A DNA stretch of 64,000 nt from Sulfurovum lithotrophicum. GTDB lineage: Bacteria > Campylobacterota > Campylobacteria > Campylobacterales > Sulfurovaceae. The DNA lies in NCBI RefSeq assembly GCF_000987835.1, contig NZ_CP011308.1:62001-126000 (forward strand), given 5' to 3'. A model generated the notes under the pieces. The model did no database searches and was not told the DNA's origin. It saw only the letters and a list, made by a program, of their open reading frames with translations. A program made the position numbers and the translations under genes. Each line of letters starts with the position of its first letter. Positions within the stretch are counted from its first letter, which is position 1. Positions 1 through 64,000 of the stretch are shown piece after piece.

Positions 1-75
1 CCCGCCCGGTCCCGGGTTGCCGAGGCTCGAACCGTCAGAGTAGAGAGTAATCTGTTTTCGGGCTTGCTTTTGCAA
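1..75 (-). CDS. rnhA: ribonuclease HI, N-terminal fragment
   Basis: The gene is cut by the left window edge, so only its first 25 codons are present. They read DGSSLGNPGPGG at the end, the hallmark N-terminal strand and turn of RNase HI (the Asp is the first catalytic metal ligand). RNase HI removes RNA from RNA-DNA hybrids in the cytoplasm. The preferred start is a TTG at 75 because a GAGGA Shine-Dalgarno stretch lies just upstream and the frame is closed by a TAA shortly before. The start lies inside the end of the TPR gene in another frame (41-base overlap), which suggests translational coupling. Family certain; exact start less so. Confidence 0.85.
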   Translation of the reverse strand, partial: MQKQARKQITLYSDGSSLGNPGPGG

Positions 76-1078
76 TCTTTTCCTCCACTTCCACAGAGTT
101 TATCGCCATACAGTTTGGACATCTTTTGAACGATACGGGGAAGCTCTGTTTACATTTTTTGCAGAGATAGGAGAAAAGAAGGTCCCCCTCCTCAAATCCG
201 TTCTCTCTTGCCGTTGCCAGCATATCCACTGCGAAGATACCGCTATGGAGCAAGGGCTTCTGCAGATATCCTTTGGCGTAGTAGAGAGTACTGAGCCTCT
301 CATCGGATGTGATTATATCCAAATCGACTTGTGAATTCGGTAAGAACCAAAGGATGTCTATCGTCTCCTTGATCCGTTCAGGATCGATGATCTTCCAGGC
401 TTCGGTCGTGTCAAGTTTCAGGAGAGTATCTACGATCTGACGGTAGAGTTTTGGCTCCTCAGCAAGGATCTTTTTCAGCGCTGCTACCTTCTCGTCGGTA
501 CCGAGCATCTTGTTAGACGTCAGTGCGGAAAGTTCAAGAAATTTGCTGAGCGTATGCGTATCTTTCCCCAGGGTATTGAGTGGCTCGATGATCTCCTGTG
601 CCTTGTCGTATTTGTGCATCATTTCATAGACAACCCCGAGTTCGTAAAGCACTTTGGTGTTGCGGGGACGTTTGCGGAGTATTTCCGTATAGATCGACCT
701 GGCGCGCTCGAGGAAACCGGCATGCAGGTAAGTATTCCCCAGTCTCTCCATCAGTTCCATTTTGGTAAAGTCATCGTCGATATGCCTCGTGACGTAGAGA
801 TAGATGCTGATCGCCTTGTGGTATTCACCCGAATTTTCAAAGGCTTTGGCAAGAAGCGTAAGCGGCTTGAGCATATGTCCCTCGAAAGGCATATCGTCCG
901 TATCGAGAGCACATTCGGAACTGTCGAACTTGTCAAGGAATTTCAGGAGGTTCCCCTCCTCCTTCTGCTGCTTGTAGAGCCCCCAGGCATAGGTGACAAC
1001 AGAGATGATCAGTGCGATGACAATGATTAGCAGAATGCTGAACAGCGGATCGTTGTATGCCGGCAATATCGTTTCCAA
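35..1078 (-). CDS. membrane-anchored TPR protein with C-terminal zinc ribbon (LapB-like)
   Basis: A 347-residue protein with one N-terminal membrane segment (about residues 12-32), a central array of tetratricopeptide repeats (about 70-250) and a C-terminal zinc ribbon with Cys306, Cys309, Cys320 and Cys323. This order of parts matches LapB/YciM of Gram-negative bacteria, an inner-membrane protein whose TPRs and rubredoxin-like ribbon help control LPS synthesis. Whether this protein does the same here is inference from architecture. It is transcribed divergently from dnaG and overlaps the start of rnhA. A purine-rich AAAGGAA precedes the ATG. Confidence 0.75.
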   Translation of the reverse strand: METILPAYNDPLFSILLIIVIALIISVVTYAWGLYKQQKEEGNLLKFLDKFDSSECALDTDDMPFEGHMLKPLTLLAKAFENSGEYHKAISIYLYVTRHIDDDFTKMELMERLGNTYLHAGFLERARSIYTEILRKRPRNTKVLYELGVVYEMMHKYDKAQEIIEPLNTLGKDTHTLSKFLELSALTSNKMLGTDEKVAALKKILAEEPKLYRQIVDTLLKLDTTEAWKIIDPERIKETIDILWFLPNSQVDLDIITSDERLSTLYYAKGYLQKPLLHSGIFAVDMLATARENGFEEGDLLFSYLCKKCKQSFPVSFKRCPNCMAINSVEVEEKIAKASPKTDYSLL

Positions 1079-1123
1079 GAAGTTCCTTTAGCCTGTTTAG
1101 TCCTTGGATTATATCAAATTAGA

Positions 1124-1129
1124 TATAAT
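1124..1129 (+). promoter_or_regulatory. -10 element for dnaG
   Basis: A perfect TATAAT lies in an AT-rich stretch 73 bases before the dnaG start, in the divergent gap between the TPR gene and dnaG. No clear -35 is seen, as is usual for sigma-70 promoters in this phylum. Confidence 0.5.
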
Positions 1130-1202
1130 ACCACTATGATAGATAACGCTTACCTTTTTTTCCTCTCACTGAAGCTTCGTCCTTGGCAAGAATGGATGCA
1201 TT

Positions 1203-2855
1203 ATGATCGATAATGCCTCCATAGAATCCCTCAAGAACAGTATCGATATCGTTGATGTGATAGGGAACTTCATTGAATTGAAAAAAGCCGGGGCTAACTA
1301 TAAAGCGAACTGCCCTTTTCATGGTGAGAAGACCCCCTCTTTTGTCGTGAGCCCCAGCAAGCAGATATACCACTGTTTTGGCTGCGGCGTAGGCGGAGAC
1401 AGCATCAAGTTCGTGATGGAACTGGAGAAGCTTTCCTACCCCGAAGCAATCGAAAAACTGGCATCGATGTACAATTTTTCGCTCAACTATACCAAGGGGT
1501 CTTCGGACTACTCCGATGCCAAACGAGTACTCGAGACCATACAGGCCTGGTATGTCAAGAATCTGGAAAACAACCCCACGGCTAAACAATATCTTCTCGA
1601 CAGGGGGATCGCACAGAGTTCCATAGAGCGTTTCGGTATCGGGTATGTCCCCGACGGCAACTCCGTGATCCATTTTCTAAACTCTGCACTGTTGCCGCTT
1701 CCCAAAGCGGTGGAAGCGGGCATTCTGGCACAGGGTGAGGGCGGAAGGTATTATGCGCGTCTGGTGGAACGTATCACTTTTCCCATATACTCTACCAGCG
1801 GCGGGGCTGTCGGTTTTGGAGGACGTACTATTACCAACCATCCGGCAAAGTATATCAATTCACCGCAGACCAAACTCTTCAACAAATCCAGACTGCTTTA
1901 CGGCTACGACCTGGCAAAAGAGAGCATTTACAAAAATAAAAAGCTGATCGTCTGTGAGGGCTACCTCGATGTCGTGATGTTCCATCAGGCAGGTTTTACC
2001 GAAGCCGTCGCTACTCTGGGTACGGCACTGACGGCAGAGCACCTGCCTCTGCTCAGAAAAGGTGATCCCAAAGTTATTCTTGCGTATGACGGAGACAAGG
2101 CAGGAGTAGCTGCAGCATTGAAGGCAGCACAGATGCTGAGTGTTTCGGGCTTTGACGGTGGTGTGGTTCTTTTTCCCGACGGGCAGGACCCGGCCGATCT
2201 CATCGCCAAAGGGCAGAGCGAAGCGGTCGCCAAACTGCTGCGTGAAGCCAAGCCGCTCATTCCTTTTGTATTGGAACAGACCATCTATGCCTACAACCTG
2301 CACGATCCTCGTGCAAAAGAGGCGGCATTCGGGGCTGCCAAACAGTTCCTTGATGGCTTGAGCCAGATCATAAAGGATGCCTACATTCCTATGACAGCGA
2401 CACTGTTGGGGGTTTCTCCTGCACTGTTCGGAAAGCAGACACAGCCAAACCGCGCCAAAGAGAGTTTTTCTCAAAAAAGAGATGACGTGGCACAGTTGAG
2501 CATACTGAAAACACTGCTGGAAAAACCCGAACTGATCGATTCGGTACTCGATGTCATCGATGTCAATATGTTCGGCGGTTATGCCGCCATGTTCTCGGCA
2601 CTGATCAGCGGGGAGAAGGAGCATCCGCATTTGATGGGACTGGCCGTAGACGATACCTTCCAGATAATGGACGAAGCAGAACTTCAGGGGGTGCTACGGA
2701 ACTTTTTGATCAAGCACTACGATATGAAACTCAAAAATATCGTGGCAGACCAGACCATACCTTTTGAGAAGAAGAGTTTTTTGATACGTAAAATAAAAAC
2801 TGATATAATCCCACGACTCAAGCGTGGAGAACTGGTCGCATTTGAAGGCAATTAA
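1203..2855 (+). CDS. dnaG: DNA primase
   Basis: DnaG makes RNA primers for chromosome replication. Length 550 is normal for the family. The CHC2 zinc finger is intact (Cys37, His40, Cys58, Cys61, within CPFHGEKTPSF and HCFGCG). The catalytic core (about 130-240) is followed by the TOPRIM domain with Glu252 in CEGYLDVV and Asp296/Asp298 in YDGDKAG. The C-terminal part (about 420-550) would be the helicase-interaction domain. The gene has its own apparent promoter and is monocistronic or followed by the parvulin gene 80 bases on. Confidence 0.97.
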   Translation: MIDNASIESLKNSIDIVDVIGNFIELKKAGANYKANCPFHGEKTPSFVVSPSKQIYHCFGCGVGGDSIKFVMELEKLSYPEAIEKLASMYNFSLNYTKGSSDYSDAKRVLETIQAWYVKNLENNPTAKQYLLDRGIAQSSIERFGIGYVPDGNSVIHFLNSALLPLPKAVEAGILAQGEGGRYYARLVERITFPIYSTSGGAVGFGGRTITNHPAKYINSPQTKLFNKSRLLYGYDLAKESIYKNKKLIVCEGYLDVVMFHQAGFTEAVATLGTALTAEHLPLLRKGDPKVILAYDGDKAGVAAALKAAQMLSVSGFDGGVVLFPDGQDPADLIAKGQSEAVAKLLREAKPLIPFVLEQTIYAYNLHDPRAKEAAFGAAKQFLDGLSQIIKDAYIPMTATLLGVSPALFGKQTQPNRAKESFSQKRDDVAQLSILKTLLEKPELIDSVLDVIDVNMFGGYAAMFSALISGEKEHPHLMGLAVDDTFQIMDEAELQGVLRNFLIKHYDMKLKNIVADQTIPFEKKSFLIRKIKTDIIPRLKRGELVAFEGN

Positions 2856-2935
2856 AGTGATTTGTCAAATTACGCTTTGACTCAAAGCATTATTGTCATA
2901 CTATTTCAACTTAACTATATTCCAAAGGAAAAACA

Positions 2936-3217
2936 ATGGCAACAGCAAGTGCAAGACATATTCTGGTAAACGACGAAGCGTTCTGTAAAGAACTCAAAGA
3001 GAAGATCAACTCAGGTGAGACCACATTCGAAGCAGCAGCGAAAGAGTTCTCTACCTGTCCATCAGGTGCAAGAGGCGGTGAACTCGGTACCTTCTCGCAA
3101 GGACAGATGGTGCCGGAATTCGACAAAGTGGTTTTCAACGATGAAGTTGGTGTGGTACACGGCCCGGTTAAGACACAGTTTGGCTATCACCTGCTTGAAA
3201 TTACAGAACGTTCATAA
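2936..3217 (+). CDS. peptidyl-prolyl cis-trans isomerase, parvulin (PpiC type)
   Basis: A 93-residue single-domain parvulin that would catalyse proline cis-trans isomerisation. The family signature is clear: ARHILV at the start, the CPSGARGGELGTFSQGQMV segment, and FGYHLLEI near the end. There is no signal peptide, so it is cytoplasmic like E. coli PpiC (also about 93 residues) rather than a periplasmic SurA or PpiD. An AAGGAAAAAC ribosome-binding stretch precedes the ATG. A hairpin follows directly downstream, so it is likely transcribed alone. Confidence 0.92.
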   Translation: MATASARHILVNDEAFCKELKEKINSGETTFEAAAKEFSTCPSGARGGELGTFSQGQMVPEFDKVVFNDEVGVVHGPVKTQFGYHLLEITERS

Positions 3218-3222
3218 ATTAT

Positions 3223-3254
3223 CATAAGATGGGTAATGTTTTATCCATCTTATG
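3223..3254 (+). terminator. hairpin after the parvulin gene
   Basis: Perfect 10-bp stem CATAAGATGG / CCATCTTATG with a 12-base loop, starting 6 bases after the stop codon. The following bases are AT-rich but not a clean T-run. The right arm runs into a TAAAAT at 3256-3261 that may be the -10 of the tRNA-Ala gene. Confidence 0.5.
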
Positions 3255-3279
3255 CTAAAATCCTTTTCACCTAATCTTT

Positions 3280-3355
3280 GGGGGCTTAGCTCAGCTGGGA
3301 GAGCGCTTCGCTGGCAGCGAAGAGGTCGTCGGTTCGATCCCGATAGTCTCCACCA
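3280..3355 (+). tRNA. tRNA-Ala (GGC anticodon)
   Basis: A 76-base cloverleaf with an encoded CCA end. The acceptor stem GGGGGCT pairs with AGTCTCC using two G-U pairs. The anticodon stem CTTCG/CGAAG encloses the loop CTGGCAG, giving anticodon GGC. The T-loop TTCGATC is standard. Its 3' end is repeated at 5939-5952, which marks it as a probable integration site. Confidence 0.97.
3342..3355 (+). repeat. putative attachment site, tRNA-proximal copy
   Basis: The last 14 bases of tRNA-Ala, GATAGTCTCCACCA, recur exactly at 5939-5952 in direct orientation. The 3' part of a tRNA gene is the usual target of tyrosine-recombinase integration, which leaves such direct repeats at both ends of an island. 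Confidence 0.6.
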
Positions 3356-3441
3356 ATCTACAATCTAATATCATCAATATATACTACATAATCCCCTTAT
3401 ATACGACGTTTAAAGCATTATTATAGTCTACTTAGTTTAAT

Positions 3442-3639
3442 ATGTATGGTAGTAATCTAAGCTTAAATAGTAGTAATATGAGTAGTGATGAGGTTTCTTT
3501 ACAAGATGGAGTTTATACGACTGATGATCACAAAATACGAACCAAAGATAAGGAGGGTAATTTTTTCTATGAAGATGGAAGAGTATTTTATGATGCTTCA
3601 GATGAAAACATTGGCTTGATAAGCAGAAAGTATGTGTAG
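3442..3639 (+). CDS. small hypothetical protein
   Basis: A 65-residue polar, acidic protein with no signal peptide or membrane segment. It contains a possible internal repeat around a GVYTTDDHK stretch and a DGRVFYD stretch. I do not recognise it. No good ribosome-binding site precedes the ATG, and the opposite strand is also open here, so it may not be translated. In its favour, it fits as the only other reading frame on the AT-rich islet. Confidence 0.35.
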   Translation: MYGSNLSLNSSNMSSDEVSLQDGVYTTDDHKIRTKDKEGNFFYEDGRVFYDASDENIGLISRKYV

Positions 3640-3730
3640 TTAATATAATCAATTTAACTTTTAAAAGGAAGCAGCAAAAAATATATTTAGTACCATTAGT
3701 AATACCACCATAATTTATTCAAAATGATTG

Positions 3731-3736
3731 TATAAT
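3731..3736 (+). promoter_or_regulatory. -10 element for the Sel1/protease gene
   Basis: Perfect TATAAT 33 bases before the start codon at 3769, in strongly AT-rich DNA. It suggests the islet gene has its own promoter. Confidence 0.45.
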
Positions 3737-3768
3737 TTAATCATGCTAATAAATTAATTGGATTAAAA

Positions 3769-5772
3769 ATGAAAAAAATAATACTATTACTATTGATAAT
3801 GCTTAGCGTACTATTCTCAAATACCCCTAATGCCTGTGATGTTTTGGCAGCTAATCCAAAGGATAAGTCAAATCCTACTGGTGTTATTGGTGTTAATTTT
3901 GAAAAGATTGATGTAGTTAAAGCAAGAAAAGCCTGTACTCAAGCGGTTAAAGATTTCCCTAATGAACCGAGATATAGCTATCAGTTAGGTAGAGTGTACC
4001 ATAAGATGAAAGAGTACAAAAAAGCTTTTGAATGGTACAAAAGGTCAGCTGAGCAAAATAATACTCTCTCACAGTACGAACTTATACGTATGTATCATAA
4101 GGGTGTAGGTACTAAAAAGAATCAAAAAGAATCTCTAAAATGGTTGATGGTTGCTGCCAAACAAGGTTCTTCAGTAGCCCAGGGTGCATTAGGAATGATA
4201 TATAGAGATGGCGATAAAGGACTTAAACAGGATTATAAAAAAGCAATATATTGGTATAAGAAATCAGCCGAGCAAAATGTATCTCAAGCACAAAATGATT
4301 TAGGCGAAATGTACTACTATGGAGAAGGTGTTGAAAAAGATTACAAAAAAGCATTCAAATGGTATATGAAAGCTGCAAAGCAAAATAATCCTCAAGCACA
4401 AAATGATTTAGGCGAAATGTACTACTATGGAGAAGGTGTGGAAAAAGATTACAAAAAAGCATTCAAATGGTATATGAAAGCTGCAAAGCAAGGAAATACT
4501 TATGCTCAAGCACATCTTGGAGATATGTATTATTCTGGAGAAGGTGTTGAAAAAGATTACAAAGAAGCCTTCAAGTGGTATATGAAAGCTGCAAAGCAAG
4601 GAAATGCTTATACTCAAGCACATCTTGGATATATGTACTACTATGGAGAAGGTGTTGAAAAAGATTACAAAAAAGCATTCAAATGGTATATGAAAGCTGC
4701 AAAGAAAGGAAATGCTTATGCTCAAGGTCAAGTAGGACAAATGTATATTTTTGATAAGGCAGTTAAAAAAGACGAAAAAGAAGCTTTTAAGTGGGCCATG
4801 AAAGGAGCTAAACAAGGGGATGCTGATGCTCAGTATATACTTGGGGCTATGTATATAAATGGAACAGGAACCAAAAGAAACTATAAGAAAGCCTTTCAAT
4901 GGCGTATAAAAGCAGCTAAGCAAAATTATGTTGCAGCTCAACTTTTTATTGCAATTATGTATGAACAGGGTCATGGTGTTAAAAGAAATTATATAAAGGC
5001 TTATGCTTGGTACAATATTGCTGCAACTAACAATAAAATGGGTATTGGTAAAGAATCTATGAATAAACTTGAAACAAAAATGACTCCTCAACAAATTGCC
5101 ATTGCCCAAAGCTATGATCCACTTAAAGAGGATAAAGAAATAGAAAATAAATTAGATGGGGAGAAAACGGAATCTTCACAAAGATATATAGGGACAGGTT
5201 TTTTCGTTGATAAATTTACAGTCCTAACAAATAATCATGTAGTTAAAAATTGTAAAGGTATCGAACTTATTAGAATGGGGTATAGGTCTACAGCTAAAAT
5301 AAAAGCAAAGGATTCTATCAATGACCTGGCAATACTTGAAGCAGATAAAGCAAATAGCAGTTTTCTGAATTTTAGAGCTGGCCAAGGTATTCGTATTGGT
5401 GACGATATTGTTGTGATCGGCTATCCTCTGGGATACCTTCTTGGTAGTGGGATTAAAGTAACAACAGGTAATGTGAGTGCATTGACTGGGTTAGTTAATG
5501 ATACAACTAATATGCAACTAACTGCTCCTGTGCAGCCTGGAAATAGTGGAGGAGCATTATTAGACAAAAGTGGCAATGTAGTAGGTGTTGTAGTTGCAAG
5601 ATTAAAGAGAGAACAGAATGTCAATTTGGCAATAAAATCTAATGTGGCTCAAATGTTCTTGGATATTAATAATATAAATTACGGTGTATCTATGTCCAAA
5701 GATAAAAAAGATGTAGCTGATATTGCAGATGAAGCAAAAGATGGTATTGTGAAGGTTATTTGTTATCAATAG
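3769..5772 (+). CDS. secreted Sel1-repeat protein with C-terminal trypsin-like serine protease domain
   Basis: A 667-residue protein. Residues 1-23 are a signal peptide. Residues about 65-430 form roughly ten Sel1-like repeats of 36 residues (pattern GxMYYYGEGVEKDYKKAFKW then YMKAAKQ). Four repeats between about 4310 and 4750 are almost identical in DNA, pointing to recent expansion. Residues about 470-640 are a DegP/S1C-type protease domain with an intact triad: His490 in TNNHVV, Asp519 in NDLAIL and Ser593 in PGNSGGA. There is no PDZ domain. Sel1 repeats usually bind other proteins, so a periplasmic protease with a built-in recruitment scaffold is a fair inference. Codon use is AT-rich compared with the flanks. 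Confidence 0.85.
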   Translation: MKKIILLLLIMLSVLFSNTPNACDVLAANPKDKSNPTGVIGVNFEKIDVVKARKACTQAVKDFPNEPRYSYQLGRVYHKMKEYKKAFEWYKRSAEQNNTLSQYELIRMYHKGVGTKKNQKESLKWLMVAAKQGSSVAQGALGMIYRDGDKGLKQDYKKAIYWYKKSAEQNVSQAQNDLGEMYYYGEGVEKDYKKAFKWYMKAAKQNNPQAQNDLGEMYYYGEGVEKDYKKAFKWYMKAAKQGNTYAQAHLGDMYYSGEGVEKDYKEAFKWYMKAAKQGNAYTQAHLGYMYYYGEGVEKDYKKAFKWYMKAAKKGNAYAQGQVGQMYIFDKAVKKDEKEAFKWAMKGAKQGDADAQYILGAMYINGTGTKRNYKKAFQWRIKAAKQNYVAAQLFIAIMYEQGHGVKRNYIKAYAWYNIAATNNKMGIGKESMNKLETKMTPQQIAIAQSYDPLKEDKEIENKLDGEKTESSQRYIGTGFFVDKFTVLTNNHVVKNCKGIELIRMGYRSTAKIKAKDSINDLAILEADKANSSFLNFRAGQGIRIGDDIVVIGYPLGYLLGSGIKVTTGNVSALTGLVNDTTNMQLTAPVQPGNSGGALLDKSGNVVGVVVARLKREQNVNLAIKSNVAQMFLDINNINYGVSMSKDKKDVADIADEAKDGIVKVICYQ

Positions 5773-6221
5773 AGATAAGCGTTAAATTATTATTTTATAA
5801 ATAGGTGTTACAGTTTTCACAATATAATCATTCTGAAGATTACAAAAATGCAATGCTACAAATAAAATAGTAGTCATTTAATATATAACTATTCATGAGC
5901 ATAGGAAAATACGTTACTTGTGGTAATAATTAGGTGGAGATAGTCTCCACCATCTCTTACTTATTAGATATGATATGTAATCAATGTTTTAAAAATTCTT
6001 TTATCTCCAGTTCATACAAAATATTTCTCCATAATTTTTTAACCGACCATGTAACCGGTAGTAGGATTATTCCTACATACATTCCAGAGTAAAAGAGCTA
6101 AACTAATAGTCTTAATATGAATGATATATAGGATTTTTAGCGGTTCTATATATGTGACCCATGGCTAAGATTGATTATGCCGGGATCAAATACATAATTG
6201 CGCTAAATTGAAGGAGCAATC
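5773..6221. other. gene-free AT-rich stretch
   Basis: About 450 bases with no convincing gene. It contains the second attachment-like repeat (5939-5952), which is also the right arm of a hairpin GGTGGAGA-TAG-TCTCCACC (5933-5951), and a 6-bp hairpin GTAGGA/TCCTAC at 6061-6076. The final part is the leader of the REC-GGDEF gene. I see no recognisable riboswitch. Confidence 0.6.
5939..5952 (+). repeat. putative attachment site, distal copy
   Basis: Exact 14-base copy of the tRNA-Ala 3' end (3342-3355) in the same orientation, followed by TCT; the tRNA copy is followed by ATCT. Most of it also serves as the right arm of a perfect 8-bp hairpin at 5933-5951, so it could instead belong to a terminator-like structure. 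Confidence 0.55.
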
Positions 6222-7109
6222 ATGGATGAAAAGCAGACTATCTTGGTCATAGATGATACGAAAGAGAATATACACATATTGATCGGTCTTTTAGGCGATA
6301 ATTACAATGTTATGGCTGCAAAAAGTGGGAAAGCTGCACTGGAGATCGTCAATGAAGAAGACATAGATTTGATCTTGCTGGATATCATGATGCCTGAAAT
6401 GGACGGGTATGAAGTATGTGAGATCTTAAAATCACAAATAGCTACAAAAGACATTCCCATACTTTTCATTACGGCAAAAACAGATGAAGACAGTATAGAA
6501 AAGGCATATGATGTCGGTGGTGTTGACTATGTTACCAAACCCTTTAAACCCAAAGAACTGCTTGCAAGGATACATACCCATCTGAAACTAAGTGAAACAC
6601 TACATATGTTAGAATACATGGCTACAAGAGACTCTATGACAGGCATTTATAACAGAAGAAAATTTTTTGAGCTGGGTGAAGTGCTTTTTAGACAAATAGA
6701 GAATCTGTTCGCAGTGATGATAGATATTGATAGGTTCAAAAATATCAATGACACCTACGGGCATCCCTTTGGAGATATTGTTATCAAAAGCCTGGCACAG
6801 ACAATCTCTAACCTCATACCCGATACAGCTGTTTTTGGAAGGTTGGGAGGGGAGGAGTTTATGATCCTTCTGGAAAATGGTTCACTCGATGAGATGAAAG
6901 AAAAAGCTGAGGAGATAAGGGTAGCCATAGAAAACCTGGAAAACATGTATGAGGGAAGTGTGGTTAAATTTACTGTCAGCAGCGGCATTGCACAAAAGTA
7001 CCCCTCTGACACAATAGATACATTTTTAAAAAGGGCAGATGAAGCACTTTATGATGCAAAGGAAACAGGGAGAAACAGGGTTTGTTTTAGAGGGGTCGTC
7101 CGTATATAA
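6222..7109 (+). CDS. response regulator with diguanylate cyclase (REC-GGDEF)
   Basis: A 295-residue two-domain protein that would make cyclic di-GMP when phosphorylated. The receiver domain (about 6-120) has the acidic pair in VIDDT, phospho-acceptor Asp54 in [14 protein letters not shown], and a Lys in VTKPF. The GGDEF domain (about 135-290) has GGEEF at residues 209-213, a catalytically competent variant. The RxxD inhibitory site usually found just before this motif is not seen, so product feedback may be absent. A strong AAGGAG precedes the ATG. The kinase gene follows after 20 bases and is probably its partner. Confidence 0.93.
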
Positions 7110-7129
7110 AAGAGGGAAAGAAAGATAAA

Positions 7130-10100
7130 ATGAAGACATACAATACATATTTTACATCCGAACAAGCGCTACTGGAATTCATAGAAGAGCATCACATCAA
7201 AGATTCTTCCTCTCTTTTGATTCAGGTTTTTACATCCAAGAACAGTGAAGTGTTCATCACTGAACTTACAACTATCATCAGCACTACCCTGCCGTACGCC
7301 TCGCTTATAGGAAGCACAACGGATGGCGAGATCAAAGATGGACTTGTTTCAACTATGCAAACAGTGATCAGTTTCACCATATTTGAAAAAACAGCATTAA
7401 AAACCTATATATCCAATGATTTTGAAAACTATTTTGAAGGCGGTGCCAAACTTGCCCGTGACCTGTATGAGCCCAAGACAAAAGTGATAATCTCTTTTAT
7501 AGACGGACTGAGCGGGAACGGTGAGGATTTTCTAAACGGTATTAATTCCATAAGCAAAGAGGTTAACGTAGCCGGCGGCCTCGCAGGTGACAACGCTACT
7601 TTTGATAAAACGTTTGTGTTTACCAAAGATAAAGTGCTTCAAAACGGTGTTGTAGGTGTTGGGCTCACTTCTGAATTCTTAAATGTTTTTACAAATTACA
7701 GTTTTCATTGGCTCCCTATAGGCAAAAGTTTAACGATCACAAAAGCTGTCGGAAACCGTGTGTATACCATAGATGATAAAACGGCGTATGATACGTATGC
7801 CTACTATTTGGGGGAGGATACTGCAAGTGCTTTACCTGCCGTAGGTATAGAATTCCCGCTGATTATCAGGAGAAACGGCATCAATATCGCAAGAGCTGTA
7901 TTAAGCAGTGAGCCTGACGGCTCTTTAGTGTTCGCAGGCAACCTAAAAAATGGTGATATCGTCAGGTTTGGTTATGGTGACAGTGATGCTATATTAAGCC
8001 ATGCAAAACGAAATGTTAAAAATATTGTTGATAAGCCTATAGAATCCATTTTTATATATTCCTGTATGGCAAGACGAAGGTTTATGCCTGAGCAGATAGA
8101 GCTTGAAACAAAACCGTTTAACGCCATTGCCCCTACATCAGGCTTCTTTACCTATGGAGAATTTTACTGCTCTTTAAAAAAAGAGCTATTGAATCAAACA
8201 ATGACGGTACTGGCATTAAGTGAATCAGATGAAGTGAAAAAAAAGATAACTTTTGAGAGTGATGAAAAATCGTATTCAAATAAAAGCAGCACGATCAAAG
8301 CATTGTCACATTTGATCAATGTATCCTCAGGTGAACTGGAAGTGTTAAATAATGATTTAGAGAAAAAAATTGAAGAGCGGACTAAAGAGCTGGAGATAGC
8401 AAAAGACAGAGCTGAACAAGCTACAGAATCCAAGAGTAAATTCCTGGCAAATATGTCCCACGAGATAAGAACGCCTATGAACGCAATTACTGGGATGAGC
8501 CATTTGGTATTGCAAACGGATTTAAGTGAAAAGCAGAGGAATTATATCAAAAAGATAGACTCTTCGGCAAAGATACTTCTTGATATCATTAATGATATTT
8601 TAGATTTCTCTAAAATAGAAGCAGGAAAACTGAATATTGAAAAAGCAAACTTCGATCTGTTTCAAGTACTTGATAATGTGATCAATATCATAGAATTTAA
8701 AGCACATGAGAAAAACCTTGAATTAATTGTCAGTTATGATAGTGATATGGGGAAAAACTTTTATGGGGACAGTTTAAGGATATCTCAGGTTCTAACCAAT
8801 CTTGTAGGCAATGCAATCAAGTTTACCCAGTCGGGTGAGGTTGGCGTATATGTTACAAAAGTAAGGCAGAATAGATATAGGTTTGAAATAAGAGATACAG
8901 GGATCGGATTGACCAAAGAACAACAGCAAAACCTTTTTCAGGCTTTTACTCAGGCAGATGGAAGCACCACTAGAAAATATGGGGGAACAGGTCTTGGGCT
9001 TACCATCTCCAAACAGCTGGTCGAACTGATGGATGGTAAGATCTGGGTAGAGAGTGAATATGGCAAGGGAAGCAGTTTTATCTTTGAGATTAAGCTTATG
9101 GAACGGGGAGATCAAAAAACATATAGAATATTTAAAGATAAAAAAGTTCTTATAGTTGATGACAATCAAACATGGCATGATATACTGGGAAGTGTATTGA
9201 AAAAATATGGTGTTGAGGCAGAATCTGCACTAAGTGGAAAAGAGGCGCTGACTAAGATAAAAGAACATAATGTGGATTATGATCTGATATTGATGGACTG
9301 GAATATGCCAGAGCTTGATGGTATACAAACGACCCTGTCTATCAAGGATATCTATAGCAAAGATAAGAGTTTGGCGCTCAAATCTCCGCCAACCGTTATT
9401 ATGGTGAGTGCCTTTAGGCAAGAGAGCCTTGTCAAGTATGCCAAAGATGCAGGTATAGACATATTTTTACAAAAGCCGATCAATCCGTCAATGCTTAATG
9501 ATATATTGAGCGGGCTGTTCTTGGATGATGTTGCTATAAAGTATCAGTCTGAAATGCAAGAAAGTTCTTTGGAAGAAGAGATACATACTCTCAAAGGAAG
9601 CAAAATACTTCTTGTTGAAGATAACAGTACAAATCAGGAGATTATTTTAGGCCTGTTGGAAAACAGCGGTATAATTATAGAGACAGTTAACAACGGGCAG
9701 GAAGCCGTTGATCAGTTTAAAGCCAATGATTATGAACTGATACTTATGGATATACAGATGCCGGTAATGGATGGGTATGAAGCGACAAAAATCATTAGAG
9801 AGATAGACCAGAATATCCCGATCATTGCACTCACAGCGAATGCTATGAAAGAAGATGTTGAAAAAAGTGCTTTATTGGGGATGAAAGCACATTTAAACAA
9901 ACCTATTGAGGTTGAAAAACTCTATGAAGTGCTTTTAAAATATATTTCCAGAAAAAGTACTTCGCACCAAGAAGGTATTTTACCTGCAGAGGAGAATGTA
10001 AGCAAAGATGAGACCACTGTTCCGGCATTTCAAAATATAAATGCTCTTGCAGGGTTGAAGCATTTAGCGGGAAATAAAAAACTGTATCTAAAAATATTGA

Positions 10101-10558
10101 ATGATTTTCTTTCCAACTATAAAGATATTGTCCTGGAGGATATGGATGCTGATGCATTTAAAAGAGCTACACATACAGTCAAAGGACTCAGTTCAAATAT
10201 TGGTGCAATGTCTCTTCATTTGATAGCAAAAGAACTGGATGAAACACAAGATGAGCATTTACTCCCAAAATTTTATCAGGAATTGAAATTGGTAATTGAT
10301 GAGTTGAAAGAGAAACTACCGACTGAGGGAACGCAAGAGATATACAGTAAAGAAAAAATATCAGATGAAAAAAGAGATGACTTGTTTGCCAAATTAAAAG
10401 AGGCTATAGAGACAAAAGTAATTACCAAATGTGAGCCGGTCATAGATGAGATAGAAGGGTATTCTTTAAGTAATGAAGACCAAGCCCTCTTTGAGAAAGT
10501 GAAATATTATATAGATGAATTTGAATTAAAAGAGGCTATAGCGTTACTGAATGGATAA
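7130..10558 (+). CDS. FIST-domain hybrid sensor histidine kinase with two receivers and an Hpt domain
   Basis: A 1142-residue soluble signalling protein. FIST N and C sensor domains occupy about 20-360, with no membrane segments. A coiled coil (about 385-430) leads to HisKA with His444 in [13 protein letters not shown]. The HATPase domain (about 555-670) has N and G boxes ([19 protein letters not shown]). Two receivers follow, with Asp723 and Asp874, then a C-terminal Hpt domain with His1015 in THTVKG. FIST domains bind small ligands, and some (NosP) bind heme and sense nitric oxide; the ligand here is unknown. The output is probably the REC-GGDEF protein encoded 20 bases upstream. Confidence 0.93.
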
Positions 10559-10620
10559 ATGAGTGCTATTATTATTTTAAGGGTTTGTCTTCTAATAAAG
10601 TATGATGAAATGGATGAAGT

Positions 10621-10695
10621 TGGTGACCCCTAGGAGACTCGAACTCCTGTAACATGGATGAAAACCATGGATCCTAACCGCTAGACGAAGGGGCC
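10621..10695 (-). tRNA. tRNA-Glu (TTC anticodon), copy 1
   Basis: A 75-base cloverleaf on the minus strand with encoded CCA. The anticodon stem CATGG/CCATG encloses the loop TTTTCAT, giving anticodon TTC. It is identical over its full length to the copy at 10728-10802 and is separated from it by 32 AT-rich bases, so the two are probably cotranscribed. Confidence 0.97.
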
Positions 10696-10727
10696 AACAA
10701 AATAAAAAAAGTTTTACAAGATACAAA

Positions 10728-10802
10728 TGGTGACCCCTAGGAGACTCGAACTCCTGTAACATGGATGAAAACCATGGATCCTAACCGCTAGACGAAGGGG
10801 CC
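10728..10802 (-). tRNA. tRNA-Glu (TTC anticodon), copy 2
   Basis: Second, identical tRNA-Glu gene with the same cloverleaf and CCA end. On the minus strand it is the promoter-proximal copy of the pair. Identity between copies indicates a recent tandem duplication or gene conversion. Confidence 0.97.
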
Positions 10803-10861
10803 ATTTACAACTTGTGGACGAAATTATATAGATTGACCGCTTAAATCACTCTTAAGTAGGA

Positions 10862-10867
10862 TATAAT
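10862..10867 (+). promoter_or_regulatory. -10 element for the lipoprotein-nfo operon
   Basis: Perfect TATAAT 22 bases before the start codon at 10890, in the gap between the tRNA-Glu pair and the lipoprotein gene. Confidence 0.5.
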
Positions 10868-10889
10868 TCATAAAAAAACAGGAATTTGA

Positions 10890-11375
10890 ATGAGATATTT
10901 GAAATATTTTCTAGCGGCACTGCTGCTATGGGGGCTAGGAGGATGTGCAGAGCCGGAGTACGACAGAGCGAACAGTGCCTACATCGTACTGAAAACCCCT
11001 GCTTTAAAATATGCGGACATGGGTTTCGTCTATGAGAACCGAAGTAGTGTGAAAGTTGAAATATACGGCAGCGGGCAGGTGTTGATGCGTTTGAGAATCT
11101 CCAAAGATTCTGTTTGTATGAGCCAACTGCAGTGTCTGTCCAAAAATGCCTTTAACGCACAGGTGCTAAATAGCAACTACCCTCCCGATACCATAGAAAA
11201 TATCTTTAGAGGAAAAACAGTATTTAATGATACAGGGATAAGCACAAAAAGTAACGGCTTTACACAAAAGATCAAAAAACCTGGTAAATACAGCATCGAA
11301 TACAGTGTTTTAAATAATGAAATTGTCTTCCGTGATACAATAAATGAAATTCTCATTAAGGTGATCAAGCAATGA
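10890..11375 (+). CDS. putative lipoprotein of unknown function
   Basis: A 161-residue protein with a short basic start, a hydrophobic stretch and a lipobox ending LGGC (Cys19), so it is probably lipid-anchored in the envelope. The mature part is beta-strand-rich and contains one close Cys pair (VCMSQLQC), possibly a disulfide. I do not recognise a family. It overlaps nfo by four bases (ATGA), so the two genes are translationally coupled, although a direct functional link to DNA repair is not obvious. Confidence 0.75.
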
Positions 11376-12262
11376 AGTTCGTAGGAGCACATGTCAGTGC
11401 AAGCGGCGGAGTGGAAAATGCCCCTCTAAACGCCATGGCCATAGGGGCCAAAGCCTTTGCCCTCTTTACAAAGAACCAGAGACAGTGGGTTGCCAAACCC
11501 CTGGAAGCGAAAAGTATAGAAGCATTCAAAGAGAACCTGGAGAAAGCAGGTATTCTGCCTAAGCATGTCCTTCCCCATGACTCCTATCTGATCAATCTGG
11601 GACATCCCGAAGCCGAAAAACTTGAAAAATCCAGAGCTGCTTTCATTGATGAGCTTGAGCGCTGTGAGCAACTTGGCCTAGACAAGCTCAACTTTCACCC
11701 CGGATCGCATCTGGTCAAAATTCCTAAAAAAGACCCCCAGTACGAAGAAAAACTGATGGAGGCGGAACTGCACTGTTTGGATGTCATTGCCGAGTCCATG
11801 AACCTGGCCATCGAAGCTACCAAAGACTCCAATGTCAAGCTTGTCATTGAAAATACGGCAGGACAGGGCTCCAACCTTGGTTACCGCTTTGAGCATCTGG
11901 GTCATCTTATAGAGAAAGTGGCAGATAAAAGCAGGGTAGGTGTCTGCCTCGATACCTGCCATACGTTCACGGCAGGGTACGACCTGCGTACCAGAGAAGC
12001 CTATGATGAAACGATGGATGCGTTCGAACGTATCGTAGGATTCAAATATCTGATGGGGATGCATCTCAACGACTCCAAGCCAAAACTGGGCTCCAGAGTG
12101 GACAGGCATGCCTCTTTGGGACAGGGAGAGATAGGTTGGGATACCTTCAGGTTCATCATGAACGATCCGCGTATGGATGATATGCCGCTTATACTGGAGA
12201 CCATTGACGAGTCATTATGGCCAGAAGAGATCAAAGCACTCTATGCATTGGTAGAGAAGTAG
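11372..12262 (+). CDS. nfo: endonuclease IV (AP endonuclease)
   Basis: Nfo cuts DNA 5' to abasic sites in base-excision repair using three zinc ions. Length 296 is slightly longer than the 285 of E. coli Nfo. Family motifs are clear: the start [17 protein letters not shown], the NFHPGSH segment, [28 protein letters not shown], and [22 protein letters not shown], carrying the metal-binding His, Glu and Asp residues. It overlaps the upstream lipoprotein gene by four bases. Confidence 0.97.
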
Positions 12263-12268
12263 AAAAAA

Positions 12269-12324
12269 CTCACGCTGAACTTGATTCAAGATCCCGTGGG
12301 ACCTTAAATCAAGTTCAGCGTGAG
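12269..12324. repeat. 56-base near-perfect palindrome
   Basis: The left arm 12269-12295 and right arm 12298-12324 pair over 27 positions with two mismatches, around a TCCCGTGGGA core. The outer 18 bp (CTCACGCTGAACTTGATT and its complement) match perfectly. It lies between the nfo stop and the ribosome-binding site of the lipase gene. It could end nfo transcription, but no T-run follows. Its length and TGAACTTGATTCA-like content resemble dispersed palindromic repeat units found in many bacteria. Confidence 0.7.
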
Positions 12325-12347
12325 GTGGACAAAAAAAGGAGGAAAAA

Positions 12348-13601
12348 ATGAAAAGTCAAATTTCGAAAGTATTGCTGGCTGTGTCGGTATTCTGGTTTGT
12401 GGGATGTGGCAGTGATCTGCATCAGCCTGAGAATGAGGTGGTTTCAGGCGGAGAGGTGGTTGTCGATCTGGATGGTGCATCTATCAAGCAAAACCTGATA
12501 GATAATGGAGTGATTCCTGCAGATTATGATAAACCGGTTTTTGGCTACAAAGCATATAAGATTCCCTATGAGACAACTGATGAGCAGGGCGAAAAAGTTG
12601 AGGTATCGGGTTTGATGGTCATTCCTACCGGTATACCGGATACCATGAAAGCTGCAGGACTGTCAGTTGTATGTGATGATCATGATACACGTTTCGGTAA
12701 CTTTGAGATGCCGACAGTGATAGCGGAACAGACCAGTTCTCCTGACGGATCTCCGGTCATATTCTCTTCTATGATGGGATTTGCTACACTGCAGCCTGAT
12801 TATATAGGGTATGGTGATTCACTTGATCACTACCATCCTTTTTTACTGAAAAAATCATTGGCCAATGCCACAGTTGATTTTATTAATGCAGCAAGGAAGT
12901 TTGCCCAGAATAATAATATTCCATTGAACGAACAGCTCTATCTAACAGGGTATAGCGAAGGTGGGTATGCCGCAATGGCGACACTTCAGAAAATAGAGAG
13001 TGAAGGTACCATGTCCGTTACAATGGCCGCACCAATGTCTGGACCGTATGATCTTGAACAGATCGGTATGGGTGTATTGAGCCAACCTGAAATTTCTGTG
13101 CCGTCTTTCATGGCATATACCGCATATGCCTATGCACTGACCTATAATGAGCCGGTCGATACCATGGTGAATGAGCCTTATGCTTCAAAATTAGATGATC
13201 TCTTTGACGGAGAGCGTGCCCGTCCTGAAATCGATCCTGAATTGACAACAAAAACGACCGGACCGGATGGACTTTTCGATCCGCTTTTTGTAAACGACTT
13301 CTTTAACAACTCGGCTAATTGGTTCAAAGTGGCACTGGCAGACAATGAAGTATATAAATGGGCACCACAGACACCGGTAACGCTGCTTCATTGTGAAGGT
13401 GACGATGTTGTACCGTACGAAATTTCGCAGTTGGCTGCAGGAACGATGCAGTATCTTGGCGCGGCCAGTGTTACTTTGTTGTCCATTGAACAGATACTGG
13501 GCCTGCCCCAGCCGGTAAACCATTCAGATTGCGGACCGTATGCCTACCAGGCAGCCGCAGGAATTTTTGCGCAAACAAGAGCGGCAACCATAGGATACTA
13601 G
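12348..13601 (+). CDS. alpha/beta-hydrolase lipoprotein, secreted lipase/esterase-like
   Basis: A 417-residue exported hydrolase. The N-terminal hydrophobic stretch ends in WFVGC (Cys20), a probable lipobox. The fold signature is GYSEGGYAA with nucleophile Ser203. The remaining triad is probably Asp352 or Asp353 in CEGDDVVP and His392 in PVNHSDC. The segment TLQPDYIGYGDS is typical of the secretory lipase/prolyl-oligopeptidase-like branch. The substrate is not shown by sequence, but the next two genes, a FadL-type porin and an acyl-CoA ligase, make fatty-acid release from lipids the best guess. A strong AGGAGG precedes the ATG. Confidence 0.8.
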   Translation: MKSQISKVLLAVSVFWFVGCGSDLHQPENEVVSGGEVVVDLDGASIKQNLIDNGVIPADYDKPVFGYKAYKIPYETTDEQGEKVEVSGLMVIPTGIPDTMKAAGLSVVCDDHDTRFGNFEMPTVIAEQTSSPDGSPVIFSSMMGFATLQPDYIGYGDSLDHYHPFLLKKSLANATVDFINAARKFAQNNNIPLNEQLYLTGYSEGGYAAMATLQKIESEGTMSVTMAAPMSGPYDLEQIGMGVLSQPEISVPSFMAYTAYAYALTYNEPVDTMVNEPYASKLDDLFDGERARPEIDPELTTKTTGPDGLFDPLFVNDFFNNSANWFKVALADNEVYKWAPQTPVTLLHCEGDDVVPYEISQLAAGTMQYLGAASVTLLSIEQILGLPQPVNHSDCGPYAYQAAAGIFAQTRAATIGY

Positions 13602-13611
13602 GAGAATGAAA

Positions 13612-14832
13612 ATGAAAAAAATCATAGCATTAAGTGTGATCACAAGCGGACTTTTGACGGCAGCAGGATATAAGATCCCTGAGCAGTCACTCAACTCTAT
13701 GGCGCTGGGGGCTGCCTATGTAGCGCATACTACTGGTGCGGATACAAACTATTACAACCCTGCAGCTATGAGTTTCATGGTAGATAAACAGTATGTGGAA
13801 GGGGGGGTGACCCTTGCCCACCTTCCTTCAAATGAGTACACCTTAATGGACCCCTACAGTGGAGAGTCAGAGGAAGAAAACATCTGGATCCCCAATGCCC
13901 ATTATGTGGCTAATGCTATAGGAAATTTCAGATGGGGTGTGAGTCTTACTGCACCGGGAGGACTTACCAAACGCTGGAACACGCCTTTCCAGAAACTGTA
14001 TGCCGAAGAGTTTACGCTTAAGATCGTAGAGTTAAACCCTTCTGCCTCTTACAAGGTAACCGATAATTTTAGTATCGGCGGAGGTGTACGAATTATTTAC
14101 AGTGAAGGGGTGGTCAACAGTGATGGTGCAGATGCAGGTGCTCCGCTTAAGAGGGAGATGGAAGGAGATACCATTGAATTCGGGTATAACCTTGCCATGC
14201 TGTACAAACCGACAAATGACATCAACCTTGCCATCACTTACCGCTCCAACGTTGACCTGAAAGAATCGGGCCAGGCAAATCTTTATTTTGGCGGTGTAGG
14301 CAAGCAGTATGATGCGGATGTTACCGTCCCGCTCCCTGCGGCGTTGAATATCGCTATTTCAAAAACATGGAACAATACGTTTACACTTGAAGCCGTCTAT
14401 GAAAGAACCTACTGGTCGAAGTATAAAACACTGGACTTTAACTACGGCAGCCCCATAGCAAACCCGATACTGGATGGTGCATTCAATGCACCGATAGATA
14501 AAGAGTGGAAAGATACCAATACGTTCAGGTTTGGAGCCACCGTTGTACTCGATAAGATCACACTGATGATGGGCCTTGCGATTGATGAAACACCGGTTCC
14601 CGATAAAACGATCGGTTTCGAGTTGCCGGATTCAGATGCAACAATATTTTCCATGGGATTCCGTTATCAACAGACAGATGCCCTTTCCTGGGGTGCAGCA
14701 TTCCTGTATGACGGTAAAGATGCACGCGCATTGGCTCCCGGAATTGCAGAAAACATGGTGCTCTCCAACGGTGGTGGCTTTACAGGAGGAGGAGCCTACC
14801 TTACGACCGTGGGCGTAGCATACGAGTTTTAA
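13612..14832 (+). CDS. FadL/OmpP1/TodX-family outer-membrane transporter
   Basis: A beta-barrel protein of 406 residues from the preferred ATG at 13612; an ATG at 13606 sits only one base after AGGAG, while 13612 is seven bases away. It has a signal peptide ending near AAG, then the family N-terminus YKIPEQSLNSMALGAAYVA followed by ADTNYYNPAAMSF, and a C-terminus ending in Phe. FadL-type channels take long-chain fatty acids or other hydrophobic compounds through the outer membrane. The position between a lipase-like gene and an acyl-CoA ligase supports fatty-acid import. Confidence 0.92.
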   Translation: MKKIIALSVITSGLLTAAGYKIPEQSLNSMALGAAYVAHTTGADTNYYNPAAMSFMVDKQYVEGGVTLAHLPSNEYTLMDPYSGESEEENIWIPNAHYVANAIGNFRWGVSLTAPGGLTKRWNTPFQKLYAEEFTLKIVELNPSASYKVTDNFSIGGGVRIIYSEGVVNSDGADAGAPLKREMEGDTIEFGYNLAMLYKPTNDINLAITYRSNVDLKESGQANLYFGGVGKQYDADVTVPLPAALNIAISKTWNNTFTLEAVYERTYWSKYKTLDFNYGSPIANPILDGAFNAPIDKEWKDTNTFRFGATVVLDKITLMMGLAIDETPVPDKTIGFELPDSDATIFSMGFRYQQTDALSWGAAFLYDGKDARALAPGIAENMVLSNGGGFTGGGAYLTTVGVAYEF

Positions 14833-14833
14833 A

Positions 14834-16381
14834 ATGGAGTATCCATACAGTAATTTTTATGAATTTCTGTTAGCTCAGGCACAGAAGCGCAAACGAAAAG
14901 TCGCACTTTTTGACGGTGACAGAAAGATCACCTATGGTGCATTGCTTGAAAATGTAGACCGACTTGCCTCATTCTTTGCTGCTAATGGTGTTGGAGAGGG
15001 TGACCGGGTTGCTCTTTTTCTGCGTAACTCTCCCGAATTTATCTATACTGTGTTTGCGGTTTCAAAAATAGGTGCCATAATTGTACCTGTCAACACCTTT
15101 CTCAAGGAAGATGAACTTAGCTATATTCTCAAGGACAGTGAGAGTACGGTGCTTGTAGCCTCTACTGTACATGAGCATATTGTCAAAAAGTCCAACGGGC
15201 CTGTACAGTGCCGTTTCATCCTTTGGGAAGGTGAATCTCCCCAAAGCGATGAGAAAAACTTCGCCTTTACCGAAGCTTTGACACATAGCGGAGAAGTAAG
15301 GCATATTGCCAGGAGACTGGAAGATACAGCGGTGCTTATCTACACATCAGGTACGACAGGCAAGCCCAAAGGGGCAATGCTCAGTAACAAAAACCTTCTT
15401 TCAAACATTGAATTTTCCAGAAAAATGATCAAAGTGACACATAAAGACAGAGTGATCGTCTTTCTGCCAATGTTCCATGCCTTTACCTTTACGGTAGGTG
15501 TGATCCTGCCTCTCTATGTGGGCGGAAGTATCGTGATCATCAAGTCACTTCAGCCTTTCACCAACGTCTTTAGGCAGACATTGATGAAGAGAGTGACACT
15601 CTTTTTTGGAATTCCTTCTGTTTACAATGCACTTGCCAAGGCAAAACTGCCCTGGTACTTTATGTGGTTCAACAATATCCGGGTGTTCATCTCTGGTGCA
15701 GCACCTTTGCAGCCCAAGACACTCAACGCTATGGCAAAGAAATTCACCCGTGCCAAACTGCTTGAGGGGTACGGGCTGAGTGAAGCGAGTCCAGTCGTCT
15801 GTGTCAACACGCTGGAGAAACAGAAAGCTGGCTCCGTGGGTACAGCGGCATACGACTATGAGATCAAGATCGTAGATGAAGATATGAATGAACTCCCTAC
15901 AGGGGAGATTGGCGATATCATCGTCAAAGGTGACCATATCATGCAGGGCTATCTTAACCGCCCGGAGGCGACAAGGGAGACCATTGTCAACGGCTGGCTA
16001 TTGACAGGAGATATGGGTTATTTGGATGATGAAGGTTTTCTTTTCATCGTGGACAGAAAAAAAGACCTGATCATCTCTAAGGGGATCAATATCTACCCGC
16101 GCGAGATCGAAGAGGTCATTGATGCTTTCGAAGGTATCGCGGCTTCCGCCGTCATCGGGGTGAGAGATGAGAAGAGCGGTGAGATACCGGTGGCATATCT
16201 TGAGCTTGATGAGGGGATTGAGTCCATTAATGAGACAGTGCTTAAAAAGCATATGCGCGAGCACCTGGCGAACTTCAAGCTTCCAAAACAGATACATATT
16301 ATTGAGGAGCTGCCCAAAAATGCAACGGGGAAAGTACTGAAACGTGTTTTAAAGGACAATCTCAGAGATGAGAGCCGTTAA
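14834..16381 (+). CDS. acyl-CoA synthetase (AMP-forming, FadD-like)
   Basis: A 515-residue ANL-superfamily enzyme that would activate a carboxylic acid, most likely a fatty acid, to its acyl-CoA. The P-loop IYTSGTTGKPKGAM, the EGYGLSEASPV motif, the LLTGDMGYLDDEGF hinge region and the C-terminal ATGKVLKR with its catalytic Lys are all present. It starts one base after the FadL stop and ends directly before nagA, so it lies within one operon. Exact chain-length preference cannot be read from the sequence. Confidence 0.9.
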   Translation: MEYPYSNFYEFLLAQAQKRKRKVALFDGDRKITYGALLENVDRLASFFAANGVGEGDRVALFLRNSPEFIYTVFAVSKIGAIIVPVNTFLKEDELSYILKDSESTVLVASTVHEHIVKKSNGPVQCRFILWEGESPQSDEKNFAFTEALTHSGEVRHIARRLEDTAVLIYTSGTTGKPKGAMLSNKNLLSNIEFSRKMIKVTHKDRVIVFLPMFHAFTFTVGVILPLYVGGSIVIIKSLQPFTNVFRQTLMKRVTLFFGIPSVYNALAKAKLPWYFMWFNNIRVFISGAAPLQPKTLNAMAKKFTRAKLLEGYGLSEASPVVCVNTLEKQKAGSVGTAAYDYEIKIVDEDMNELPTGEIGDIIVKGDHIMQGYLNRPEATRETIVNGWLLTGDMGYLDDEGFLFIVDRKKDLIISKGINIYPREIEEVIDAFEGIAASAVIGVRDEKSGEIPVAYLELDEGIESINETVLKKHMREHLANFKLPKQIHIIEELPKNATGKVLKRVLKDNLRDESR

Positions 16382-17506
16382 ATGAAAGCTATTGTCAATG
16401 CCAGGATCATAGCATCTGACCGGATAGTTGAGGGAATACATCTATGCTTTGACGAGAAGATCGTATCCCTCTCTGATGTGGCTTTGGATGAGGATGTCGA
16501 GATCATCGATGCAAAAGGCGCCTATGTCAGTCCGGGTTTCATAGACATTCACATACACGGTTCAGGCGGTGCCGATGTTATGGATGCTACGCCGGAAGCA
16601 TTGCAGACAATCTCTTCGACCCTGCTTCAGACAGGGACGACCTCTTTCCTTGCAACGACGATGACTATGTCAAAACCGGTTATTGACAATGCTTTACAGA
16701 ATGTCAAAGAACATGCTGAAACAATAGATGGAGCAAAGATACTCGGCGTGCATCTTGAAGGCCCTTTCCTAAATCCGGAAAAGCATGGTGCGCAGGACAA
16801 ACAGTATATCTGCGAACCCAGCCTTGAGCTCATCGCACCCTATCTGGATCAGATCAGAATGATCACGATTGCCCCTGAGATGCCGGGAGCCGAAAGCTTC
16901 ATCAGGCATCTCTCGGAACACCATCCTCGTATCGTGTTGAGTATCGGACACAGCGATGCTACCTTTGAGCAGAGCAAAGAGAGTTTTGGCTGGGGCATCT
17001 CCCATGCCACACATCTCTTCAATGCAATGAACCCTTATCATCATCGGAAACCGGGCATTGTCGGTGCCGTGTTCGACAGCAATGTCAGCTGTGATATCAT
17101 TGCCGATCTGGTGCATACCCACCCCTCCGTACTAAAACTCGTACACCGGGTCAAGGGTGAGAGACTGGTGCTGATCACCGATGCGATGCGTGCAGGTTGT
17201 ATGAAAAACGGTATTTACGATCTTGGCGGGAGAAGAGTAGCAGTGGAAGAGGGAAAAGCCACATTGGATGACGGTACGCTTGCGGGGTCAGTACTGAAGA
17301 TGAACGATGCGTTAAAACATATGACCGAGGCAGCAGGGATGACACTGCTCGAAGCGGTCAATGCTGTAACAAAGATACCTGCGGAGAAACTCGGTCTGAA
17401 AAAAGGCGAACTCAAAAGCGGTTATGATGCAGATATGGTCATTTTTGATGAAGATTTCAGTATCATAACAACAATCGTGAACGGTGAAGTGAAATATAAA
17501 GGATAA
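16382..17506 (+). CDS. nagA: N-acetylglucosamine-6-phosphate deacetylase
   Basis: NagA converts GlcNAc-6-P to GlcN-6-P and acetate. Length 374 fits the family. Seen motifs are FIDIHIHGSGG with the metal-associated HxH (57-59), HLEGPFLNPEKHGA with the metal-binding Glu, SIGHSDA, THLFNAM and LITDAMRAG with the catalytic Asp. It starts directly at the stop of the acyl-CoA ligase and is followed two bases later by PTS EIIA, which ties it to GlcNAc uptake by the PTS. No nagB is present in the window, so the product may feed amino-sugar biosynthesis instead of glycolysis. Confidence 0.95.
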   Translation: MKAIVNARIIASDRIVEGIHLCFDEKIVSLSDVALDEDVEIIDAKGAYVSPGFIDIHIHGSGGADVMDATPEALQTISSTLLQTGTTSFLATTMTMSKPVIDNALQNVKEHAETIDGAKILGVHLEGPFLNPEKHGAQDKQYICEPSLELIAPYLDQIRMITIAPEMPGAESFIRHLSEHHPRIVLSIGHSDATFEQSKESFGWGISHATHLFNAMNPYHHRKPGIVGAVFDSNVSCDIIADLVHTHPSVLKLVHRVKGERLVLITDAMRAGCMKNGIYDLGGRRVAVEEGKATLDDGTLAGSVLKMNDALKHMTEAAGMTLLEAVNAVTKIPAEKLGLKKGELKSGYDADMVIFDEDFSIITTIVNGEVKYKG

Positions 17507-17508
17507 GA

Positions 17509-17979
17509 ATGTTCAGTTTTTTTAAACGTAAAAAGAGAGATGTGTTTGCCCCTGTGGATGGGCAGCTGTTAACACTGGAAAGTGTTGATGATGAAGTGTT
17601 TTCACAGAGGATGGCGGGAGACGGTCTTGCCATTCTCCCTGTCGGAGAAATCTTTACCGCACCTATTGACGGAGTGGTCTCAAAAATATTTTCAACCAAC
17701 CATGCCTATTCGGTCAAGAGTGATCAGGACCTGGAAGTGATGGTGCATATAGGTTTGGAGACGGTAGCGCTCAAGGGAGAAGGTTTTGAACGCCTGGCCC
17801 AGGAGGGAGATGAGGTCAAAGCGGGAGATCCCATTATTAAAGCAGACCTCAATTACATCAAAGCGCATGCCAAAGATATCGTAACCCCTATTCTGATCAC
17901 AGATGAGAGTAAGTATGAGGCTATTGACAAAAACACCAATGTGGTCATTACCGGTGATGCCATTATGGAAGTGATATAA
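17509..17979 (+). CDS. crr: PTS glucose-type EIIA component
   Basis: A 156-residue cytoplasmic phosphocarrier of the Glc family. The phosphorylated His is His80 in VMVHIGLETV and the assisting His is His65 in TNHAYSV; the VFAPVDGQL start is typical. It would accept phosphate from the HPr domain of the fusion protein encoded at 19481-21307 and pass it to the IIB domain of the EIICB at 18100-19488, which lacks a IIA domain of its own. It lies two bases after nagA. Confidence 0.94.
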   Translation: MFSFFKRKKRDVFAPVDGQLLTLESVDDEVFSQRMAGDGLAILPVGEIFTAPIDGVVSKIFSTNHAYSVKSDQDLEVMVHIGLETVALKGEGFERLAQEGDEVKAGDPIIKADLNYIKAHAKDIVTPILITDESKYEAIDKNTNVVITGDAIMEVI

Positions 17980-18077
17980 TGCCGTCAAACAATAATGAGA
18001 TCAGCAGCTATATTGTTTATGCTGCCATTCTTGTCGTTTTTTTTATTGTATTGAAAAGCCCGAAGAAAAAGAAATAA
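17979..18077 (+). CDS. 32-residue single-span membrane protein
   Basis: A very small ORF whose ATG overlaps the stop codon of the EIIA gene by one base (TAATG), which favours coupled translation. The product has a polar start (MPSNNNEISS), one hydrophobic span (about 11-26) and a basic end (KSPKKKK). I do not recognise it. Small membrane peptides of this kind sometimes adjust transporters, and its place between the PTS genes suggests that, but function is unknown. Confidence 0.5.
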   Translation: MPSNNNEISSYIVYAAILVVFFIVLKSPKKKK

Positions 18078-18099
18078 AATCCGGGATAGTAGAGAACGC

Positions 18100-19488
18100 C
18101 TATACTCTCAGCGCCTCTTTGATCGCCTCGGCCACCTTCTCTGCCCTGGTCCCCAGAACGATCTGTATCGACCCCTTGTCAGGGCGGATCACTCCTTTGG
18201 CTCCCAGTTTGGTGAAATCCTCATCTTTCAGGTTGGCACTGTCATTCACACTCATACGCAGACGTGTGATGCAGGCGTCCGTATTCAGGATATTCTCTTT
18301 CCCTCCCAGTGCGGAAATGAATGCTTCCGCTTCCGTTGAGGTACTACTTCCCTCTGTTTCACTACTTTCAGAGAGTTCGGTTTCGAGTATCTTGAGTTTC
18401 ATAGTCCTGATCAGATAGTAGCTTGCAGTAAAGTAAACGATGGCAAAGACCGCACCCAAAGGCAGGATCATCCATACGTTTGTACCCAGTTTGTAATTAA
18501 TGACGTAGTCGATGAAGCCTGCCGAAAAACCGAAGCCGGCATGAATGTTCAGAAGCTGTGCCGTTGCCAGTGCCAGGCCGGTGAGTATGGCATGCAGGAG
18601 GAAAAGTGGCGGTGCGACAAAGAGGAAAAGAAATTCCAGGGGTTCGGTGATACCGGTAAGAAATGAGGTGAATGCCACACCGGCAAGAATAGCAGCGGCC
18701 TTGGCACGGTACGCTTTCGGTGTGTTGAGGTAGATCGCATAGGCCAGGGCCGGCAGGCCGAACATCATGACCACATAGAAGCCCGACATATAGACCCCGG
18801 CACTCGGATCACCCGCAAAGAAGCGGTGCAGGTCACCGTTGGCAACCACTTCCGCACCGTCCTTCATGTAAGTGTAGTCCCCAAGCTGGAACCAGAAGAC
18901 GGAGTTGAGGATGTGGTGCAGTCCCAGAGGGATGAGCAGACGGTTCAGTACGCCGTAAAGGAATGTACCGAATTCCTGAAGTCCTATGATCATGTTCGAA
19001 AAAGCATCGATGGCATTTTGTACATAGGGCCAGAAGTATCCGGCCAGTACACCCACGGCTATGGCGGCAATGGAGGTAATGATGGGAACGAAACGTTTTC
19101 CGCCGAAAAAGCCGAGGAATTCAGGTAGTTTGATGTCGTGGTATCGGTTGTAAAGCACCCCTGCGATCACACCGATGATGATCCCCACGAAGACACCCAT
19201 GTTGACATTACTGTCAATACTGCTGTAAACCGCTTTGGCGATGAGTACACCGATGGCACCCGAGAGTGCGGCGGCACCGTCGTTGTTCTTTGCCAGGCCG
19301 TAGGCGATCCCGATGCCGAAGAGCAGATCGAGGTTGGCAAAGACCGTCTCTCCGGCACTCTTCATGACAAGGGCTGCCTGCCCGTCAAAAATATCGCCAA
19401 ATCCCAGGCGAAGCAGCAGTGCCGCAACTGGCAGCACTGCAATAGGGGTCATTAACGCCTTACCGATCTTTTGTAAAAGACTAAACAT
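18100..19488 (-). CDS. nagE: PTS EIICB, N-acetylglucosamine/glucose type
   Basis: A membrane permease of 462 residues that would import and phosphorylate the sugar. The EIIC domain (about 1-360, roughly ten membrane segments) starts MFSLLQKIGKALMTPIAVLP and contains FLTGITEPLEF. The EIIB domain (about 385-462) has phospho-acceptor Cys406 in NTDACITRLRMSV. GlcNAc specificity is inferred from family resemblance and from nagA nearby. The ATG at 19488 is preferred because AGGAG lies seven bases upstream; it overlaps the end of the HPr-EI gene by eight bases. No IIA domain is attached; the separate EIIA gene is across the convergent gap. Confidence 0.92.
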   Translation of the reverse strand: MFSLLQKIGKALMTPIAVLPVAALLLRLGFGDIFDGQAALVMKSAGETVFANLDLLFGIGIAYGLAKNNDGAAALSGAIGVLIAKAVYSSIDSNVNMGVFVGIIIGVIAGVLYNRYHDIKLPEFLGFFGGKRFVPIITSIAAIAVGVLAGYFWPYVQNAIDAFSNMIIGLQEFGTFLYGVLNRLLIPLGLHHILNSVFWFQLGDYTYMKDGAEVVANGDLHRFFAGDPSAGVYMSGFYVVMMFGLPALAYAIYLNTPKAYRAKAAAILAGVAFTSFLTGITEPLEFLFLFVAPPLFLLHAILTGLALATAQLLNIHAGFGFSAGFIDYVINYKLGTNVWMILPLGAVFAIVYFTASYYLIRTMKLKILETELSESSETEGSSTSTEAEAFISALGGKENILNTDACITRLRMSVNDSANLKDEDFTKLGAKGVIRPDKGSIQIVLGTRAEKVAEAIKEALRV

Positions 19489-21307
19489 GTCTGATCTCCT
19501 CTTTGGTCGCGGCAATGCTTTTGGGCGATACGCTCAGTATCTCTATGCCGATCTTCAGCAGCTTTCCGATAGCTTCGGGGTCGGCGGCAAGTTCGCCGCA
19601 GATACTGACCGGTCTTGTCGCCTGCTCGACTACGGTTTTGATGGCATCGTAAACCACAGGGGAATGTTCATCGACCTTGAGTGAAGGGTGAGTTCTTTCC
19701 ACGGCAAAGAGGTACTGTGTCAGGTCATTGCTGCCGATGGAATAAAAATCCACGACTTTGTTGAACTCTTCGATCAGAAAAAGCACGGAAGGAACTTCGA
19801 CCATAACGCCAAAGAGAATGGTGGAAATGTCAAGATTGTGTTTCTGCGCCGCCTGCAAGGCAAACGTTTTGGCTTCTGTGAACTCTTCGACCGAGCTGAC
19901 CATAGGGAACATTACTTTGACAGAACGACCTTCCGCAGCCTGAAAGATGGCAAGAAGCTGTTCTTCCATCAGCTGCGGATGCGTTTTGAAAAGCCGGATC
20001 CCCCTGATGCCTAGAAAAGGGTTCTCTTCATGGGGAAGGCTAAGGTAGGGCAGTTTTTTGTCCCCTCCCACATCGAGGGTACGTACCGTGATCTCATCAA
20101 AAAGTTCAAATATCTCCCTGTAGGCATCGGCCTGTTCTTCGAGTGTAGGCTGTTTCTCTTTGAAGAGAAACTCGGTACGCAGCAGACCGATTCCTTCGGC
20201 ACCTTCTTCTTTGGCGGCTTCTGCAGAAACGGTGTCAGTCACATTGGCAAAGACTCTGATCTGTTTCTGGGTACGTGTCAATGCCTTTTCAAAACGTTTC
20301 TGTGAAGCAATATCTTTCTGTACCTGATTATTCTTCTGACGTTCTTTCGCTTTCTGAATATCTTTGGTTGTCGGCTCCATGACGATGAGCCCGCTGTTGG
20401 CATCCATGATGATCTCACCTTTCTCTTCTACCGGGCTGTAGTCGGCAATGAGGGAGGGAATACCGCTTCCCCGAAGCAGAATGGCCGTATGGGAGGTGAG
20501 GGTCGTCTCTTTAAGTATCACCCCTTCGACCTTGCTTCCTTTGAGCTGCTCTATCTGGCTGGGGAGAAGATCTTTTGCCAATAGAACGTAGGGAGTTTCG
20601 GGCAGGATCATTTCTGTCTCCATGCCCATCTGTTTCCGCATGCGCTGCAGGATATCTTTGTAGTCGGTGATCTTCGCTGCCATTTTGCTCCCGACCAGGT
20701 GGGCGGACTCCTCTGCAATGGTCAGTTCGAACTCTTCGAGGGAATCGACATTATTCGCAATGGTGCTCAAGAGCTCTTTTTGTGCAAGATAGATAGAGGC
20801 ATCGTCATTCTCTTTATGTGTCCGGAAAAGTGTTTCAAGCTCTTCAAGGCTGTTTGCAAGGGCTTCAGAAAAGTTTAGATTACACTCTTTTTTGACCGTC
20901 TCCTCCTTGTATCTGAAGGCAGGCGCGATGGCTACGCCTCTTGAAATGATCTCTGCATCTATGACAGGGCTTTCATACTCGGTCTCTTCTTTTTTTATAC
21001 TTTCATTCTCTCTGTCGTCTTCCATCAAGGTAAGAAAGAATGCTTCGAGCTGTTCGATGGCTTCTTTGGCATCTTTCCCCTTACAGGTCAATTCAAAATG
21101 GTCCCCCCTTTCAAGGTTGAGTGAAAGAAGGGCATTGACCTGTTTTGCATTGACACTTTTTCCCCGCGTTTCAGCTTCGATAGAAGCATTGAATTTTTTG
21201 GCTTCTGCCGCAAAACGTGCTGCAGGACGGAGATGAAATCCATTTTGGGAGGTAATGTGCAGTATACTGCTCTGACTTTTAGGAAAAAATCGGTCAAAAA
21301 GGGACAT
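19481..21307 (-). CDS. ptsI: HPr-Enzyme I fusion (PTS general components)
   Basis: A 608-residue cytoplasmic protein joining both general PTS phosphocarriers. The HPr domain (about 14-100) has His25 in NGFHLRPAARF. The Enzyme I part (about 115-608) has His273 in LTSHTAILLRGSG, the phosphoenolpyruvate-binding region with GLLRTEFLF, and VCGELAADP-like SICGELAAD near the end. It takes phosphate from phosphoenolpyruvate and would pass it to EIIA. No GAF or IIA domain is attached, so it is a sugar-PTS fusion, not a PtsP. It overlaps nagE and lies three bases after a DUF1566-like gene. Confidence 0.94.
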   Translation of the reverse strand: MSLFDRFFPKSQSSILHITSQNGFHLRPAARFAAEAKKFNASIEAETRGKSVNAKQVNALLSLNLERGDHFELTCKGKDAKEAIEQLEAFFLTLMEDDRENESIKKEETEYESPVIDAEIISRGVAIAPAFRYKEETVKKECNLNFSEALANSLEELETLFRTHKENDDASIYLAQKELLSTIANNVDSLEEFELTIAEESAHLVGSKMAAKITDYKDILQRMRKQMGMETEMILPETPYVLLAKDLLPSQIEQLKGSKVEGVILKETTLTSHTAILLRGSGIPSLIADYSPVEEKGEIIMDANSGLIVMEPTTKDIQKAKERQKNNQVQKDIASQKRFEKALTRTQKQIRVFANVTDTVSAEAAKEEGAEGIGLLRTEFLFKEKQPTLEEQADAYREIFELFDEITVRTLDVGGDKKLPYLSLPHEENPFLGIRGIRLFKTHPQLMEEQLLAIFQAAEGRSVKVMFPMVSSVEEFTEAKTFALQAAQKHNLDISTILFGVMVEVPSVLFLIEEFNKVVDFYSIGSNDLTQYLFAVERTHPSLKVDEHSPVVYDAIKTVVEQATRPVSICGELAADPEAIGKLLKIGIEILSVSPKSIAATKEEIRHV

Positions 21308-21310
21308 AGC

Positions 21311-21724
21311 TTACTTAATATCCCTTACACAGCGTACATAGCGGTCATAATACTCAGAAGCTTTGGAGCTGGCACCGCGTTTGAAGTTCACGCCCCAGAA
21401 GGCATCGTCCTCGTCTGCCACACGGGTACTTGTCCAGTAAAAGGATTCATCTTCAATATAGGAAAATGCTTTGGGAATAGCAGGTGAAACACGGTTATAG
21501 TCTACGATCGTAAGCAGTTCGTGTATCGTCGGAAGTCGCCAGTCACTGTATCCTCCCAGTCTGAGTTCGCTGCAATATTCTTTTGCACGGGGCTGTCTGA
21601 TCTTGGTTTCTCTGACATGCGGGGTGTCTTCCCACATCAGGTTGGTCTTCGGGTCTTTGATTATGGTTATCTCTGCCAAGGCAAAGGCTGAGAGCGCTAA
21701 AAGGGTAATTAAAATTCTTGACAT
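21311..21724 (-). CDS. exported DUF1566-like protein
   Basis: A 137-residue protein with a signal peptide (about 1-17, ending in ALA) and a domain with the DUF1566 signature: LMWED, YCSELRLGGYSDWRLPTIHEL, SFYWTSTR and YVRCVRD. Two Cys residues could form a disulfide. The function of this family is unknown; members are often envelope proteins. It is three bases upstream of the HPr-EI gene and probably leads that minus-strand operon. Confidence 0.8.
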   Translation of the reverse strand: MSRILITLLALSAFALAEITIIKDPKTNLMWEDTPHVRETKIRQPRAKEYCSELRLGGYSDWRLPTIHELLTIVDYNRVSPAIPKAFSYIEDESFYWTSTRVADEDDAFWGVNFKRGASSKASEYYDRYVRCVRDIK

Positions 21725-21773
21725 GATTCTTCCTCCTGTAAGCTTGATTAGTAAGAGTATATCAAAGATTTGT

Positions 21774-21779
21774 TATACT
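21774..21779 (+). promoter_or_regulatory. -10 element for the AAA ATPase gene
   Basis: TATACT preceded by TTTGT, about 24 bases before the TTG start at 21803, in the divergent gap with the DUF1566 gene. Confidence 0.4.
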
Positions 21780-21802
21780 TAAAGAAAACTATAGGAAGAT
21801 GA

Positions 21803-23536
21803 TTGAAATATCTTATCAATTTTATTGAAGCAAAAGACGTAGAAAAAACAACGATCTACACACATTTAAAATGTACGAAGAGAGAAGCAGAACTGGTGCA
21901 GTATGTCTGCCGCCGCTATGTCAAAGGCATAGAAGAGGTGCCTGTACTTGAACTGCTGCAGGACAACTTCCCGGACAAAGGCCATGCTTACCTGAGCAAA
22001 CTCGGACTGGTCAAGAACCTGCTCGATCTGGGCTGGTTCATCCAGATGAGTTTCGGGCAGGTCAAAGCGCATGAAACCTCACAGATAGAGATACTCAACA
22101 CATCGGTGACACCGAGTATCTCGCTTCTGCGTCTCCTTGAAGAAGGCTCTCTGGAGATCTACCTTCCCGAGATCAAACCCTACACCGACCATCTGGAGTA
22201 TCTTCAGGACCAGTTCGATATGGTAGCTCTGCTGCACAAGATCGCTACCTTCAAACAGGGCTTTACGGATAACTCCCTAAGTATCGGCCGATTGAAGAAC
22301 AAGTTGACACTCTTGACAACACGTATACAGGAACGCGTGAAGATCACAGAGACGCCTATCGTGGTGGAGGAGTTCTTCAAAGAGAAAGGACTCGATGAAA
22401 AGGAACAGCGCATTTTTCTTGCACTGCTTAAAGAGGAATACAGCGGCGGAGAGGGGCAGTTCAGGGATATGAACACGCTTATAGAACTAATCTCTTTCGA
22501 TGAATACGAGAAGATCAAGAACCGTGCCCTGCTTGAGGATGGTGCGAAACTCATCACTGAAGACATCATTGATTATGAAGAGATACTCAATATGTTCGGC
22601 GGCGTGAGCCGTTCTTTCTATCTGCAGGAAGAAGTGATGCAGCGGATCATCCATCCCAAGAAAAAAAAGAAGGTCACCAAGCTGAAACTCGATGCCCTGG
22701 TGCAGGAGCAGGAGCTTTTCGAATACCTCAAGCCTGCCACGACGCTCGATGATGTCGTGCTTCACCCCAAAACAAGAGAGACTCTGAACAATGTTGTCAA
22801 ACAGGTTGACAAAGAGGTCTTCAAAAAACTCAAAGAGTGGGGTATTAAGGACAAGCGCAAAGGTATCGATGCGCGTATTATCTTCTACGGTGCTGCAGGT
22901 ACGGGGAAAACGATGACCGCGATGAGCCTTGCCAAAACGCTCAAACGCCCTATTCTCTCTTTTGATTGTTCGAAGATCCTCTCCATGTATGTAGGAGAGA
23001 GTGAAAAGAATGTCAGGCGTATCTTCGACGACTTTAAGGAGTTGAGTAAAAAAGCGAAGGTCGATCCCATACTGCTGCTCAACGAAGCCGACCAGTTCCT
23101 CAGTTCCAGAAGCGAAGGAGCAGGCTCTTCCGCGGACAAAATGCATAACCAGATGCAGAACATCTTCCTCGAGCAGATAGAGAAGTTCGAAGGCATCCTC
23201 ATTGCGACCACGAATCTTCTCGGGAACATCGATAAAGCTTTCTCGAGACGATTCAACTACAAGATAGAATTCAAGAAACCCGGAAAAAAACAGCGCCTGA
23301 GACTCTGGCAGTTCATGCTCCCCGAAAAAGCGGACTATGTGGAAGATTTCAATGTCGAAGCACTGGCACAATACGAACTCACCGGCGGACAGATCAACCT
23401 TGTCATCCGCAACACTGCCTACAAAGTCGCTGTCAGAGAAGAAAGTGTCTTTTCCAACCGGGATTTCCTCGAAGAGATAGAAAAAGAGCTTGGCAGCAGT
23501 TTCGACGGAGTCAAGAGTATGGGGTTCAAGGTGTAG
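21803..23536 (+). CDS. AAA-family ATPase
   Basis: A 577-residue protein. The C-terminal half (about 330-560) is a classical AAA module: Walker A GAAGTGKTMTA, Walker B LLLNEADQF with Asn in place of the usual first Asp but the catalytic Glu kept, sensor 1 in ATTN and an arginine finger in SRRF. The N-terminal 320 residues show no domain I recognise and are probably a substrate or partner region. The start is a TTG with AGGAAG upstream. It stands alone between divergent and AT-rich neighbours, so context does not reveal its role. Confidence 0.85.
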   Translation: MKYLINFIEAKDVEKTTIYTHLKCTKREAELVQYVCRRYVKGIEEVPVLELLQDNFPDKGHAYLSKLGLVKNLLDLGWFIQMSFGQVKAHETSQIEILNTSVTPSISLLRLLEEGSLEIYLPEIKPYTDHLEYLQDQFDMVALLHKIATFKQGFTDNSLSIGRLKNKLTLLTTRIQERVKITETPIVVEEFFKEKGLDEKEQRIFLALLKEEYSGGEGQFRDMNTLIELISFDEYEKIKNRALLEDGAKLITEDIIDYEEILNMFGGVSRSFYLQEEVMQRIIHPKKKKKVTKLKLDALVQEQELFEYLKPATTLDDVVLHPKTRETLNNVVKQVDKEVFKKLKEWGIKDKRKGIDARIIFYGAAGTGKTMTAMSLAKTLKRPILSFDCSKILSMYVGESEKNVRRIFDDFKELSKKAKVDPILLLNEADQFLSSRSEGAGSSADKMHNQMQNIFLEQIEKFEGILIATTNLLGNIDKAFSRRFNYKIEFKKPGKKQRLRLWQFMLPEKADYVEDFNVEALAQYELTGGQINLVIRNTAYKVAVREESVFSNRDFLEEIEKELGSSFDGVKSMGFKV

Positions 23537-23749
23537 AGTTTGTTTTGTTCTTTGAGGCGTAATAAAAAATATGGTGGGCTGAAAACTTAAGCAAAATACG
23601 TTATATAGGGTATTAAAAAGAACTTTATGTACAAAAGTCGAGCAGTTGAGTTAAAAGAACCCAAAATAGGGAAAGCCATAATAATTTGATTTTTTTATCA
23701 AAAAATACTATACTTTAATTACTTATACTAATTAAAAAGGTAATTTAAA

Positions 23750-24925
23750 ATGAAAAAAATTAAATTTTTTCTGATGATCGTCTTACTCATTTTTATGATT
23801 TCGGAAATAGAAGCTAAAAATTATCCCAATAATTATAAGGCAGGATACAGGCACGGCTGTCTAACAGCTCAGGGAACTATTAGAAAAGATAAACAAGCAT
23901 ATAATAATCACATACAATACCGGAAGGGATGGAATACTGGATTCAAAAAATGCAAAAAACCTATTCCCAATGTTTGGAATTCCTATAATAAAGGGTATAA
24001 AGACGGATGCAGTTCGGCACGCGGAAGGTGGGTGAAAAATGTCAAGGCCTATAACCGTTTCACCAATTACCGCAGAGGCTGGAATGCCGGATTCAAAAAA
24101 TGTAAAAAACCTATTCCCAATGTTTGGAATTCCTATAATAAAGGGTATAAAGACGGATGCAGTTCGGCACGCGGAAGGTGGGTGAAAAATGTCAAGGCCT
24201 ATAACCGTTTCACCAATTACCGCAGAGGCTGGAATGCCGGATTCAAAAAATGTAAAAAACCTATTCCCAATGTTTGGAATTCCTATAATAAAGGCTATAA
24301 AGACGGATGCAGTTCGGCACGTGGAAGGTGGGTGAAAAATGTCAAGGCCTATAACCGTTTCACCAATTACCGCAGAGGCTGGAATGCAGGGAAAAGAGAT
24401 TGTAGAATAGGCATCAGGCCGATAGTTATACCTCCTGTTCCGGTTGCGCCTGCTCCAGTCATTAATATTCCTCATCCTGAACCTGTGGTTATAGAAAAAG
24501 TACAAATAGCAGAAAATCCAATGATTCGTGCAGCTAAAGATTTTATTTTGGCTAAATATATCCATGAATCACCGGTAAGACCTATAGGATTTAGTATAAG
24601 GATGAATAAATCAAATATGAAATACGGTGCATTGGAATTCACTATTTTCCACAAGGATGATACACATTTTGTGGAAGAAAATTTAACCAATACTGTATTT
24701 TTGCTGTGTTTTGAAAAAACGCAGGATGGATGGGAAGTCATTAATGACCTGACAGGAGCAGACACTTTGGATAAGCAGAAATTACTCATTATTAAGAATT
24801 CTCTTCCTGAGGATTTTCCGCTTGATCTGCTTCCCACAGCATGGATAGATCTTTTTGATACACTTGATCAGAGCATTACCGGTAATCCTGGGGATCAACT
24901 TATCCCAGGTTCAGGGTCTGTATAG
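23750..24925 (+). CDS. exported protein with four 50-residue Cys/aromatic repeats
   Basis: A 391-residue protein with a signal peptide (about 1-22). Residues about 23-215 contain four units of the pattern YxxGYxxGCxxAxGxxxK, then AYxxxxxYxxGWxxGxxxC; the first is divergent and the next three are nearly identical. A proline-rich linker (about 225-250) leads to a 130-residue C-terminal domain I cannot assign. Two Cys per unit suggest disulfides in the periplasm or at the surface. TATACT at 23709-23714 is a possible -10. Function unknown. Confidence 0.75.
   Translation: MKKIKFFLMIVLLIFMISEIEAKNYPNNYKAGYRHGCLTAQGTIRKDKQAYNNHIQYRKGWNTGFKKCKKPIPNVWNSYNKGYKDGCSSARGRWVKNVKAYNRFTNYRRGWNAGFKKCKKPIPNVWNSYNKGYKDGCSSARGRWVKNVKAYNRFTNYRRGWNAGFKKCKKPIPNVWNSYNKGYKDGCSSARGRWVKNVKAYNRFTNYRRGWNAGKRDCRIGIRPIVIPPVPVAPAPVINIPHPEPVVIEKVQIAENPMIRAAKDFILAKYIHESPVRPIGFSIRMNKSNMKYGALEFTIFHKDDTHFVEENLTNTVFLLCFEKTQDGWEVINDLTGADTLDKQKLLIIKNSLPEDFPLDLLPTAWIDLFDTLDQSITGNPGDQLIPGSGSV
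23941..24390 (+). repeat. three tandem 150-bp coding repeats
   Basis: Units 23941-24090, 24091-24240 and 24241-24390 differ at only a few positions (for example TGC/TGT near the start, GGG/GGC and CGC/CGT). The unit is a multiple of three, so gain or loss of a unit keeps the reading frame of the host gene. Confidence 0.95.
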
Positions 24926-25005
24926 TTATATATCCGCCCTGTTTCTAAACTCCAACGCAACATTTCTGTATGATATGGGTGTTGTCTTTGGAGAGTATCA
25001 TCATC

Positions 25006-25410
25006 TTATTTTACGATCTCCAGGTCGGTCCCCAGCAGACCGATCATCCCCTGTTTCACATTGAGCGGTACGAAGCCGTGTTTCTCCAGTATGCGTGATG
25101 CTGAGACACTTCGGCTTCCGCTGCGGCAGTAGACGATGATCTTTTTGTTCTTGTCGGATTTGAGTTTGTCCAGGTTTGCTTCGAGTTTGTCCAGAGGAAT
25201 GAGCTTGGCACCTCTGACGTGACCGCTTTTATACTCCGGAACGGTCCTGACATCCAGAAGTGTGACATTGTCATCGTTTGAAAGCAGAGTTTGGGCCTGT
25301 TTAGCTGTGATGGAGTCAAAATTGGCCAGTATCCACCCTTTCGTGTACGCAAAATAGAAAACCAGGGCGATCATAGCGACCCAATAGAGTATGTTCATAG
25401 GCTTTTTCAC
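25006..25410 (-). CDS. membrane-anchored rhodanese-domain protein
   Basis: A 134-residue protein with one N-terminal membrane segment (about 6-24) and a single rhodanese domain (about 33-132). The active-site loop is CRSGSRS with Cys95, the form found in sulfur transferases. LLDVRTVPEYKSGHV and KLIPL are typical. The catalytic domain is probably periplasmic. It could handle sulfane sulfur, which would fit a sulfur-oxidising Campylobacterota, but the donor and acceptor are unknown. It is convergent with the repeat protein and divergent from nuoA. Confidence 0.88.
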   Translation of the reverse strand: MKKPMNILYWVAMIALVFYFAYTKGWILANFDSITAKQAQTLLSNDDNVTLLDVRTVPEYKSGHVRGAKLIPLDKLEANLDKLKSDKNKKIIVYCRSGSRSVSASRILEKHGFVPLNVKQGMIGLLGTDLEIVK

Positions 25411-25555
25411 AACATTTCCTTATAAAAAATATAATTTTTTTGACATTCTACCCTTTTTTTGTTTCACATGGTTACAGTCCTCCCCGCGTAATTTGGAAAG
25501 AAAAATATGCCTCAACTACTTTAATACTCTTTTGGATACTATTAAAGTGATATTC

Positions 25556-25581
25556 TGAGAATACTCTCGTGACGATTCTCA
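25556..25581. promoter_or_regulatory. inverted repeat upstream of the nuo operon
   Basis: TGAGAAT and ATTCTCA arms separated by 12 bases, ending 25 bases before the nuoA start. It could be an operator or a short leader hairpin; an AT-rich TATTAA-containing stretch just upstream may hold the -10. No regulator can be named. Confidence 0.3.
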
Positions 25582-25605
25582 TGATAATAAAGTAAAGGGA
25601 TTAAC

Positions 25606-25995
25606 ATGACTCATGTAATTACAGAACACCCGTATTTTGGTGTATTTGTTCTATTTGCTCTGACAGCCGTTGCATTTCCTGCAACACTGATGTTGGCACG
25701 TATCGTCAGTAGAAAACTGGCCAAACTCGATACCGAAAAGCTAAAGCTCACCATCTATGAGTGTGGGCCGGAAGTCACCAAGCAGCCGAACACTATCTCG
25801 GCGCAGTTCTACCTGATCGCACTTCTTTTCATCCTGTTCGATGTGGAAATCATTTTTATGTTCCCATGGGCGATCGACTTTAAACTGCTTGGCTGGTTCG
25901 GATTTGCGGAGATGATACTATTTATAGTACTACTTGCAATCGGTTTTGTATATGCATGGAAGAAAGGAGCACTTGAATGGCACAGCATCAAGTAA
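25606..25995 (+). CDS. nuoA: NADH-quinone oxidoreductase subunit A
   Basis: A 129-residue membrane subunit of complex I with three hydrophobic spans. The loop [12 protein letters not shown] and the [12 protein letters not shown] segment are the family signatures; this loop lies near the quinone-entry region. It is the first gene of the 14-gene cluster, preceded by AAAGGGA, and overlaps nuoB by 19 bases. Confidence 0.96.
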
Positions 25996-26495
25996 ATTAC
26001 GCCTCAGCAGCAGGCTTGCCGATAGCATTGACTTCGGTAGACAAATTGGTAAACTGGGGGCGTTCAAACTCCCTCTGGCCGTTGACATACGGACTCGCAT
26101 GTTGTGCAATCGAAATGATGGCATCAGGTGCATCACGTTACGACTTCGACCGTATGGGTACGATCTTCAGGGCTTCCCCGAGACAGGCGGACGTGATGAT
26201 CCTTGCGGGAACACTTTCAAAGAAGCACTCTGAATTCGCAAGAAGACTGTACGACCAGATGACAGAGCCCAAGTGGGTCATCTCTATGGGTTCATGTGCC
26301 AACACAGGCGGTATGTTCAACACTTATGCAACCGTGCAAGGTGTTGACAGAATCATCCCTGTGGACATTTACCTTCCGGGGTGTGCACCAAGACCCGAAA
26401 CGCTTCAGTATGCACTGATGATGCTTCAAAAGAAGATCAGAAGAGAGTCTGCAAATATGAATAACAATACAAAACAGAATTTGAGGTTGGTGTAA
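25977..26495 (+). CDS. nuoB: NADH-quinone oxidoreductase subunit B
   Basis: A 172-residue peripheral subunit that carries cluster N2, the last iron-sulfur centre before quinone. The ligands are visible in [10 protein letters not shown] (tandem Cys), [10 protein letters not shown] and [17 protein letters not shown] precedes the ATG within the end of nuoA. The stop overlaps the nuoC start by one base. Confidence 0.97.
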
Positions 26496-27280
26496 TGAGA
26501 AAATATACTCCAAAAGACAATGTACAGAAAAAATCATACTATACGGACAGATACTGGGTCGCGCCGCGTGTACCCCAGACGGAAGTGGAAGAGGGAAGCC
26601 ACTTTGCAGATGTGGTCAAAGCACTGGGTAGAAAAGCAAAAGAGTCCTATGTCGCTGTCGGGCAGCTTGTCATCCACATTAAAGCAACAGACAATTTCGA
26701 TGTCATGAAAACCCTTAAAGAGACATGCGGCTATACACAGTGCTCAGAACAGTCGGCGGTTGATTACCTGGCACAGGACGGCGAGTTCGAGCTTTTCTGG
26801 CAGCTGCTGAATATTACGGAAGCCAAAAGAGTCAGAGTGACTACGCGTATTAAAGAAAATGAAGCGATCGAGAGTATTCAACCGCTTTTCAAGTCTGCGA
26901 ACTTTGCAGAGCGTGAAATGTTCGATATGTTCGGTATCAAGGTCAACAACCATCCGTTCCTCAAGCGTATCCTTATGCCGGACGACTGGGAAGGACATCC
27001 TCTCTTGAAGACCTATCCGTTACATGGTGACGAGTTCGCTTCCTGGTATGAAGTCGACAAGATCTTCGGGAAAGAGTACAGAGATGTGATCGGACCGGAG
27101 AACAGAGACCCCGCACGTATCGACAGATACGATACGAAGCGTTTCTCTAGAGTTGGATACGAAGTACCGTTTGGTGCAGATATTTCCGAGGGAGAAAAAG
27201 AGAATCCGATCGAGTACAGTGAAACGATCCTTGTGGATTACACTAAAAAATCCGGCAAACAGCTGGATGAGCGAAGATAA
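26495..27280 (+). CDS. nuoC: NADH-quinone oxidoreductase subunit C
   Basis: A 261-residue subunit of the connecting module of complex I. The family signature is FAEREMFDMFGIKVNNHP followed by LKRILMPDDWEGHPL. The N-terminal 60 residues and C-terminal 50 extend beyond the minimal domain. NuoC and NuoD are separate, unlike the fused NuoCD of E. coli. Confidence 0.95.
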   Translation: MRKYTPKDNVQKKSYYTDRYWVAPRVPQTEVEEGSHFADVVKALGRKAKESYVAVGQLVIHIKATDNFDVMKTLKETCGYTQCSEQSAVDYLAQDGEFELFWQLLNITEAKRVRVTTRIKENEAIESIQPLFKSANFAEREMFDMFGIKVNNHPFLKRILMPDDWEGHPLLKTYPLHGDEFASWYEVDKIFGKEYRDVIGPENRDPARIDRYDTKRFSRVGYEVPFGADISEGEKENPIEYSETILVDYTKKSGKQLDERR

Positions 27281-27289
27281 GGGGAGAGA

Positions 27290-28519
27290 ATGCAACAACC
27301 AAATAAATTAACACCGTTTTTTGAAAACCTCAATTTTGAACGCGATGACAACACAATGGTGATCAACTTCGGTCCTCAGCACCCTTCGGCGCACGGACAG
27401 CTTAGGCTTGTCCTTGAGCTTGAAGGTGAACAGGTGGTTAAAGCCTATCCGGATATCGGTTATCTCCATAGAGGAATCGAAAAGATGGCGGAGAACATGA
27501 CCTATAACGAGTTTCTTCCTACCACGGACAGACTCGACTACATCGCGTCCACGTCAAATAACTATGCCTATGCTCTGGCAGTAGAGAAACTGCTTGGTAT
27601 CGAAGCACCGAGACGTGCGCAGGTTATCAGAACGATGCTGCTTGAGATCAACCGTATCATCTCCCACCTCTTCTTTATTGCGACACATGCACTGGATGTC
27701 GGTGCAATGTCTGTCTTCCTCTATGCATTCCGTGAGCGTGAGTTCGGTATGGACTTGATGGAAGATTACTGTGGCGCCAGACTGACGCACTCTGCCGTAC
27801 GTATCGGTGGTGTACCTCTTGACCTTCCGAACGGCTGGATAGAGAAAATGATCTCATGGTGCGACAAAGTAGACCATGAAGTGAAAAACACTTATGAAGC
27901 ACTGTTGACAGAGAACCGTATCTGGAAGATGCGTCTGGAAGATGTAGGGGTTATCTCTGCTGAAGACGCGCTTTCATGGGGCTGTACCGGACCAATGCTT
28001 AGAGGTTCCGGTGTCAACTGGGATATCAGAAAAGAGGAGCCGTATGAGCTTTACGGTGAACTTGACTTTGATATTCCGGTCAGTGACAGATGCGACTCCT
28101 ACGGACGTTACAGACTCTATATGGAAGAGACACGCCAATCCACAAGAATTCTCAGACAGCTTGTCTCTATGTACAAAGAGAGTGAGCCGCAGTTGATGGC
28201 ACATGCGCCACAGTATCTTTCTGCTCCAAAAGAGGAGATCATGACACAGAACTATGCGCTGATGCAGCACTTTGTTCTCGTCACGCAGGGTATGAGACCG
28301 CCGAAAGGAGAAGTCTATGTACCGACCGAGTCTCCCAAAGGAGAACTTGGTTTCTACATTAAATCAGAGGGTGAACCGTATGCCTACAGACTGAAGTGTA
28401 GAGCACCAAGCTTTTTCCATACAGGACTGCTGCAGGAAATTCTTGTAGGAACATATATTGCTGACGTCGTTACGATCATTGGTACGACCAATATCGTATT
28501 CGGTGAAGTTGACCGTTAA
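27290..28519 (+). CDS. nuoD: NADH-quinone oxidoreductase subunit D
   Basis: A 409-residue subunit forming the quinone-binding cavity with NuoB; it is related to the large subunit of NiFe hydrogenases but lacks the nickel ligands. Seen signatures are [30 protein letters not shown] and [11 protein letters not shown]-like [24 protein letters not shown] precedes the ATG. Confidence 0.97.
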
Positions 28520-28531
28520 GGAGAATAGCGT

Positions 28532-29116
28532 ATGAAAAGATATGATTTAAGACATTTACATGACGATTTCTATGACAGAATGGTCGAACTTATCGATAAA
28601 GGACTGAAGGTCGGTGAAGTAGGTATCTTCCTTTTTGAAGTAGGAGATTTCTCTTCTATCCAGAAGTCTGCCGATGTGATCAAAGAGACGGGACATGACC
28701 TGATGAACTCACTGAAGTTCAATGAAGTGGACTGGACGGTTGTAGTCAAAAAAGTGGATGATGAAACAAGAAAAGAGCGTGCCGAGAAGATCGCAGCAGC
28801 CAAAGCAGCTGCAGAAAAAGCGGCCAAAGAGGCGGAAGAAGCAGCTGCGCTGAAAGCCGAAGAAGAAGCCAAAGCAAAAGCTGAAGCCGAAAAAGCCGAA
28901 GCAGAGAAAAAAGCGGCGGAAGAGGCTAAGGCTGAAGCGGAAAGAGCAGCGGCAGAAAAAGCGGAAGCCGAAAAAAAGGCAGCTGAAGAAACAGCGGCAA
29001 AAGAGGCTGCTGCAAAAGAGGCTGCTGCAAAAGCAAGCAAACCGGCACCCAAAAAACAGCCTGCGAAAAAACCAGCAGCCAAAAGAAGTACTGCCAAAAA
29101 ACCAAAGGCTAAATAA
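28532..29116 (+). CDS. Campylobacterota complex I accessory protein (HP1264-like) with long Ala/Lys/Glu tail
   Basis: It occupies the nuoE position but is not NuoE: there is no thioredoxin-like 2Fe-2S motif. Residues 1-75 resemble Helicobacter HP1264 / Campylobacter Cj1575 from memory (KRYDLRHLHDDFYDRM, IFLFEVGDFSSI, GHDLMNSLKFNEVDWTVVV). Residues 76-194 form a low-complexity tail rich in Ala, Lys and Glu, then Pro/Lys-rich, probably a long charged helix ending in a basic stretch. The Helicobacter protein is only about 76 residues, so the tail is an addition. It overlaps the next start by one base. Confidence 0.85.
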   Translation: MKRYDLRHLHDDFYDRMVELIDKGLKVGEVGIFLFEVGDFSSIQKSADVIKETGHDLMNSLKFNEVDWTVVVKKVDDETRKERAEKIAAAKAAAEKAAKEAEEAAALKAEEEAKAKAEAEKAEAEKKAAEEAKAEAERAAAEKAEAEKKAAEETAAKEAAAKEAAAKASKPAPKKQPAKKPAAKRSTAKKPKAK

Positions 29117-31125
29117 TGTCTGGAATTGTATTCTCAACTTGGAGAGGCGAGTTTATCGACAACCGCGGTAAACCCTATGACGAGTCGAGCCAATCCGAAT
29201 TCAAACTGCCTGAGACCTACCACGGGGAGAAGAACTCCAAAGCGTTCATTGGCTGGGATGGCGTTGCCATTTTTGACGAGAACATTGATGCGGTGGAGTT
29301 GGCTTCAAAGTATGCGGCACAGTATCAGGAATATTCCGAAGCCTGTGGACGTTGTGCACCGGGTAGATGGGGCGGCAGAATTCTTTATGATCTGCTTGAC
29401 AAGATCGCCAGAGGTGAAGGTTCGCATGATGATATTGCCCATCTCAAAGAGATCAGCAAAACCATGATGGCTACATCCAAATGTGAGATCGGGAAAACAG
29501 TTCCCAAACCCATCCTCGATCTGATGGAGTACTATAAGGAGCAGTTCGATACCTGTATCGATGCGCAGATCCCGTCGAAACATTACGGTGGAGAGACAGA
29601 CTATATCGCCAAGGTTACCGCACCGTGTACGGATATGTGTCCGGCGCATGTGGATATCCCGGCCTATATAGAGGGTGTAAGGGATATGGTATTTACCGAT
29701 TCACTGGCAGCCACAAGACAGACGATGCCTCTGGCACACACCTGCGGACGTGTCTGTCCCCATCCGTGTGAAGATGCCTGTCGCCGTGCAAACCTCGATG
29801 AGCCTATCTCCATTATGGAACTGAAGCGTCTCGGTGCGGACTATGAAACCGACCATGACCTTGAATGGCTGCATCCGCAGGAGCCAAAGCCTCCAAGGAA
29901 CGACGGTAAGAAAGTTGCGATCATCGGAGCGGGACCGGCAGGTCTGACAGCGGCATACTACCTGGCGCTCGAAGGGATACAAGTCGATATCTTTGAAGAA
30001 CTGCCCGTTAACGGCGGTGAAGTTGCCGTGGGTGTACCCGAGTACAGAATGCCTGTAGACAAGTACAACAAAGATATCGAACTGGTTCTCAGTATGCCGA
30101 CAGTGAGTATTACCAACAACCACAGAGTGGATGCGGAGCGTCTCAAAGAGATAGATGCCGAGTATGATGCCACACTGCTCGGGTTCGGTGCGAGACTTTC
30201 CAAAAAAGTGCGTGCTGCAAACGAAAACCCGAAAATGGGTGGTTACTGGGGTGCCATCTCGATGCTTGACAAGGTCAACCTCTGGCATAAGTACGGGATT
30301 GGTTCACCGGCTTCCGAAGACTTGAAAGACAAGGTCGTTGTCTGTGTCGGTGGTGGGTTTACCTCTATGGACGTCGTGCGATGTTCCATCCGTGAAGGCG
30401 CCAAGAAAGTGATCATGCTTTACCGTCGTGATGAGAAGACAATCATCCGTAACACGACCTATGAAGAGTATCATGAAGCGGTCGAAGAGGGTGTGGAGTT
30501 CATCTTCCACTCGGCGATCGAAGAGATTTTCGATGACGGAGAGAAGATCACGAAACTCAAAGTGAACCGTTTCGAGCTTGTACCAGATCCCAATGGCGGA
30601 CGTGCACAGCTTGTTAAGATTGAAGGTGGGGATTTCGAGATCGAATGTGACTACCTGATCCCTGCGGTCTCTCAGGCACTTGATACACAGATTCTGCCTG
30701 AAGAGTGGAATATCGAGATGACCTCTTGGAACAGTATTTTGACCAACGGTAAAGATTTCATGACGTCTCGTCCGGGACTTTTTGCCGCAGGCGACTGTGA
30801 GTACGGCCCAATGACGATCGTCAATGCCGTAGGCCAGGCACGCCGTGCCGCTTCGGTCATCAGCCGCTATATCTATGAGGATAAATGTACCCTGACGGAT
30901 GACGAGATCATGGAAGACCACCTTAACCGGCTCAAAGTCTATGACAAGAAAGAGAAGATTACGGGCTGGATGCCGGGGCTTCCGAGAGCTGAGAGTGAAA
31001 AACTCGGAGTAGATGAGAGAAGGACCAACAACAAAGAGGTCAATCTCGGATTTACCGGGGAAGAGGCGATCGCAGAAGCGGAAAGATGCATGCGATGTTA
31101 CTATATTTCAATGGTGGCGGTGTGA
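29116..31125 (+). CDS. GltD-like NAD(P)H oxidoreductase fused to a NuoF-like iron-sulfur segment
   Basis: A 669-residue flavoprotein in the nuoF position. Residues about 70-145 resemble the C-terminal iron-sulfur region of NuoF, with Cys77, Cys80 and Cys123, but the third Cys of the usual CGxCxPCR is Gly83. Residues about 168-230 form the dihydropyrimidine dehydrogenase/GltD-type cluster domain (CTDMCPAHVDIPAY, CGRVCPHPCEDACRR). Two Rossmann folds follow: GAGPAGL (about 271) and GGGFTSMDVV (about 412), with YRRD suggesting NADPH. The C-terminus ends with ERCMRC. The FMN/NADH domain of NuoF is absent. It is the likely electron-entry subunit of this complex I. Confidence 0.88.
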   Translation: MSGIVFSTWRGEFIDNRGKPYDESSQSEFKLPETYHGEKNSKAFIGWDGVAIFDENIDAVELASKYAAQYQEYSEACGRCAPGRWGGRILYDLLDKIARGEGSHDDIAHLKEISKTMMATSKCEIGKTVPKPILDLMEYYKEQFDTCIDAQIPSKHYGGETDYIAKVTAPCTDMCPAHVDIPAYIEGVRDMVFTDSLAATRQTMPLAHTCGRVCPHPCEDACRRANLDEPISIMELKRLGADYETDHDLEWLHPQEPKPPRNDGKKVAIIGAGPAGLTAAYYLALEGIQVDIFEELPVNGGEVAVGVPEYRMPVDKYNKDIELVLSMPTVSITNNHRVDAERLKEIDAEYDATLLGFGARLSKKVRAANENPKMGGYWGAISMLDKVNLWHKYGIGSPASEDLKDKVVVCVGGGFTSMDVVRCSIREGAKKVIMLYRRDEKTIIRNTTYEEYHEAVEEGVEFIFHSAIEEIFDDGEKITKLKVNRFELVPDPNGGRAQLVKIEGGDFEIECDYLIPAVSQALDTQILPEEWNIEMTSWNSILTNGKDFMTSRPGLFAAGDCEYGPMTIVNAVGQARRAASVISRYIYEDKCTLTDDEIMEDHLNRLKVYDKKEKITGWMPGLPRAESEKLGVDERRTNNKEVNLGFTGEEAIAEAERCMRCYYISMVAV

Positions 31126-31126
31126 T

Positions 31127-33385
31127 ATGAGTGTACATAATTCTATGAATACCGGAAAAGAGATCACGGTCACTATCAACGGAAAAGAGTTCAAAAGCAC
31201 CTTTGGCAAGACGATCCTGGAAATTGCCAGAGAGAATGATATCTATGTCCCGACCATGTGTTACCTGACAAAGGTACTTCCGATCGGTTCATGCCGTATG
31301 TGTGTGGTTGAGGTTGAAGGCGTGGAGGGGATGATCCTCTCCTGCCAGGAGAAAGCAACGGACGGTGCGGTCATCACGACCGATAACGATGCTCTCTACG
31401 AGGAGCGCCAGAGTATCATGAAGCTCTACAATGTCAATCATCCGCTTGAGTGCGGAGTCTGTGACAAGAGCGGTGAATGCGACCTTCAGAATAAGACCAT
31501 GGAGTTCAACCTTGAAGCACAGGACTTTACGGCAAGAGACCAGAACAGACCGGTAGAGAACTGGGGGCACGTCTCCTATGACCCTGCACTCTGCATCATG
31601 TGTGAAAAGTGTGTGCGTGTCTCGACCGAGATCACCGGAGACGAAGCACTCAAAATCAAGTTCGGCGGATACGGTTCGACCATTATAAATACCAAAAAAG
31701 AGAAGAATTACGCTTCTCTGGGAGAAGCGGCGGCAGTCTGTCCTGTAGGGGCACTGGTCAGCACCAAGTTCAAATATACGGCCAATGCCTGGGAATTGAC
31801 GAAGATCCCAAGTGCATGCCCACATTGTGGCGGCGGATGCCAGATGTATTATGAAGTGAAGAATGACAGGATCTACCGTGTGACCAACGAGTTTGAATTT
31901 ACCAATCTCTGCGGTGCGGGCAGATTCGGTTTCGACTATGCCAACGAGGGTGTGACCAAAGACAAAGAGGCTTTTGCAAAAGCGGTTGACGCTTTTAAGA
32001 AAGCCGGTACCGTTCTGCTCTCGAACCAAACCTCCAACGAGGAAGCACTGATAGTGCAAAAGCTCAAAGAAAAACTTGGCTTCAAACTTGTCTCTCCGGC
32101 AGCAAGAGCCTATCAGAAGTTCATGCAGGCTTATGGCAGTATTACCGGGAAACATATCTACGGCGGTACGCTCAAAGCCATTTCGGAATCCAAAGCAGTG
32201 ATCGTATTCGGTTCGCGCATCAATGACGATACTCCGACGGTGAAGTACCATATCAATATGGCGAGTAAGTGGCACCAGGCGAGAGTGGCTTACATGCATC
32301 CGCTTGAAGACAAAGAGATACAGAATATCGTGACCCAGTTCATCAAGTATGAAGTGGGAAGTGAAGAGGGAGTTGCCGCACTGCTGACAGCCGCACTGCT
32401 GGCTGAAGCGGACCTGCCAAAATCCGTCAAGTTGTTTATGGATGACCTCGATATCGGGTACCTTTCCGCCGAGACCAATGTGGGAGAAGAGGAACTTGAA
32501 GCCCTTGAAAAATCACTACGCAAGAAGAGCGGTTTCTCACTGGTGGTCGGGTCAGACCTCTATGCACATCCGAGAGCGGAGCAGATCGCCAAATTGCTTG
32601 CCCTGTTTGAACAGTATGCAGGCTTCAATGTAGTCTGTGTACCGCCGGCGGGCAATGCGATGGGACTCTCACTGATCTGTGACCTGGATGATGAGGCGGA
32701 AGGCAGTACGGTTGGTTACAATATACCTGCCGACTTTACCCTTTCCGCCTTGGGTGACGGTGATCTTGATATGCCGGCGATGAATCAGCAGGAAGGCACG
32801 ATTACCACAGTGGACAAGCGTGTTGTTCCGATGAATGTGGCCCTTCCGTATGGCGGCTATGTTTTGAACGATATTGCCAATGCACTGGGGCTGGATGCGG
32901 AATATACCATCGGGTATACTGAAGAACTGCCGGAAGAGAAAGGGTTTGAAGCCATCGAGTTCGATGCGCTTCCCGACTACTTCGACAGTGTTGGTAACGA
33001 GCATAGAGGCTATCTGTTGAAGGCTAAAAAAGTCTCTGTCAGCAGAATCCTCGAAGAGGTGGAAGAGCTGGAAGGCTATGACGGAGCTGTGGTTTATAGC
33101 TGTAATCCGACAGAGCAGTTCTCGGCATTTACCGCTAAGTCATCCCTGCTGGAAGACGAAGCGGTACTTCTGGGCTCACAGCAATTCGCTATGGCGACCA
33201 AACTGAAAGACGGTGACCGTATACGGTTCACTATCGATGGTGTGAATTTCGATCGTCTGTTTAGGATCGACACAACCATGAAAGGAACCATTGCCCTTAA
33301 CCCTACATTTGATATGGGATTAAGTGGAGCTTTGGTATCCTCTTATAGATTTAAGAGGCTAGATTTTGAAAGGGCAGGAAATTAA
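31127..33385 (+). CDS. nuoG: NADH-quinone oxidoreductase subunit G, paralogue 1
   Basis: A 752-residue iron-sulfur subunit starting at ATG 31127 (MSVHNSMNTG), two bases after the preceding stop. It has the full classical ligand set: 2Fe-2S N1b (Cys45, 56, 59, 73), His-ligated N5 (His105, Cys109, 112, 118), N4 (Cys156, 159, 162, 205) and the optional N7 (Cys231, 234, 238, 262). A molybdopterin-oxidoreductase-like region without obvious active-site residues follows. The segment ALGDGDLDMPAMNQQEGT (around residue 545) recurs almost exactly in paralogue 2, showing common origin. Confidence 0.95.
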   Translation: MSVHNSMNTGKEITVTINGKEFKSTFGKTILEIARENDIYVPTMCYLTKVLPIGSCRMCVVEVEGVEGMILSCQEKATDGAVITTDNDALYEERQSIMKLYNVNHPLECGVCDKSGECDLQNKTMEFNLEAQDFTARDQNRPVENWGHVSYDPALCIMCEKCVRVSTEITGDEALKIKFGGYGSTIINTKKEKNYASLGEAAAVCPVGALVSTKFKYTANAWELTKIPSACPHCGGGCQMYYEVKNDRIYRVTNEFEFTNLCGAGRFGFDYANEGVTKDKEAFAKAVDAFKKAGTVLLSNQTSNEEALIVQKLKEKLGFKLVSPAARAYQKFMQAYGSITGKHIYGGTLKAISESKAVIVFGSRINDDTPTVKYHINMASKWHQARVAYMHPLEDKEIQNIVTQFIKYEVGSEEGVAALLTAALLAEADLPKSVKLFMDDLDIGYLSAETNVGEEELEALEKSLRKKSGFSLVVGSDLYAHPRAEQIAKLLALFEQYAGFNVVCVPPAGNAMGLSLICDLDDEAEGSTVGYNIPADFTLSALGDGDLDMPAMNQQEGTITTVDKRVVPMNVALPYGGYVLNDIANALGLDAEYTIGYTEELPEEKGFEAIEFDALPDYFDSVGNEHRGYLLKAKKVSVSRILEEVEELEGYDGAVVYSCNPTEQFSAFTAKSSLLEDEAVLLGSQQFAMATKLKDGDRIRFTIDGVNFDRLFRIDTTMKGTIALNPTFDMGLSGALVSSYRFKRLDFERAGN

Positions 33386-33386
33386 T

Positions 33387-35849
33387 ATGAGTACAGTCAA
33401 TATTAAAATCGATGGTAGAGAAGTCGCGGTCCAGGAGGGTGAATACATCCTCAACGCCGCACGTGCCAACGATGTTTTTATTCCCGCGATCTGTTACTTG
33501 ACAAGATGTTCACCGACACTGGCGTGTCGTCTTTGTCTCGTAGAGGCCGACGGAAAACAGGTATATGCATGTAACGCAAAAGTCAAAGAAGGCATGGAGA
33601 TCACGGTAGATACGCCGAATATCCTGGAAGAACGCCGTGCGATCATGGAAGTCTATGACGTGAACCACCCGCTTCAGTGTGGTGTCTGTGACAAGAGCGG
33701 GGAGTGTGAACTTCAGAACTATACCCTTGAACTGGGTGTAGATTCACAATCCTACATGATTCCGGATACCAAACGGGAAGTGAAGAACTGGAGTTCCGTA
33801 CTGCATTACGATGCAGGTCTTTGTATCGTGTGTGAAAGATGTACGACCGTGTGTAAAGATATGATCGGTGATGCTGCGCTTACGACGGTCAAAAGAGGTG
33901 GAGAAGCACTCGATAAAGGTTTCAAGGATACGATGCCTAAAGATGCCTATGCCATGTGGAACAAACTCCAGAAGTCCGTCATCGCACCGAGTAACGGAAC
34001 AGAATATACGAACTGTTCGGATTGTGGTGAATGTGCTGCGGTCTGCCCTGTCGGTGCATTGGTCAGCAGAGACTTCCAGTACAAGTCAAATGCCTGGGAT
34101 CTGAAAAGAGTTCCTGCAGTCTCTGCACATTCTTCTGACGGGTTCCAGATCTATTATGAAGTGAAGCCGGCTTCCATTGAGGACAGAAATGAGAAGATCT
34201 TCCGTGTGACCAACGAATGGAACTATGTTTCCCTTGACGGTGCGGCGCGTTTTGCCTATGATTTTGAAAATGCCGATGTCTCCAAAGATGAAACAGCATT
34301 TGCTGAAGCGCTGGAAGCATTCAAAAAAGCACAGACCGTACGTTTCAACTCGGTGATCACGAATGAAGAGGCATTGATGCTTCAGACACTCAAAGAGAAG
34401 TTGGGACTGAAGCTCTACAACCCTGAAGTACGTGCTTTCCAGAAATTCCTCGGATACTACCAGAAAGCCTCCGGCAACAGATTCTGGACAACGGATAACG
34501 ATACGATCATGAAGAAGAGTGACTTTGTCATTGCCCTTGGCTCGGCACTCAGAAATGATGCACCCGGAATGAAGTATGCCTTCAACAATGTCCAGAAGAT
34601 GAATAAGGGTGCGGGATTCTATTTCCACCCGATAGGCGATACGCTTATCCCAAGCTTTGGTAAGAGTGTTGAGTGTTTCACACACAAGCCTGGCCTGGAA
34701 GAAGCGGCGCTCTACCTTGTTCTCGATCTTTTTGCGGACAAAGAGAAATTGCCGGAAGAGGTCAAAGAGTATCTTGCCGGCTTTAAGTCGACTGAAACGA
34801 AGACGATCAAAGAGAAGGTCATGAAAGATGTGACCGAGACTGTTGTCGATGAAGAGACAGGGGAAAGCAAAGAGGTCACCAAAAAGGTCCCTGAAATGGT
34901 AGAGAAAGAGATCACGGTCGAGAAGAACGGTCTTGTCGACCTTCTCGGTGGCGATTCCTCTACCTTTACAGATACCTTTGAAAAGATGATGAAAAAGAAA
35001 GAATCCTTCTCCATGATGATCGGGGAAGATTTCTACTATCATGAAAAAGCAGAGAACCTCGCGAAACTCATTGCACTGATCGAAGAGACCTCTTCCATCG
35101 ATGTGGTCATGGCACCGCCGAAAGCCAATGCACTCGGTGTGGCACTGATCTGTGACCTGGATGATGAGGCTGAAGGTTTCACTGTCGGTTACAATGAGCC
35201 GGGTGATTTCAGGCTCTCCGCACTGGGTGACGGAGATCTTGATATGCCGGCGATGAATCAGCAGGAAGGGACTTTCACGAACATTTCCAAGAGAGTGGTA
35301 CCGACCAATGCAGCTGTCGGGTATGGCGGATACGAGCTGAATGATCTTGTTTCGGAACTCATTGATGACGGTGAAAGCCTGACGGTCGACTGGACCGTCA
35401 AACTGCCAACCTCAAAAGGATTCCAGAAAGTAGAGTTCGATGCACTGCCCAACGGTTACCTCAATGACGGCACGGAGAACAGGGGCTACCTCTTGAAGAC
35501 ATCCAACCGAAAGGTCAAAACACCTTCTGTAGAGAAGTTCGATGAAAATGCGGCACTTGAAGGTGAGATTGTTTACCGATGTAACCCGGCCAGACAGTTC
35601 TCGGACTTCTCAGATAAAGCACATGAGATATTTGAACCGTTCGGTCTGTATGCAAGTGTCAAGAAGGCTGAAGCACTTGGAGAGAAAGTGGAAGTGGTAT
35701 TTGAAAATGGAAGTATCGTTGTTGACGTGATTGCAGACGAGAAGATGACCGGCGATATCACAAAGCTTTCCGATTTCAAAAGTGCGCAGAACGTGTATGA
35801 GCTATTTGGCCCTGCCAGATATCAAACAGTAACAATGAGAAAGGTGTAA
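33387..35849 (+). CDS. nuoG: NADH-quinone oxidoreductase subunit G, paralogue 2
   Basis: An 820-residue paralogue starting at ATG 33387, one base after the nuoG1 stop. N1b (Cys36, 47, 50, 62) and N5 (His94, Cys98, 101, 107) are intact. Instead of one cluster there are two Cys quartets, Cys146/149/152/156 and Cys210/213/216/220, the arrangement of a 2x[4Fe-4S] domain as in hydrogenase and formate dehydrogenase diaphorase-type subunits. All four N7 ligands are lost (Ser246, Ser249, Phe253 and an Asp in SLDGAARF). A charged insert around residues 480-515 (DEETGESKEVTKKV) is absent from paralogue 1. Confidence 0.93.
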   Translation: MSTVNIKIDGREVAVQEGEYILNAARANDVFIPAICYLTRCSPTLACRLCLVEADGKQVYACNAKVKEGMEITVDTPNILEERRAIMEVYDVNHPLQCGVCDKSGECELQNYTLELGVDSQSYMIPDTKREVKNWSSVLHYDAGLCIVCERCTTVCKDMIGDAALTTVKRGGEALDKGFKDTMPKDAYAMWNKLQKSVIAPSNGTEYTNCSDCGECAAVCPVGALVSRDFQYKSNAWDLKRVPAVSAHSSDGFQIYYEVKPASIEDRNEKIFRVTNEWNYVSLDGAARFAYDFENADVSKDETAFAEALEAFKKAQTVRFNSVITNEEALMLQTLKEKLGLKLYNPEVRAFQKFLGYYQKASGNRFWTTDNDTIMKKSDFVIALGSALRNDAPGMKYAFNNVQKMNKGAGFYFHPIGDTLIPSFGKSVECFTHKPGLEEAALYLVLDLFADKEKLPEEVKEYLAGFKSTETKTIKEKVMKDVTETVVDEETGESKEVTKKVPEMVEKEITVEKNGLVDLLGGDSSTFTDTFEKMMKKKESFSMMIGEDFYYHEKAENLAKLIALIEETSSIDVVMAPPKANALGVALICDLDDEAEGFTVGYNEPGDFRLSALGDGDLDMPAMNQQEGTFTNISKRVVPTNAAVGYGGYELNDLVSELIDDGESLTVDWTVKLPTSKGFQKVEFDALPNGYLNDGTENRGYLLKTSNRKVKTPSVEKFDENAALEGEIVYRCNPARQFSDFSDKAHEIFEPFGLYASVKKAEALGEKVEVVFENGSIVVDVIADEKMTGDITKLSDFKSAQNVYELFGPARYQTVTMRKV

Positions 35850-35850
35850 T

Positions 35851-36882
35851 ATGGAAACAACACTCGTACAAAATTTACCGGAAGTGACGGCAGCCGGTGT
35901 CATCATCAAAGCCATCATTATTCTGGCAGTGATCTCGGCGATTGCCGGTTTCGGTACATTTATTGAAAGAAAGGTACTGGCATTCATGCAGAGAAGACTC
36001 GGGCCTATGCACGTAGGTCCCTACGGACTGCTTCAACTGGTGGCAGACGGTATCAAACTCTTTACCAAAGAAGATATCGTACCTCAGAACGCGAATAGCC
36101 TGATCTTCAAGGTAGCACCTTCGATCACTGCGGCAACCGCTTTCATCGCACTGGCGGCAGTACCGGTATTCCCGGACTTTACGATCCCTGAGTGGATACC
36201 GGTGCTCGGCGGTGTATTTGTGCCGTCCATTGCAGCAGACCTGAACATTGGTATTCTTTTTGTGCTCGGTATGATGGCGGCGGGGCTTTACGGTCCCCTG
36301 CTTGCCGGTATGGCACAGGCGAACAAATGGGGTATCATCGGTGCGGCAAGAACGGCGATTCAGTTTCTGAGTTATGAAGTTGTGACAGGTCTTTCGATTT
36401 TGGCACCGATCATGCTGGTCGGATCGCTTTCATTCGTTGATTTCAACAATGCCCAGGCAGGAGGTATCAGCCACTGGCTCATTTGGCAGCAGCCTGTAGC
36501 GTTCGTGCTTTTCCTTATTGCAGGATTTGCAGAAACGAACAGAACACCGTTCGACCTTCTGGAGCATGAAGCCGAAGTCGTTTCCGGATATGCAACGGAA
36601 TATTCGGGAATGAGATGGGGTATGTTCTTCATCGGTGAATATGCCAACATGATCACGATCTCCATCATTGCGGCGGTCGTGTTCCTTGGCGGATACAGTG
36701 AAGTAGGTATCGGTTGGTTGACGATCATCCTGAAGGTAGGATTCTTCTTCTTCCTGATGCTATGGGTGAGAGCAGCATGGCCGCATGTCAGACCGGATCA
36801 GTTGATGTGGCTGTGTTGGAAAGTTTTGATGCCGATCGCCGTGATCAACGTAGTGATCACCGGTATCGTGATGATGGTGTAA
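35851..36882 (+). CDS. nuoH: NADH-quinone oxidoreductase subunit H
   Basis: A 343-residue membrane subunit that anchors the peripheral arm and forms the quinone tunnel. About eight hydrophobic spans are seen. Signatures are FIERKVLAFMQRRLGPMHVG near the start and AETNRTPFDLLEHEAEVVSG in the second half, where the acidic residues belong to the coupling region. It starts one base after nuoG2. Confidence 0.97.
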   Translation: METTLVQNLPEVTAAGVIIKAIIILAVISAIAGFGTFIERKVLAFMQRRLGPMHVGPYGLLQLVADGIKLFTKEDIVPQNANSLIFKVAPSITAATAFIALAAVPVFPDFTIPEWIPVLGGVFVPSIAADLNIGILFVLGMMAAGLYGPLLAGMAQANKWGIIGAARTAIQFLSYEVVTGLSILAPIMLVGSLSFVDFNNAQAGGISHWLIWQQPVAFVLFLIAGFAETNRTPFDLLEHEAEVVSGYATEYSGMRWGMFFIGEYANMITISIIAAVVFLGGYSEVGIGWLTIILKVGFFFFLMLWVRAAWPHVRPDQLMWLCWKVLMPIAVINVVITGIVMMV

Positions 36883-36891
36883 GGAGCAGGT

Positions 36892-37515
36892 ATGGGTTTA
36901 GAACAATTTAAAAACAGAAACGTAGGTACGCAGAACTATAAAATGCTTGATCTTGGAGAAAGTCCAAAGACAGGCATGGATAAGTTCAAACAGGTTGTGA
37001 ACAGGACCTTCAAGCTTGAGCTGCTTGTCGGTCTCGGTGTTACGATGCGTGAGATGATCAATGCCCTCTTTAGAGGACAGATGCATACGGTGAAATACCC
37101 GTTTGAAAAGCTGCCGATCTCTCCAAGATACAGAGCGATCCATGATATGCTCAGATTGCTTGAAAGCGGACATTACAGATGTATTGGATGTGGGCTCTGT
37201 GAAAAGATCTGTATCTCCAACTGTATCACAATGGATACGAGATATGATGAGAATCAGAGAAAAGAGGTCAGTGAATACACGATCAACTTCGGGCGCTGTA
37301 TCTTCTGTGGGTATTGTGCAGAGGTGTGTCCGGAACTGGCGATCGTACACGGACCGAGATATGAGACTGCTTCAGAGCAGAGAGCGAGTTTCTCTCTCTT
37401 TGAAGATATGTTGACCCCGATCGATAAGCTCAACCTTCAGCAGGAATATGACGGATTTGGTGCCGTTTCGCCCAACGCTGATGAAAATATTAAAAAAACG
37501 CCACTTGCGTATTAG
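36892..37515 (+). CDS. nuoI: NADH-quinone oxidoreductase subunit I
   Basis: A 207-residue ferredoxin-like subunit that carries N6a and N6b. The two 4Fe-4S motifs are CIGCGLCEKICISNCI and CIFCGYCAEVCPELAI. It links NuoG to NuoB. AAGGAGCAG precedes the ATG. The spacing to nuoH and nuoJ is 9 and 11 bases. Confidence 0.97.
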   Translation: MGLEQFKNRNVGTQNYKMLDLGESPKTGMDKFKQVVNRTFKLELLVGLGVTMREMINALFRGQMHTVKYPFEKLPISPRYRAIHDMLRLLESGHYRCIGCGLCEKICISNCITMDTRYDENQRKEVSEYTINFGRCIFCGYCAEVCPELAIVHGPRYETASEQRASFSLFEDMLTPIDKLNLQQEYDGFGAVSPNADENIKKTPLAY

Positions 37516-37526
37516 GAGGAGCAGAT

Positions 37527-38090
37527 ATGTATGAAACAATAGCCTTTTACCTATTTTCGGCTTTAACAATAGGACTTTTCCTTATCACGGTTATGAGCAA
37601 GAACGTACTTTATGCCATGACATCGCTTGCGGCGGGGATGGTATTGATCTCGGGATTCTTCTTTATCCTTGGAGCGGATTTTCTTGGTGTGGTCCAGCTT
37701 ATTGTCTATGTAGGAGCGATCATGGCACTTTATTCATTTGCGATGATGTTCTTTGATGCGACCAAAGATATCAAAGAAAAAAATACCAATCCTGCACTGA
37801 TCTTTGTACTTGGCGGTTTGAGTGCATTGGCACTGGTGTTGATGTTCGCAGCACCTATCTATAATGAATCGATCCAGGCACTTTACCCGATGCATGAAGG
37901 TGTGGGTAATGCACAGGATGTCGGTATCGTACTTTTCACAAAGTACCTTGTACCGTTCGAGGTGGCAGCGGTCATGTTGCTTGTAGCCATGATAGCAGGG
38001 ATCATCCTTGCCGGTAAAAAAATGGATCAGAGTCTCACTAAAGACACCAGTGTAGATGATGAAATCTTGACACAAAAGGATGCAAAATGA
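37527..38090 (+). CDS. nuoJ: NADH-quinone oxidoreductase subunit J
   Basis: A 187-residue membrane subunit with five predicted spans. FLGVVQLIVYVGAIMALYSF is the conserved third helix with the pi-bulge region. AGGAGGAG precedes the ATG and the stop overlaps nuoK by four bases. Confidence 0.95.
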   Translation: MYETIAFYLFSALTIGLFLITVMSKNVLYAMTSLAAGMVLISGFFFILGADFLGVVQLIVYVGAIMALYSFAMMFFDATKDIKEKNTNPALIFVLGGLSALALVLMFAAPIYNESIQALYPMHEGVGNAQDVGIVLFTKYLVPFEVAAVMLLVAMIAGIILAGKKMDQSLTKDTSVDDEILTQKDAK

Positions 38091-38389
38091 TAGGTTTATC
38101 TCACTATCTTATCGTCTCAGCACTGATCTTCTCTATCGGGTTGATGGGTGTATTGAGAAGAAGGAATCTTTTAATGCTTTTCTTCGCAACTGAAGTAATG
38201 CTCAATGCGGTCAATATCGCATTTGCAGCGATCTCGCACTACTACAATGACCTGACAGGCCAAATGTTTGCATTCTTTATTATTGCGATTGCTGCAAGTG
38301 AAGTAGCTGTGGGCCTTGGTATCTTGATTGTACTGTACAAAAGATATGGCAGTCTCGATCTTGACGATCTTGCAAGTATGAAGGGGTAA
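38087..38389 (+). CDS. nuoK: NADH-quinone oxidoreductase subunit K
   Basis: A 100-residue, three-span subunit of the proton-translocating arm. The conserved Glu in FFATEVMLNAVNIAF and a second acidic residue in AASEVAVGLGILI are present. It overlaps nuoJ by four bases and nuoL by one. Confidence 0.97.
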   Translation: MIGLSHYLIVSALIFSIGLMGVLRRRNLLMLFFATEVMLNAVNIAFAAISHYYNDLTGQMFAFFIIAIAASEVAVGLGILIVLYKRYGSLDLDDLASMKG

Positions 38390-40287
38390 TGATGGAAACT
38401 TTAGTATATATAGCATTGTTTGCTCCGTTTGTAAGTTCAATGTTCGCTGCGCTCTTCGGAATGAGCCCGAAACAGACCTTTGTCGGTGTTGTGGCATCAC
38501 TGCTGCTCTTTACCTCATTCCTGGCCTCTGCCATATTGGCATTTTATGTGGCAACGACAGGCATGCCAGTACATGTTACGATGATGGACTGGATCTCCGC
38601 GGGTGACCTGCATATCCCGTTCGGCTTCGTGGTTGACCAAGTCTCCGTGACCATGATGACGGTTGTTACACTGGTATCAACGGTCGTTCATATCTACTCT
38701 ATTGGGTATATGGACCATGACAAAAGTTTCAACAGATTCTTCTCATACCTGTCAGCATTCGTTTTCTCCATGATGATTCTTGTCATGTCAGACAACTTTG
38801 CCGGACTCTTTATCGGATGGGAAGGTGTGGGCGTCTGTTCATGGTTGCTGATCGGTTTCTGGTACCATAAAGAAGACGTTTCCAGAGAAGAGAACCCTTC
38901 TATCTCCCCATCATGGGCAGCAAATGAAGCGTTCATCATGAACCGTATCGCCGACCTTGGTATGTTGATAGGGCTCTTCATCGTTTATTGGAATGTAGGC
39001 AGCCTGCAGTATGATGTCGTATTTGCAGCACTTCCTGATCTGAGCGGTTCGGTACTGAACGCGGCAGCGATCGCACTCTTTATCGGTGCAATGGGTAAAT
39101 CGGCACAGTTTCCGCTCCACACCTGGTTAACAGATGCGATGGAAGGTCCTACGCCGGTCTCTGCACTGATCCACGCAGCAACCATGGTAACGGCCGGTGT
39201 TTTCCTTGTGATCAGAGCGAACCCGCTCTTTTCCATGACGCCGGAAGTAAGTTATTTTATCGCGGCATTGGGTACTTTCGTCGCGATCTTCGCAGCTTCT
39301 ATGGCATTGGTCAACAGAGACTTGAAGCGAATTATCGCCTTCTCCACGCTTTCACAGCTTGGCTATATGTTCGCAGCGGCAGGCCTCGGTGCATATTGGA
39401 TCGCACTGTTCCACCTTGCAGCACACGCCTTCTTCAAAGCCCTGCTCTTCCTGGGGGCAGGTAACGTTATGCACGCGATGCATGACGAACTGGACATCTT
39501 CAAGATGGGTGGATTGAAAAAGACGATGAAGTGGACTTATATCTATATGGGTGTCGCTTCATTGGCATTGGCGGGTATCCCGTTCTTTGCAGGTTTCTTC
39601 TCCAAAGATGCCATTATCGAAACGGCATTTAATGAGGGGACACTCTTTTTGTGGGCTGTCCTTGTCGTCACAGCGGGTATGACAGCCTTCTATAGCTTTA
39701 GACAGGTCTTCCTGACTTTTGAGGGTGATGAGAGATATAAGAAATACGGAATTCATCCGCATGAAATGTACAAATTTGTACTGATCGCAATGTCTCCGTT
39801 GGCTATTCTTGCGGTGATCGCAGGTTTCTTTATGGGAGGTTTCGAACACTTCGTGACCAAACTGCTGCCTGACTATCATATGAGTGAGCATACGCATCAC
39901 CTGGCACTGGTCCTTGGATTGATCGTTCTTGTCTTTGCCGTAGGCGGTATCGTACTGGCGTATAAGAAATATTACAAAGGACTTGTAAGAGATGAGAAGC
40001 TTGAGAACAGCTTCATCTACAAACTGCTTGCCAACCAGTACTATATTCCGAACCTCTACGAAGCAGTCATTACAAAACCGTATGCAATGCTTTCGGAAAT
40101 GATGTGGAAAGATGTGGATATGAAGATAGTGGATGCCAGCGTTGACGGTATTGCCAAGTTCCTTTATAAGAGTGGTGACAGTTCAAGAAAGATGCAGACT
40201 GGTAACCTTTCGAACTATCTGAATTGGATGGCTGTCGGTGCTGTGTTACTCTTGGTAGTCGCAGTTATTTCAGCGATGTTTGTGTAA
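38389..40287 (+). CDS. nuoL: NADH-quinone oxidoreductase subunit L
   Basis: A 632-residue antiporter-like proton-pumping subunit with about sixteen spans and a C-terminal lateral helix. Signatures are GWEGVGVCSWLLIGFW with its essential Glu, GAMGKSAQFPLHTWLTDAM with the conserved Lys, and the HAATMVTAG motif. Two ATG codons in a row are possible starts (38389 or 38392). Confidence 0.97.
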   Translation: MMETLVYIALFAPFVSSMFAALFGMSPKQTFVGVVASLLLFTSFLASAILAFYVATTGMPVHVTMMDWISAGDLHIPFGFVVDQVSVTMMTVVTLVSTVVHIYSIGYMDHDKSFNRFFSYLSAFVFSMMILVMSDNFAGLFIGWEGVGVCSWLLIGFWYHKEDVSREENPSISPSWAANEAFIMNRIADLGMLIGLFIVYWNVGSLQYDVVFAALPDLSGSVLNAAAIALFIGAMGKSAQFPLHTWLTDAMEGPTPVSALIHAATMVTAGVFLVIRANPLFSMTPEVSYFIAALGTFVAIFAASMALVNRDLKRIIAFSTLSQLGYMFAAAGLGAYWIALFHLAAHAFFKALLFLGAGNVMHAMHDELDIFKMGGLKKTMKWTYIYMGVASLALAGIPFFAGFFSKDAIIETAFNEGTLFLWAVLVVTAGMTAFYSFRQVFLTFEGDERYKKYGIHPHEMYKFVLIAMSPLAILAVIAGFFMGGFEHFVTKLLPDYHMSEHTHHLALVLGLIVLVFAVGGIVLAYKKYYKGLVRDEKLENSFIYKLLANQYYIPNLYEAVITKPYAMLSEMMWKDVDMKIVDASVDGIAKFLYKSGDSSRKMQTGNLSNYLNWMAVGAVLLLVVAVISAMFV

Positions 40288-40298
40288 GGAGAAGATAG

Positions 40299-41831
40299 AT
40301 GGAAAATATTTTAAGTATATTGGTGTTTTTTCCTGCGATCGCTGGATTGTTGGGATTTGTTGTAGATAAGGACAGTGCGAGAGCGTACGGTATCACCGTA
40401 GCAGCTATCGAGTTCCTTCTCTCTGTTTGGCTGTGGTTCAGCTTCGATACGGCGAATGCTGGGATGCAGTTCGTTGAGCTGATCCCTATTATTCCTGATT
40501 TCGGTATCTCTTACTATCTTGGAGTGGATGGTATCTCTCTCTTCATTATCCTGATGGCAACATTGATGACGCTGATCGGTATGATGAGTATGAGTATCAC
40601 GGAGAATATCAAAAATATGATCATCACACTCCTTTTCCTTGAGATGACAATGGTCGGTGTATTCGTTGCACTCGATGCGATCATATTCTACCTCTTCTGG
40701 GAGCTGTCACTTGTACCGATGCTTTATATCATCGGTGCCTGGGGTGGGCCTCTCAGAGTCTATGCGGCGGTGAAGTTCTTCCTCTACACCTTCACGGGGT
40801 CACTGATCATGCTGGTAGGTATGCTTTTCGTAGCGTACGTGTACCATAACCTGACAGGGGTATGGAGCTTTGCGATCACTGACTGGTACGCATTGGTACT
40901 TCCGGTCAATTACCAACTTTGGCTCTTTGCAGCCTTCTTCGTCGGTTTTGCGATTAAAGTACCGATGTTCCCGTTCCACACCTGGTTGCCGTATGCGCAT
41001 GGTCAAGCGCCGACCATCGGTTCTGTCATCCTTGCAGCAGTACTTTTGAAGATGGGTACCTACGGTTTTGTGAGGTTCTCACTTCCAATGTTCCCTGATG
41101 CATCTGTACTTTCGATCATGCCTATCGCAGCACTTTCTATTATCATGATCATATATACAGCGATGGTGGCATATGCACAGAAAGATATGAAACAGGTCAT
41201 TGCATACTCATCTGTTTCACACATGGGTATTATCATGCTCGGTATATTTGCGATGAACGCAGAAGGTATCAGCGGTTCTGTGTTCCAGATGCTCTCACAC
41301 GGTATCGTGTCGGGTGCACTGTTCATGCTTGTAGGTGTGATCTATGACAGAAGACATACAAAGCTGATGAGCGAATTTGGCGGCTTGGCATCTGTGATGC
41401 CAAAGTATGCCGTGATCTTCGGGATCATGCTGATGGCTTCTGTTGGATTGCCGTTGACGATCGGATTCGTCGGTGAATTCCTTGTTCTTCTCGGTTTCTA
41501 TCAGGTTTCACCTGTGCTGACAGTATTGGCAGGGACATCCATCATCATCGGTGCGATCTACATGCTCTCAGTCTATAAAAGCAGTTTTTTCGGTCCGGTG
41601 ACCAACGAAGAGAACAAATCACTGAAAGACCTTAACAGTAAAGAGACATGGTCACTGGTACCATTGGTACTGATCGTAGTATGGCTGGGTGTCTATCCCA
41701 AACCGATACTTGCACCGATCGACAATTCTGTCAAAGCGATGTTGACGTTCATGGATGAAAAAGCGATAACGCAGGAGGCAAAAGATATGATCAAAGTGCC
41801 TGAATCAACTAATGGAAGGGAGGTTAAGTAA
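40299..41831 (+). CDS. nuoM: NADH-quinone oxidoreductase subunit M
   Basis: A 510-residue antiporter-like proton-pumping subunit. Signatures are YLFWELSLVPMLYIIGAWGG with the essential Glu, FAIKVPMFPFHTWLPYAHGQAPT with the channel Lys, and SSVSHMGIIMLG. AAGGAGAAG precedes the ATG. The stop overlaps the nuoN start by one base. Confidence 0.97.
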   Translation: MENILSILVFFPAIAGLLGFVVDKDSARAYGITVAAIEFLLSVWLWFSFDTANAGMQFVELIPIIPDFGISYYLGVDGISLFIILMATLMTLIGMMSMSITENIKNMIITLLFLEMTMVGVFVALDAIIFYLFWELSLVPMLYIIGAWGGPLRVYAAVKFFLYTFTGSLIMLVGMLFVAYVYHNLTGVWSFAITDWYALVLPVNYQLWLFAAFFVGFAIKVPMFPFHTWLPYAHGQAPTIGSVILAAVLLKMGTYGFVRFSLPMFPDASVLSIMPIAALSIIMIIYTAMVAYAQKDMKQVIAYSSVSHMGIIMLGIFAMNAEGISGSVFQMLSHGIVSGALFMLVGVIYDRRHTKLMSEFGGLASVMPKYAVIFGIMLMASVGLPLTIGFVGEFLVLLGFYQVSPVLTVLAGTSIIIGAIYMLSVYKSSFFGPVTNEENKSLKDLNSKETWSLVPLVLIVVWLGVYPKPILAPIDNSVKAMLTFMDEKAITQEAKDMIKVPESTNGREVK

Positions 41832-43321
41832 TGTTACAGCCTATTAATGTAAGTATGGAAAGTCTTAATCTCATTACGCTTGCACCTATGCTCATCGCGA
41901 TTGCCGGCGGTTTGATCATTTTGATACTTGACCTTATCAACAAGAACCTTCACAAGTCACTGTATGTGATGTTGACCATATTGATCCTGGTGATCGATTT
42001 TGGTGCAACACTCGGCCTCAATGTCAATGTACGCGGTTTCTTCGATGTGATGCTGATAGATGGGGTCTCCATCGTTTCCCAGCTTTTGATTATCGTAGCT
42101 TCGATCATCTTCACACCATTGGCACTGACCTCGAAGCGTTTCCACGAGTACTCCTATCCGGAGTTCTTTGCACTCTTCCTCTTTATGGTTGCAGGATTCC
42201 AGTTCATGGTGGCAAGTGACAACCTGATTCTGATTTTCGTAGGTCTTGAAACGGCATCCCTTTCACTTTATACGCTTATTGCACTGCATAACAGAAGCAA
42301 CTCCTATGAAGCGGCCGTGAAGTACTTTACCATGGGTGCCTTGGCTGCAGCCTTCTTTGCTATGGGTTCAGCTGTGATCTATGCTTTGACAGGATCGATC
42401 GAACTTTACAGAGTAGCAGAAGTACTTGCAGTACGTATGGGTGAGACCGGTCTGATGATCGCGATCTTTGGATCTTCCGTCCTCCTTTTGGTCGCGTTTG
42501 CCTTCAAACTCTCTCTCTTCCCGTTCCATACATGGGCACCGGATGTCTATGAGGGCGCCTCTGCTCCATTGGCAGGATATATGTCCGTAGTACCAAAAGT
42601 AGCGGCATTTGTCGTCTCTATAAGAATTTTCGGTATGTATATCGATCTGGGTGTCGAGTGGGTCAGAGTGGTCATTCTGGTACTTGCAGTCCTTACCATG
42701 ACACTGTCGAACCTAATGGCCCTGGTACAGGAAGATGTTAAGCGTATGCTTGCATACTCATCCATCTCCCATGCCGGTTTCATTATCGCGGCATTGGCAC
42801 TTGACACGACAGAGGGTACGACAGCGATATTCTTCTACTACGGACTCTTTATGTTCACCAACCTTGGGGCATTTACGATGCTTTGGATGTCACGTCACAA
42901 GAGCAGAAGATTCAATGCCAGATTTGATCATCCCTACGAGAAATTTGCAGGATTCATCAAGATCATGCCGATGGGTGCAGTGATCATGGCGATCTTCATG
43001 CTTTCATTGGCAGGTGTACCGCCATTCTCTATATTCTGGGGTAAGATCTATGTCATGCAGGCAGCGGTCAACTCCGGGTATGTCTGGCTGGCAATCGTGA
43101 TGGGTCTGAACTCGGCTATTGCAGCATACTATTACCTGAAACTTGTGGTTTATATGTTCCTCAAAGATCCGGTAAAAGATGTCGATACAGTCTACTATAA
43201 CCTTTCCAAGCCATTGATGGTGGTAGTAGGGTTTGCGGCAGTAGCTACAATTGCAGCAATCTTCTATGTCCAACCGCTTGTATCCTATATCTATTATATG
43301 ATATCTGCGTCCGGATATTAA
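41831..43321 (+). CDS. nuoN: NADH-quinone oxidoreductase subunit N
   Basis: A 496-residue antiporter-like subunit and the last gene of the cluster. FVGLETASLSLYTL, FAFKLSLFPFHTWAPDVYEG and SSISHAGFIIAALAL are the family signatures with the conserved Glu and Lys. Two hairpins in the 58-base gap to miaA follow directly. Confidence 0.97.
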   Translation: MLQPINVSMESLNLITLAPMLIAIAGGLIILILDLINKNLHKSLYVMLTILILVIDFGATLGLNVNVRGFFDVMLIDGVSIVSQLLIIVASIIFTPLALTSKRFHEYSYPEFFALFLFMVAGFQFMVASDNLILIFVGLETASLSLYTLIALHNRSNSYEAAVKYFTMGALAAAFFAMGSAVIYALTGSIELYRVAEVLAVRMGETGLMIAIFGSSVLLLVAFAFKLSLFPFHTWAPDVYEGASAPLAGYMSVVPKVAAFVVSIRIFGMYIDLGVEWVRVVILVLAVLTMTLSNLMALVQEDVKRMLAYSSISHAGFIIAALALDTTEGTTAIFFYYGLFMFTNLGAFTMLWMSRHKSRRFNARFDHPYEKFAGFIKIMPMGAVIMAIFMLSLAGVPPFSIFWGKIYVMQAAVNSGYVWLAIVMGLNSAIAAYYYLKLVVYMFLKDPVKDVDTVYYNLSKPLMVVVGFAAVATIAAIFYVQPLVSYIYYMISASGY

Positions 43322-43332
43322 AAAACGCGTAG

Positions 43333-43380
43333 GGTGGGTTCACCCACCTTATCTATTTTGAGGTGCGTAGATACGCACCT
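43333..43380. terminator. double hairpin between nuoN and miaA
   Basis: Hairpin 1 is GGTGGG-TTCA-CCCACC at 43333-43348 and hairpin 2 is AGGTGCGT-AGAT-ACGCACCT at 43361-43380, separated by a short AT-rich stretch. They sit between convergent genes and could stop transcription from both sides. The run starts with GTAGGGTG (43329-43336), the same octamer that opens the repeat at 55146. Confidence 0.6.
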
Positions 43381-44276
43381 TACAATAACTTTTCCTCCAA
43401 CTCCAAAACACTTCCTTTTATTACATTATCGAACTGAGAATTATTAAATGTCGTCTGACGTTTGGCCAGTCGGGCTGTATTGACAGTGATCTTCTCTTTG
43501 AGCATTTCTCTGTCGTAGATACCGTCCAGATAGGCAAGCGTTTCCTTGATACCAATGGCTTTCATACAGTTGGGTGCTCTTGTGTATTTCTCTTCCAGCA
43601 TACATATCTCATCGATCAGTCCGTCTTCCAGCATTATTTGGGTACGCAGTGCGATACGTTTTCTGAGTAATTCCCTGTCTGTCTCGATCTGATATATGGG
43701 TAGTTCTGACTGTATGGTAGGTTTGGGTGGGAACGTTTTGAAGTACTCTGTAGGGGTCATTCCTGTTTCGAAATAGATATCCAGTGCTTTTTCAATACGG
43801 TAAGGATCTCTTGATGAGATCTTCTGCATATAGTCAAGGTCAAGAGTAGAGAGCCATTCATAACTCTTTGGGAGATCTTTGATGGCTTCGGTTGTTCTTC
43901 TTTTTGTCTCTTCCGATATCTTTGGAAGTTTGCTGATACCCTCCATAAGCATCTTGAGATAGAAACTCGTTCCTCCAACGATCACAAGGTTCTTGTTGTC
44001 AGCCATTGCTCTGGCATGGACATCTTCGTAGAGTCGAATGAAAGTGGTTACATCAAAATCTTCATTTGGTGCAATGAAGTCAATGCCATAGTGCTTGACA
44101 CCCTGCCGTTCCGCTATCGTGGGTTTGGCCGAGACGATATTTATCTCTTTGTATATTGAAAGTGAGTCGATGGAAAGAATGTAGGCATCAAGAACCTGTG
44201 CTGCTTTGATGGCAAGTGCGGTCTTTCCTGAAGCTGTAGGACCGATAAGGGCAAGTTGCCTGATAGTATGATTCAT
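43380..44276 (-). CDS. miaA: tRNA dimethylallyltransferase
   Basis: MiaA attaches a dimethylallyl group to A37 of tRNAs reading UNN codons; MiaB (56936-58231) then methylthiolates the same base. Length 298 is normal. The P-loop GPTASGKTALA, SIDSLSIYKEINIVSAKPT and VGGTSFYLKMLMEG are characteristic. The stop codon lies at the edge of the terminator hairpin shared with nuoN. Confidence 0.96.
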   Translation of the reverse strand: MNHTIRQLALIGPTASGKTALAIKAAQVLDAYILSIDSLSIYKEINIVSAKPTIAERQGVKHYGIDFIAPNEDFDVTTFIRLYEDVHARAMADNKNLVIVGGTSFYLKMLMEGISKLPKISEETKRRTTEAIKDLPKSYEWLSTLDLDYMQKISSRDPYRIEKALDIYFETGMTPTEYFKTFPPKPTIQSELPIYQIETDRELLRKRIALRTQIMLEDGLIDEICMLEEKYTRAPNCMKAIGIKETLAYLDGIYDREMLKEKITVNTARLAKRQTTFNNSQFDNVIKGSVLELEEKLL

Positions 44277-44353
44277 TCTACAATGATAACAAGTTACGGC
44301 TAAGTGTTAAGTACGAAGAGGGTAAAATTGTAAACTAATATCTTGGAGAGTGC

Positions 44354-44911
44354 ATGGATCTGTTCGATAAGCATAATCGTTTTAATATCGCCAATATAGT
44401 GACTTATTTGAATGTTTCACTGGGCGTTATTGCCATTTATTTCATTGTCAAGGAAGATTTTTTCACAGCGATCATCCTGGCATGGATCGCAGGGGCCTGC
44501 GATATCATCGATGGTAAGCTGGCGCGCAAATATGAGCTCTCGACCGAATTCGGAATACAATTGGACAGCTTTGCCGATTTTATCTCTTTTGTCGTCATGC
44601 CGCCGTTCCTGCTGTTCTATTCATTGAAGGGCAGTTTTACGAGCGGATGGGAAGAACTGATCGTTGGGCTGGTTTTCATTGCCTATATTATTCTGGGGCT
44701 GCGCAGACTGGTAGAATTCAACCTGAAAGTGGATGCAGGTGAAGTAGCAAAGTATTTTGAAGGTGTGCCGACACCGCTTGGTGCCATACTGCTCTGGGTA
44801 CTCTATCTGCTATTCAGTTACCATATCGTACCCAGTGTTTTCATAATTACCCTGCTGGTCGTGGGGATCGCCTGGTCACTGAACAGCCAGTTGAAAATAC
44901 CACACCCATGA
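44354..44911 (+). CDS. pssA: CDP-diacylglycerol-serine O-phosphatidyltransferase-like
   Basis: A 185-residue CDP-alcohol phosphatidyltransferase with about six membrane spans. The motif Asp50-xx-Asp53-Gly-xx-Ala-Arg58 ... Gly67-xxx-Asp71-xxx-Asp75 is complete (CDIIDGKLARKY, FGIQLDSFADF). The PssA assignment rests on general resemblance and short length; another CDP-alcohol transferase such as PgsA is possible. It would make a phospholipid head group in the inner membrane. A TAAAAT upstream may be its -10. Confidence 0.8.
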   Translation: MDLFDKHNRFNIANIVTYLNVSLGVIAIYFIVKEDFFTAIILAWIAGACDIIDGKLARKYELSTEFGIQLDSFADFISFVVMPPFLLFYSLKGSFTSGWEELIVGLVFIAYIILGLRRLVEFNLKVDAGEVAKYFEGVPTPLGAILLWVLYLLFSYHIVPSVFIITLLVVGIAWSLNSQLKIPHP

Positions 44912-44913
44912 AA

Positions 44914-44941
44914 GTGAAGAGTGAAGAATGAAGAGTGAAGA
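44914..44941 (+). repeat. heptamer tandem repeat (GTGAAGA) holding the prenyltransferase start
   Basis: Four tandem 7-base units, GTGAAGA-GTGAAGA-ATGAAGA-GTGAAGA, followed by a degenerate GTTGAAA. The third unit has G changed to A, which creates the ATG start of the next gene. The second unit contributes an in-frame TGA two codons upstream of that ATG. Confidence 0.9.
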
Positions 44942-45818
44942 GTTGAAAAGAAATGTTTTTTTTGAAAAACTGAATGATTTTTCCGAACTGGTGATGCTCA
45001 AGCACTCCGTGTTCTCACTACCGTTCATCTTTATTGCCATGCTGGTCGCCTCCTATCTGGACAGCGGGTCGGGATGGTTCGGCTGGAAACTGTTGTTTCT
45101 CGGAACAGTGGCAGCGGTGAGTGCCCGTAACTTTGCTATGGGTGTCAACCGCTATCTTGACAGAGATATTGACATACTCAATCCAAGGACAAAGAACAGA
45201 CCTTCGGTTGACGGCCGGGTTTCCACCGGGCAGATGCTGCTTTTCATTGTTATCAATGCCTTGATTTTTATCGGCGTTGCCTATCTCATCAATGCACTTG
45301 CTTTCGAACTCTCTGTACCGATTCTGATGGTACTGGGAGCCTATACCGTCTTTAAACGTTTCTCTGCACTGGCACATCTCATACTCGGTGTGAGCCTCGG
45401 CCTGGCACCCATCGCAGGTGTGGTGGCCGTCTCCGGGGAGATCACGCTTTGGTCGGTCTATCTCGCGGTTGGTGTGATGTTCTGGGTAGCAGGTTTCGAT
45501 CTGCTCTATTCTCTGCAGGATATGGCATTCGACAAAGCCAACGATCTGCACTCTATTCCTTCAAAGTTGGGGGCAGAGAAAACAATGCTGATCGCCAGAG
45601 TATTTCATATACTGGCCGTCTTTTTCTGGGCTCTGTTCATCGTGAATGCGAATCTGGGTATCTGGGCAGGGACAGCGGTACTGTTCGCTGCGGTCATGTT
45701 GACATATGAGCACTATCTTGTCAACAAAGACTTTACAAAGATCGACAGGGCTTTTTTTACCGTGAACGGGTATCTGGGGTTTGTCTTTCTGTTTTTTATC
45801 ATCCTGGAGGTAATATAA
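44928..45818 (+). CDS. mqnP: UbiA-family polyprenyltransferase, probably MqnP
   Basis: A 296-residue membrane prenyltransferase with about eight spans. The first Asp-rich motif is Asn74-xxx-Asp78-xxx-Asp82 (NRYLDRDID), and the second is around DLLYSLQDMAFDKANDL. Campylobacterota make menaquinone by the futalosine route, where MqnP prenylates the ring, so MqnP is more likely than UbiA. That choice is inferred from phylum, not from sequence alone. The start codon lies inside a heptamer repeat and no ordinary Shine-Dalgarno is seen. Confidence 0.82.
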   Translation: MKSEELKRNVFFEKLNDFSELVMLKHSVFSLPFIFIAMLVASYLDSGSGWFGWKLLFLGTVAAVSARNFAMGVNRYLDRDIDILNPRTKNRPSVDGRVSTGQMLLFIVINALIFIGVAYLINALAFELSVPILMVLGAYTVFKRFSALAHLILGVSLGLAPIAGVVAVSGEITLWSVYLAVGVMFWVAGFDLLYSLQDMAFDKANDLHSIPSKLGAEKTMLIARVFHILAVFFWALFIVNANLGIWAGTAVLFAAVMLTYEHYLVNKDFTKIDRAFFTVNGYLGFVFLFFIILEVI

Positions 45819-46139
45819 ATGGGTACTATGGAAATAGGGATCATTGCTGCACTGGTTTTGATCGTATTCTATCTTTTGACTGTGAACAGCAAATTGAAGA
45901 AAGAGAAAAAGGTGCTGCAGGAGATTCTGGAAGTCAAAGATACGACGATACAGAATCTTCAGGCTTCACGTGTAGCAGTCAAGGATGTCATCGAGAACCT
46001 TTCGGCGCATGACGAAGTAATGGCTCTTTTGGCAGAGGGGAAGAGCAGGGAAGAGATTGCTGATGAACTCGGTATCCCTATCAGCAAGATAGAGCTCATC
46101 ATCAAATTCGACAAGATCAAAAAAGACCATGCCGTCTAA
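45819..46139 (+). CDS. small membrane-anchored coiled-coil protein
   Basis: A 106-residue protein with one N-terminal membrane span (about 5-22), a charged coiled coil (about 24-60) and a C-terminal helix-turn-helix-like segment (SREEIADELGIPISKIELI, about 76-95). I do not recognise a named family. It starts directly at the end of the prenyltransferase gene and overlaps the glycosylase gene by 11 bases, so it sits inside an operon. A cytoplasmic-facing HTH suggests binding of nucleic acid or protein near the membrane; this is inference. Confidence 0.75.
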   Translation: MGTMEIGIIAALVLIVFYLLTVNSKLKKEKKVLQEILEVKDTTIQNLQASRVAVKDVIENLSAHDEVMALLAEGKSREEIADELGIPISKIELIIKFDKIKKDHAV

Positions 46140-46830
46140 CAGCTGGGAGAAGATTCTTCAGGAGGCGTATGGAGAACTTGAGGAGGCGTATCGCTCTTTT
46201 CTTGAAAAAGACAGCGGGTATATCCCGAACAGAGAAAACTACCTGAATGCCTTCAAGACACTGCCCAGGGAGAAGGTAAAATATATCCTTTTCGGTCAGG
46301 ATCCCTACCCCCGGAAAGAGAGTGCCAGCGGCTATGCTTTCATCGATGCAAAGGTAAAAGAGATATTCTCCGATACAGGGTTAAGCAAAGAGGTGAATCG
46401 TGCGACAAGCCTGCGTAACTTCATCAAAATGGCTTTGGTTGCCCGGGGTGACCTGATACTGGAGGACCTTTCCCAGGATGCTATTTCTGCTATTGACAAA
46501 ACACCGCTCATTTCCTCCGTCAAAGAGCTCAGGATCAATTTTGAAAAGAACGGCGTACTGCTTCTCAACACGGCACTCATCTTTACGGATAAAAAAAGCT
46601 CTACAAAACATGTCAAAGCCTGGAGACCTTTCGTACAGAGCCTCCTGCTTTCCCTTGAAGCCCAACAGCCAAAGCTCATTCTTTTCGGAACCCATGCCAA
46701 AGAGCTTCAAAAACATTTACCGCTTGAAAACTTTGAAACGATCGAGCTGGAACATCCCTATAACCACACTTTCATCAGCAATCCCAAAGCACTGACACTT
46801 TTCGGTCCGATGAGACTACTTGATAAATAA
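46129..46830 (+). CDS. uracil-DNA glycosylase-family protein
   Basis: A 233-residue enzyme of the UDG superfamily, which removes uracil from DNA. The water-activating motif is FGQDPYPRKESASGYAF, close to UNG GQDPYH; NTALIF matches the uracil-binding strand. The final motif is EHPYNHTF instead of the HPSP of UNG. The differences suggest a variant subfamily, so substrate range may differ. It overlaps the upstream coiled-coil gene by 11 bases. Confidence 0.85.
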   Translation: MPSNSWEKILQEAYGELEEAYRSFLEKDSGYIPNRENYLNAFKTLPREKVKYILFGQDPYPRKESASGYAFIDAKVKEIFSDTGLSKEVNRATSLRNFIKMALVARGDLILEDLSQDAISAIDKTPLISSVKELRINFEKNGVLLLNTALIFTDKKSSTKHVKAWRPFVQSLLLSLEAQQPKLILFGTHAKELQKHLPLENFETIELEHPYNHTFISNPKALTLFGPMRLLDK

Positions 46831-46868
46831 AGTTTTTTTGGGTAAAATTCTGCTCTTACAATGTATGT

Positions 46869-46945
46869 GCGCTCATAGCTCAGCTGGATAGAGCATCGGT
46901 TTGCGGTACCGAAGGTCTCAGGTTCGAATCCTGATGGGCGTACCA
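46869..46945 (+). tRNA. tRNA-Arg (GCG anticodon)
   Basis: A 77-base cloverleaf with encoded CCA. The acceptor stem GCGCTCA pairs with TGGGCGT using two G-U pairs; the anticodon stem TCGGT/ACCGA encloses the loop TTGCGGT, giving anticodon GCG, which reads CGC. A TAAAAT about 25 bases upstream may be the -10. GCG instead of the common ACG is worth confirming. Confidence 0.92.
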
Positions 46946-47118
46946 CTTCTTCTTATTTGTATCCATCTTTCACTTGTTTAAACTCGACGTACCTGATGTA
47001 CGCCTCCTTTAAAGCAAGCAAAATCTGCACACAACTAAGAAGAAGCGTGCTTCTTTCCGTGTTGCACAGGCTTTATACAGAAAATAACCAAAATTATATT
47101 ACAATAAGAATAAACTAT

Positions 47119-47124
47119 TATACT
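47119..47124 (+). promoter_or_regulatory. -10 element upstream of the ChePep-like gene
   Basis: TATACT in an AT-rich stretch 17 bases before the GTG start. The 195-base gap from tRNA-Arg to this gene shows no other gene I can support. Confidence 0.4.
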
Positions 47125-47140
47125 TTTTGGAGTCCCTGCT

Positions 47141-48019
47141 GTGAAAATCCTACTTATCAATTTTAATCCTGTTGTCTCCAGGCTTTTTGCTTTGTGTACA
47201 CGTGACGAGCATATTGAACTGGATGAAGTGAAGGATATTAAAGATATAGAAGAGTATAAGGACTACGATCTGGCCTTTGTGGATGATGCTTCTTATGCCG
47301 ACGCTGTCAGAGAATTCATCGAAAATCATCGCAGTATGGGGAAAAAGGTATTTATCTCTTATGGGCAGGAGAGTGTTCATGGTTTTGATATGACACTTAA
47401 AAAGCCTTTTCTTCCTTCTCAGATCCTGGAAGTCATGCAGAGTGTAGAGGTAAGGGAAGAGAAGCAGGAGGTTGAGGAAGAACCGGTGATCTTTCCTTTG
47501 GAGAATGAAGAGGATATTCCTGTCGGAGAAGTTGAAGGGAATGAGGTTCCATCGATCTTTCCGCTTTCAAGCGGAGAGATCGAAGAAGAGTTGGAGGAGG
47601 CGCAGGAAGAGGCAAAAAAAGAGATTCTTCCTGAGAGTCCGCATATTCTTGACAGTAAAGAGATCGAAAAGATCAAGAATCTGTTAGATATGGAGGAAGA
47701 AGAGGAGAGCCTCCCGACCGAAGAAGAACTACCGGATGAAGTGGTCGAACAGCGAAAGGTAAACGCAATCAAGGCACAACTGATTGCGGATGGACTGGAG
47801 ATCGTTGAGGAAGGGGAGATCGTTGAGGCGTTGGGTACCGGCAAAAAATCCAAAAAGAAGAAAAAAAGGGTAGAGACAGGGCCTTTCAGCAAAGATGAGT
47901 TCGCTGCCATACAGAAAGCGTTTACCGATGAACTTTTAAAGCTCAAACCCAAAAAAATAAAAAAACTGCTCAAAGGCAAAGAGATCGAAGTAAAATTGAA
48001 ACTAAAGGATCAAGACTGA
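47141..48019 (+). CDS. chePep: ChePep-like poly-glutamate-rich protein with receiver-like N-terminus
   Basis: A 292-residue acidic protein with a GTG start and GGAG upstream. Residues 1-105 resemble a receiver domain (MKILLINFNP, YDLAFVDDASYAD, MTLKKPFLPSQI), with Asp at the likely acceptor position. Residues about 105-220 are Glu-rich and disordered, and the end is Lys-rich. Architecture and position directly before gmk match Helicobacter HP0322 (poly-E-rich protein, ChePep), a chemotaxis regulator that controls flagellar rotation. Function is inferred from that synteny. It overlaps the gmk start by one base. Confidence 0.8.
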   Translation: MKILLINFNPVVSRLFALCTRDEHIELDEVKDIKDIEEYKDYDLAFVDDASYADAVREFIENHRSMGKKVFISYGQESVHGFDMTLKKPFLPSQILEVMQSVEVREEKQEVEEEPVIFPLENEEDIPVGEVEGNEVPSIFPLSSGEIEEELEEAQEEAKKEILPESPHILDSKEIEKIKNLLDMEEEEESLPTEEELPDEVVEQRKVNAIKAQLIADGLEIVEEGEIVEALGTGKKSKKKKKRVETGPFSKDEFAAIQKAFTDELLKLKPKKIKKLLKGKEIEVKLKLKDQD

Positions 48020-48630
48020 TGCAGAAAGGCGCGATACTGGTTCTATCAGGCCCAAGCGGAGCAGGTAAGAGTACGATCATCAATGCGGCATCCGATGAGA
48101 TAGGGGAGTATTATTTCTCCATTTCCACGACGACAAGGGACCCCCGTATGGGGGAACAGGACGGTGTGGACTATTTCTTTGTCAGTAAAAAGGAATTCGA
48201 AGAAGACATCAAAGCGGGAAATTTTCTGGAGTATGCCCAGGTACATGGCAATTACTACGGTACATCCCTCAAACCGGTTAACCAGGCACTGGAGCAGGGG
48301 AAGTTGGTCATTTTCGATATCGATATACAGGGGCACCGGTTGGTACGTGCGAAGATGGACGATATCACCACTTCCGCCTTTATTACGCCGCCTACGCTGA
48401 AAGAACTTGAAACAAGGCTACGGGCACGCTGTACGGATGATGAAGAGGTGATCCTCAGACGTATTGCGAATGCAAAAGAGGAGATCCGTGCGGTCGGCGA
48501 GTATGATTTTACGATCATAAACGATACAGTGGAAGAGGCGGCACAGAAATTCATTATTGTCGCAAAAGCGGCGAGGCTCAAGCAGAGCAGGGAAGATGAG
48601 GAGAAATTCATACAGCGGTGGCTGGGATAA
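48019..48630 (+). CDS. gmk: guanylate kinase
   Basis: Gmk phosphorylates GMP to GDP. Length 203 is typical. The P-loop GPSGAGKST is at residues 9-17; STTTRDPRMGEQDGVDYFFV binds GMP; DIDIQGHRLVR and RRIANAKEEI form the rest of the site. It follows the ChePep-like gene and ends at a strong hairpin. Confidence 0.97.
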   Translation: MQKGAILVLSGPSGAGKSTIINAASDEIGEYYFSISTTTRDPRMGEQDGVDYFFVSKKEFEEDIKAGNFLEYAQVHGNYYGTSLKPVNQALEQGKLVIFDIDIQGHRLVRAKMDDITTSAFITPPTLKELETRLRARCTDDEEVILRRIANAKEEIRAVGEYDFTIINDTVEEAAQKFIIVAKAARLKQSREDEEKFIQRWLG

Positions 48631-48634
48631 GATG

Positions 48635-48662
48635 AAGGGAACCTATGATTAGAGGTTCCCTT
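48635..48662 (+). terminator. hairpin after gmk
   Basis: Perfect 10-bp stem AAGGGAACCT / AGGTTCCCTT with an 8-base loop, starting five bases after the gmk stop and followed by AT-rich sequence. Confidence 0.65.
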
Positions 48663-48675
48663 AAACTAATTTAAG

Positions 48676-48681
48676 TATAAT
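48676..48681 (+). promoter_or_regulatory. -10 element for tatA
   Basis: Perfect TATAAT 48 bases before the tatA start, directly after the gmk terminator. Confidence 0.45.
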
Positions 48682-48728
48682 TATTCAAATTTTAATATTG
48701 CACCCTTGGTGCAGATAAAGGATGAACT

Positions 48729-48956
48729 ATGGGTATGCCAAGTATGCCGGAGTTGTTGATCGTTTTGGCGATCGTCGTACTTCTATTCGGAGCGAAAAAA
48801 ATTCCAGACCTTGCAAAAGGAATGGGTAAGGGTATCAAAGACTTCAAAAAAGCCATCAAAGAAGATGATGAAGAGGAAGAAGTGAAAGAGATCACCAAAA
48901 AAGAAGAGCCGAAAGTCGAATCAGCGGCTGAAGAGAAAAAAAGCGAAAACGCTTAA
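48729..48956 (+). CDS. tatA: Sec-independent translocase subunit TatA
   Basis: A 75-residue Tat pore protein. It has the short N-terminal span ([23 protein letters not shown]), the conserved FGxxKxP hinge, the amphipathic helix ([16 protein letters not shown]) and an acidic/Lys-rich tail. It would form the channel for folded, often redox-cofactor-bearing, proteins. A downstream Met (residue 3) is an alternative start. The position between gmk and argS is the same as in Helicobacter. Confidence 0.95.
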
Positions 48957-48962
48957 TAAAAA

Positions 48963-48989
48963 AACGCTTGGCATTCAGTGCTGAGCGTT
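48963..48989 (+). terminator. hairpin after tatA
   Basis: AACGCTTGGCA and TGCTGAGCGTT arms around TTCAG, preceded by an A-run; the stem has wobble pairs and no clean T-run follows. Weak terminator candidate. Confidence 0.35.
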
Positions 48990-49057
48990 CAGATATCTCC
49001 CCTCAAGTATCTATTGCTTGACCTATCTACAACCCCACACTATTTACGGAAATTATT

Positions 49058-50755
49058 ATGAAGTTAAAAGAAGAAGTTAACAAAGTCATCAAAGCAGCTT
49101 TTGACAAAGCAGGTATCGATGCGGAACCCATTTCTGTCTCGGAAGCGACCAAGCCGGAATTTGGAGACTATCAGTTCAATGGTGCCATGGCGCTTTCCAA
49201 AAAACTGAGGAAGAACCCGAGAGAGATCGCCTCTGAGATCATGGGGCATCTTGATTTTTCAGGTATCGTGGCCAAAGCGGAGATCGCAGGGCCCGGGTTT
49301 ATCAATCTCTGGCTGAATGATACATGGGTGGCACAGGCTTGTGAAAAAGCGCGTGCCGACGAGAGACTGGGTATCGAGAAGACAAGTAATCCCATCAAAG
49401 TGGTCGTCGATTATTCCGGGCCGAACATGGCAAAACAGATGCATGTAGGGCATCTGCGTTCCACGATCATCGGGGATACACTGGCGAATCTTCTGGAATT
49501 CCTTGGTGATGAGGTGATCCGCCAGAACCACATCGGTGACTGGGGAACGCAGTTCGGTATGCTCATTGCCTATCTCGAAGAGAGGGGAGAAGACGGTTCA
49601 GGCAGCCTGAAAGACCTGGAGCAGTTTTACAAGGATGCCAAGAAGCGTTTTGACGAGGATGAAGCTTTTGCCGATAAGGCAAGAGAATATGTTGTCAAGA
49701 TCCAGAGCGGGGACGAACACTGTCTGAATCTCTGGCAGAAATTCATCGATATCTCCCTGGGGCACTGTGAAGAAGTGTATGACAAGCTCTGTGTCAGGCT
49801 GACACGCGAAGATGTCAAAGCAGAAAGTTTTTACAATGAAGACCTTCCTGAAGTGGTAGCGGATCTTGCAAAAGAGGGCAGGCTGAGAGAGAGTGAAGGG
49901 GCACAATGTGTCTTTTTTGAGGAAGATGAAATCCCTGTGATCGTCCAGAAAGGAGATGGCGGGTACCTCTACGCGACGACCGATCTTGCGGCCTTGCGCT
50001 ACAGAGCCAATATACTGGGTGCCAAACGTATCTCCTATGTGGTGGATGCCAGACAGGGTGAGCACTTCAAGCAGATTTTCAAAGTAGCCAAAATGTCCGG
50101 TTTTGTACCCGAAGATGTCAAACTTGAACATGTTGCTTTCGGTACCATGATGGACAAAGGCGGCAAACCGTTCAAAACACGTGACGGTGGAACTGTAAAG
50201 CTCATCGACCTTTTGGATGAAGCGGTGGTCAAAGCCAAAGCGGCCATTAAAGAGAAAGATGACTATTCGGAAGAAGAGGTGGAAAAACTGGCAAAGACTA
50301 TCGGTATCGGTGCGGTGAAGTATGCCGACCTCTCCATCAACCGTGAATCGAACTATATCTTCAACTGGGACAAGATGCTGTCATTTGAGGGAAATACCTC
50401 TCTTTATATGCAGTATGCCTATGCACGTATACAGAGTATCTTCAGACGTTACGGGGGTGAGATCAAAGGTGATATCGTTATCACCGATGTGCTTGAGCAC
50501 CGTTTGAGTGTGATGCTGCTTCGTTTTGAAGAGGTACTTGAGAGAGCAGCGGAAGATGCCGCTCCCAACCAGATCACGACTTACCTGTATGAACTGGTCA
50601 CACTCTTTATGCGTTTCTACGAACAGAACCCCATCTTGAAAGAAGGCGTTGATGAAGCAACGAAACAGTCACGTCTCGCATTGGCGGATATGACGGCAAA
50701 AACCATTAAGCAGGGCTTGGATATACTTGGTATTGAGGTAGTAGATAAACTCTAA
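49058..50755 (+). CDS. argS: arginyl-tRNA synthetase
   Basis: ArgS charges tRNA-Arg. Length 565 fits the class I enzyme. The HIGH signature appears as MHVGHLRSTIIGD, the KMSKS loop is the degenerate FGTMMDKGGKPFKTRDGG usual for ArgS, and the N-terminal additional domain (FGDYQFN) and C-terminal DALR anticodon domain are present. It has its own leader after the tatA hairpin. Confidence 0.97.
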   Translation: MKLKEEVNKVIKAAFDKAGIDAEPISVSEATKPEFGDYQFNGAMALSKKLRKNPREIASEIMGHLDFSGIVAKAEIAGPGFINLWLNDTWVAQACEKARADERLGIEKTSNPIKVVVDYSGPNMAKQMHVGHLRSTIIGDTLANLLEFLGDEVIRQNHIGDWGTQFGMLIAYLEERGEDGSGSLKDLEQFYKDAKKRFDEDEAFADKAREYVVKIQSGDEHCLNLWQKFIDISLGHCEEVYDKLCVRLTREDVKAESFYNEDLPEVVADLAKEGRLRESEGAQCVFFEEDEIPVIVQKGDGGYLYATTDLAALRYRANILGAKRISYVVDARQGEHFKQIFKVAKMSGFVPEDVKLEHVAFGTMMDKGGKPFKTRDGGTVKLIDLLDEAVVKAKAAIKEKDDYSEEEVEKLAKTIGIGAVKYADLSINRESNYIFNWDKMLSFEGNTSLYMQYAYARIQSIFRRYGGEIKGDIVITDVLEHRLSVMLLRFEEVLERAAEDAAPNQITTYLYELVTLFMRFYEQNPILKEGVDEATKQSRLALADMTAKTIKQGLDILGIEVVDKL

Positions 50756-50776
50756 GGAATCTTTAAAGGATAGAAA

Positions 50777-51121
50777 ATGAAAGCAGTGATCATACTGGCG
50801 ATCCTGGCAACATTTGTCATGATCATTGTCAAATACAACAGAAACAGGAATGTAAAAAAACTTTTTATTTCTGTAGTGAGCTTTAGTGTGATGCTTTATA
50901 TCCTGTGGGTCGGTTTCCGTGTCTCCATAGCCATCTTCCCCCTAAAAATACTGAATATTGTGTTGGGTTTCTTTTCCTGGGGAGGCATAATGTATTATAT
51001 CCTCCGAGACCGGTATATCTGGTGGGTCATCTTCTCTCCCCTGATCGTGCCTCTCTCTTTCGTGCTATTCTCTCTGATAGGCGGGTCGCGTTATGAAGAT
51101 ATCTGGAGACAGATATTCTAA
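50777..51121 (+). CDS. hypothetical membrane protein
   Basis: A 114-residue protein with about four hydrophobic spans and few charged residues apart from basic loops (KYNRNRNVKK, RDRY). I do not recognise a family. AAAGGATAG precedes the ATG. It follows argS after 21 bases and is convergent with rsfS with a 22-base gap that shows no terminator. Confidence 0.7.
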   Translation: MKAVIILAILATFVMIIVKYNRNRNVKKLFISVVSFSVMLYILWVGFRVSIAIFPLKILNIVLGFFSWGGIMYYILRDRYIWWVIFSPLIVPLSFVLFSLIGGSRYEDIWRQIF

Positions 51122-51143
51122 TTGGAAATGCCATAAAATCAGG

Positions 51144-51491
51144 TTATGATTCTTTGTTCTTCTTCTGTTTTTCTACTATTTCATTTAAAAATGCTTCAAG
51201 TGAATAACGCTGTCTGTATTCCGGGATCATGATATGAATCAAAATATCCCCCAGATCTGCTACGACCCAGTCATCACTTACGTCGCTTGCAAGAAATGCC
51301 TCTCCCGACGGTTTCAGGTCTTTTTTGAGGTGCTCGAAAAGTGCGATGGTATGTTTGGGGTTGAGTGAATTCGCAATGATCACATAATTTGCAATATAGT
51401 CCGCATCTTCGAGATTGAAAACCTCTATCTCTTCAGCTTTTTTCTCATCGAGTACGTTGACGATATTATCTATTCTCTCTTCTGTTGTCAT
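51144..51491 (-). CDS. rsfS: ribosomal silencing factor RsfS
   Basis: A 115-residue protein that binds ribosomal protein uL14 and blocks subunit joining when nutrients are scarce. Signatures are KKAEEIEVFNLEDADYIANY-like beginning and DWVVADLGDILIHIMIPEYR with the conserved W and D. It follows nadD with a four-base overlap, a common pairing. Confidence 0.94.
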   Translation of the reverse strand: MTTEERIDNIVNVLDEKKAEEIEVFNLEDADYIANYVIIANSLNPKHTIALFEHLKKDLKPSGEAFLASDVSDDWVVADLGDILIHIMIPEYRQRYSLEAFLNEIVEKQKKNKES

Positions 51492-52054
51492 TCTTTTTTG
51501 TCCTTTATGGTCTTTTCGACCGATTGTTTTATTTTGCTGTCAATATAGCGCAGGTCTTTTTTCTCTCTTATCGTGGTAGAAGAGATCGGAAAATCTATTT
51601 CCAGAATTCTCCAGGACTTGAGCCCCTCTGTTTGTACGGGGTGCCCTTTTCTTGTAACGATCACCCAGGTAATATGGTCGTTGAGCCACTCGAATTCATG
51701 CCATTTTGTCAATGTTGACAGGTTGTCAGAACCGATAATAAGATACTTTACACTGTATGCATTATTGAAATGTTTTACACTTTGTGAGGTTCGTACACTT
51801 TTGTTCTGTCTGATCTCATAATCATCGACGACCACCCCTGGTAACTCATCAAAAAGCTGATGGCACCACTCCAGGCGTTTTTCCGGACTTGCCAGAGAAA
51901 CGTTCTTGAAAGGGTTCAGGTAGGCAGGAAGCACAATAAGTTTATCGATGTCCAGAATCTGGACAGCCTTCCGGATGATTTGTTGATGTCCTTTGTGCGG
52001 CGGGTCGAAACTCCCCCCGAATATTGCAACTTCAGGCTTGGACTGATTAACCAA
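51488..52054 (-). CDS. nadD: nicotinate-nucleotide adenylyltransferase
   Basis: NadD adenylylates nicotinate mononucleotide in NAD synthesis. Length 188 is typical. The nucleotidyltransferase motif IFGGSFDPPHKGH (His20, His23) and the SSTTIREK motif near the C-terminus are intact. It is the first gene of the minus-strand pair with rsfS and is divergent from gap. Confidence 0.95.
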   Translation of the reverse strand: MVNQSKPEVAIFGGSFDPPHKGHQQIIRKAVQILDIDKLIVLPAYLNPFKNVSLASPEKRLEWCHQLFDELPGVVVDDYEIRQNKSVRTSQSVKHFNNAYSVKYLIIGSDNLSTLTKWHEFEWLNDHITWVIVTRKGHPVQTEGLKSWRILEIDFPISSTTIREKKDLRYIDSKIKQSVEKTIKDKKE

Positions 52055-52127
52055 ATGCTAACCTCATTTACTGTAAAATTACGCAATTTTAACATAGTTT
52101 TACCCCTATGAAAATTAAGGATGGGAA

Positions 52128-53123
52128 ATGGCAATAAAAGTAGCGATAAACGGATTGGGACGAATTGGCAGATGTGTAGCGCGAATCATTGCGGACAGGA
52201 ATGATATAGAGCTGGTTGCCGTGAATGCGAGCGGTACGGAAGATATGCTTGAGTACAATCTCAAATTTGACTCTGTCCACGGAAAACGCAGCGATGTCAA
52301 AGTTGCTGATGGTTATGTCAATATCGGAACGACAAAAGCAAAGATCTTTGCAGAACGTGAACTTGAAAAGATCGATTTTGCTTCCTGCGGTGCAGAGATC
52401 GTGCTTGAGTGTACAGGAGCATTCCTCACAGAGGAGAGCGTACAGCCCTATCTCGATAACGGGATCAAAAAAGTGCTCTTCTCCGCACCTGCGAAGGATG
52501 ATACGGCCACATTCGTACTGGGTGCCAATGCAGACGAGTATGACGGGCAGGCTGTGGTTTCCAATGCAAGCTGTACCACGAACGGCCTGGCGCCGGTCGC
52601 CAAAGTTCTCGACGATGCCTTTGGCATACAGAAAGGTCTGATGACAACCATTCACTCCTATACTTCCTCCCAGCCGATCCTCGATGCGAAACACAAGAAA
52701 GATCCGAGAAAGGGACGTGCAGGTGCTGTGAATATCCTGCCGACTACTACAGGTGCGGCCAAAGCAATATCCAAAGTACTGCCAAACCTTGAGGGTAAAC
52801 TCAACGGACAGGCGATCAGGGTACCGACACCCGATGTTTCTATGGTGGACCTGACCGTAACACTAAGAGAAGAGGTGATCCTTGATGAGGTCAAGGCAGC
52901 CTTTAAAATAGCCAGCGAAGGTTCGCATAAGGGCATCCTTGGTGTAGATGAAGAGTACAGGGTTTCTCAGGACTTTGTCGGAGAGGAACTCAGCAGTGTT
53001 GTTGCACTCGATACCATTCAGGTGATCGGCGGGAATATGGTCAAAGTACTTTCCTGGTACGACAATGAGTGGGGCTATTCCTGTAGACTCGTAGATATGG
53101 CTGTACACATCAGTAAAAAATAA
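52128..53123 (+). CDS. gap: glyceraldehyde-3-phosphate dehydrogenase
   Basis: A 331-residue enzyme of glycolysis/gluconeogenesis. The NAD-binding start [15 protein letters not shown], the catalytic Cys149 in [12 protein letters not shown] and the C-terminal [16 protein letters not shown] are all present. It is the first gene of gap-pgk-tpiA; a TAAAAT in the nadD-gap gap may be the -10. Confidence 0.97.
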
Positions 53124-53136
53124 TATTGGGGAATTT

Positions 53137-54333
53137 ATGCTAAGAACAATCAAAGATATCGAGATTGACGAGAAAAGAGTATTTATACGCTGTGACTTTA
53201 ACGTACCGAAAGATGAATTTGGAAATATTACGGATGATAGACGTATCCGCTCTGCTCTGCATACGATCCGCTACTGTATTGACAGGGGATGCAAGATTAT
53301 TCTTGCTTCCCATTATGAACGACCGGAACCGGGAAAATATGAAGAAAAATATTCTCTGCGTCCGATAGCTAAAAGACTGCACACACTTTTGAAGATCAAA
53401 AATGAACTATATATGGCAAATGATGTTGTCGGTCCGGATGCCAAAGAAAAAGCATCAAAACTTCAGGAGGGGGATATTTTAATGCTTGAAAACCTCCGCT
53501 ATGAAGCAGGGGAAACAGCCAACGATGAAACATTTGCCAAAGAACTGGCATCGTTTGCAGATGTCTATATCAATGATGCTTTCGGCGCCTGTCACAGAAA
53601 GCATGCTTCAATCTATGCGATTGCTATGCAGTTTGATAAAGACCACAAAGCGGCTGGCTTTCTTTTAAGTAAAGAAGTGAACTTCTTCGGTAAAGTACTT
53701 GAGAGCCCTATCAGACCCTTTATTGCCGTTGTTGGGGGTTCAAAAGTTTCTGGAAAACTTCAAGCACTGAACAATTTGCTGAATAAAGTTGACAAAGTGA
53801 TCATCGGTGGAGGTATGGCTTTTACCTTTCTGAAAGCACAGGGCTATGAGATCGGTAAATCACTTGTGGAAGATGATTTGATTGGAGAAGCAAGAGATAT
53901 TATGGAAAAGGCACATTCTTTGGGAGTGAAATTCTATCTTCCTGTCGATTTTGTCGTAGCACCTGAATTTTCTGAAAATACCGCTGTTAAATATCTTCCT
54001 TCCCAGGAGATCCCGCATGACTGGATGGGACTCGATACGGGACCGGCATCTTCGAGACTTTTCCGTGAAGTCCTGAATGATGCACAGACGATCATCTGGA
54101 ACGGACCGATGGGCGTTTACGAGATGGACAAGTTCTCGAAGGGAAGCATTATGATGTCCCACCATATCGCCGAGACACATGCCACGACCATCGTTGGCGG
54201 AGGTGATACAGCCGATGTGGCTCAGAGAGCTGGAGACGTGGATGAGATGACCTTTGTCAGTACCGGTGGCGGTGCAAGCCTGAAACTTATTGAGGGCGTA
54301 AAGCTTCCGGGCATAGAAGCACTGGAAAACTAA
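53137..54333 (+). CDS. pgk: phosphoglycerate kinase
   Basis: A 398-residue enzyme that exchanges phosphate between 1,3-bisphosphoglycerate and ADP. Seen signatures are [56 protein letters not shown] and the nucleotide-binding [10 protein letters not shown]. It follows gap after 13 bases. Confidence 0.97.
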
Positions 54334-54439
54334 AAAACAAGCATAGCTTGAAGCGGTGCTTTGGCTCCGCATTTTGGTGAGGCTGAAGCTATCACTTCCG
54401 AAATGGGTAAAATATTTAAGAAAAATCAAGGGATACATA
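54334..54439 (+). other. structured intercistronic spacer between pgk and tpiA
   Basis: A 106-base gap, longer than other gaps in this operon. ATAGCTT (54343-54349) and AAGCTAT (54386-54392) are inverted repeats that enclose a GCGG/CCGC hairpin. It may be a processing or attenuation structure; no known motif is recognised. Confidence 0.3.
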
Positions 54440-55129
54440 ATGATCTTTGCAGCCAATTTTAAAATGAATCATACACGTGCATCAACCAAAGCGTATCTGG
54501 ATGCTTTGAATCAGAAATTGGCTTCAAAACGCAGTGAAGACCGTGTGTTCATCTTTCCTCCTTCAACGGCACTTGACCATTATGATGGTGACTTCACGAT
54601 CGGTGCACAGAACGCTTATCCAGAGAAGAATGGTGCCTTTACCGGTGAGATAGGCCTCGATCAGCTTGACGAATTCGGTATCAAAACCATTCTCATCGGA
54701 CATAGTGAACGGCGTGATATTCTGGGGGAAGATCAGGCGCTGATTGCCCAAAAATTCTCTTATTTCAAATCAAAGGGTTTTGAGATCATTTACTGTATCG
54801 GCGAGGCTTTGGAAGTGAGGGAAGAAGGAGAGGATACAGTGATGGTTCATCTGCTTTCCCAGTTTAAAGGGATCGATCTTGCTTATGAAAAACTTATCAT
54901 TGCCTATGAACCGATCTGGGCGATCGGTACAGGGCGTTCTGCAAAAGTTGAAGAAATCGCTTCAACCCATAGTACATTGAAAAAACATTTTGACAGACCA
55001 CTCCTATATGGCGGTTCAGTTAAACCGGCAAACATTAAAGAAATTACTGCTATTGAAGGTGTGGATGGTGTTCTGGTGGGTTCTGCTTCTCTGGAAGTGG
55101 AGAGTTTTACGGAGATGATCTTTTGTTAG
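54440..55129 (+). CDS. tpiA: triosephosphate isomerase
   Basis: A 229-residue enzyme interconverting the two triose phosphates. The start at ATG 54440 (MIFAANFKMNHT) is chosen because NFKMN is the universal N-terminal active-site segment; the frame is open upstream but that part is not TPI-like. IGHSERR, YEPIWAIGTGR with the catalytic Glu, and YGGSVKPAN are present. Confidence 0.96.
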   Translation: MIFAANFKMNHTRASTKAYLDALNQKLASKRSEDRVFIFPPSTALDHYDGDFTIGAQNAYPEKNGAFTGEIGLDQLDEFGIKTILIGHSERRDILGEDQALIAQKFSYFKSKGFEIIYCIGEALEVREEGEDTVMVHLLSQFKGIDLAYEKLIIAYEPIWAIGTGRSAKVEEIASTHSTLKKHFDRPLLYGGSVKPANIKEITAIEGVDGVLVGSASLEVESFTEMIFC

Positions 55130-55145
55130 GGATGAGATGCTATCT

Positions 55146-55230
55146 GTAGGGTGCTGTCTCCTGACGGCACCATGTGTTACGGATAAATTTAAATCGGAAT
55201 AAATGGTGCTGTGAGGGCACAGCACCCTAC
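55146..55230. repeat. REP-like double-hairpin element between tpiA and nusA
   Basis: Outer inverted repeat GTAGGGTGCTGT (55146-55157) and ACAGCACCCTAC (55219-55230). Inside are two hairpins: GTGCTGTC-TCCT-GACGGCAC on the left (one G-T pair) and GGTGCTGTG-AGGG-CACAGCACC at 55205-55226. It lies in a convergent gap and may also end transcription. It shares the opening octamer with 43329-43336. Confidence 0.7.
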
Positions 55231-55239
55231 GTGGTAATA

Positions 55240-56403
55240 TTATTTAAACAGGTTTTCCAAGGCACTTGTATCTTTTGTCTTCTCCGCTTCAGCGCCGGCA
55301 GCAGATTCAGGCTGTCTTTCTGTAATACCTTCGACTTCATTCAGTTCTATCGTATAGCCTGTCAGCATAGATGCCAGACGGATATTGATACCGCTTTTAC
55401 CGATGGCTTTGGCTTTCTGATCACCGGTAATGTTGATGACAGCTTTTTTCTCATCCTGGTCTACTTTGATACTTTGGGTGATCGCAGGGCTTAGGGCTCT
55501 TGTGATGAATATCTCCGGTATCGGTGAATACTCGATACAGTCGATGTTCTCACCGTTCAGCTCTTCGCTTACTGCGTTGATACGTACACCCTTGACACCG
55601 ACGGCCGCACCGATAGGGTCCACGTTCATCTGCTCTGTTTTCAGGGCGATCTTTGCTCGTTCCCCCGGAATCCTTGCTGCATTGACGATCTCTACGACAC
55701 CGTCTGCGATCTCGGGTACTTCACTTGCCATCAGCGCTTCAAGGAATTTGGGAGAGGTACGTGTAAGTTCAAGAAAAAGGCCGTACTGGGGATCGACACT
55801 GACGTATCGAAGCAGTGCCCTGATGGTATCGCCGCGTTTGAACTTCTCACCTTTGATACGGTTTCTGAGTGTCAAGATACCTTTTAGTTCTCCTATCTCT
55901 ACATGGGTGTTGTCATCTGCATCAATTCGGTTGACAGTTCCAAGCATGACGGTACCGACTTTCTCTCGGTATTTCTCGAAGAGGTCCTGCTCGATACGTC
56001 GCTGTATGTGGTATTCGAGTTCCCTGAAAAGATTGGCAGAAGCTGTACGTCCATAGTCTTCAAGCACGAATTCCTCTGTCAACTTGTCGCCGATCTCAAG
56101 GGATTCGTCGAATTCCTTTGCTTCGGAAAGCGGCATGAAAGCATCGGAGAGTATCTTTTCTTTGTTGTCATCTTTGCCTACTTCAACGTAAAGCTGTTCG
56201 TCATCGTCTGCCACAACGGTAATGACCTTGTGCACGGAGTATGTTTTTGTGTCGTTGTCTATCGTTACTTCAAAGTTGCTTGTGAAGCTTGTCAGTTTTT
56301 TGGCTGTATTGACCAAAGCATCCTTGAAGGCTTCGATGGCATGCTCTCTTGAGATATTTTTCTCATGTGCGATCGCTTCGATGATGTCTAATATTTTTTC
56401 CAT
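55240..56403 (-). CDS. nusA: transcription termination/antitermination factor NusA
   Basis: A 387-residue RNA-polymerase-binding factor. The N-terminal domain (about 1-125) is followed by an S1 domain (about 130-200, VGTVMLGTVNRIDADD) and two KH domains (about 205-350, with GAAVGVKGVRINAVSEELNG and AIGKSGINIRLAS). The C-terminal acidic repeats of E. coli NusA are absent, as in most bacteria outside the gamma group. Confidence 0.96.
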   Translation of the reverse strand: MEKILDIIEAIAHEKNISREHAIEAFKDALVNTAKKLTSFTSNFEVTIDNDTKTYSVHKVITVVADDDEQLYVEVGKDDNKEKILSDAFMPLSEAKEFDESLEIGDKLTEEFVLEDYGRTASANLFRELEYHIQRRIEQDLFEKYREKVGTVMLGTVNRIDADDNTHVEIGELKGILTLRNRIKGEKFKRGDTIRALLRYVSVDPQYGLFLELTRTSPKFLEALMASEVPEIADGVVEIVNAARIPGERAKIALKTEQMNVDPIGAAVGVKGVRINAVSEELNGENIDCIEYSPIPEIFITRALSPAITQSIKVDQDEKKAVINITGDQKAKAIGKSGINIRLASMLTGYTIELNEVEGITERQPESAAGAEAEKTKDTSALENLFK

Positions 56404-56534
56404 AATTCATTTCCTTGATAAAGTTTCAATTCATACCGCTACAAGGGGTAACATAACAGTGTTAAGAACGTCCGGGAGAGCAGTGTTTTTGAAGAATGAG
56501 ATTATATCTAATCCAAGCTTTACCGAAAATAAAG

Positions 56535-56540
56535 TATAAT
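56535..56540 (+). promoter_or_regulatory. -10 element for the HP0268-like gene
   Basis: Perfect TATAAT 53 bases before the start at 56594, in the divergent gap with nusA. Confidence 0.45.
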
Positions 56541-56593
56541 AAATCAAATTGATGTCATAAACTGAAATAATAACGCGCAAAGGGTATTAAACC

Positions 56594-56833
56594 ATGAAAC
56601 TGAAACTTGCTAGAACGACACTGAAAGCAAAGCCAAAAACAATAGAACTTAAAAAACTGGAAGAGGAACTAGCAAGCAGATCGATATTTTACTTCGACAA
56701 GGATAATTCACACAAAGAGCTCAAAGAGCTTATAGAGTATTTCGAAGAGAAAGGGTATTCTGTCTATATGCGTGAAGTGAAATACGGTCTTGATGACAAC
56801 GAGTTCATCTACGAAGTACACATTATTGCATAA
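56594..56833 (+). CDS. HP0268-like small nuclease-fold protein
   Basis: A 79-residue protein without signal or membrane segment. Its pattern (MKLKLARTT, RSIFYFDKDNSHKELKELIE, EKGYSVYMREVKY, FIYEVHIIA) matches Helicobacter HP0268 as I remember it, a small protein with an Smr-like fold reported to nick DNA and cut RNA. In Helicobacter HP0268 also lies next to miaB (HP0269), which strengthens the identification. The nuclease role here is inferred. Confidence 0.8.
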   Translation: MKLKLARTTLKAKPKTIELKKLEEELASRSIFYFDKDNSHKELKELIEYFEEKGYSVYMREVKYGLDDNEFIYEVHIIA

Positions 56834-56935
56834 GGAGAGCAGGCGGCGCATAGTGCGTGCCGGTAGAATCTTGCATAAAAATCATTCCTCTTTATCTTCT
56901 CTCTACTACAACACTATCTGTTGCCACTATTTTAA

Positions 56936-58231
56936 ATGAAAAAATTATTCATAGAAACACTCGGATGTGCGATGAATGTCCGTGACAGCGAACATATGAT
57001 CGCGGAGCTGAACAGAAAAGAGCCTTACGAGCTTACCCAGAATCTCAATGAGGCAGACCTGATCATCATCAACACCTGTTCGGTCAGGGAAAAGCCTGTT
57101 GCCAAGCTCTTCTCAGAGATCGGTGTTTTCAACAAACATAAAAAACCAGGAGCCAAAATAGGGGTTGCCGGATGTACGGCAAGCCATTTGGGAAAAGATA
57201 TCATCAAAAGAGCACCGTCGGTAGATTTTGTCATCGGTGCGAGGAATGTCTCCAAGATCACACAGGTGGTCAATACGAAACATGCCGTTGAGATCGATAC
57301 GGATTATGATGAAAGTACCTATGCATTCGGTGAATACCGAACCAATCCTTTCAAAGCGATGGTCAATATCTCTATCGGGTGTGACAAGTCCTGTACTTTC
57401 TGTATCGTTCCGGCAACCAGGGGCGATGAGATCTCCATCCCCAGTGACCTGCTGGTACAGGAGATCACAAAAGCTGTATCGAGTGGGGCCAAAGAAGTGA
57501 TGCTTCTTGGGCAAAACGTCAACAATTACGGCAGACGTTTCGGTGCGGTTGAGGAGAAGATAGATTTTACCGGACTGCTTCAAAAAATATCTAAGATCGA
57601 AGGTTTGGAGCGCATTCGCTTCACCTCTCCCCATCCTCTGCATATGGATGACGCATTCCTTGAAGAGTTCGCTTCCAACCCGAAGTTATGCAAGCAGATA
57701 CATGTACCGCTTCAGAGTGGCTCGACTTCTCTTCTCAAGGCGATGAAACGTGGCTATACGAAAGAGAATTTTCTGGGCCGCTGTGAAAAGATTCGTACGC
57801 TTTGCCCCGAAGCGACCATCTCGACAGATATCATTGTCGGTTTCCCTGGCGAGACCGAGGCGGATTTTGAAGATACAATGGATGTGTTGGAAAAAGTACG
57901 TTTTGAGCAGCTTTTTTCCTTCAAGTACTCTCCACGGCCCCATACAGAAGCGGCAGAATTTGAAGAGCAGATCGATAACAGGATCGCAGGCGAACGGTTG
58001 ACACGGCTGCAGGCAAGACATACAGAAATACTCGATGAGATCATGGATGCACAGCTTGGAAAAGTGCATGAAGTCTATTTTGACGAACTCAAATCCAACG
58101 GCAGGGTCTCCGGACGCAGTGATGACGGGAAGCTTGTTTTTGTAGAGGGCAGCGAAGAGCTTCTCGGGAAGATCGCAGATGTCAAGATTACCAAAACATC
58201 ACGTGGTGCGCTCGACGGTGTATTGGTATAG
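56936..58231 (+). CDS. miaB: tRNA-2-methylthio-N6-dimethylallyladenosine synthase
   Basis: MiaB adds a methylthio group to the isopentenylated A37 made by MiaA. Length 431 is typical. The N-terminal cluster Cys residues start with [12 protein letters not shown] (Cys11); the radical SAM motif is [15 protein letters not shown]; a TRAM domain forms the end. It differs from RimO in the PATRG sequence after the CxxxCxxC. No clear Shine-Dalgarno precedes the ATG. Confidence 0.96.
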
Positions 58232-58237
58232 AATATA

Positions 58238-58861
58238 ATGAAACATTTCTTCAGAACTGTGGCGAAGGTCACTGTTCCTCCTCTTCTTTATGTATTGATG
58301 CGGATCATCTGGTTCAGCACCTCTAAAAAATTCCACTTCATCTCTCCAGTCGGTGAAGAACAGCATGTCTGTGTCTGCTGGCACGGAGAACTTTTTATGA
58401 GTCCACAGGCTTATAGAGAGATCCATAAAAAGCAGCTGGCCTCTGCCATTATCTCCTCCCATTTTGACGGCTCACTGATCGCAGGGACCCTGAAATACCT
58501 CCATATAAGACCTCTGAGAGGCTCTACAAAAAGAGGTGCAAGACAGGTACTTTTACAGGCGTTTAAAAGTATCAAGGCAGGCGAAGAGGTGCTAATAACC
58601 CCTGACGGCCCACGAGGTCCAAGACACTCCATGAGTGACGGTGCTGTGGGCATTGCACTGAAAAGCGGATTACCGATCTTTATTATGAATTTCATGGCAG
58701 AGAATTACTGGCAGCTGAAAAGTTGGGACAGATTTGTGATCCCAAAACCTTTTAGCAAAGTTGATTTCTATCTTCAAAGTATCAGTCTGGAAGGTATGGA
58801 CTTTGAAGAGGCAAAAGCATTTCTGTCTGAACGGATGCTGGAACACACAATATTGCAGTGA
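58238..58861 (+). CDS. DUF374 / lysophospholipid-acyltransferase-family protein
   Basis: A 207-residue membrane-associated protein. The motifs CWHGELF, SSHFDGSLIA, RGSTKRGARQVL and TPDGPRGPRH are those of the DUF374 family, which is related to LpxL-type acyltransferases of lipid A. An acyl-transfer role in envelope lipids is therefore likely but not proven. It lies six bases after miaB, and its stop codon falls in the heptamer repeat. Confidence 0.88.
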   Translation: MKHFFRTVAKVTVPPLLYVLMRIIWFSTSKKFHFISPVGEEQHVCVCWHGELFMSPQAYREIHKKQLASAIISSHFDGSLIAGTLKYLHIRPLRGSTKRGARQVLLQAFKSIKAGEEVLITPDGPRGPRHSMSDGAVGIALKSGLPIFIMNFMAENYWQLKSWDRFVIPKPFSKVDFYLQSISLEGMDFEEAKAFLSERMLEHTILQ

Positions 58862-58887
58862 GCAGTGAGCAGTGAGCAGTGAGCAGT
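58856..58887 (+). repeat. heptamer tandem repeat (CAGTGAG) holding the Xer start
   Basis: Four full copies of CAGTGAG plus CAGT, 32 bases. It contains the stop codon of the acyltransferase gene (58859-58861), an in-frame TGA for the next frame (58866-58868) and the likely GTG start of the recombinase gene (58872). Confidence 0.95.
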
Positions 58888-59708
58888 TAAAAGGATTTAT
58901 TGAGGATTTCCTTGAGTACCTGTTAGATGTCCGTGGCTATTCTGAAACCACTGTTACTACGTATGAGATCGCTTTGCGTCAGATGAGTGAAGTGAGCCAC
59001 TTTTATGAAGAGGACGGTATCAGAGTTCTTGATATCACCCCTTTTCGCTTTAACATTGTTAAAAACAGTAAAAAGACCATCGTCAAAAAACTTTCAGCTG
59101 TGCGCTCCTTTGTCAAATATCTCGAAGATCAATGTAATGTTTCGGTGAAACTCATAGCTGATGAGTCCATTAAGGTACCCCAGAGTCTCCCCAAGCCCAT
59201 TGAAGAGCAGTATATAGAAGAAGTATTGTCTAAGGCAAATATGGAAGAAAAACTGCTTATAAGCATGCTTTACGGTCTTGGCTTGAGGATCTCCGAGCTG
59301 AGCGGGTTGAAACTTGAAGATATCAAAAGTGGATGGATACAAATACACGGGAAGGGCAGCAAAGTAAGAGAGCTGCCTATGATGGCATCTTTGCAAAGAC
59401 TAATCATCGAGTATGTGGAGCAGAATGGACCCAAAAAATATCTTTTTGAAAAAGGGAATGCTCCTCTGAACAGTGCACAGCTTCGTTACAAGCTGACAAA
59501 GCTCTTTAAAAAAGAGGGTTTGAAGGTCACGCCCCACCAGCTGCGCCACTCTTTTGCAACACACCTGCTGAACCATGGTGCCCGTATTGCCGATGTGAGT
59601 GAACTTCTGGGGCATGAGACCATGGCAACCACGCAGATCTATACAAAACTTGGTTCTGTCAGGAAGATGGAGGAGTATATGAAGGCGCATCCTCTTGCTG
59701 ATAAATAA
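58872..59708 (+). CDS. Xer-type tyrosine recombinase
   Basis: A 278-residue site-specific recombinase. The N-terminal SAM-like DNA-binding domain (about 5-85) is followed by the catalytic domain with Arg in [11 protein letters not shown], Lys in [26 protein letters not shown] and the Tyr nucleophile in QIYTKL. Campylobacterota usually use a single XerH of about 350 residues for dimer resolution; this one is of XerC/XerD length, so which site it serves is open. The GTG start is inside the heptamer repeat, with an in-frame stop two codons upstream. Confidence 0.88.
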
Positions 59709-59770
59709 AGTATGCTAAAATACATGGAATTATCTATAGGTTGTTAACTAATCAAAGAGAGGGGGGAACA

Positions 59771-61270
59771 ATGAAAAACAGTTCTTTGTTGTTGTTAATC
59801 TGTATAAGTCTTGCAGGGGCGGAAGAGGCGCCATCACTTGAGAACTATACAATGCATCAAAAGATAAGTTATGAAAAGATCTCGATATCTGATGAAGAAG
59901 ATATGGGACTGGTTGGCTTAGGAATACTTTTTGATCTGAATGAATACTGGTATGGGGGAGTTGGTCTTTACGGAGCTGTTGAGGGGGAAAGAGGAGGCTT
60001 TTTTACCGTAGGAGCGGAAAGTGGCCTGCGTTATACTCCCATAAAAGATTTTCAGCTTAAAAGTGGTCTTTTCCTGGGAGCAGGTGGCGGAGGCAGCGCA
60101 CCACAGGGAGGTGGTCTGATGCTCCGTCCCTATATAGAAGGAAGTTATCGCAGTGAAAATTTTATTTTCGGTTTGGGGGTCAGTCATGTCAATTTTCCCA
60201 ATGGTGATATAGAGAGTACTCAGCTTTATGTTTCAGCCGAAGTACTGACAAACGGGAGTTATGTGAAGGGGCATCACTTTTCAAACAGTGCCTTGTCTGC
60301 ACTGGACAATGACCTGTTCGGTATGAGAGAGATGGAGGCCTCCTTTGTTGTGGCGCACTATGTTCCCTCTTCAGACAGTTTAAACGTAGGTGGAACTACA
60401 AATACAGACCCCTTTACCTTGGCAGGTATTGAGCTCGATAGTTTTCACAGCAAGTCTATGTATCATTTTATACAATTGTCCGGTGCAGGCGGTGGCCAGG
60501 CTGATGGTTATATGGAAGTTTTTGGTGGACTCGGATATCGCTATCAGCTGGGTGCGCTTCCCCTTTATTTTGATGCGCAGGGTGCCTTGGGTGCTTCAGG
60601 TGGAGGTAAGGTTGATACAGGCGGAGGGCTGGTCTATAAAGTACAGGCAGGTTTGGATGCAAGGTTGACCGAACATCTGACTCTGGGGATTAAAGGTGGA
60701 ATGGTTGATGCATTCAATGGCACGTTCAAGGCTACGGCTTACAGTGCAAATATAGGATACGAAACCGCAATTATGGATCATATGCCTAAGTCCAATGACG
60801 GATATTCGGTGCAGCCGGGTGCATGGATTTTCAGAATGATTCATAAATCGCATTTAAATAGCGATAAGCTCTTTAAAAATGCAGAGAAAAACGGACAGGT
60901 TGATCTATTGGGTTTTGCGATTGATCGTTATATGAATGAGAACTGCTATCTTACCGGCCAGACATTTTGGGCTTATAATGGAGATGCCGGAGGCTATGCA
61001 GAGGGAATTATGGGTGTAGGTTACCATAGTGATCCCCATGGTAAATTTTCTCTTTACGCTGAAGCGCTTGGTGGTGTAGGCGGCGGAGGCGGTATCGATA
61101 TAGGCGGTGGTGCTTTTGGTTCCCTTGGAGGGGGGATAGTGTATCATTTTGACAGGGCCTGGGAAGGACAACTGGGAGGGAGTTATGTGCGCAGTAGAAA
61201 TGGAACGCTCTCTACCTATGATATTGTTTTTGGGGTGAACTATAAATTTTCACTTTTGGAAAAAAAATGA
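59771..61270 (+). CDS. glycine-rich exported protein, probable beta-barrel with internal repeats
   Basis: A 499-residue protein from ATG 59771, preferred over an upstream frame extension because AGAGGGGGG lies directly before it and a signal peptide (about 1-18, ending in LAGA) starts there. Three regions (around residues 105-165, 260-330 and 430-499) repeat a pattern of Gly-rich turn, GGG, alternating strands and NG turn. Aromatic alternation and the final YKFSLLEKK suggest an outer-membrane barrel. I do not recognise a family. A TAAAAT at the end of the Xer gap may be its -10. Confidence 0.7.
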   Translation: MKNSSLLLLICISLAGAEEAPSLENYTMHQKISYEKISISDEEDMGLVGLGILFDLNEYWYGGVGLYGAVEGERGGFFTVGAESGLRYTPIKDFQLKSGLFLGAGGGGSAPQGGGLMLRPYIEGSYRSENFIFGLGVSHVNFPNGDIESTQLYVSAEVLTNGSYVKGHHFSNSALSALDNDLFGMREMEASFVVAHYVPSSDSLNVGGTTNTDPFTLAGIELDSFHSKSMYHFIQLSGAGGGQADGYMEVFGGLGYRYQLGALPLYFDAQGALGASGGGKVDTGGGLVYKVQAGLDARLTEHLTLGIKGGMVDAFNGTFKATAYSANIGYETAIMDHMPKSNDGYSVQPGAWIFRMIHKSHLNSDKLFKNAEKNGQVDLLGFAIDRYMNENCYLTGQTFWAYNGDAGGYAEGIMGVGYHSDPHGKFSLYAEALGGVGGGGGIDIGGGAFGSLGGGIVYHFDRAWEGQLGGSYVRSRNGTLSTYDIVFGVNYKFSLLEKK

Positions 61271-61293
61271 ATGGATAAGTCAACGGTTTCAGA

Positions 61294-62280
61294 CTAAGAG
61301 TCAACAGTTTGTATATGTGTTACGTCAATGTTCTGATGAAAACAGTATGGTCTTATTTTGGCGGGGATCTTTGCAAGACGGCACATTTCTTTAAATGACT
61401 TTGGCATTTTATTATTGAGGTAGGGTGCGATATAGAGCATATGGCCCTTTAATTCAAGCGCCCACTTCCCGCCGATAACTAAGCTTCTTTCCTTCTTTAT
61501 CTCCTGACGCTGGGATGCGGAAAGAAGGTAGCCGGATTCTTTTAAAGCAAGATCGGCTGCCTTGATTTTTGCAGAGATGGTATGCAGTTTGATGATTTTT
61601 AACTTTTTTTCTGTGAAAATTGTTTCAAAATCTTTTTCAAGAGATTTTTTATCTTTTCTCAAGTAATCAAAGCTGCGTTTGATCCCCTCTTTATAGTTTG
61701 CCATAAGAGGATCAGAAAATTGTTTTCTAAAAAGATTACGCTCATACTTTACATCAATGTTGCTCTCATCGATGAAATAGGGGTGATTATTTTCTTTCAG
61801 ATAAGTAAGCAGTTCATCTTTGCTGTACTCAAGGAGAGGTCTGACTAAAGTATAATTCTCTCTATATGTTACAGGTTTCAGCCCTATAAGCTCAGAAACC
61901 CCCGCCCCTTTAGTCAGGCGCATCAGCAGCCATTCAAGCTGGTCGTTAAGCTGATGGGCAGTGATGAGGTTGTCATATCCCTCTGTCTGAATGAGTGACT
62001 CAAAGAATTCATAACGGAATTTTCGTGCTTTGCTTTCAAAGTGTGTATCAAACATAGGTGCTTGAATGGTATGACAGAAGAGTTTATGTTCTTTTGCCAA
62101 CGCTTTGGCATGGGCTAGCTCTTTTTTACTCTGTTCTCTGATGTTGTAGTCTACAATAGTGATATCGAATCTGATGTTATTTTCTATGAGTAAAAAAAAC
62201 AGGGCTGAGGAGTCTATGCCTGCGGAGAATGCTAAAAGGTTTTTTTTGCTCTGTAGATTTTTTGTATCTATGTTTAGCAT
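61294..62280 (-). CDS. tilS: tRNA(Ile)-lysidine synthase
   Basis: TilS modifies C34 of the AUA-reading tRNA-Ile to lysidine. The protein is 328 residues from ATG 62280, chosen over a start six codons upstream because GAGG lies just before it. The PP-loop is FSAGIDSSALF, with Ala in place of the second usual Gly of SGGxDS. DYNIREQSKKE and TAHQLNDQLEWLLMRLTKGAG are family motifs. It lacks the long C-terminal domains of E. coli TilS. Confidence 0.9.
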   Translation of the reverse strand: MLNIDTKNLQSKKNLLAFSAGIDSSALFFLLIENNIRFDITIVDYNIREQSKKELAHAKALAKEHKLFCHTIQAPMFDTHFESKARKFRYEFFESLIQTEGYDNLITAHQLNDQLEWLLMRLTKGAGVSELIGLKPVTYRENYTLVRPLLEYSKDELLTYLKENNHPYFIDESNIDVKYERNLFRKQFSDPLMANYKEGIKRSFDYLRKDKKSLEKDFETIFTEKKLKIIKLHTISAKIKAADLALKESGYLLSASQRQEIKKERSLVIGGKWALELKGHMLYIAPYLNNKMPKSFKEMCRLAKIPAKIRPYCFHQNIDVTHIQTVDS

Positions 62281-62342
62281 TATTTCCTCTTTATTCAATG
62301 TGTGGCATTGTTTCTCTCTTCATTTTTTTAGAAAAAACGAAG

Positions 62343-62397
62343 CAAAAAATCGTCTCTCCTCTCGAATCGCTTTGCTTTCAAGGTCGTTCGGAGAGAC
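62343..62397 (-). terminator. terminator of rimO
   Basis: On the minus strand GTCTCTCC (62397-62390) pairs with GGAGAGAC (62359-62352) and is followed within two bases by a run of six T. It lies between the rimO stop and tilS. The loop is long (30 bases), so the stem may be extended by inner pairs. Confidence 0.5.
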
Positions 62398-62427
62398 AAG
62401 GCACTCTTTGAGTGATTTATTGAGGTG

Positions 62428-63750
62428 CTATCGCACAGGTTTTATTAAAGTCGCGAGTAGTTGATCCCCTACAAGTTCTGTCACCTTTGCTTCATACATT
62501 TTACCATACTCAATCGGCAGATCTGAAGTATCGTTGATGAGGATCTCACCGTCGATATCCACTGCCCACTGCAGCGGTCTTGCGGAAAGAAGGTATTCGT
62601 GTTCGTCACTCTCTCCATCAACAACAAGTTCTACGGTTTTCCCTACCATCTTTTCAAGCGATCTGAGGGTCGATCTCTCGGCTATCTCTCCGAGTATCTC
62701 GGCTCTCTCATCGATGACCTCTGGCGGGATCTGTTCCATCTGGTAGGCAGTCGTTGTCTCCTCGTTGGAGTAGTGGAAAGTGTTGAAGCGGTCGAAACCG
62801 AACTCCTCCATAAAAGTGCAGAGTTTTTCGAAACTCTCCTGACTCTCTCCGGGATGCCCCGCAATGACCGAGGTTCTGAGAAAGGCACCCGGTTTGCTTT
62901 TCATATGTTCAAGCACTTCAATGGTCTTTTTCTCTCCGAAACCGCGTTTCATAGTTTTAAGAACGGTATCGTCGATGTGCTGAATGGGCATGTCGTAATA
63001 GGTCTGGAAGATCTTGGAGTCAGCAATGGTGTCTATGAGTTCAAAAGTTGTTGTACTTGGGTAGAGGTACAGGATACGTGCGGAACGTACACCTTCAATG
63101 GCTTCGACTGTTTTGATGAGGTCAATGAGCCCGTCTTTGAGATCCATATCTCTCCCGTAGCTAGAAGAGTCCTGGGAGATAAAAGAGAAGTCGTAGTAGC
63201 CCTGCTCTGCCAGCATACGTACCTCTTTCTCGATGGAAGAAAGTGAACGCGAGTGCAGTTTCCCCTTGAAGCTCGGAATGGCACAGAAGGAACAGCTTTG
63301 GTTGCACCCCTCGGCGATCTTGATGTAGGCATGGTAATTCGAGCCGGTAATGACTCTTCCCGATGTCTCCGTTGCCAGATAAACTTCCGGAGAGAAAGTA
63401 CTCTGTTTGGAGGCGATGAGTTCATCGATCTTTTCGTAGTCACCTACACCGGTAAAGATGTCTATTTCGGGCATATCCTGCTGCAACTCTTCTTTGTAGC
63501 GTTCGGAGAGGCAGCCGCTCATAACAAGGATGGAATCTTCTTTGCGTTCATCATGCAGGTTGAGCACGGTGTTTATACTCTCTTCTTTCGCAGCATCGAT
63601 GAACCCGCAGGTATTGACGATGATGACATCTGCTTCCGTATTGTTATCGGTGATCTCATACTCCTTGAGACGGCCAAGCATTACTTCGCTGTCGACGAGA
63701 TTCTTAGTGCAGCCGAGGCTGACAAGGTGTAGTTTTTTACGACTCGGCAT
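62428..63750 (-). CDS. rimO: ribosomal protein uS12 methylthiotransferase
   Basis: RimO adds a methylthio group to an Asp of ribosomal protein S12. Length 440 is typical. The N-terminus LVSLGCTKNLVDSEVMLGRL and the radical SAM motif CNQSCSFCAIPSFKG (instead of the PATRG of MiaB) set it apart from MiaB. A TRAM domain ends the protein. Confidence 0.96.
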   Translation of the reverse strand: MPSRKKLHLVSLGCTKNLVDSEVMLGRLKEYEITDNNTEADVIIVNTCGFIDAAKEESINTVLNLHDERKEDSILVMSGCLSERYKEELQQDMPEIDIFTGVGDYEKIDELIASKQSTFSPEVYLATETSGRVITGSNYHAYIKIAEGCNQSCSFCAIPSFKGKLHSRSLSSIEKEVRMLAEQGYYDFSFISQDSSSYGRDMDLKDGLIDLIKTVEAIEGVRSARILYLYPSTTTFELIDTIADSKIFQTYYDMPIQHIDDTVLKTMKRGFGEKKTIEVLEHMKSKPGAFLRTSVIAGHPGESQESFEKLCTFMEEFGFDRFNTFHYSNEETTTAYQMEQIPPEVIDERAEILGEIAERSTLRSLEKMVGKTVELVVDGESDEHEYLLSARPLQWAVDIDGEILINDTSDLPIEYGKMYEAKVTELVGDQLLATLIKPVR

Positions 63751-63904
63751 TTAGTGCCTCCCTGCATTGAATTTTAATTCTTATAGTATTTGACATGATG
63801 GTTTCTCTATAGTGTAAATTTAAACTTTTGCAGCATTATAGCTAAATATGGTTTCTGTTATAAGGTTGGAAAAATATAAATAGGTAAAAGAAGAAAGAAA
63901 AGTT

Positions 63905-63929
63905 AGAGCCAGGCAAAAGCCTGAACTCT
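63905..63929 (-). terminator. terminator of the porin-like gene
   Basis: On the minus strand AGAG-TT-CAGGC, loop TTTT, GCCTG-G-CTCT, followed by a T-rich stretch (AACTTTTCTTTCTTC). It starts 27 bases after the stop codon of the gene at the right edge. Confidence 0.65.
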
Positions 63930-63955
63930 AAGAATAGGTCTGTTTAAAACAGTTC

Positions 63956-64000
63956 CTAGAAATCGTAAGAAGCGATCAGACGGATAACGTTGTTTGTGTC
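63956..64000 (-). CDS. C-terminal end of a probable outer-membrane porin
   Basis: Only the last 14 codons and the stop are in the window. They read DTNNVIRLIASYDF, an alternating strand ending in Phe, the usual C-terminal recognition signal of outer-membrane beta-barrels. The full gene lies to the right. A terminator follows directly. Confidence 0.6.
   Translation of the reverse strand, partial: DTNNVIRLIASYDF

Follow-up and report, generated by a model that had tools for sequence, protein, structure and literature searches.

The anatomy of the junction, the logic of its reading frames, its recurrence in relatives and the homogeneity of its units indicate that the heptamer array at the start of a XerC-type recombinase gene of Sulfurovum lithotrophicum is probably a tolerated, self-homogenising copy of an intergenic (RTGANNN)n repeat class of the Sulfurovum family, and not a switch that tunes the recombinase. 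The window, which is the whole 64-kb stretch of DNA that was analysed, belongs to a single-contig genome of 2.22 Mb, and the relatives used for comparison are Sulfurovum. On its forward strand, miaB (56936..58231) heads a run in which a DUF374 acyltransferase-type gene (PF04028; 58238..58861, 207 aa) is followed by a gene for a XerC-type tyrosine recombinase (58872..59708). The array, identified with TRF as 4.7 copies of GCAGTGA with a period of 7 and a match of 100% (58855..58887, forward strand), is the sole exact period-7 run of such length within the window. The long tandem repeats of 108 and 150 bp at 4231-4923 and 23930-24387 are probably located within coding sequence.

Read in the RTGANNN register, the array consists of four GTGAGCA units (58858-58864, 58865-58871, 58872-58878 and 58879-58885, forward strand), and directly after unit 4 a broken unit carries GTTA in place of GTGA (58886..58889). 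The TGA stop of the acyltransferase-type gene (58859..58861) lies within unit 1, a TGA that shuts the Xer frame upstream (58866..58868) lies within unit 2, and the GTG start of the recombinase gene lies in unit 3. The claim of an earlier note that the heptamers hold these three signals is thus borne out by TRF and by the unit coordinates. The GTG codons of units 1, 2 and 4 open frames of just 5, 5 and 3 codons, respectively. The gap between the acyltransferase stop and the Xer GTG at 58872 is 10 nt on the same strand, a proximity of stop and start that characterizes translationally coupled gene pairs.

In an alignment, array-less orthologues are predicted to begin at the codon that corresponds to GTG 58872 or at the one after it, which supports the use of this start. 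Residues 1-6 of the recombinase are encoded by the array and lie outside the Pfam N-terminal SAM-like domain because this domain begins at residue 10. The 20 nt upstream of the GTG, when paired with the 16S rRNA tail of the source genome (GGATCACCTCCTTTCA), yielded a value of -6.3; the median for the genes of the window is -5.95, and random 20-mers average -4.0. Judged by this pairing energy, which is near that of random 20-mers, the array can act as an ordinary, not strong, ribosome-binding region. The protein matches Pfam Phage_integrase and the SAM-like N-domain, and its best family is XerC (TIGR02224); the gene is called XerC-type, and not XerC, because its score of 195.9 bits falls below the curated cut-off of 335. 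Sulfurovum NBC37-1 possesses a classical dif site with both XerC and XerD, and the distances given in that study agree to a few kilobases with the identification of the window gene as XerC (PMC2731167). The window recombinase thus appears to be a housekeeping XerC that serves the dif system, and repeat-number switching of such a housekeeping gene is not expected.

The behaviour of the array can be derived from the length of its unit. In each RTGANNN unit, a start codon (RTG) overlaps a stop codon (TGA), and because 7 equals 1 modulo 3, three units supply a stop in all frames. Any RTG is followed 15 nt downstream by an in-frame TGA in the second next unit, and the Xer frame itself would encounter TGA at start+15 if GTTA were an intact GTGA. 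A long frame can thus be opened only if the second next unit is broken, and the usable start therefore lies two units before the break. With the start fixed two units before the first broken unit, a peptide of the form M-x-x-E-x-L is forced. In silico rebuilding of the junction with n = 2 to 8 units altered the length of neither the acyltransferase (207 aa) nor Xer (278 aa), and only the stop-start gap changed, in 7-nt steps (-4, 3, 10, 17 ... 38 nt), with n = 2 giving an exact 4-nt stop-start overlap. The Xer start was altered only at n = 1, and in these rebuilt junctions no reading-frame switch by copy number occurred for n >= 2.

A second heptamer array with the same layout, TGAAGAG in 5.1 copies with a TRF match of 89%, was found at 44909..44943 on the forward strand. 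A CDP-alcohol phosphatidyltransferase gene (PF01066; 44354..44911, forward strand) ends at its left edge, and the ATG of a UbiA-family prenyltransferase gene (PF01040; 44928..45818, forward strand), for which the label mqnP comes from context only, is situated within it. The recombinase begins with MSSEQLK and the UbiA-family protein with MKSEELK. The sequences are those on which the earlier note had remarked as alike in unrelated proteins, and the likeness of MSSEQL and MKSEEL follows from the unit arithmetic without any protein relationship. Clear period-7 arrays occupy the same place at the UbiA-family junction in 20 of 65 species, with a mean self-match of 0.50 at period 7 versus 0.29-0.33 at other periods; unit types differ by species, and most of the arrays extend 16-17 nt before the start.

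At the acyltransferase-xer junction, RTGANNN-type arrays were detected in 12 of 70 species, with GTGAGCA, GTGAGGA, GTGAAGA or ATGAGAA as the unit. The RTGA units number four in ten of these arrays and six in another, and the twelfth array is degenerate; these counts may be collapsed or wrong in part since most relatives are metagenome assemblies. Across the 70 species most orthologues have no array at this junction, and the same holds for the closest relative, G003 (88%). A gene tree built by a quick method, with many open branches, required 8 state changes for the array, at least 4 of which are forced by well supported branches. At the same spot, L104 (G004) and L244 (G042) carry heptamers free of start codons (AAGTAGY including AAGTAGC; AGGTAGG), which means that residence of an array at the xer junction needs no start codons. 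The xer junctions of the remaining species contain hairpin repeats or are simple, such as TAATG. Small hairpin repeats (GGTCGGTAAACCGACC; GTAGGGTGGGCTTCAGCCCACC) were also observed at the same kind of junctions elsewhere (L100, L102, L105 and L124 at xer; L171 and L180).

Units on the two sides of the start codon resemble each other within a species. At xer, noncoding and coding units agreed at 12.58 of 14 positions within species and at 10.04 between species (P = 5e-5), and the corresponding values at the UbiA-family gene were 11.00 and 9.23 of 14 (P = 5e-5); orthologous coding units at xer agreed at just 10.38 of 14. This within-species match of coding and noncoding units indicates that the units evolve in concert across the start codon, and the simplest and most likely account of the homogenising process is replication slippage. 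Homogenisation is local because two junctions of one genome can differ in their units, as in G045, which has GTGAGGA at xer but GTGAGCA at the UbiA-family gene. That the same kind of repeat seeded both start regions, as had been suggested from the sequence alone, agrees with the finding that the array-coded residues of orthologues change along with the repeat unit.

The two arrays belong to a class that is spread over the genus and located at gene borders. Of 78 Sulfurovum genomes, 44 contain exact matches to RTGARSA-RTGARSA-RTGA. The counts range from 0 to 138 per genome and for the most part greatly exceed those of a reversed-pattern control, which came close in G055; within the family, 7 of 11 genera have longer heptamer arrays. 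Presence is patchy among close relatives. An unbiased sample of 400 kb from G001 contained more arrays of period 7 than of any other tandem period, with 10 exact arrays at period 7 and 0 at periods 4 and 8-11. Through pattern searches, stretches around the matches and the evenly spaced 400 kb of this one relative, 74 arrays from G000, G001, G002, G003, G006 and G011 were collected. Only 9 of the 74 lie inside genes, where 61 were expected; between co-oriented genes 24 are forward and 20 reversed, besides 10 over starts, whereas 8 lie between divergent and 2 between convergent genes, and some sit at gene stops. Arrays within genes on the opposite strand, some with a hairpin core, are translated as inserts (L009 and L203 at an orthologous site, L167 and L189, L168 and L190, L170, L182), and some in-gene sites are common to two species. 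The excess at gene starts that the earlier note had proposed to look for was evident against uniform placement, since 10 of 74 arrays overlap a co-oriented start versus 1.1% expected (P about 1e-8), but was only modest against an intergenic null of 6.5% (10 of 65, P = 0.009). Starts in the relatives were set by a simple hexamer model, 3 of the 10 start-overlapping arrays represent one junction in three species, and these border statistics, as well as the hairpin statistics given below, count orthologous sites as independent. The arrays are a border feature and not specifically a start feature.

Stop-start overlaps of the ATGA or GTGA kind are typical of translationally coupled genes. Every Sulfurovum unit is such an RTGA overlap; unlike in coupled genes, however, the overlap is tandemly repeated, and the actual stop and start reside in different units, 10 nt apart. 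Among known heptamer repeats, the TAACTGA direct repeats of marine Beggiatoaceae, cyanobacteria and Bacteroidetes (MacGregor 2015, PMC4679880) are likewise seven-base, intergenic and often in contact with start codons; they are also patchy between relatives, differ by 7-nt indels between strains, and spread by a mechanism that is not known. The Sulfurovum arrays share with this class the presence of at least two direct seven-base copies in mostly intergenic positions. Their units (GTGAGCA, GTGAAGA, GTGAGGA, ATGAGAA and others), however, differ from TAACTGA and its reverse complement TCAGTTA, which only the array end GCAGTTA resembles, and it is the RTGANNN unit itself that carries a start overlapping a stop. 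In addition, the BOGUAY TAACTGA repeats are mostly in one orientation just upstream of starts, in contrast to the 24 forward, 20 reversed and 10 start-overlapping Sulfurovum arrays. Sulfurovum goes unmentioned in that study (PMC4679880), and no account of heptamer repeats in Sulfurovum was found in the literature searched. Heptameric G-rich repeats were reported for Xanthomonas and Nostoc in a study that also cites a general excess of heptamer simple sequence repeats (PMC4692102); they resemble the Sulfurovum arrays in the over-representation of period 7, in their intergenic location near or overlapping stops and in a length that varies between relatives. Their units are quadruplex-capable G-runs, whereas Sulfurovum units contain stop and start codons and no G-run. 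Heptanucleotide phase-variation loci, such as HMW1A (PMC8262952) and neuO (PMC13001214), also have a seven-base tandem repeat at or near a gene start, but those arrays vary in number and alter expression, whereas at Sulfurovum xer the number of four units hardly changes from one species to the next and the frame is unshiftable.

From these data, a probable course of events at the xer junction may be proposed for a tolerated insertion. The (RTGANNN)n class lodges at gene borders, and the unit arithmetic would explain why so tight a junction as that between the acyltransferase gene and xer tolerates it. Unit 1 terminates the acyltransferase gene, xer is opened by the start that lies two units ahead of GTTA, with some anti-Shine-Dalgarno pairing from the units that precede it, and translation could re-initiate at GTG 58872. 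Copies could then be gained or lost without altering either protein, with the stop-start gap alone shifting in 7-nt steps, and copy number would be nearly neutral. Slippage may homogenise the units, and the first residues of Xer would follow the repeat. The near-constancy of copy number (10 of 12 arrays at xer; 16-17 nt before the start at the UbiA-family gene) exceeds the expectation for neutral slippage and hints at a constraint on spacing.

As to how such arrays arise, a fold-back origin, in which a DNA end folds onto itself, duplicates 7-15 nt at its edge and is then extended with heptamers through repetitive synthesis, is a tentative explanation that is somewhat more likely wrong than right. 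A locus-specific hairpin (stem score >= 7) directly precedes 28 of 65 intergenic arrays; the control frequencies were 2.3% close to gene ends and 0.7% at random positions. In 16 of the 28 its left arm overlaps the gene edge by at least 3 nt. Comparison with orthologues showed that one hairpin arm is the gene edge and the other a new inverted copy. At L408 of G002, a gene of 79 aa has its last 15 nt, stop included, repeated as an inverted copy before the array, and G041, the closest relative of G002, has neither the inverted copy nor the array. Upstream elements at queE starts in about nine species contain stems of the type AAAACAAAAGG(nnn)CCTTTTGTTTT that duplicate the opening codons; most species lacking the array instead show a direct overlap between the stop of moaA and the ATG of queE. 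Inverted copies of 10-15 nt of gene ends or starts were noted beside arrays at L408 (G002), L171 and, for queE, L378, L379, L386, L389, L390, L396 and L399. Among the loci compared, such as L408 and queE, these copies were not seen in array-less orthologues, and a hairpin CATATAGGC(TCT)GCCTATATG stands ahead of the xer array of G036 (L112). On the other hand, the two arrays of the window lack such a hairpin, a weak stem at hemC in G000 without an array suggests that some hairpins may predate arrays, and hairpins may be kept by selection as terminators or as structures of the ribosome-binding site.

A hairpin core with a conserved foot, TTGGTATGC-stem-GCTTTTAT or similar, follows 24 of the 74 arrays and is absent at both arrays of the window; in these 24 larger inserts, the array is followed by TGTTGGTATGC or a similar sequence, a short hairpin and GCTTTTAT. 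The order of host edge, loop, inverted copy, RTGANNN array and core hairpin is found at both ends of the larger inserts, which suggests extension of folded-back 3' ends. In its specific form, in which a 3' end folds back, copies a gene edge of 7-15 nt (a stop, or a ribosome-binding site with the first codons) and then receives heptamers, the scheme is slightly less probable than the fold-back origin as a whole. A fold-back origin is compatible with tolerated insertion, and junction arrays such as that at xer could, with the same reservation as for the origin as a whole, be its simplest products. The arrangement of a fixed-register array, TGTTGGTATGC, a hairpin and GCTTTTAT was observed at L150, L157, L174, L175, L182, L183, L198 and others, and some array-hairpin inserts are mirrored, resulting in a BIME-like insert of about 100-150 bp. 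Mobilization by a Y1 (RAYT) transposase in the manner of REP/BIME elements was rejected because the numbers of arrays and of Y1_Tnp were uncorrelated (rho 0.16, P 0.32), and G011 and G036 possess many arrays and no Y1_Tnp.

It is unlikely that the repeat RNA is read by one sequence-specific RNA-binding protein. The unit is as long as that of the repeats described by MacGregor 2015 (PMC4679880), starts are a frequent position, and copy number is conserved at the xer and UbiA-family junctions. However, the unit sequence varies from species to species and, within a genome, from locus to locus, the arrays are patchy among close relatives, and their occurrence in both orientations, at stops and inside genes is contrary to what one sequence-specific binder predicts.

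Slightly less probable again is a contingency locus, in which slippage alters the copy number and thereby tunes Xer translation through spacing and decoy starts, as the earlier note had envisaged. Copy changes would indeed shift the stop-start gap by 7 nt and change the number of decoy frames of 3 to 5 codons, and heptanucleotide repeats tune other genes, such as HMW1A in Haemophilus (PMC8262952). Against tuning stand the nearly constant copy number between species (typically four units at xer, in 10 of 12 species), a frame that is fixed and proteins that are unchanged at n >= 2, the lack of an array in most orthologues including the closest (G003), and the apparent identity of the gene as the housekeeping XerC of the dif system (PMC2731167). 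Chance low-complexity sequence, for which the short array length and nothing else speaks, has a negligible probability and is ruled out as the origin, since 0 of 50 order-2 Markov shuffles of the window yielded a comparable period-7 run and orthologous junctions carry arrays genus-wide.

Tolerated insertion of the repeat class means that, with a 7-base unit (1 modulo 3) containing an RTGA overlap, a tandem repeat can span a stop-start junction and cost the cell next to nothing: changes in copy number affect neither protein, and the opening residues of the downstream one are dictated by the repeat. With one junction available in 60-70 species, the concerted replacement of repeat units can be watched across a coding boundary. 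Should the fold-back origin prove right, it would offer a concrete, testable source for the heptamer repeats that have long been described in bacteria with no mechanism to account for them, and a DNA-end process would repeatedly write new stops, ribosome-binding sites, start regions, N-termini and C-termini into the genes of these bacteria.
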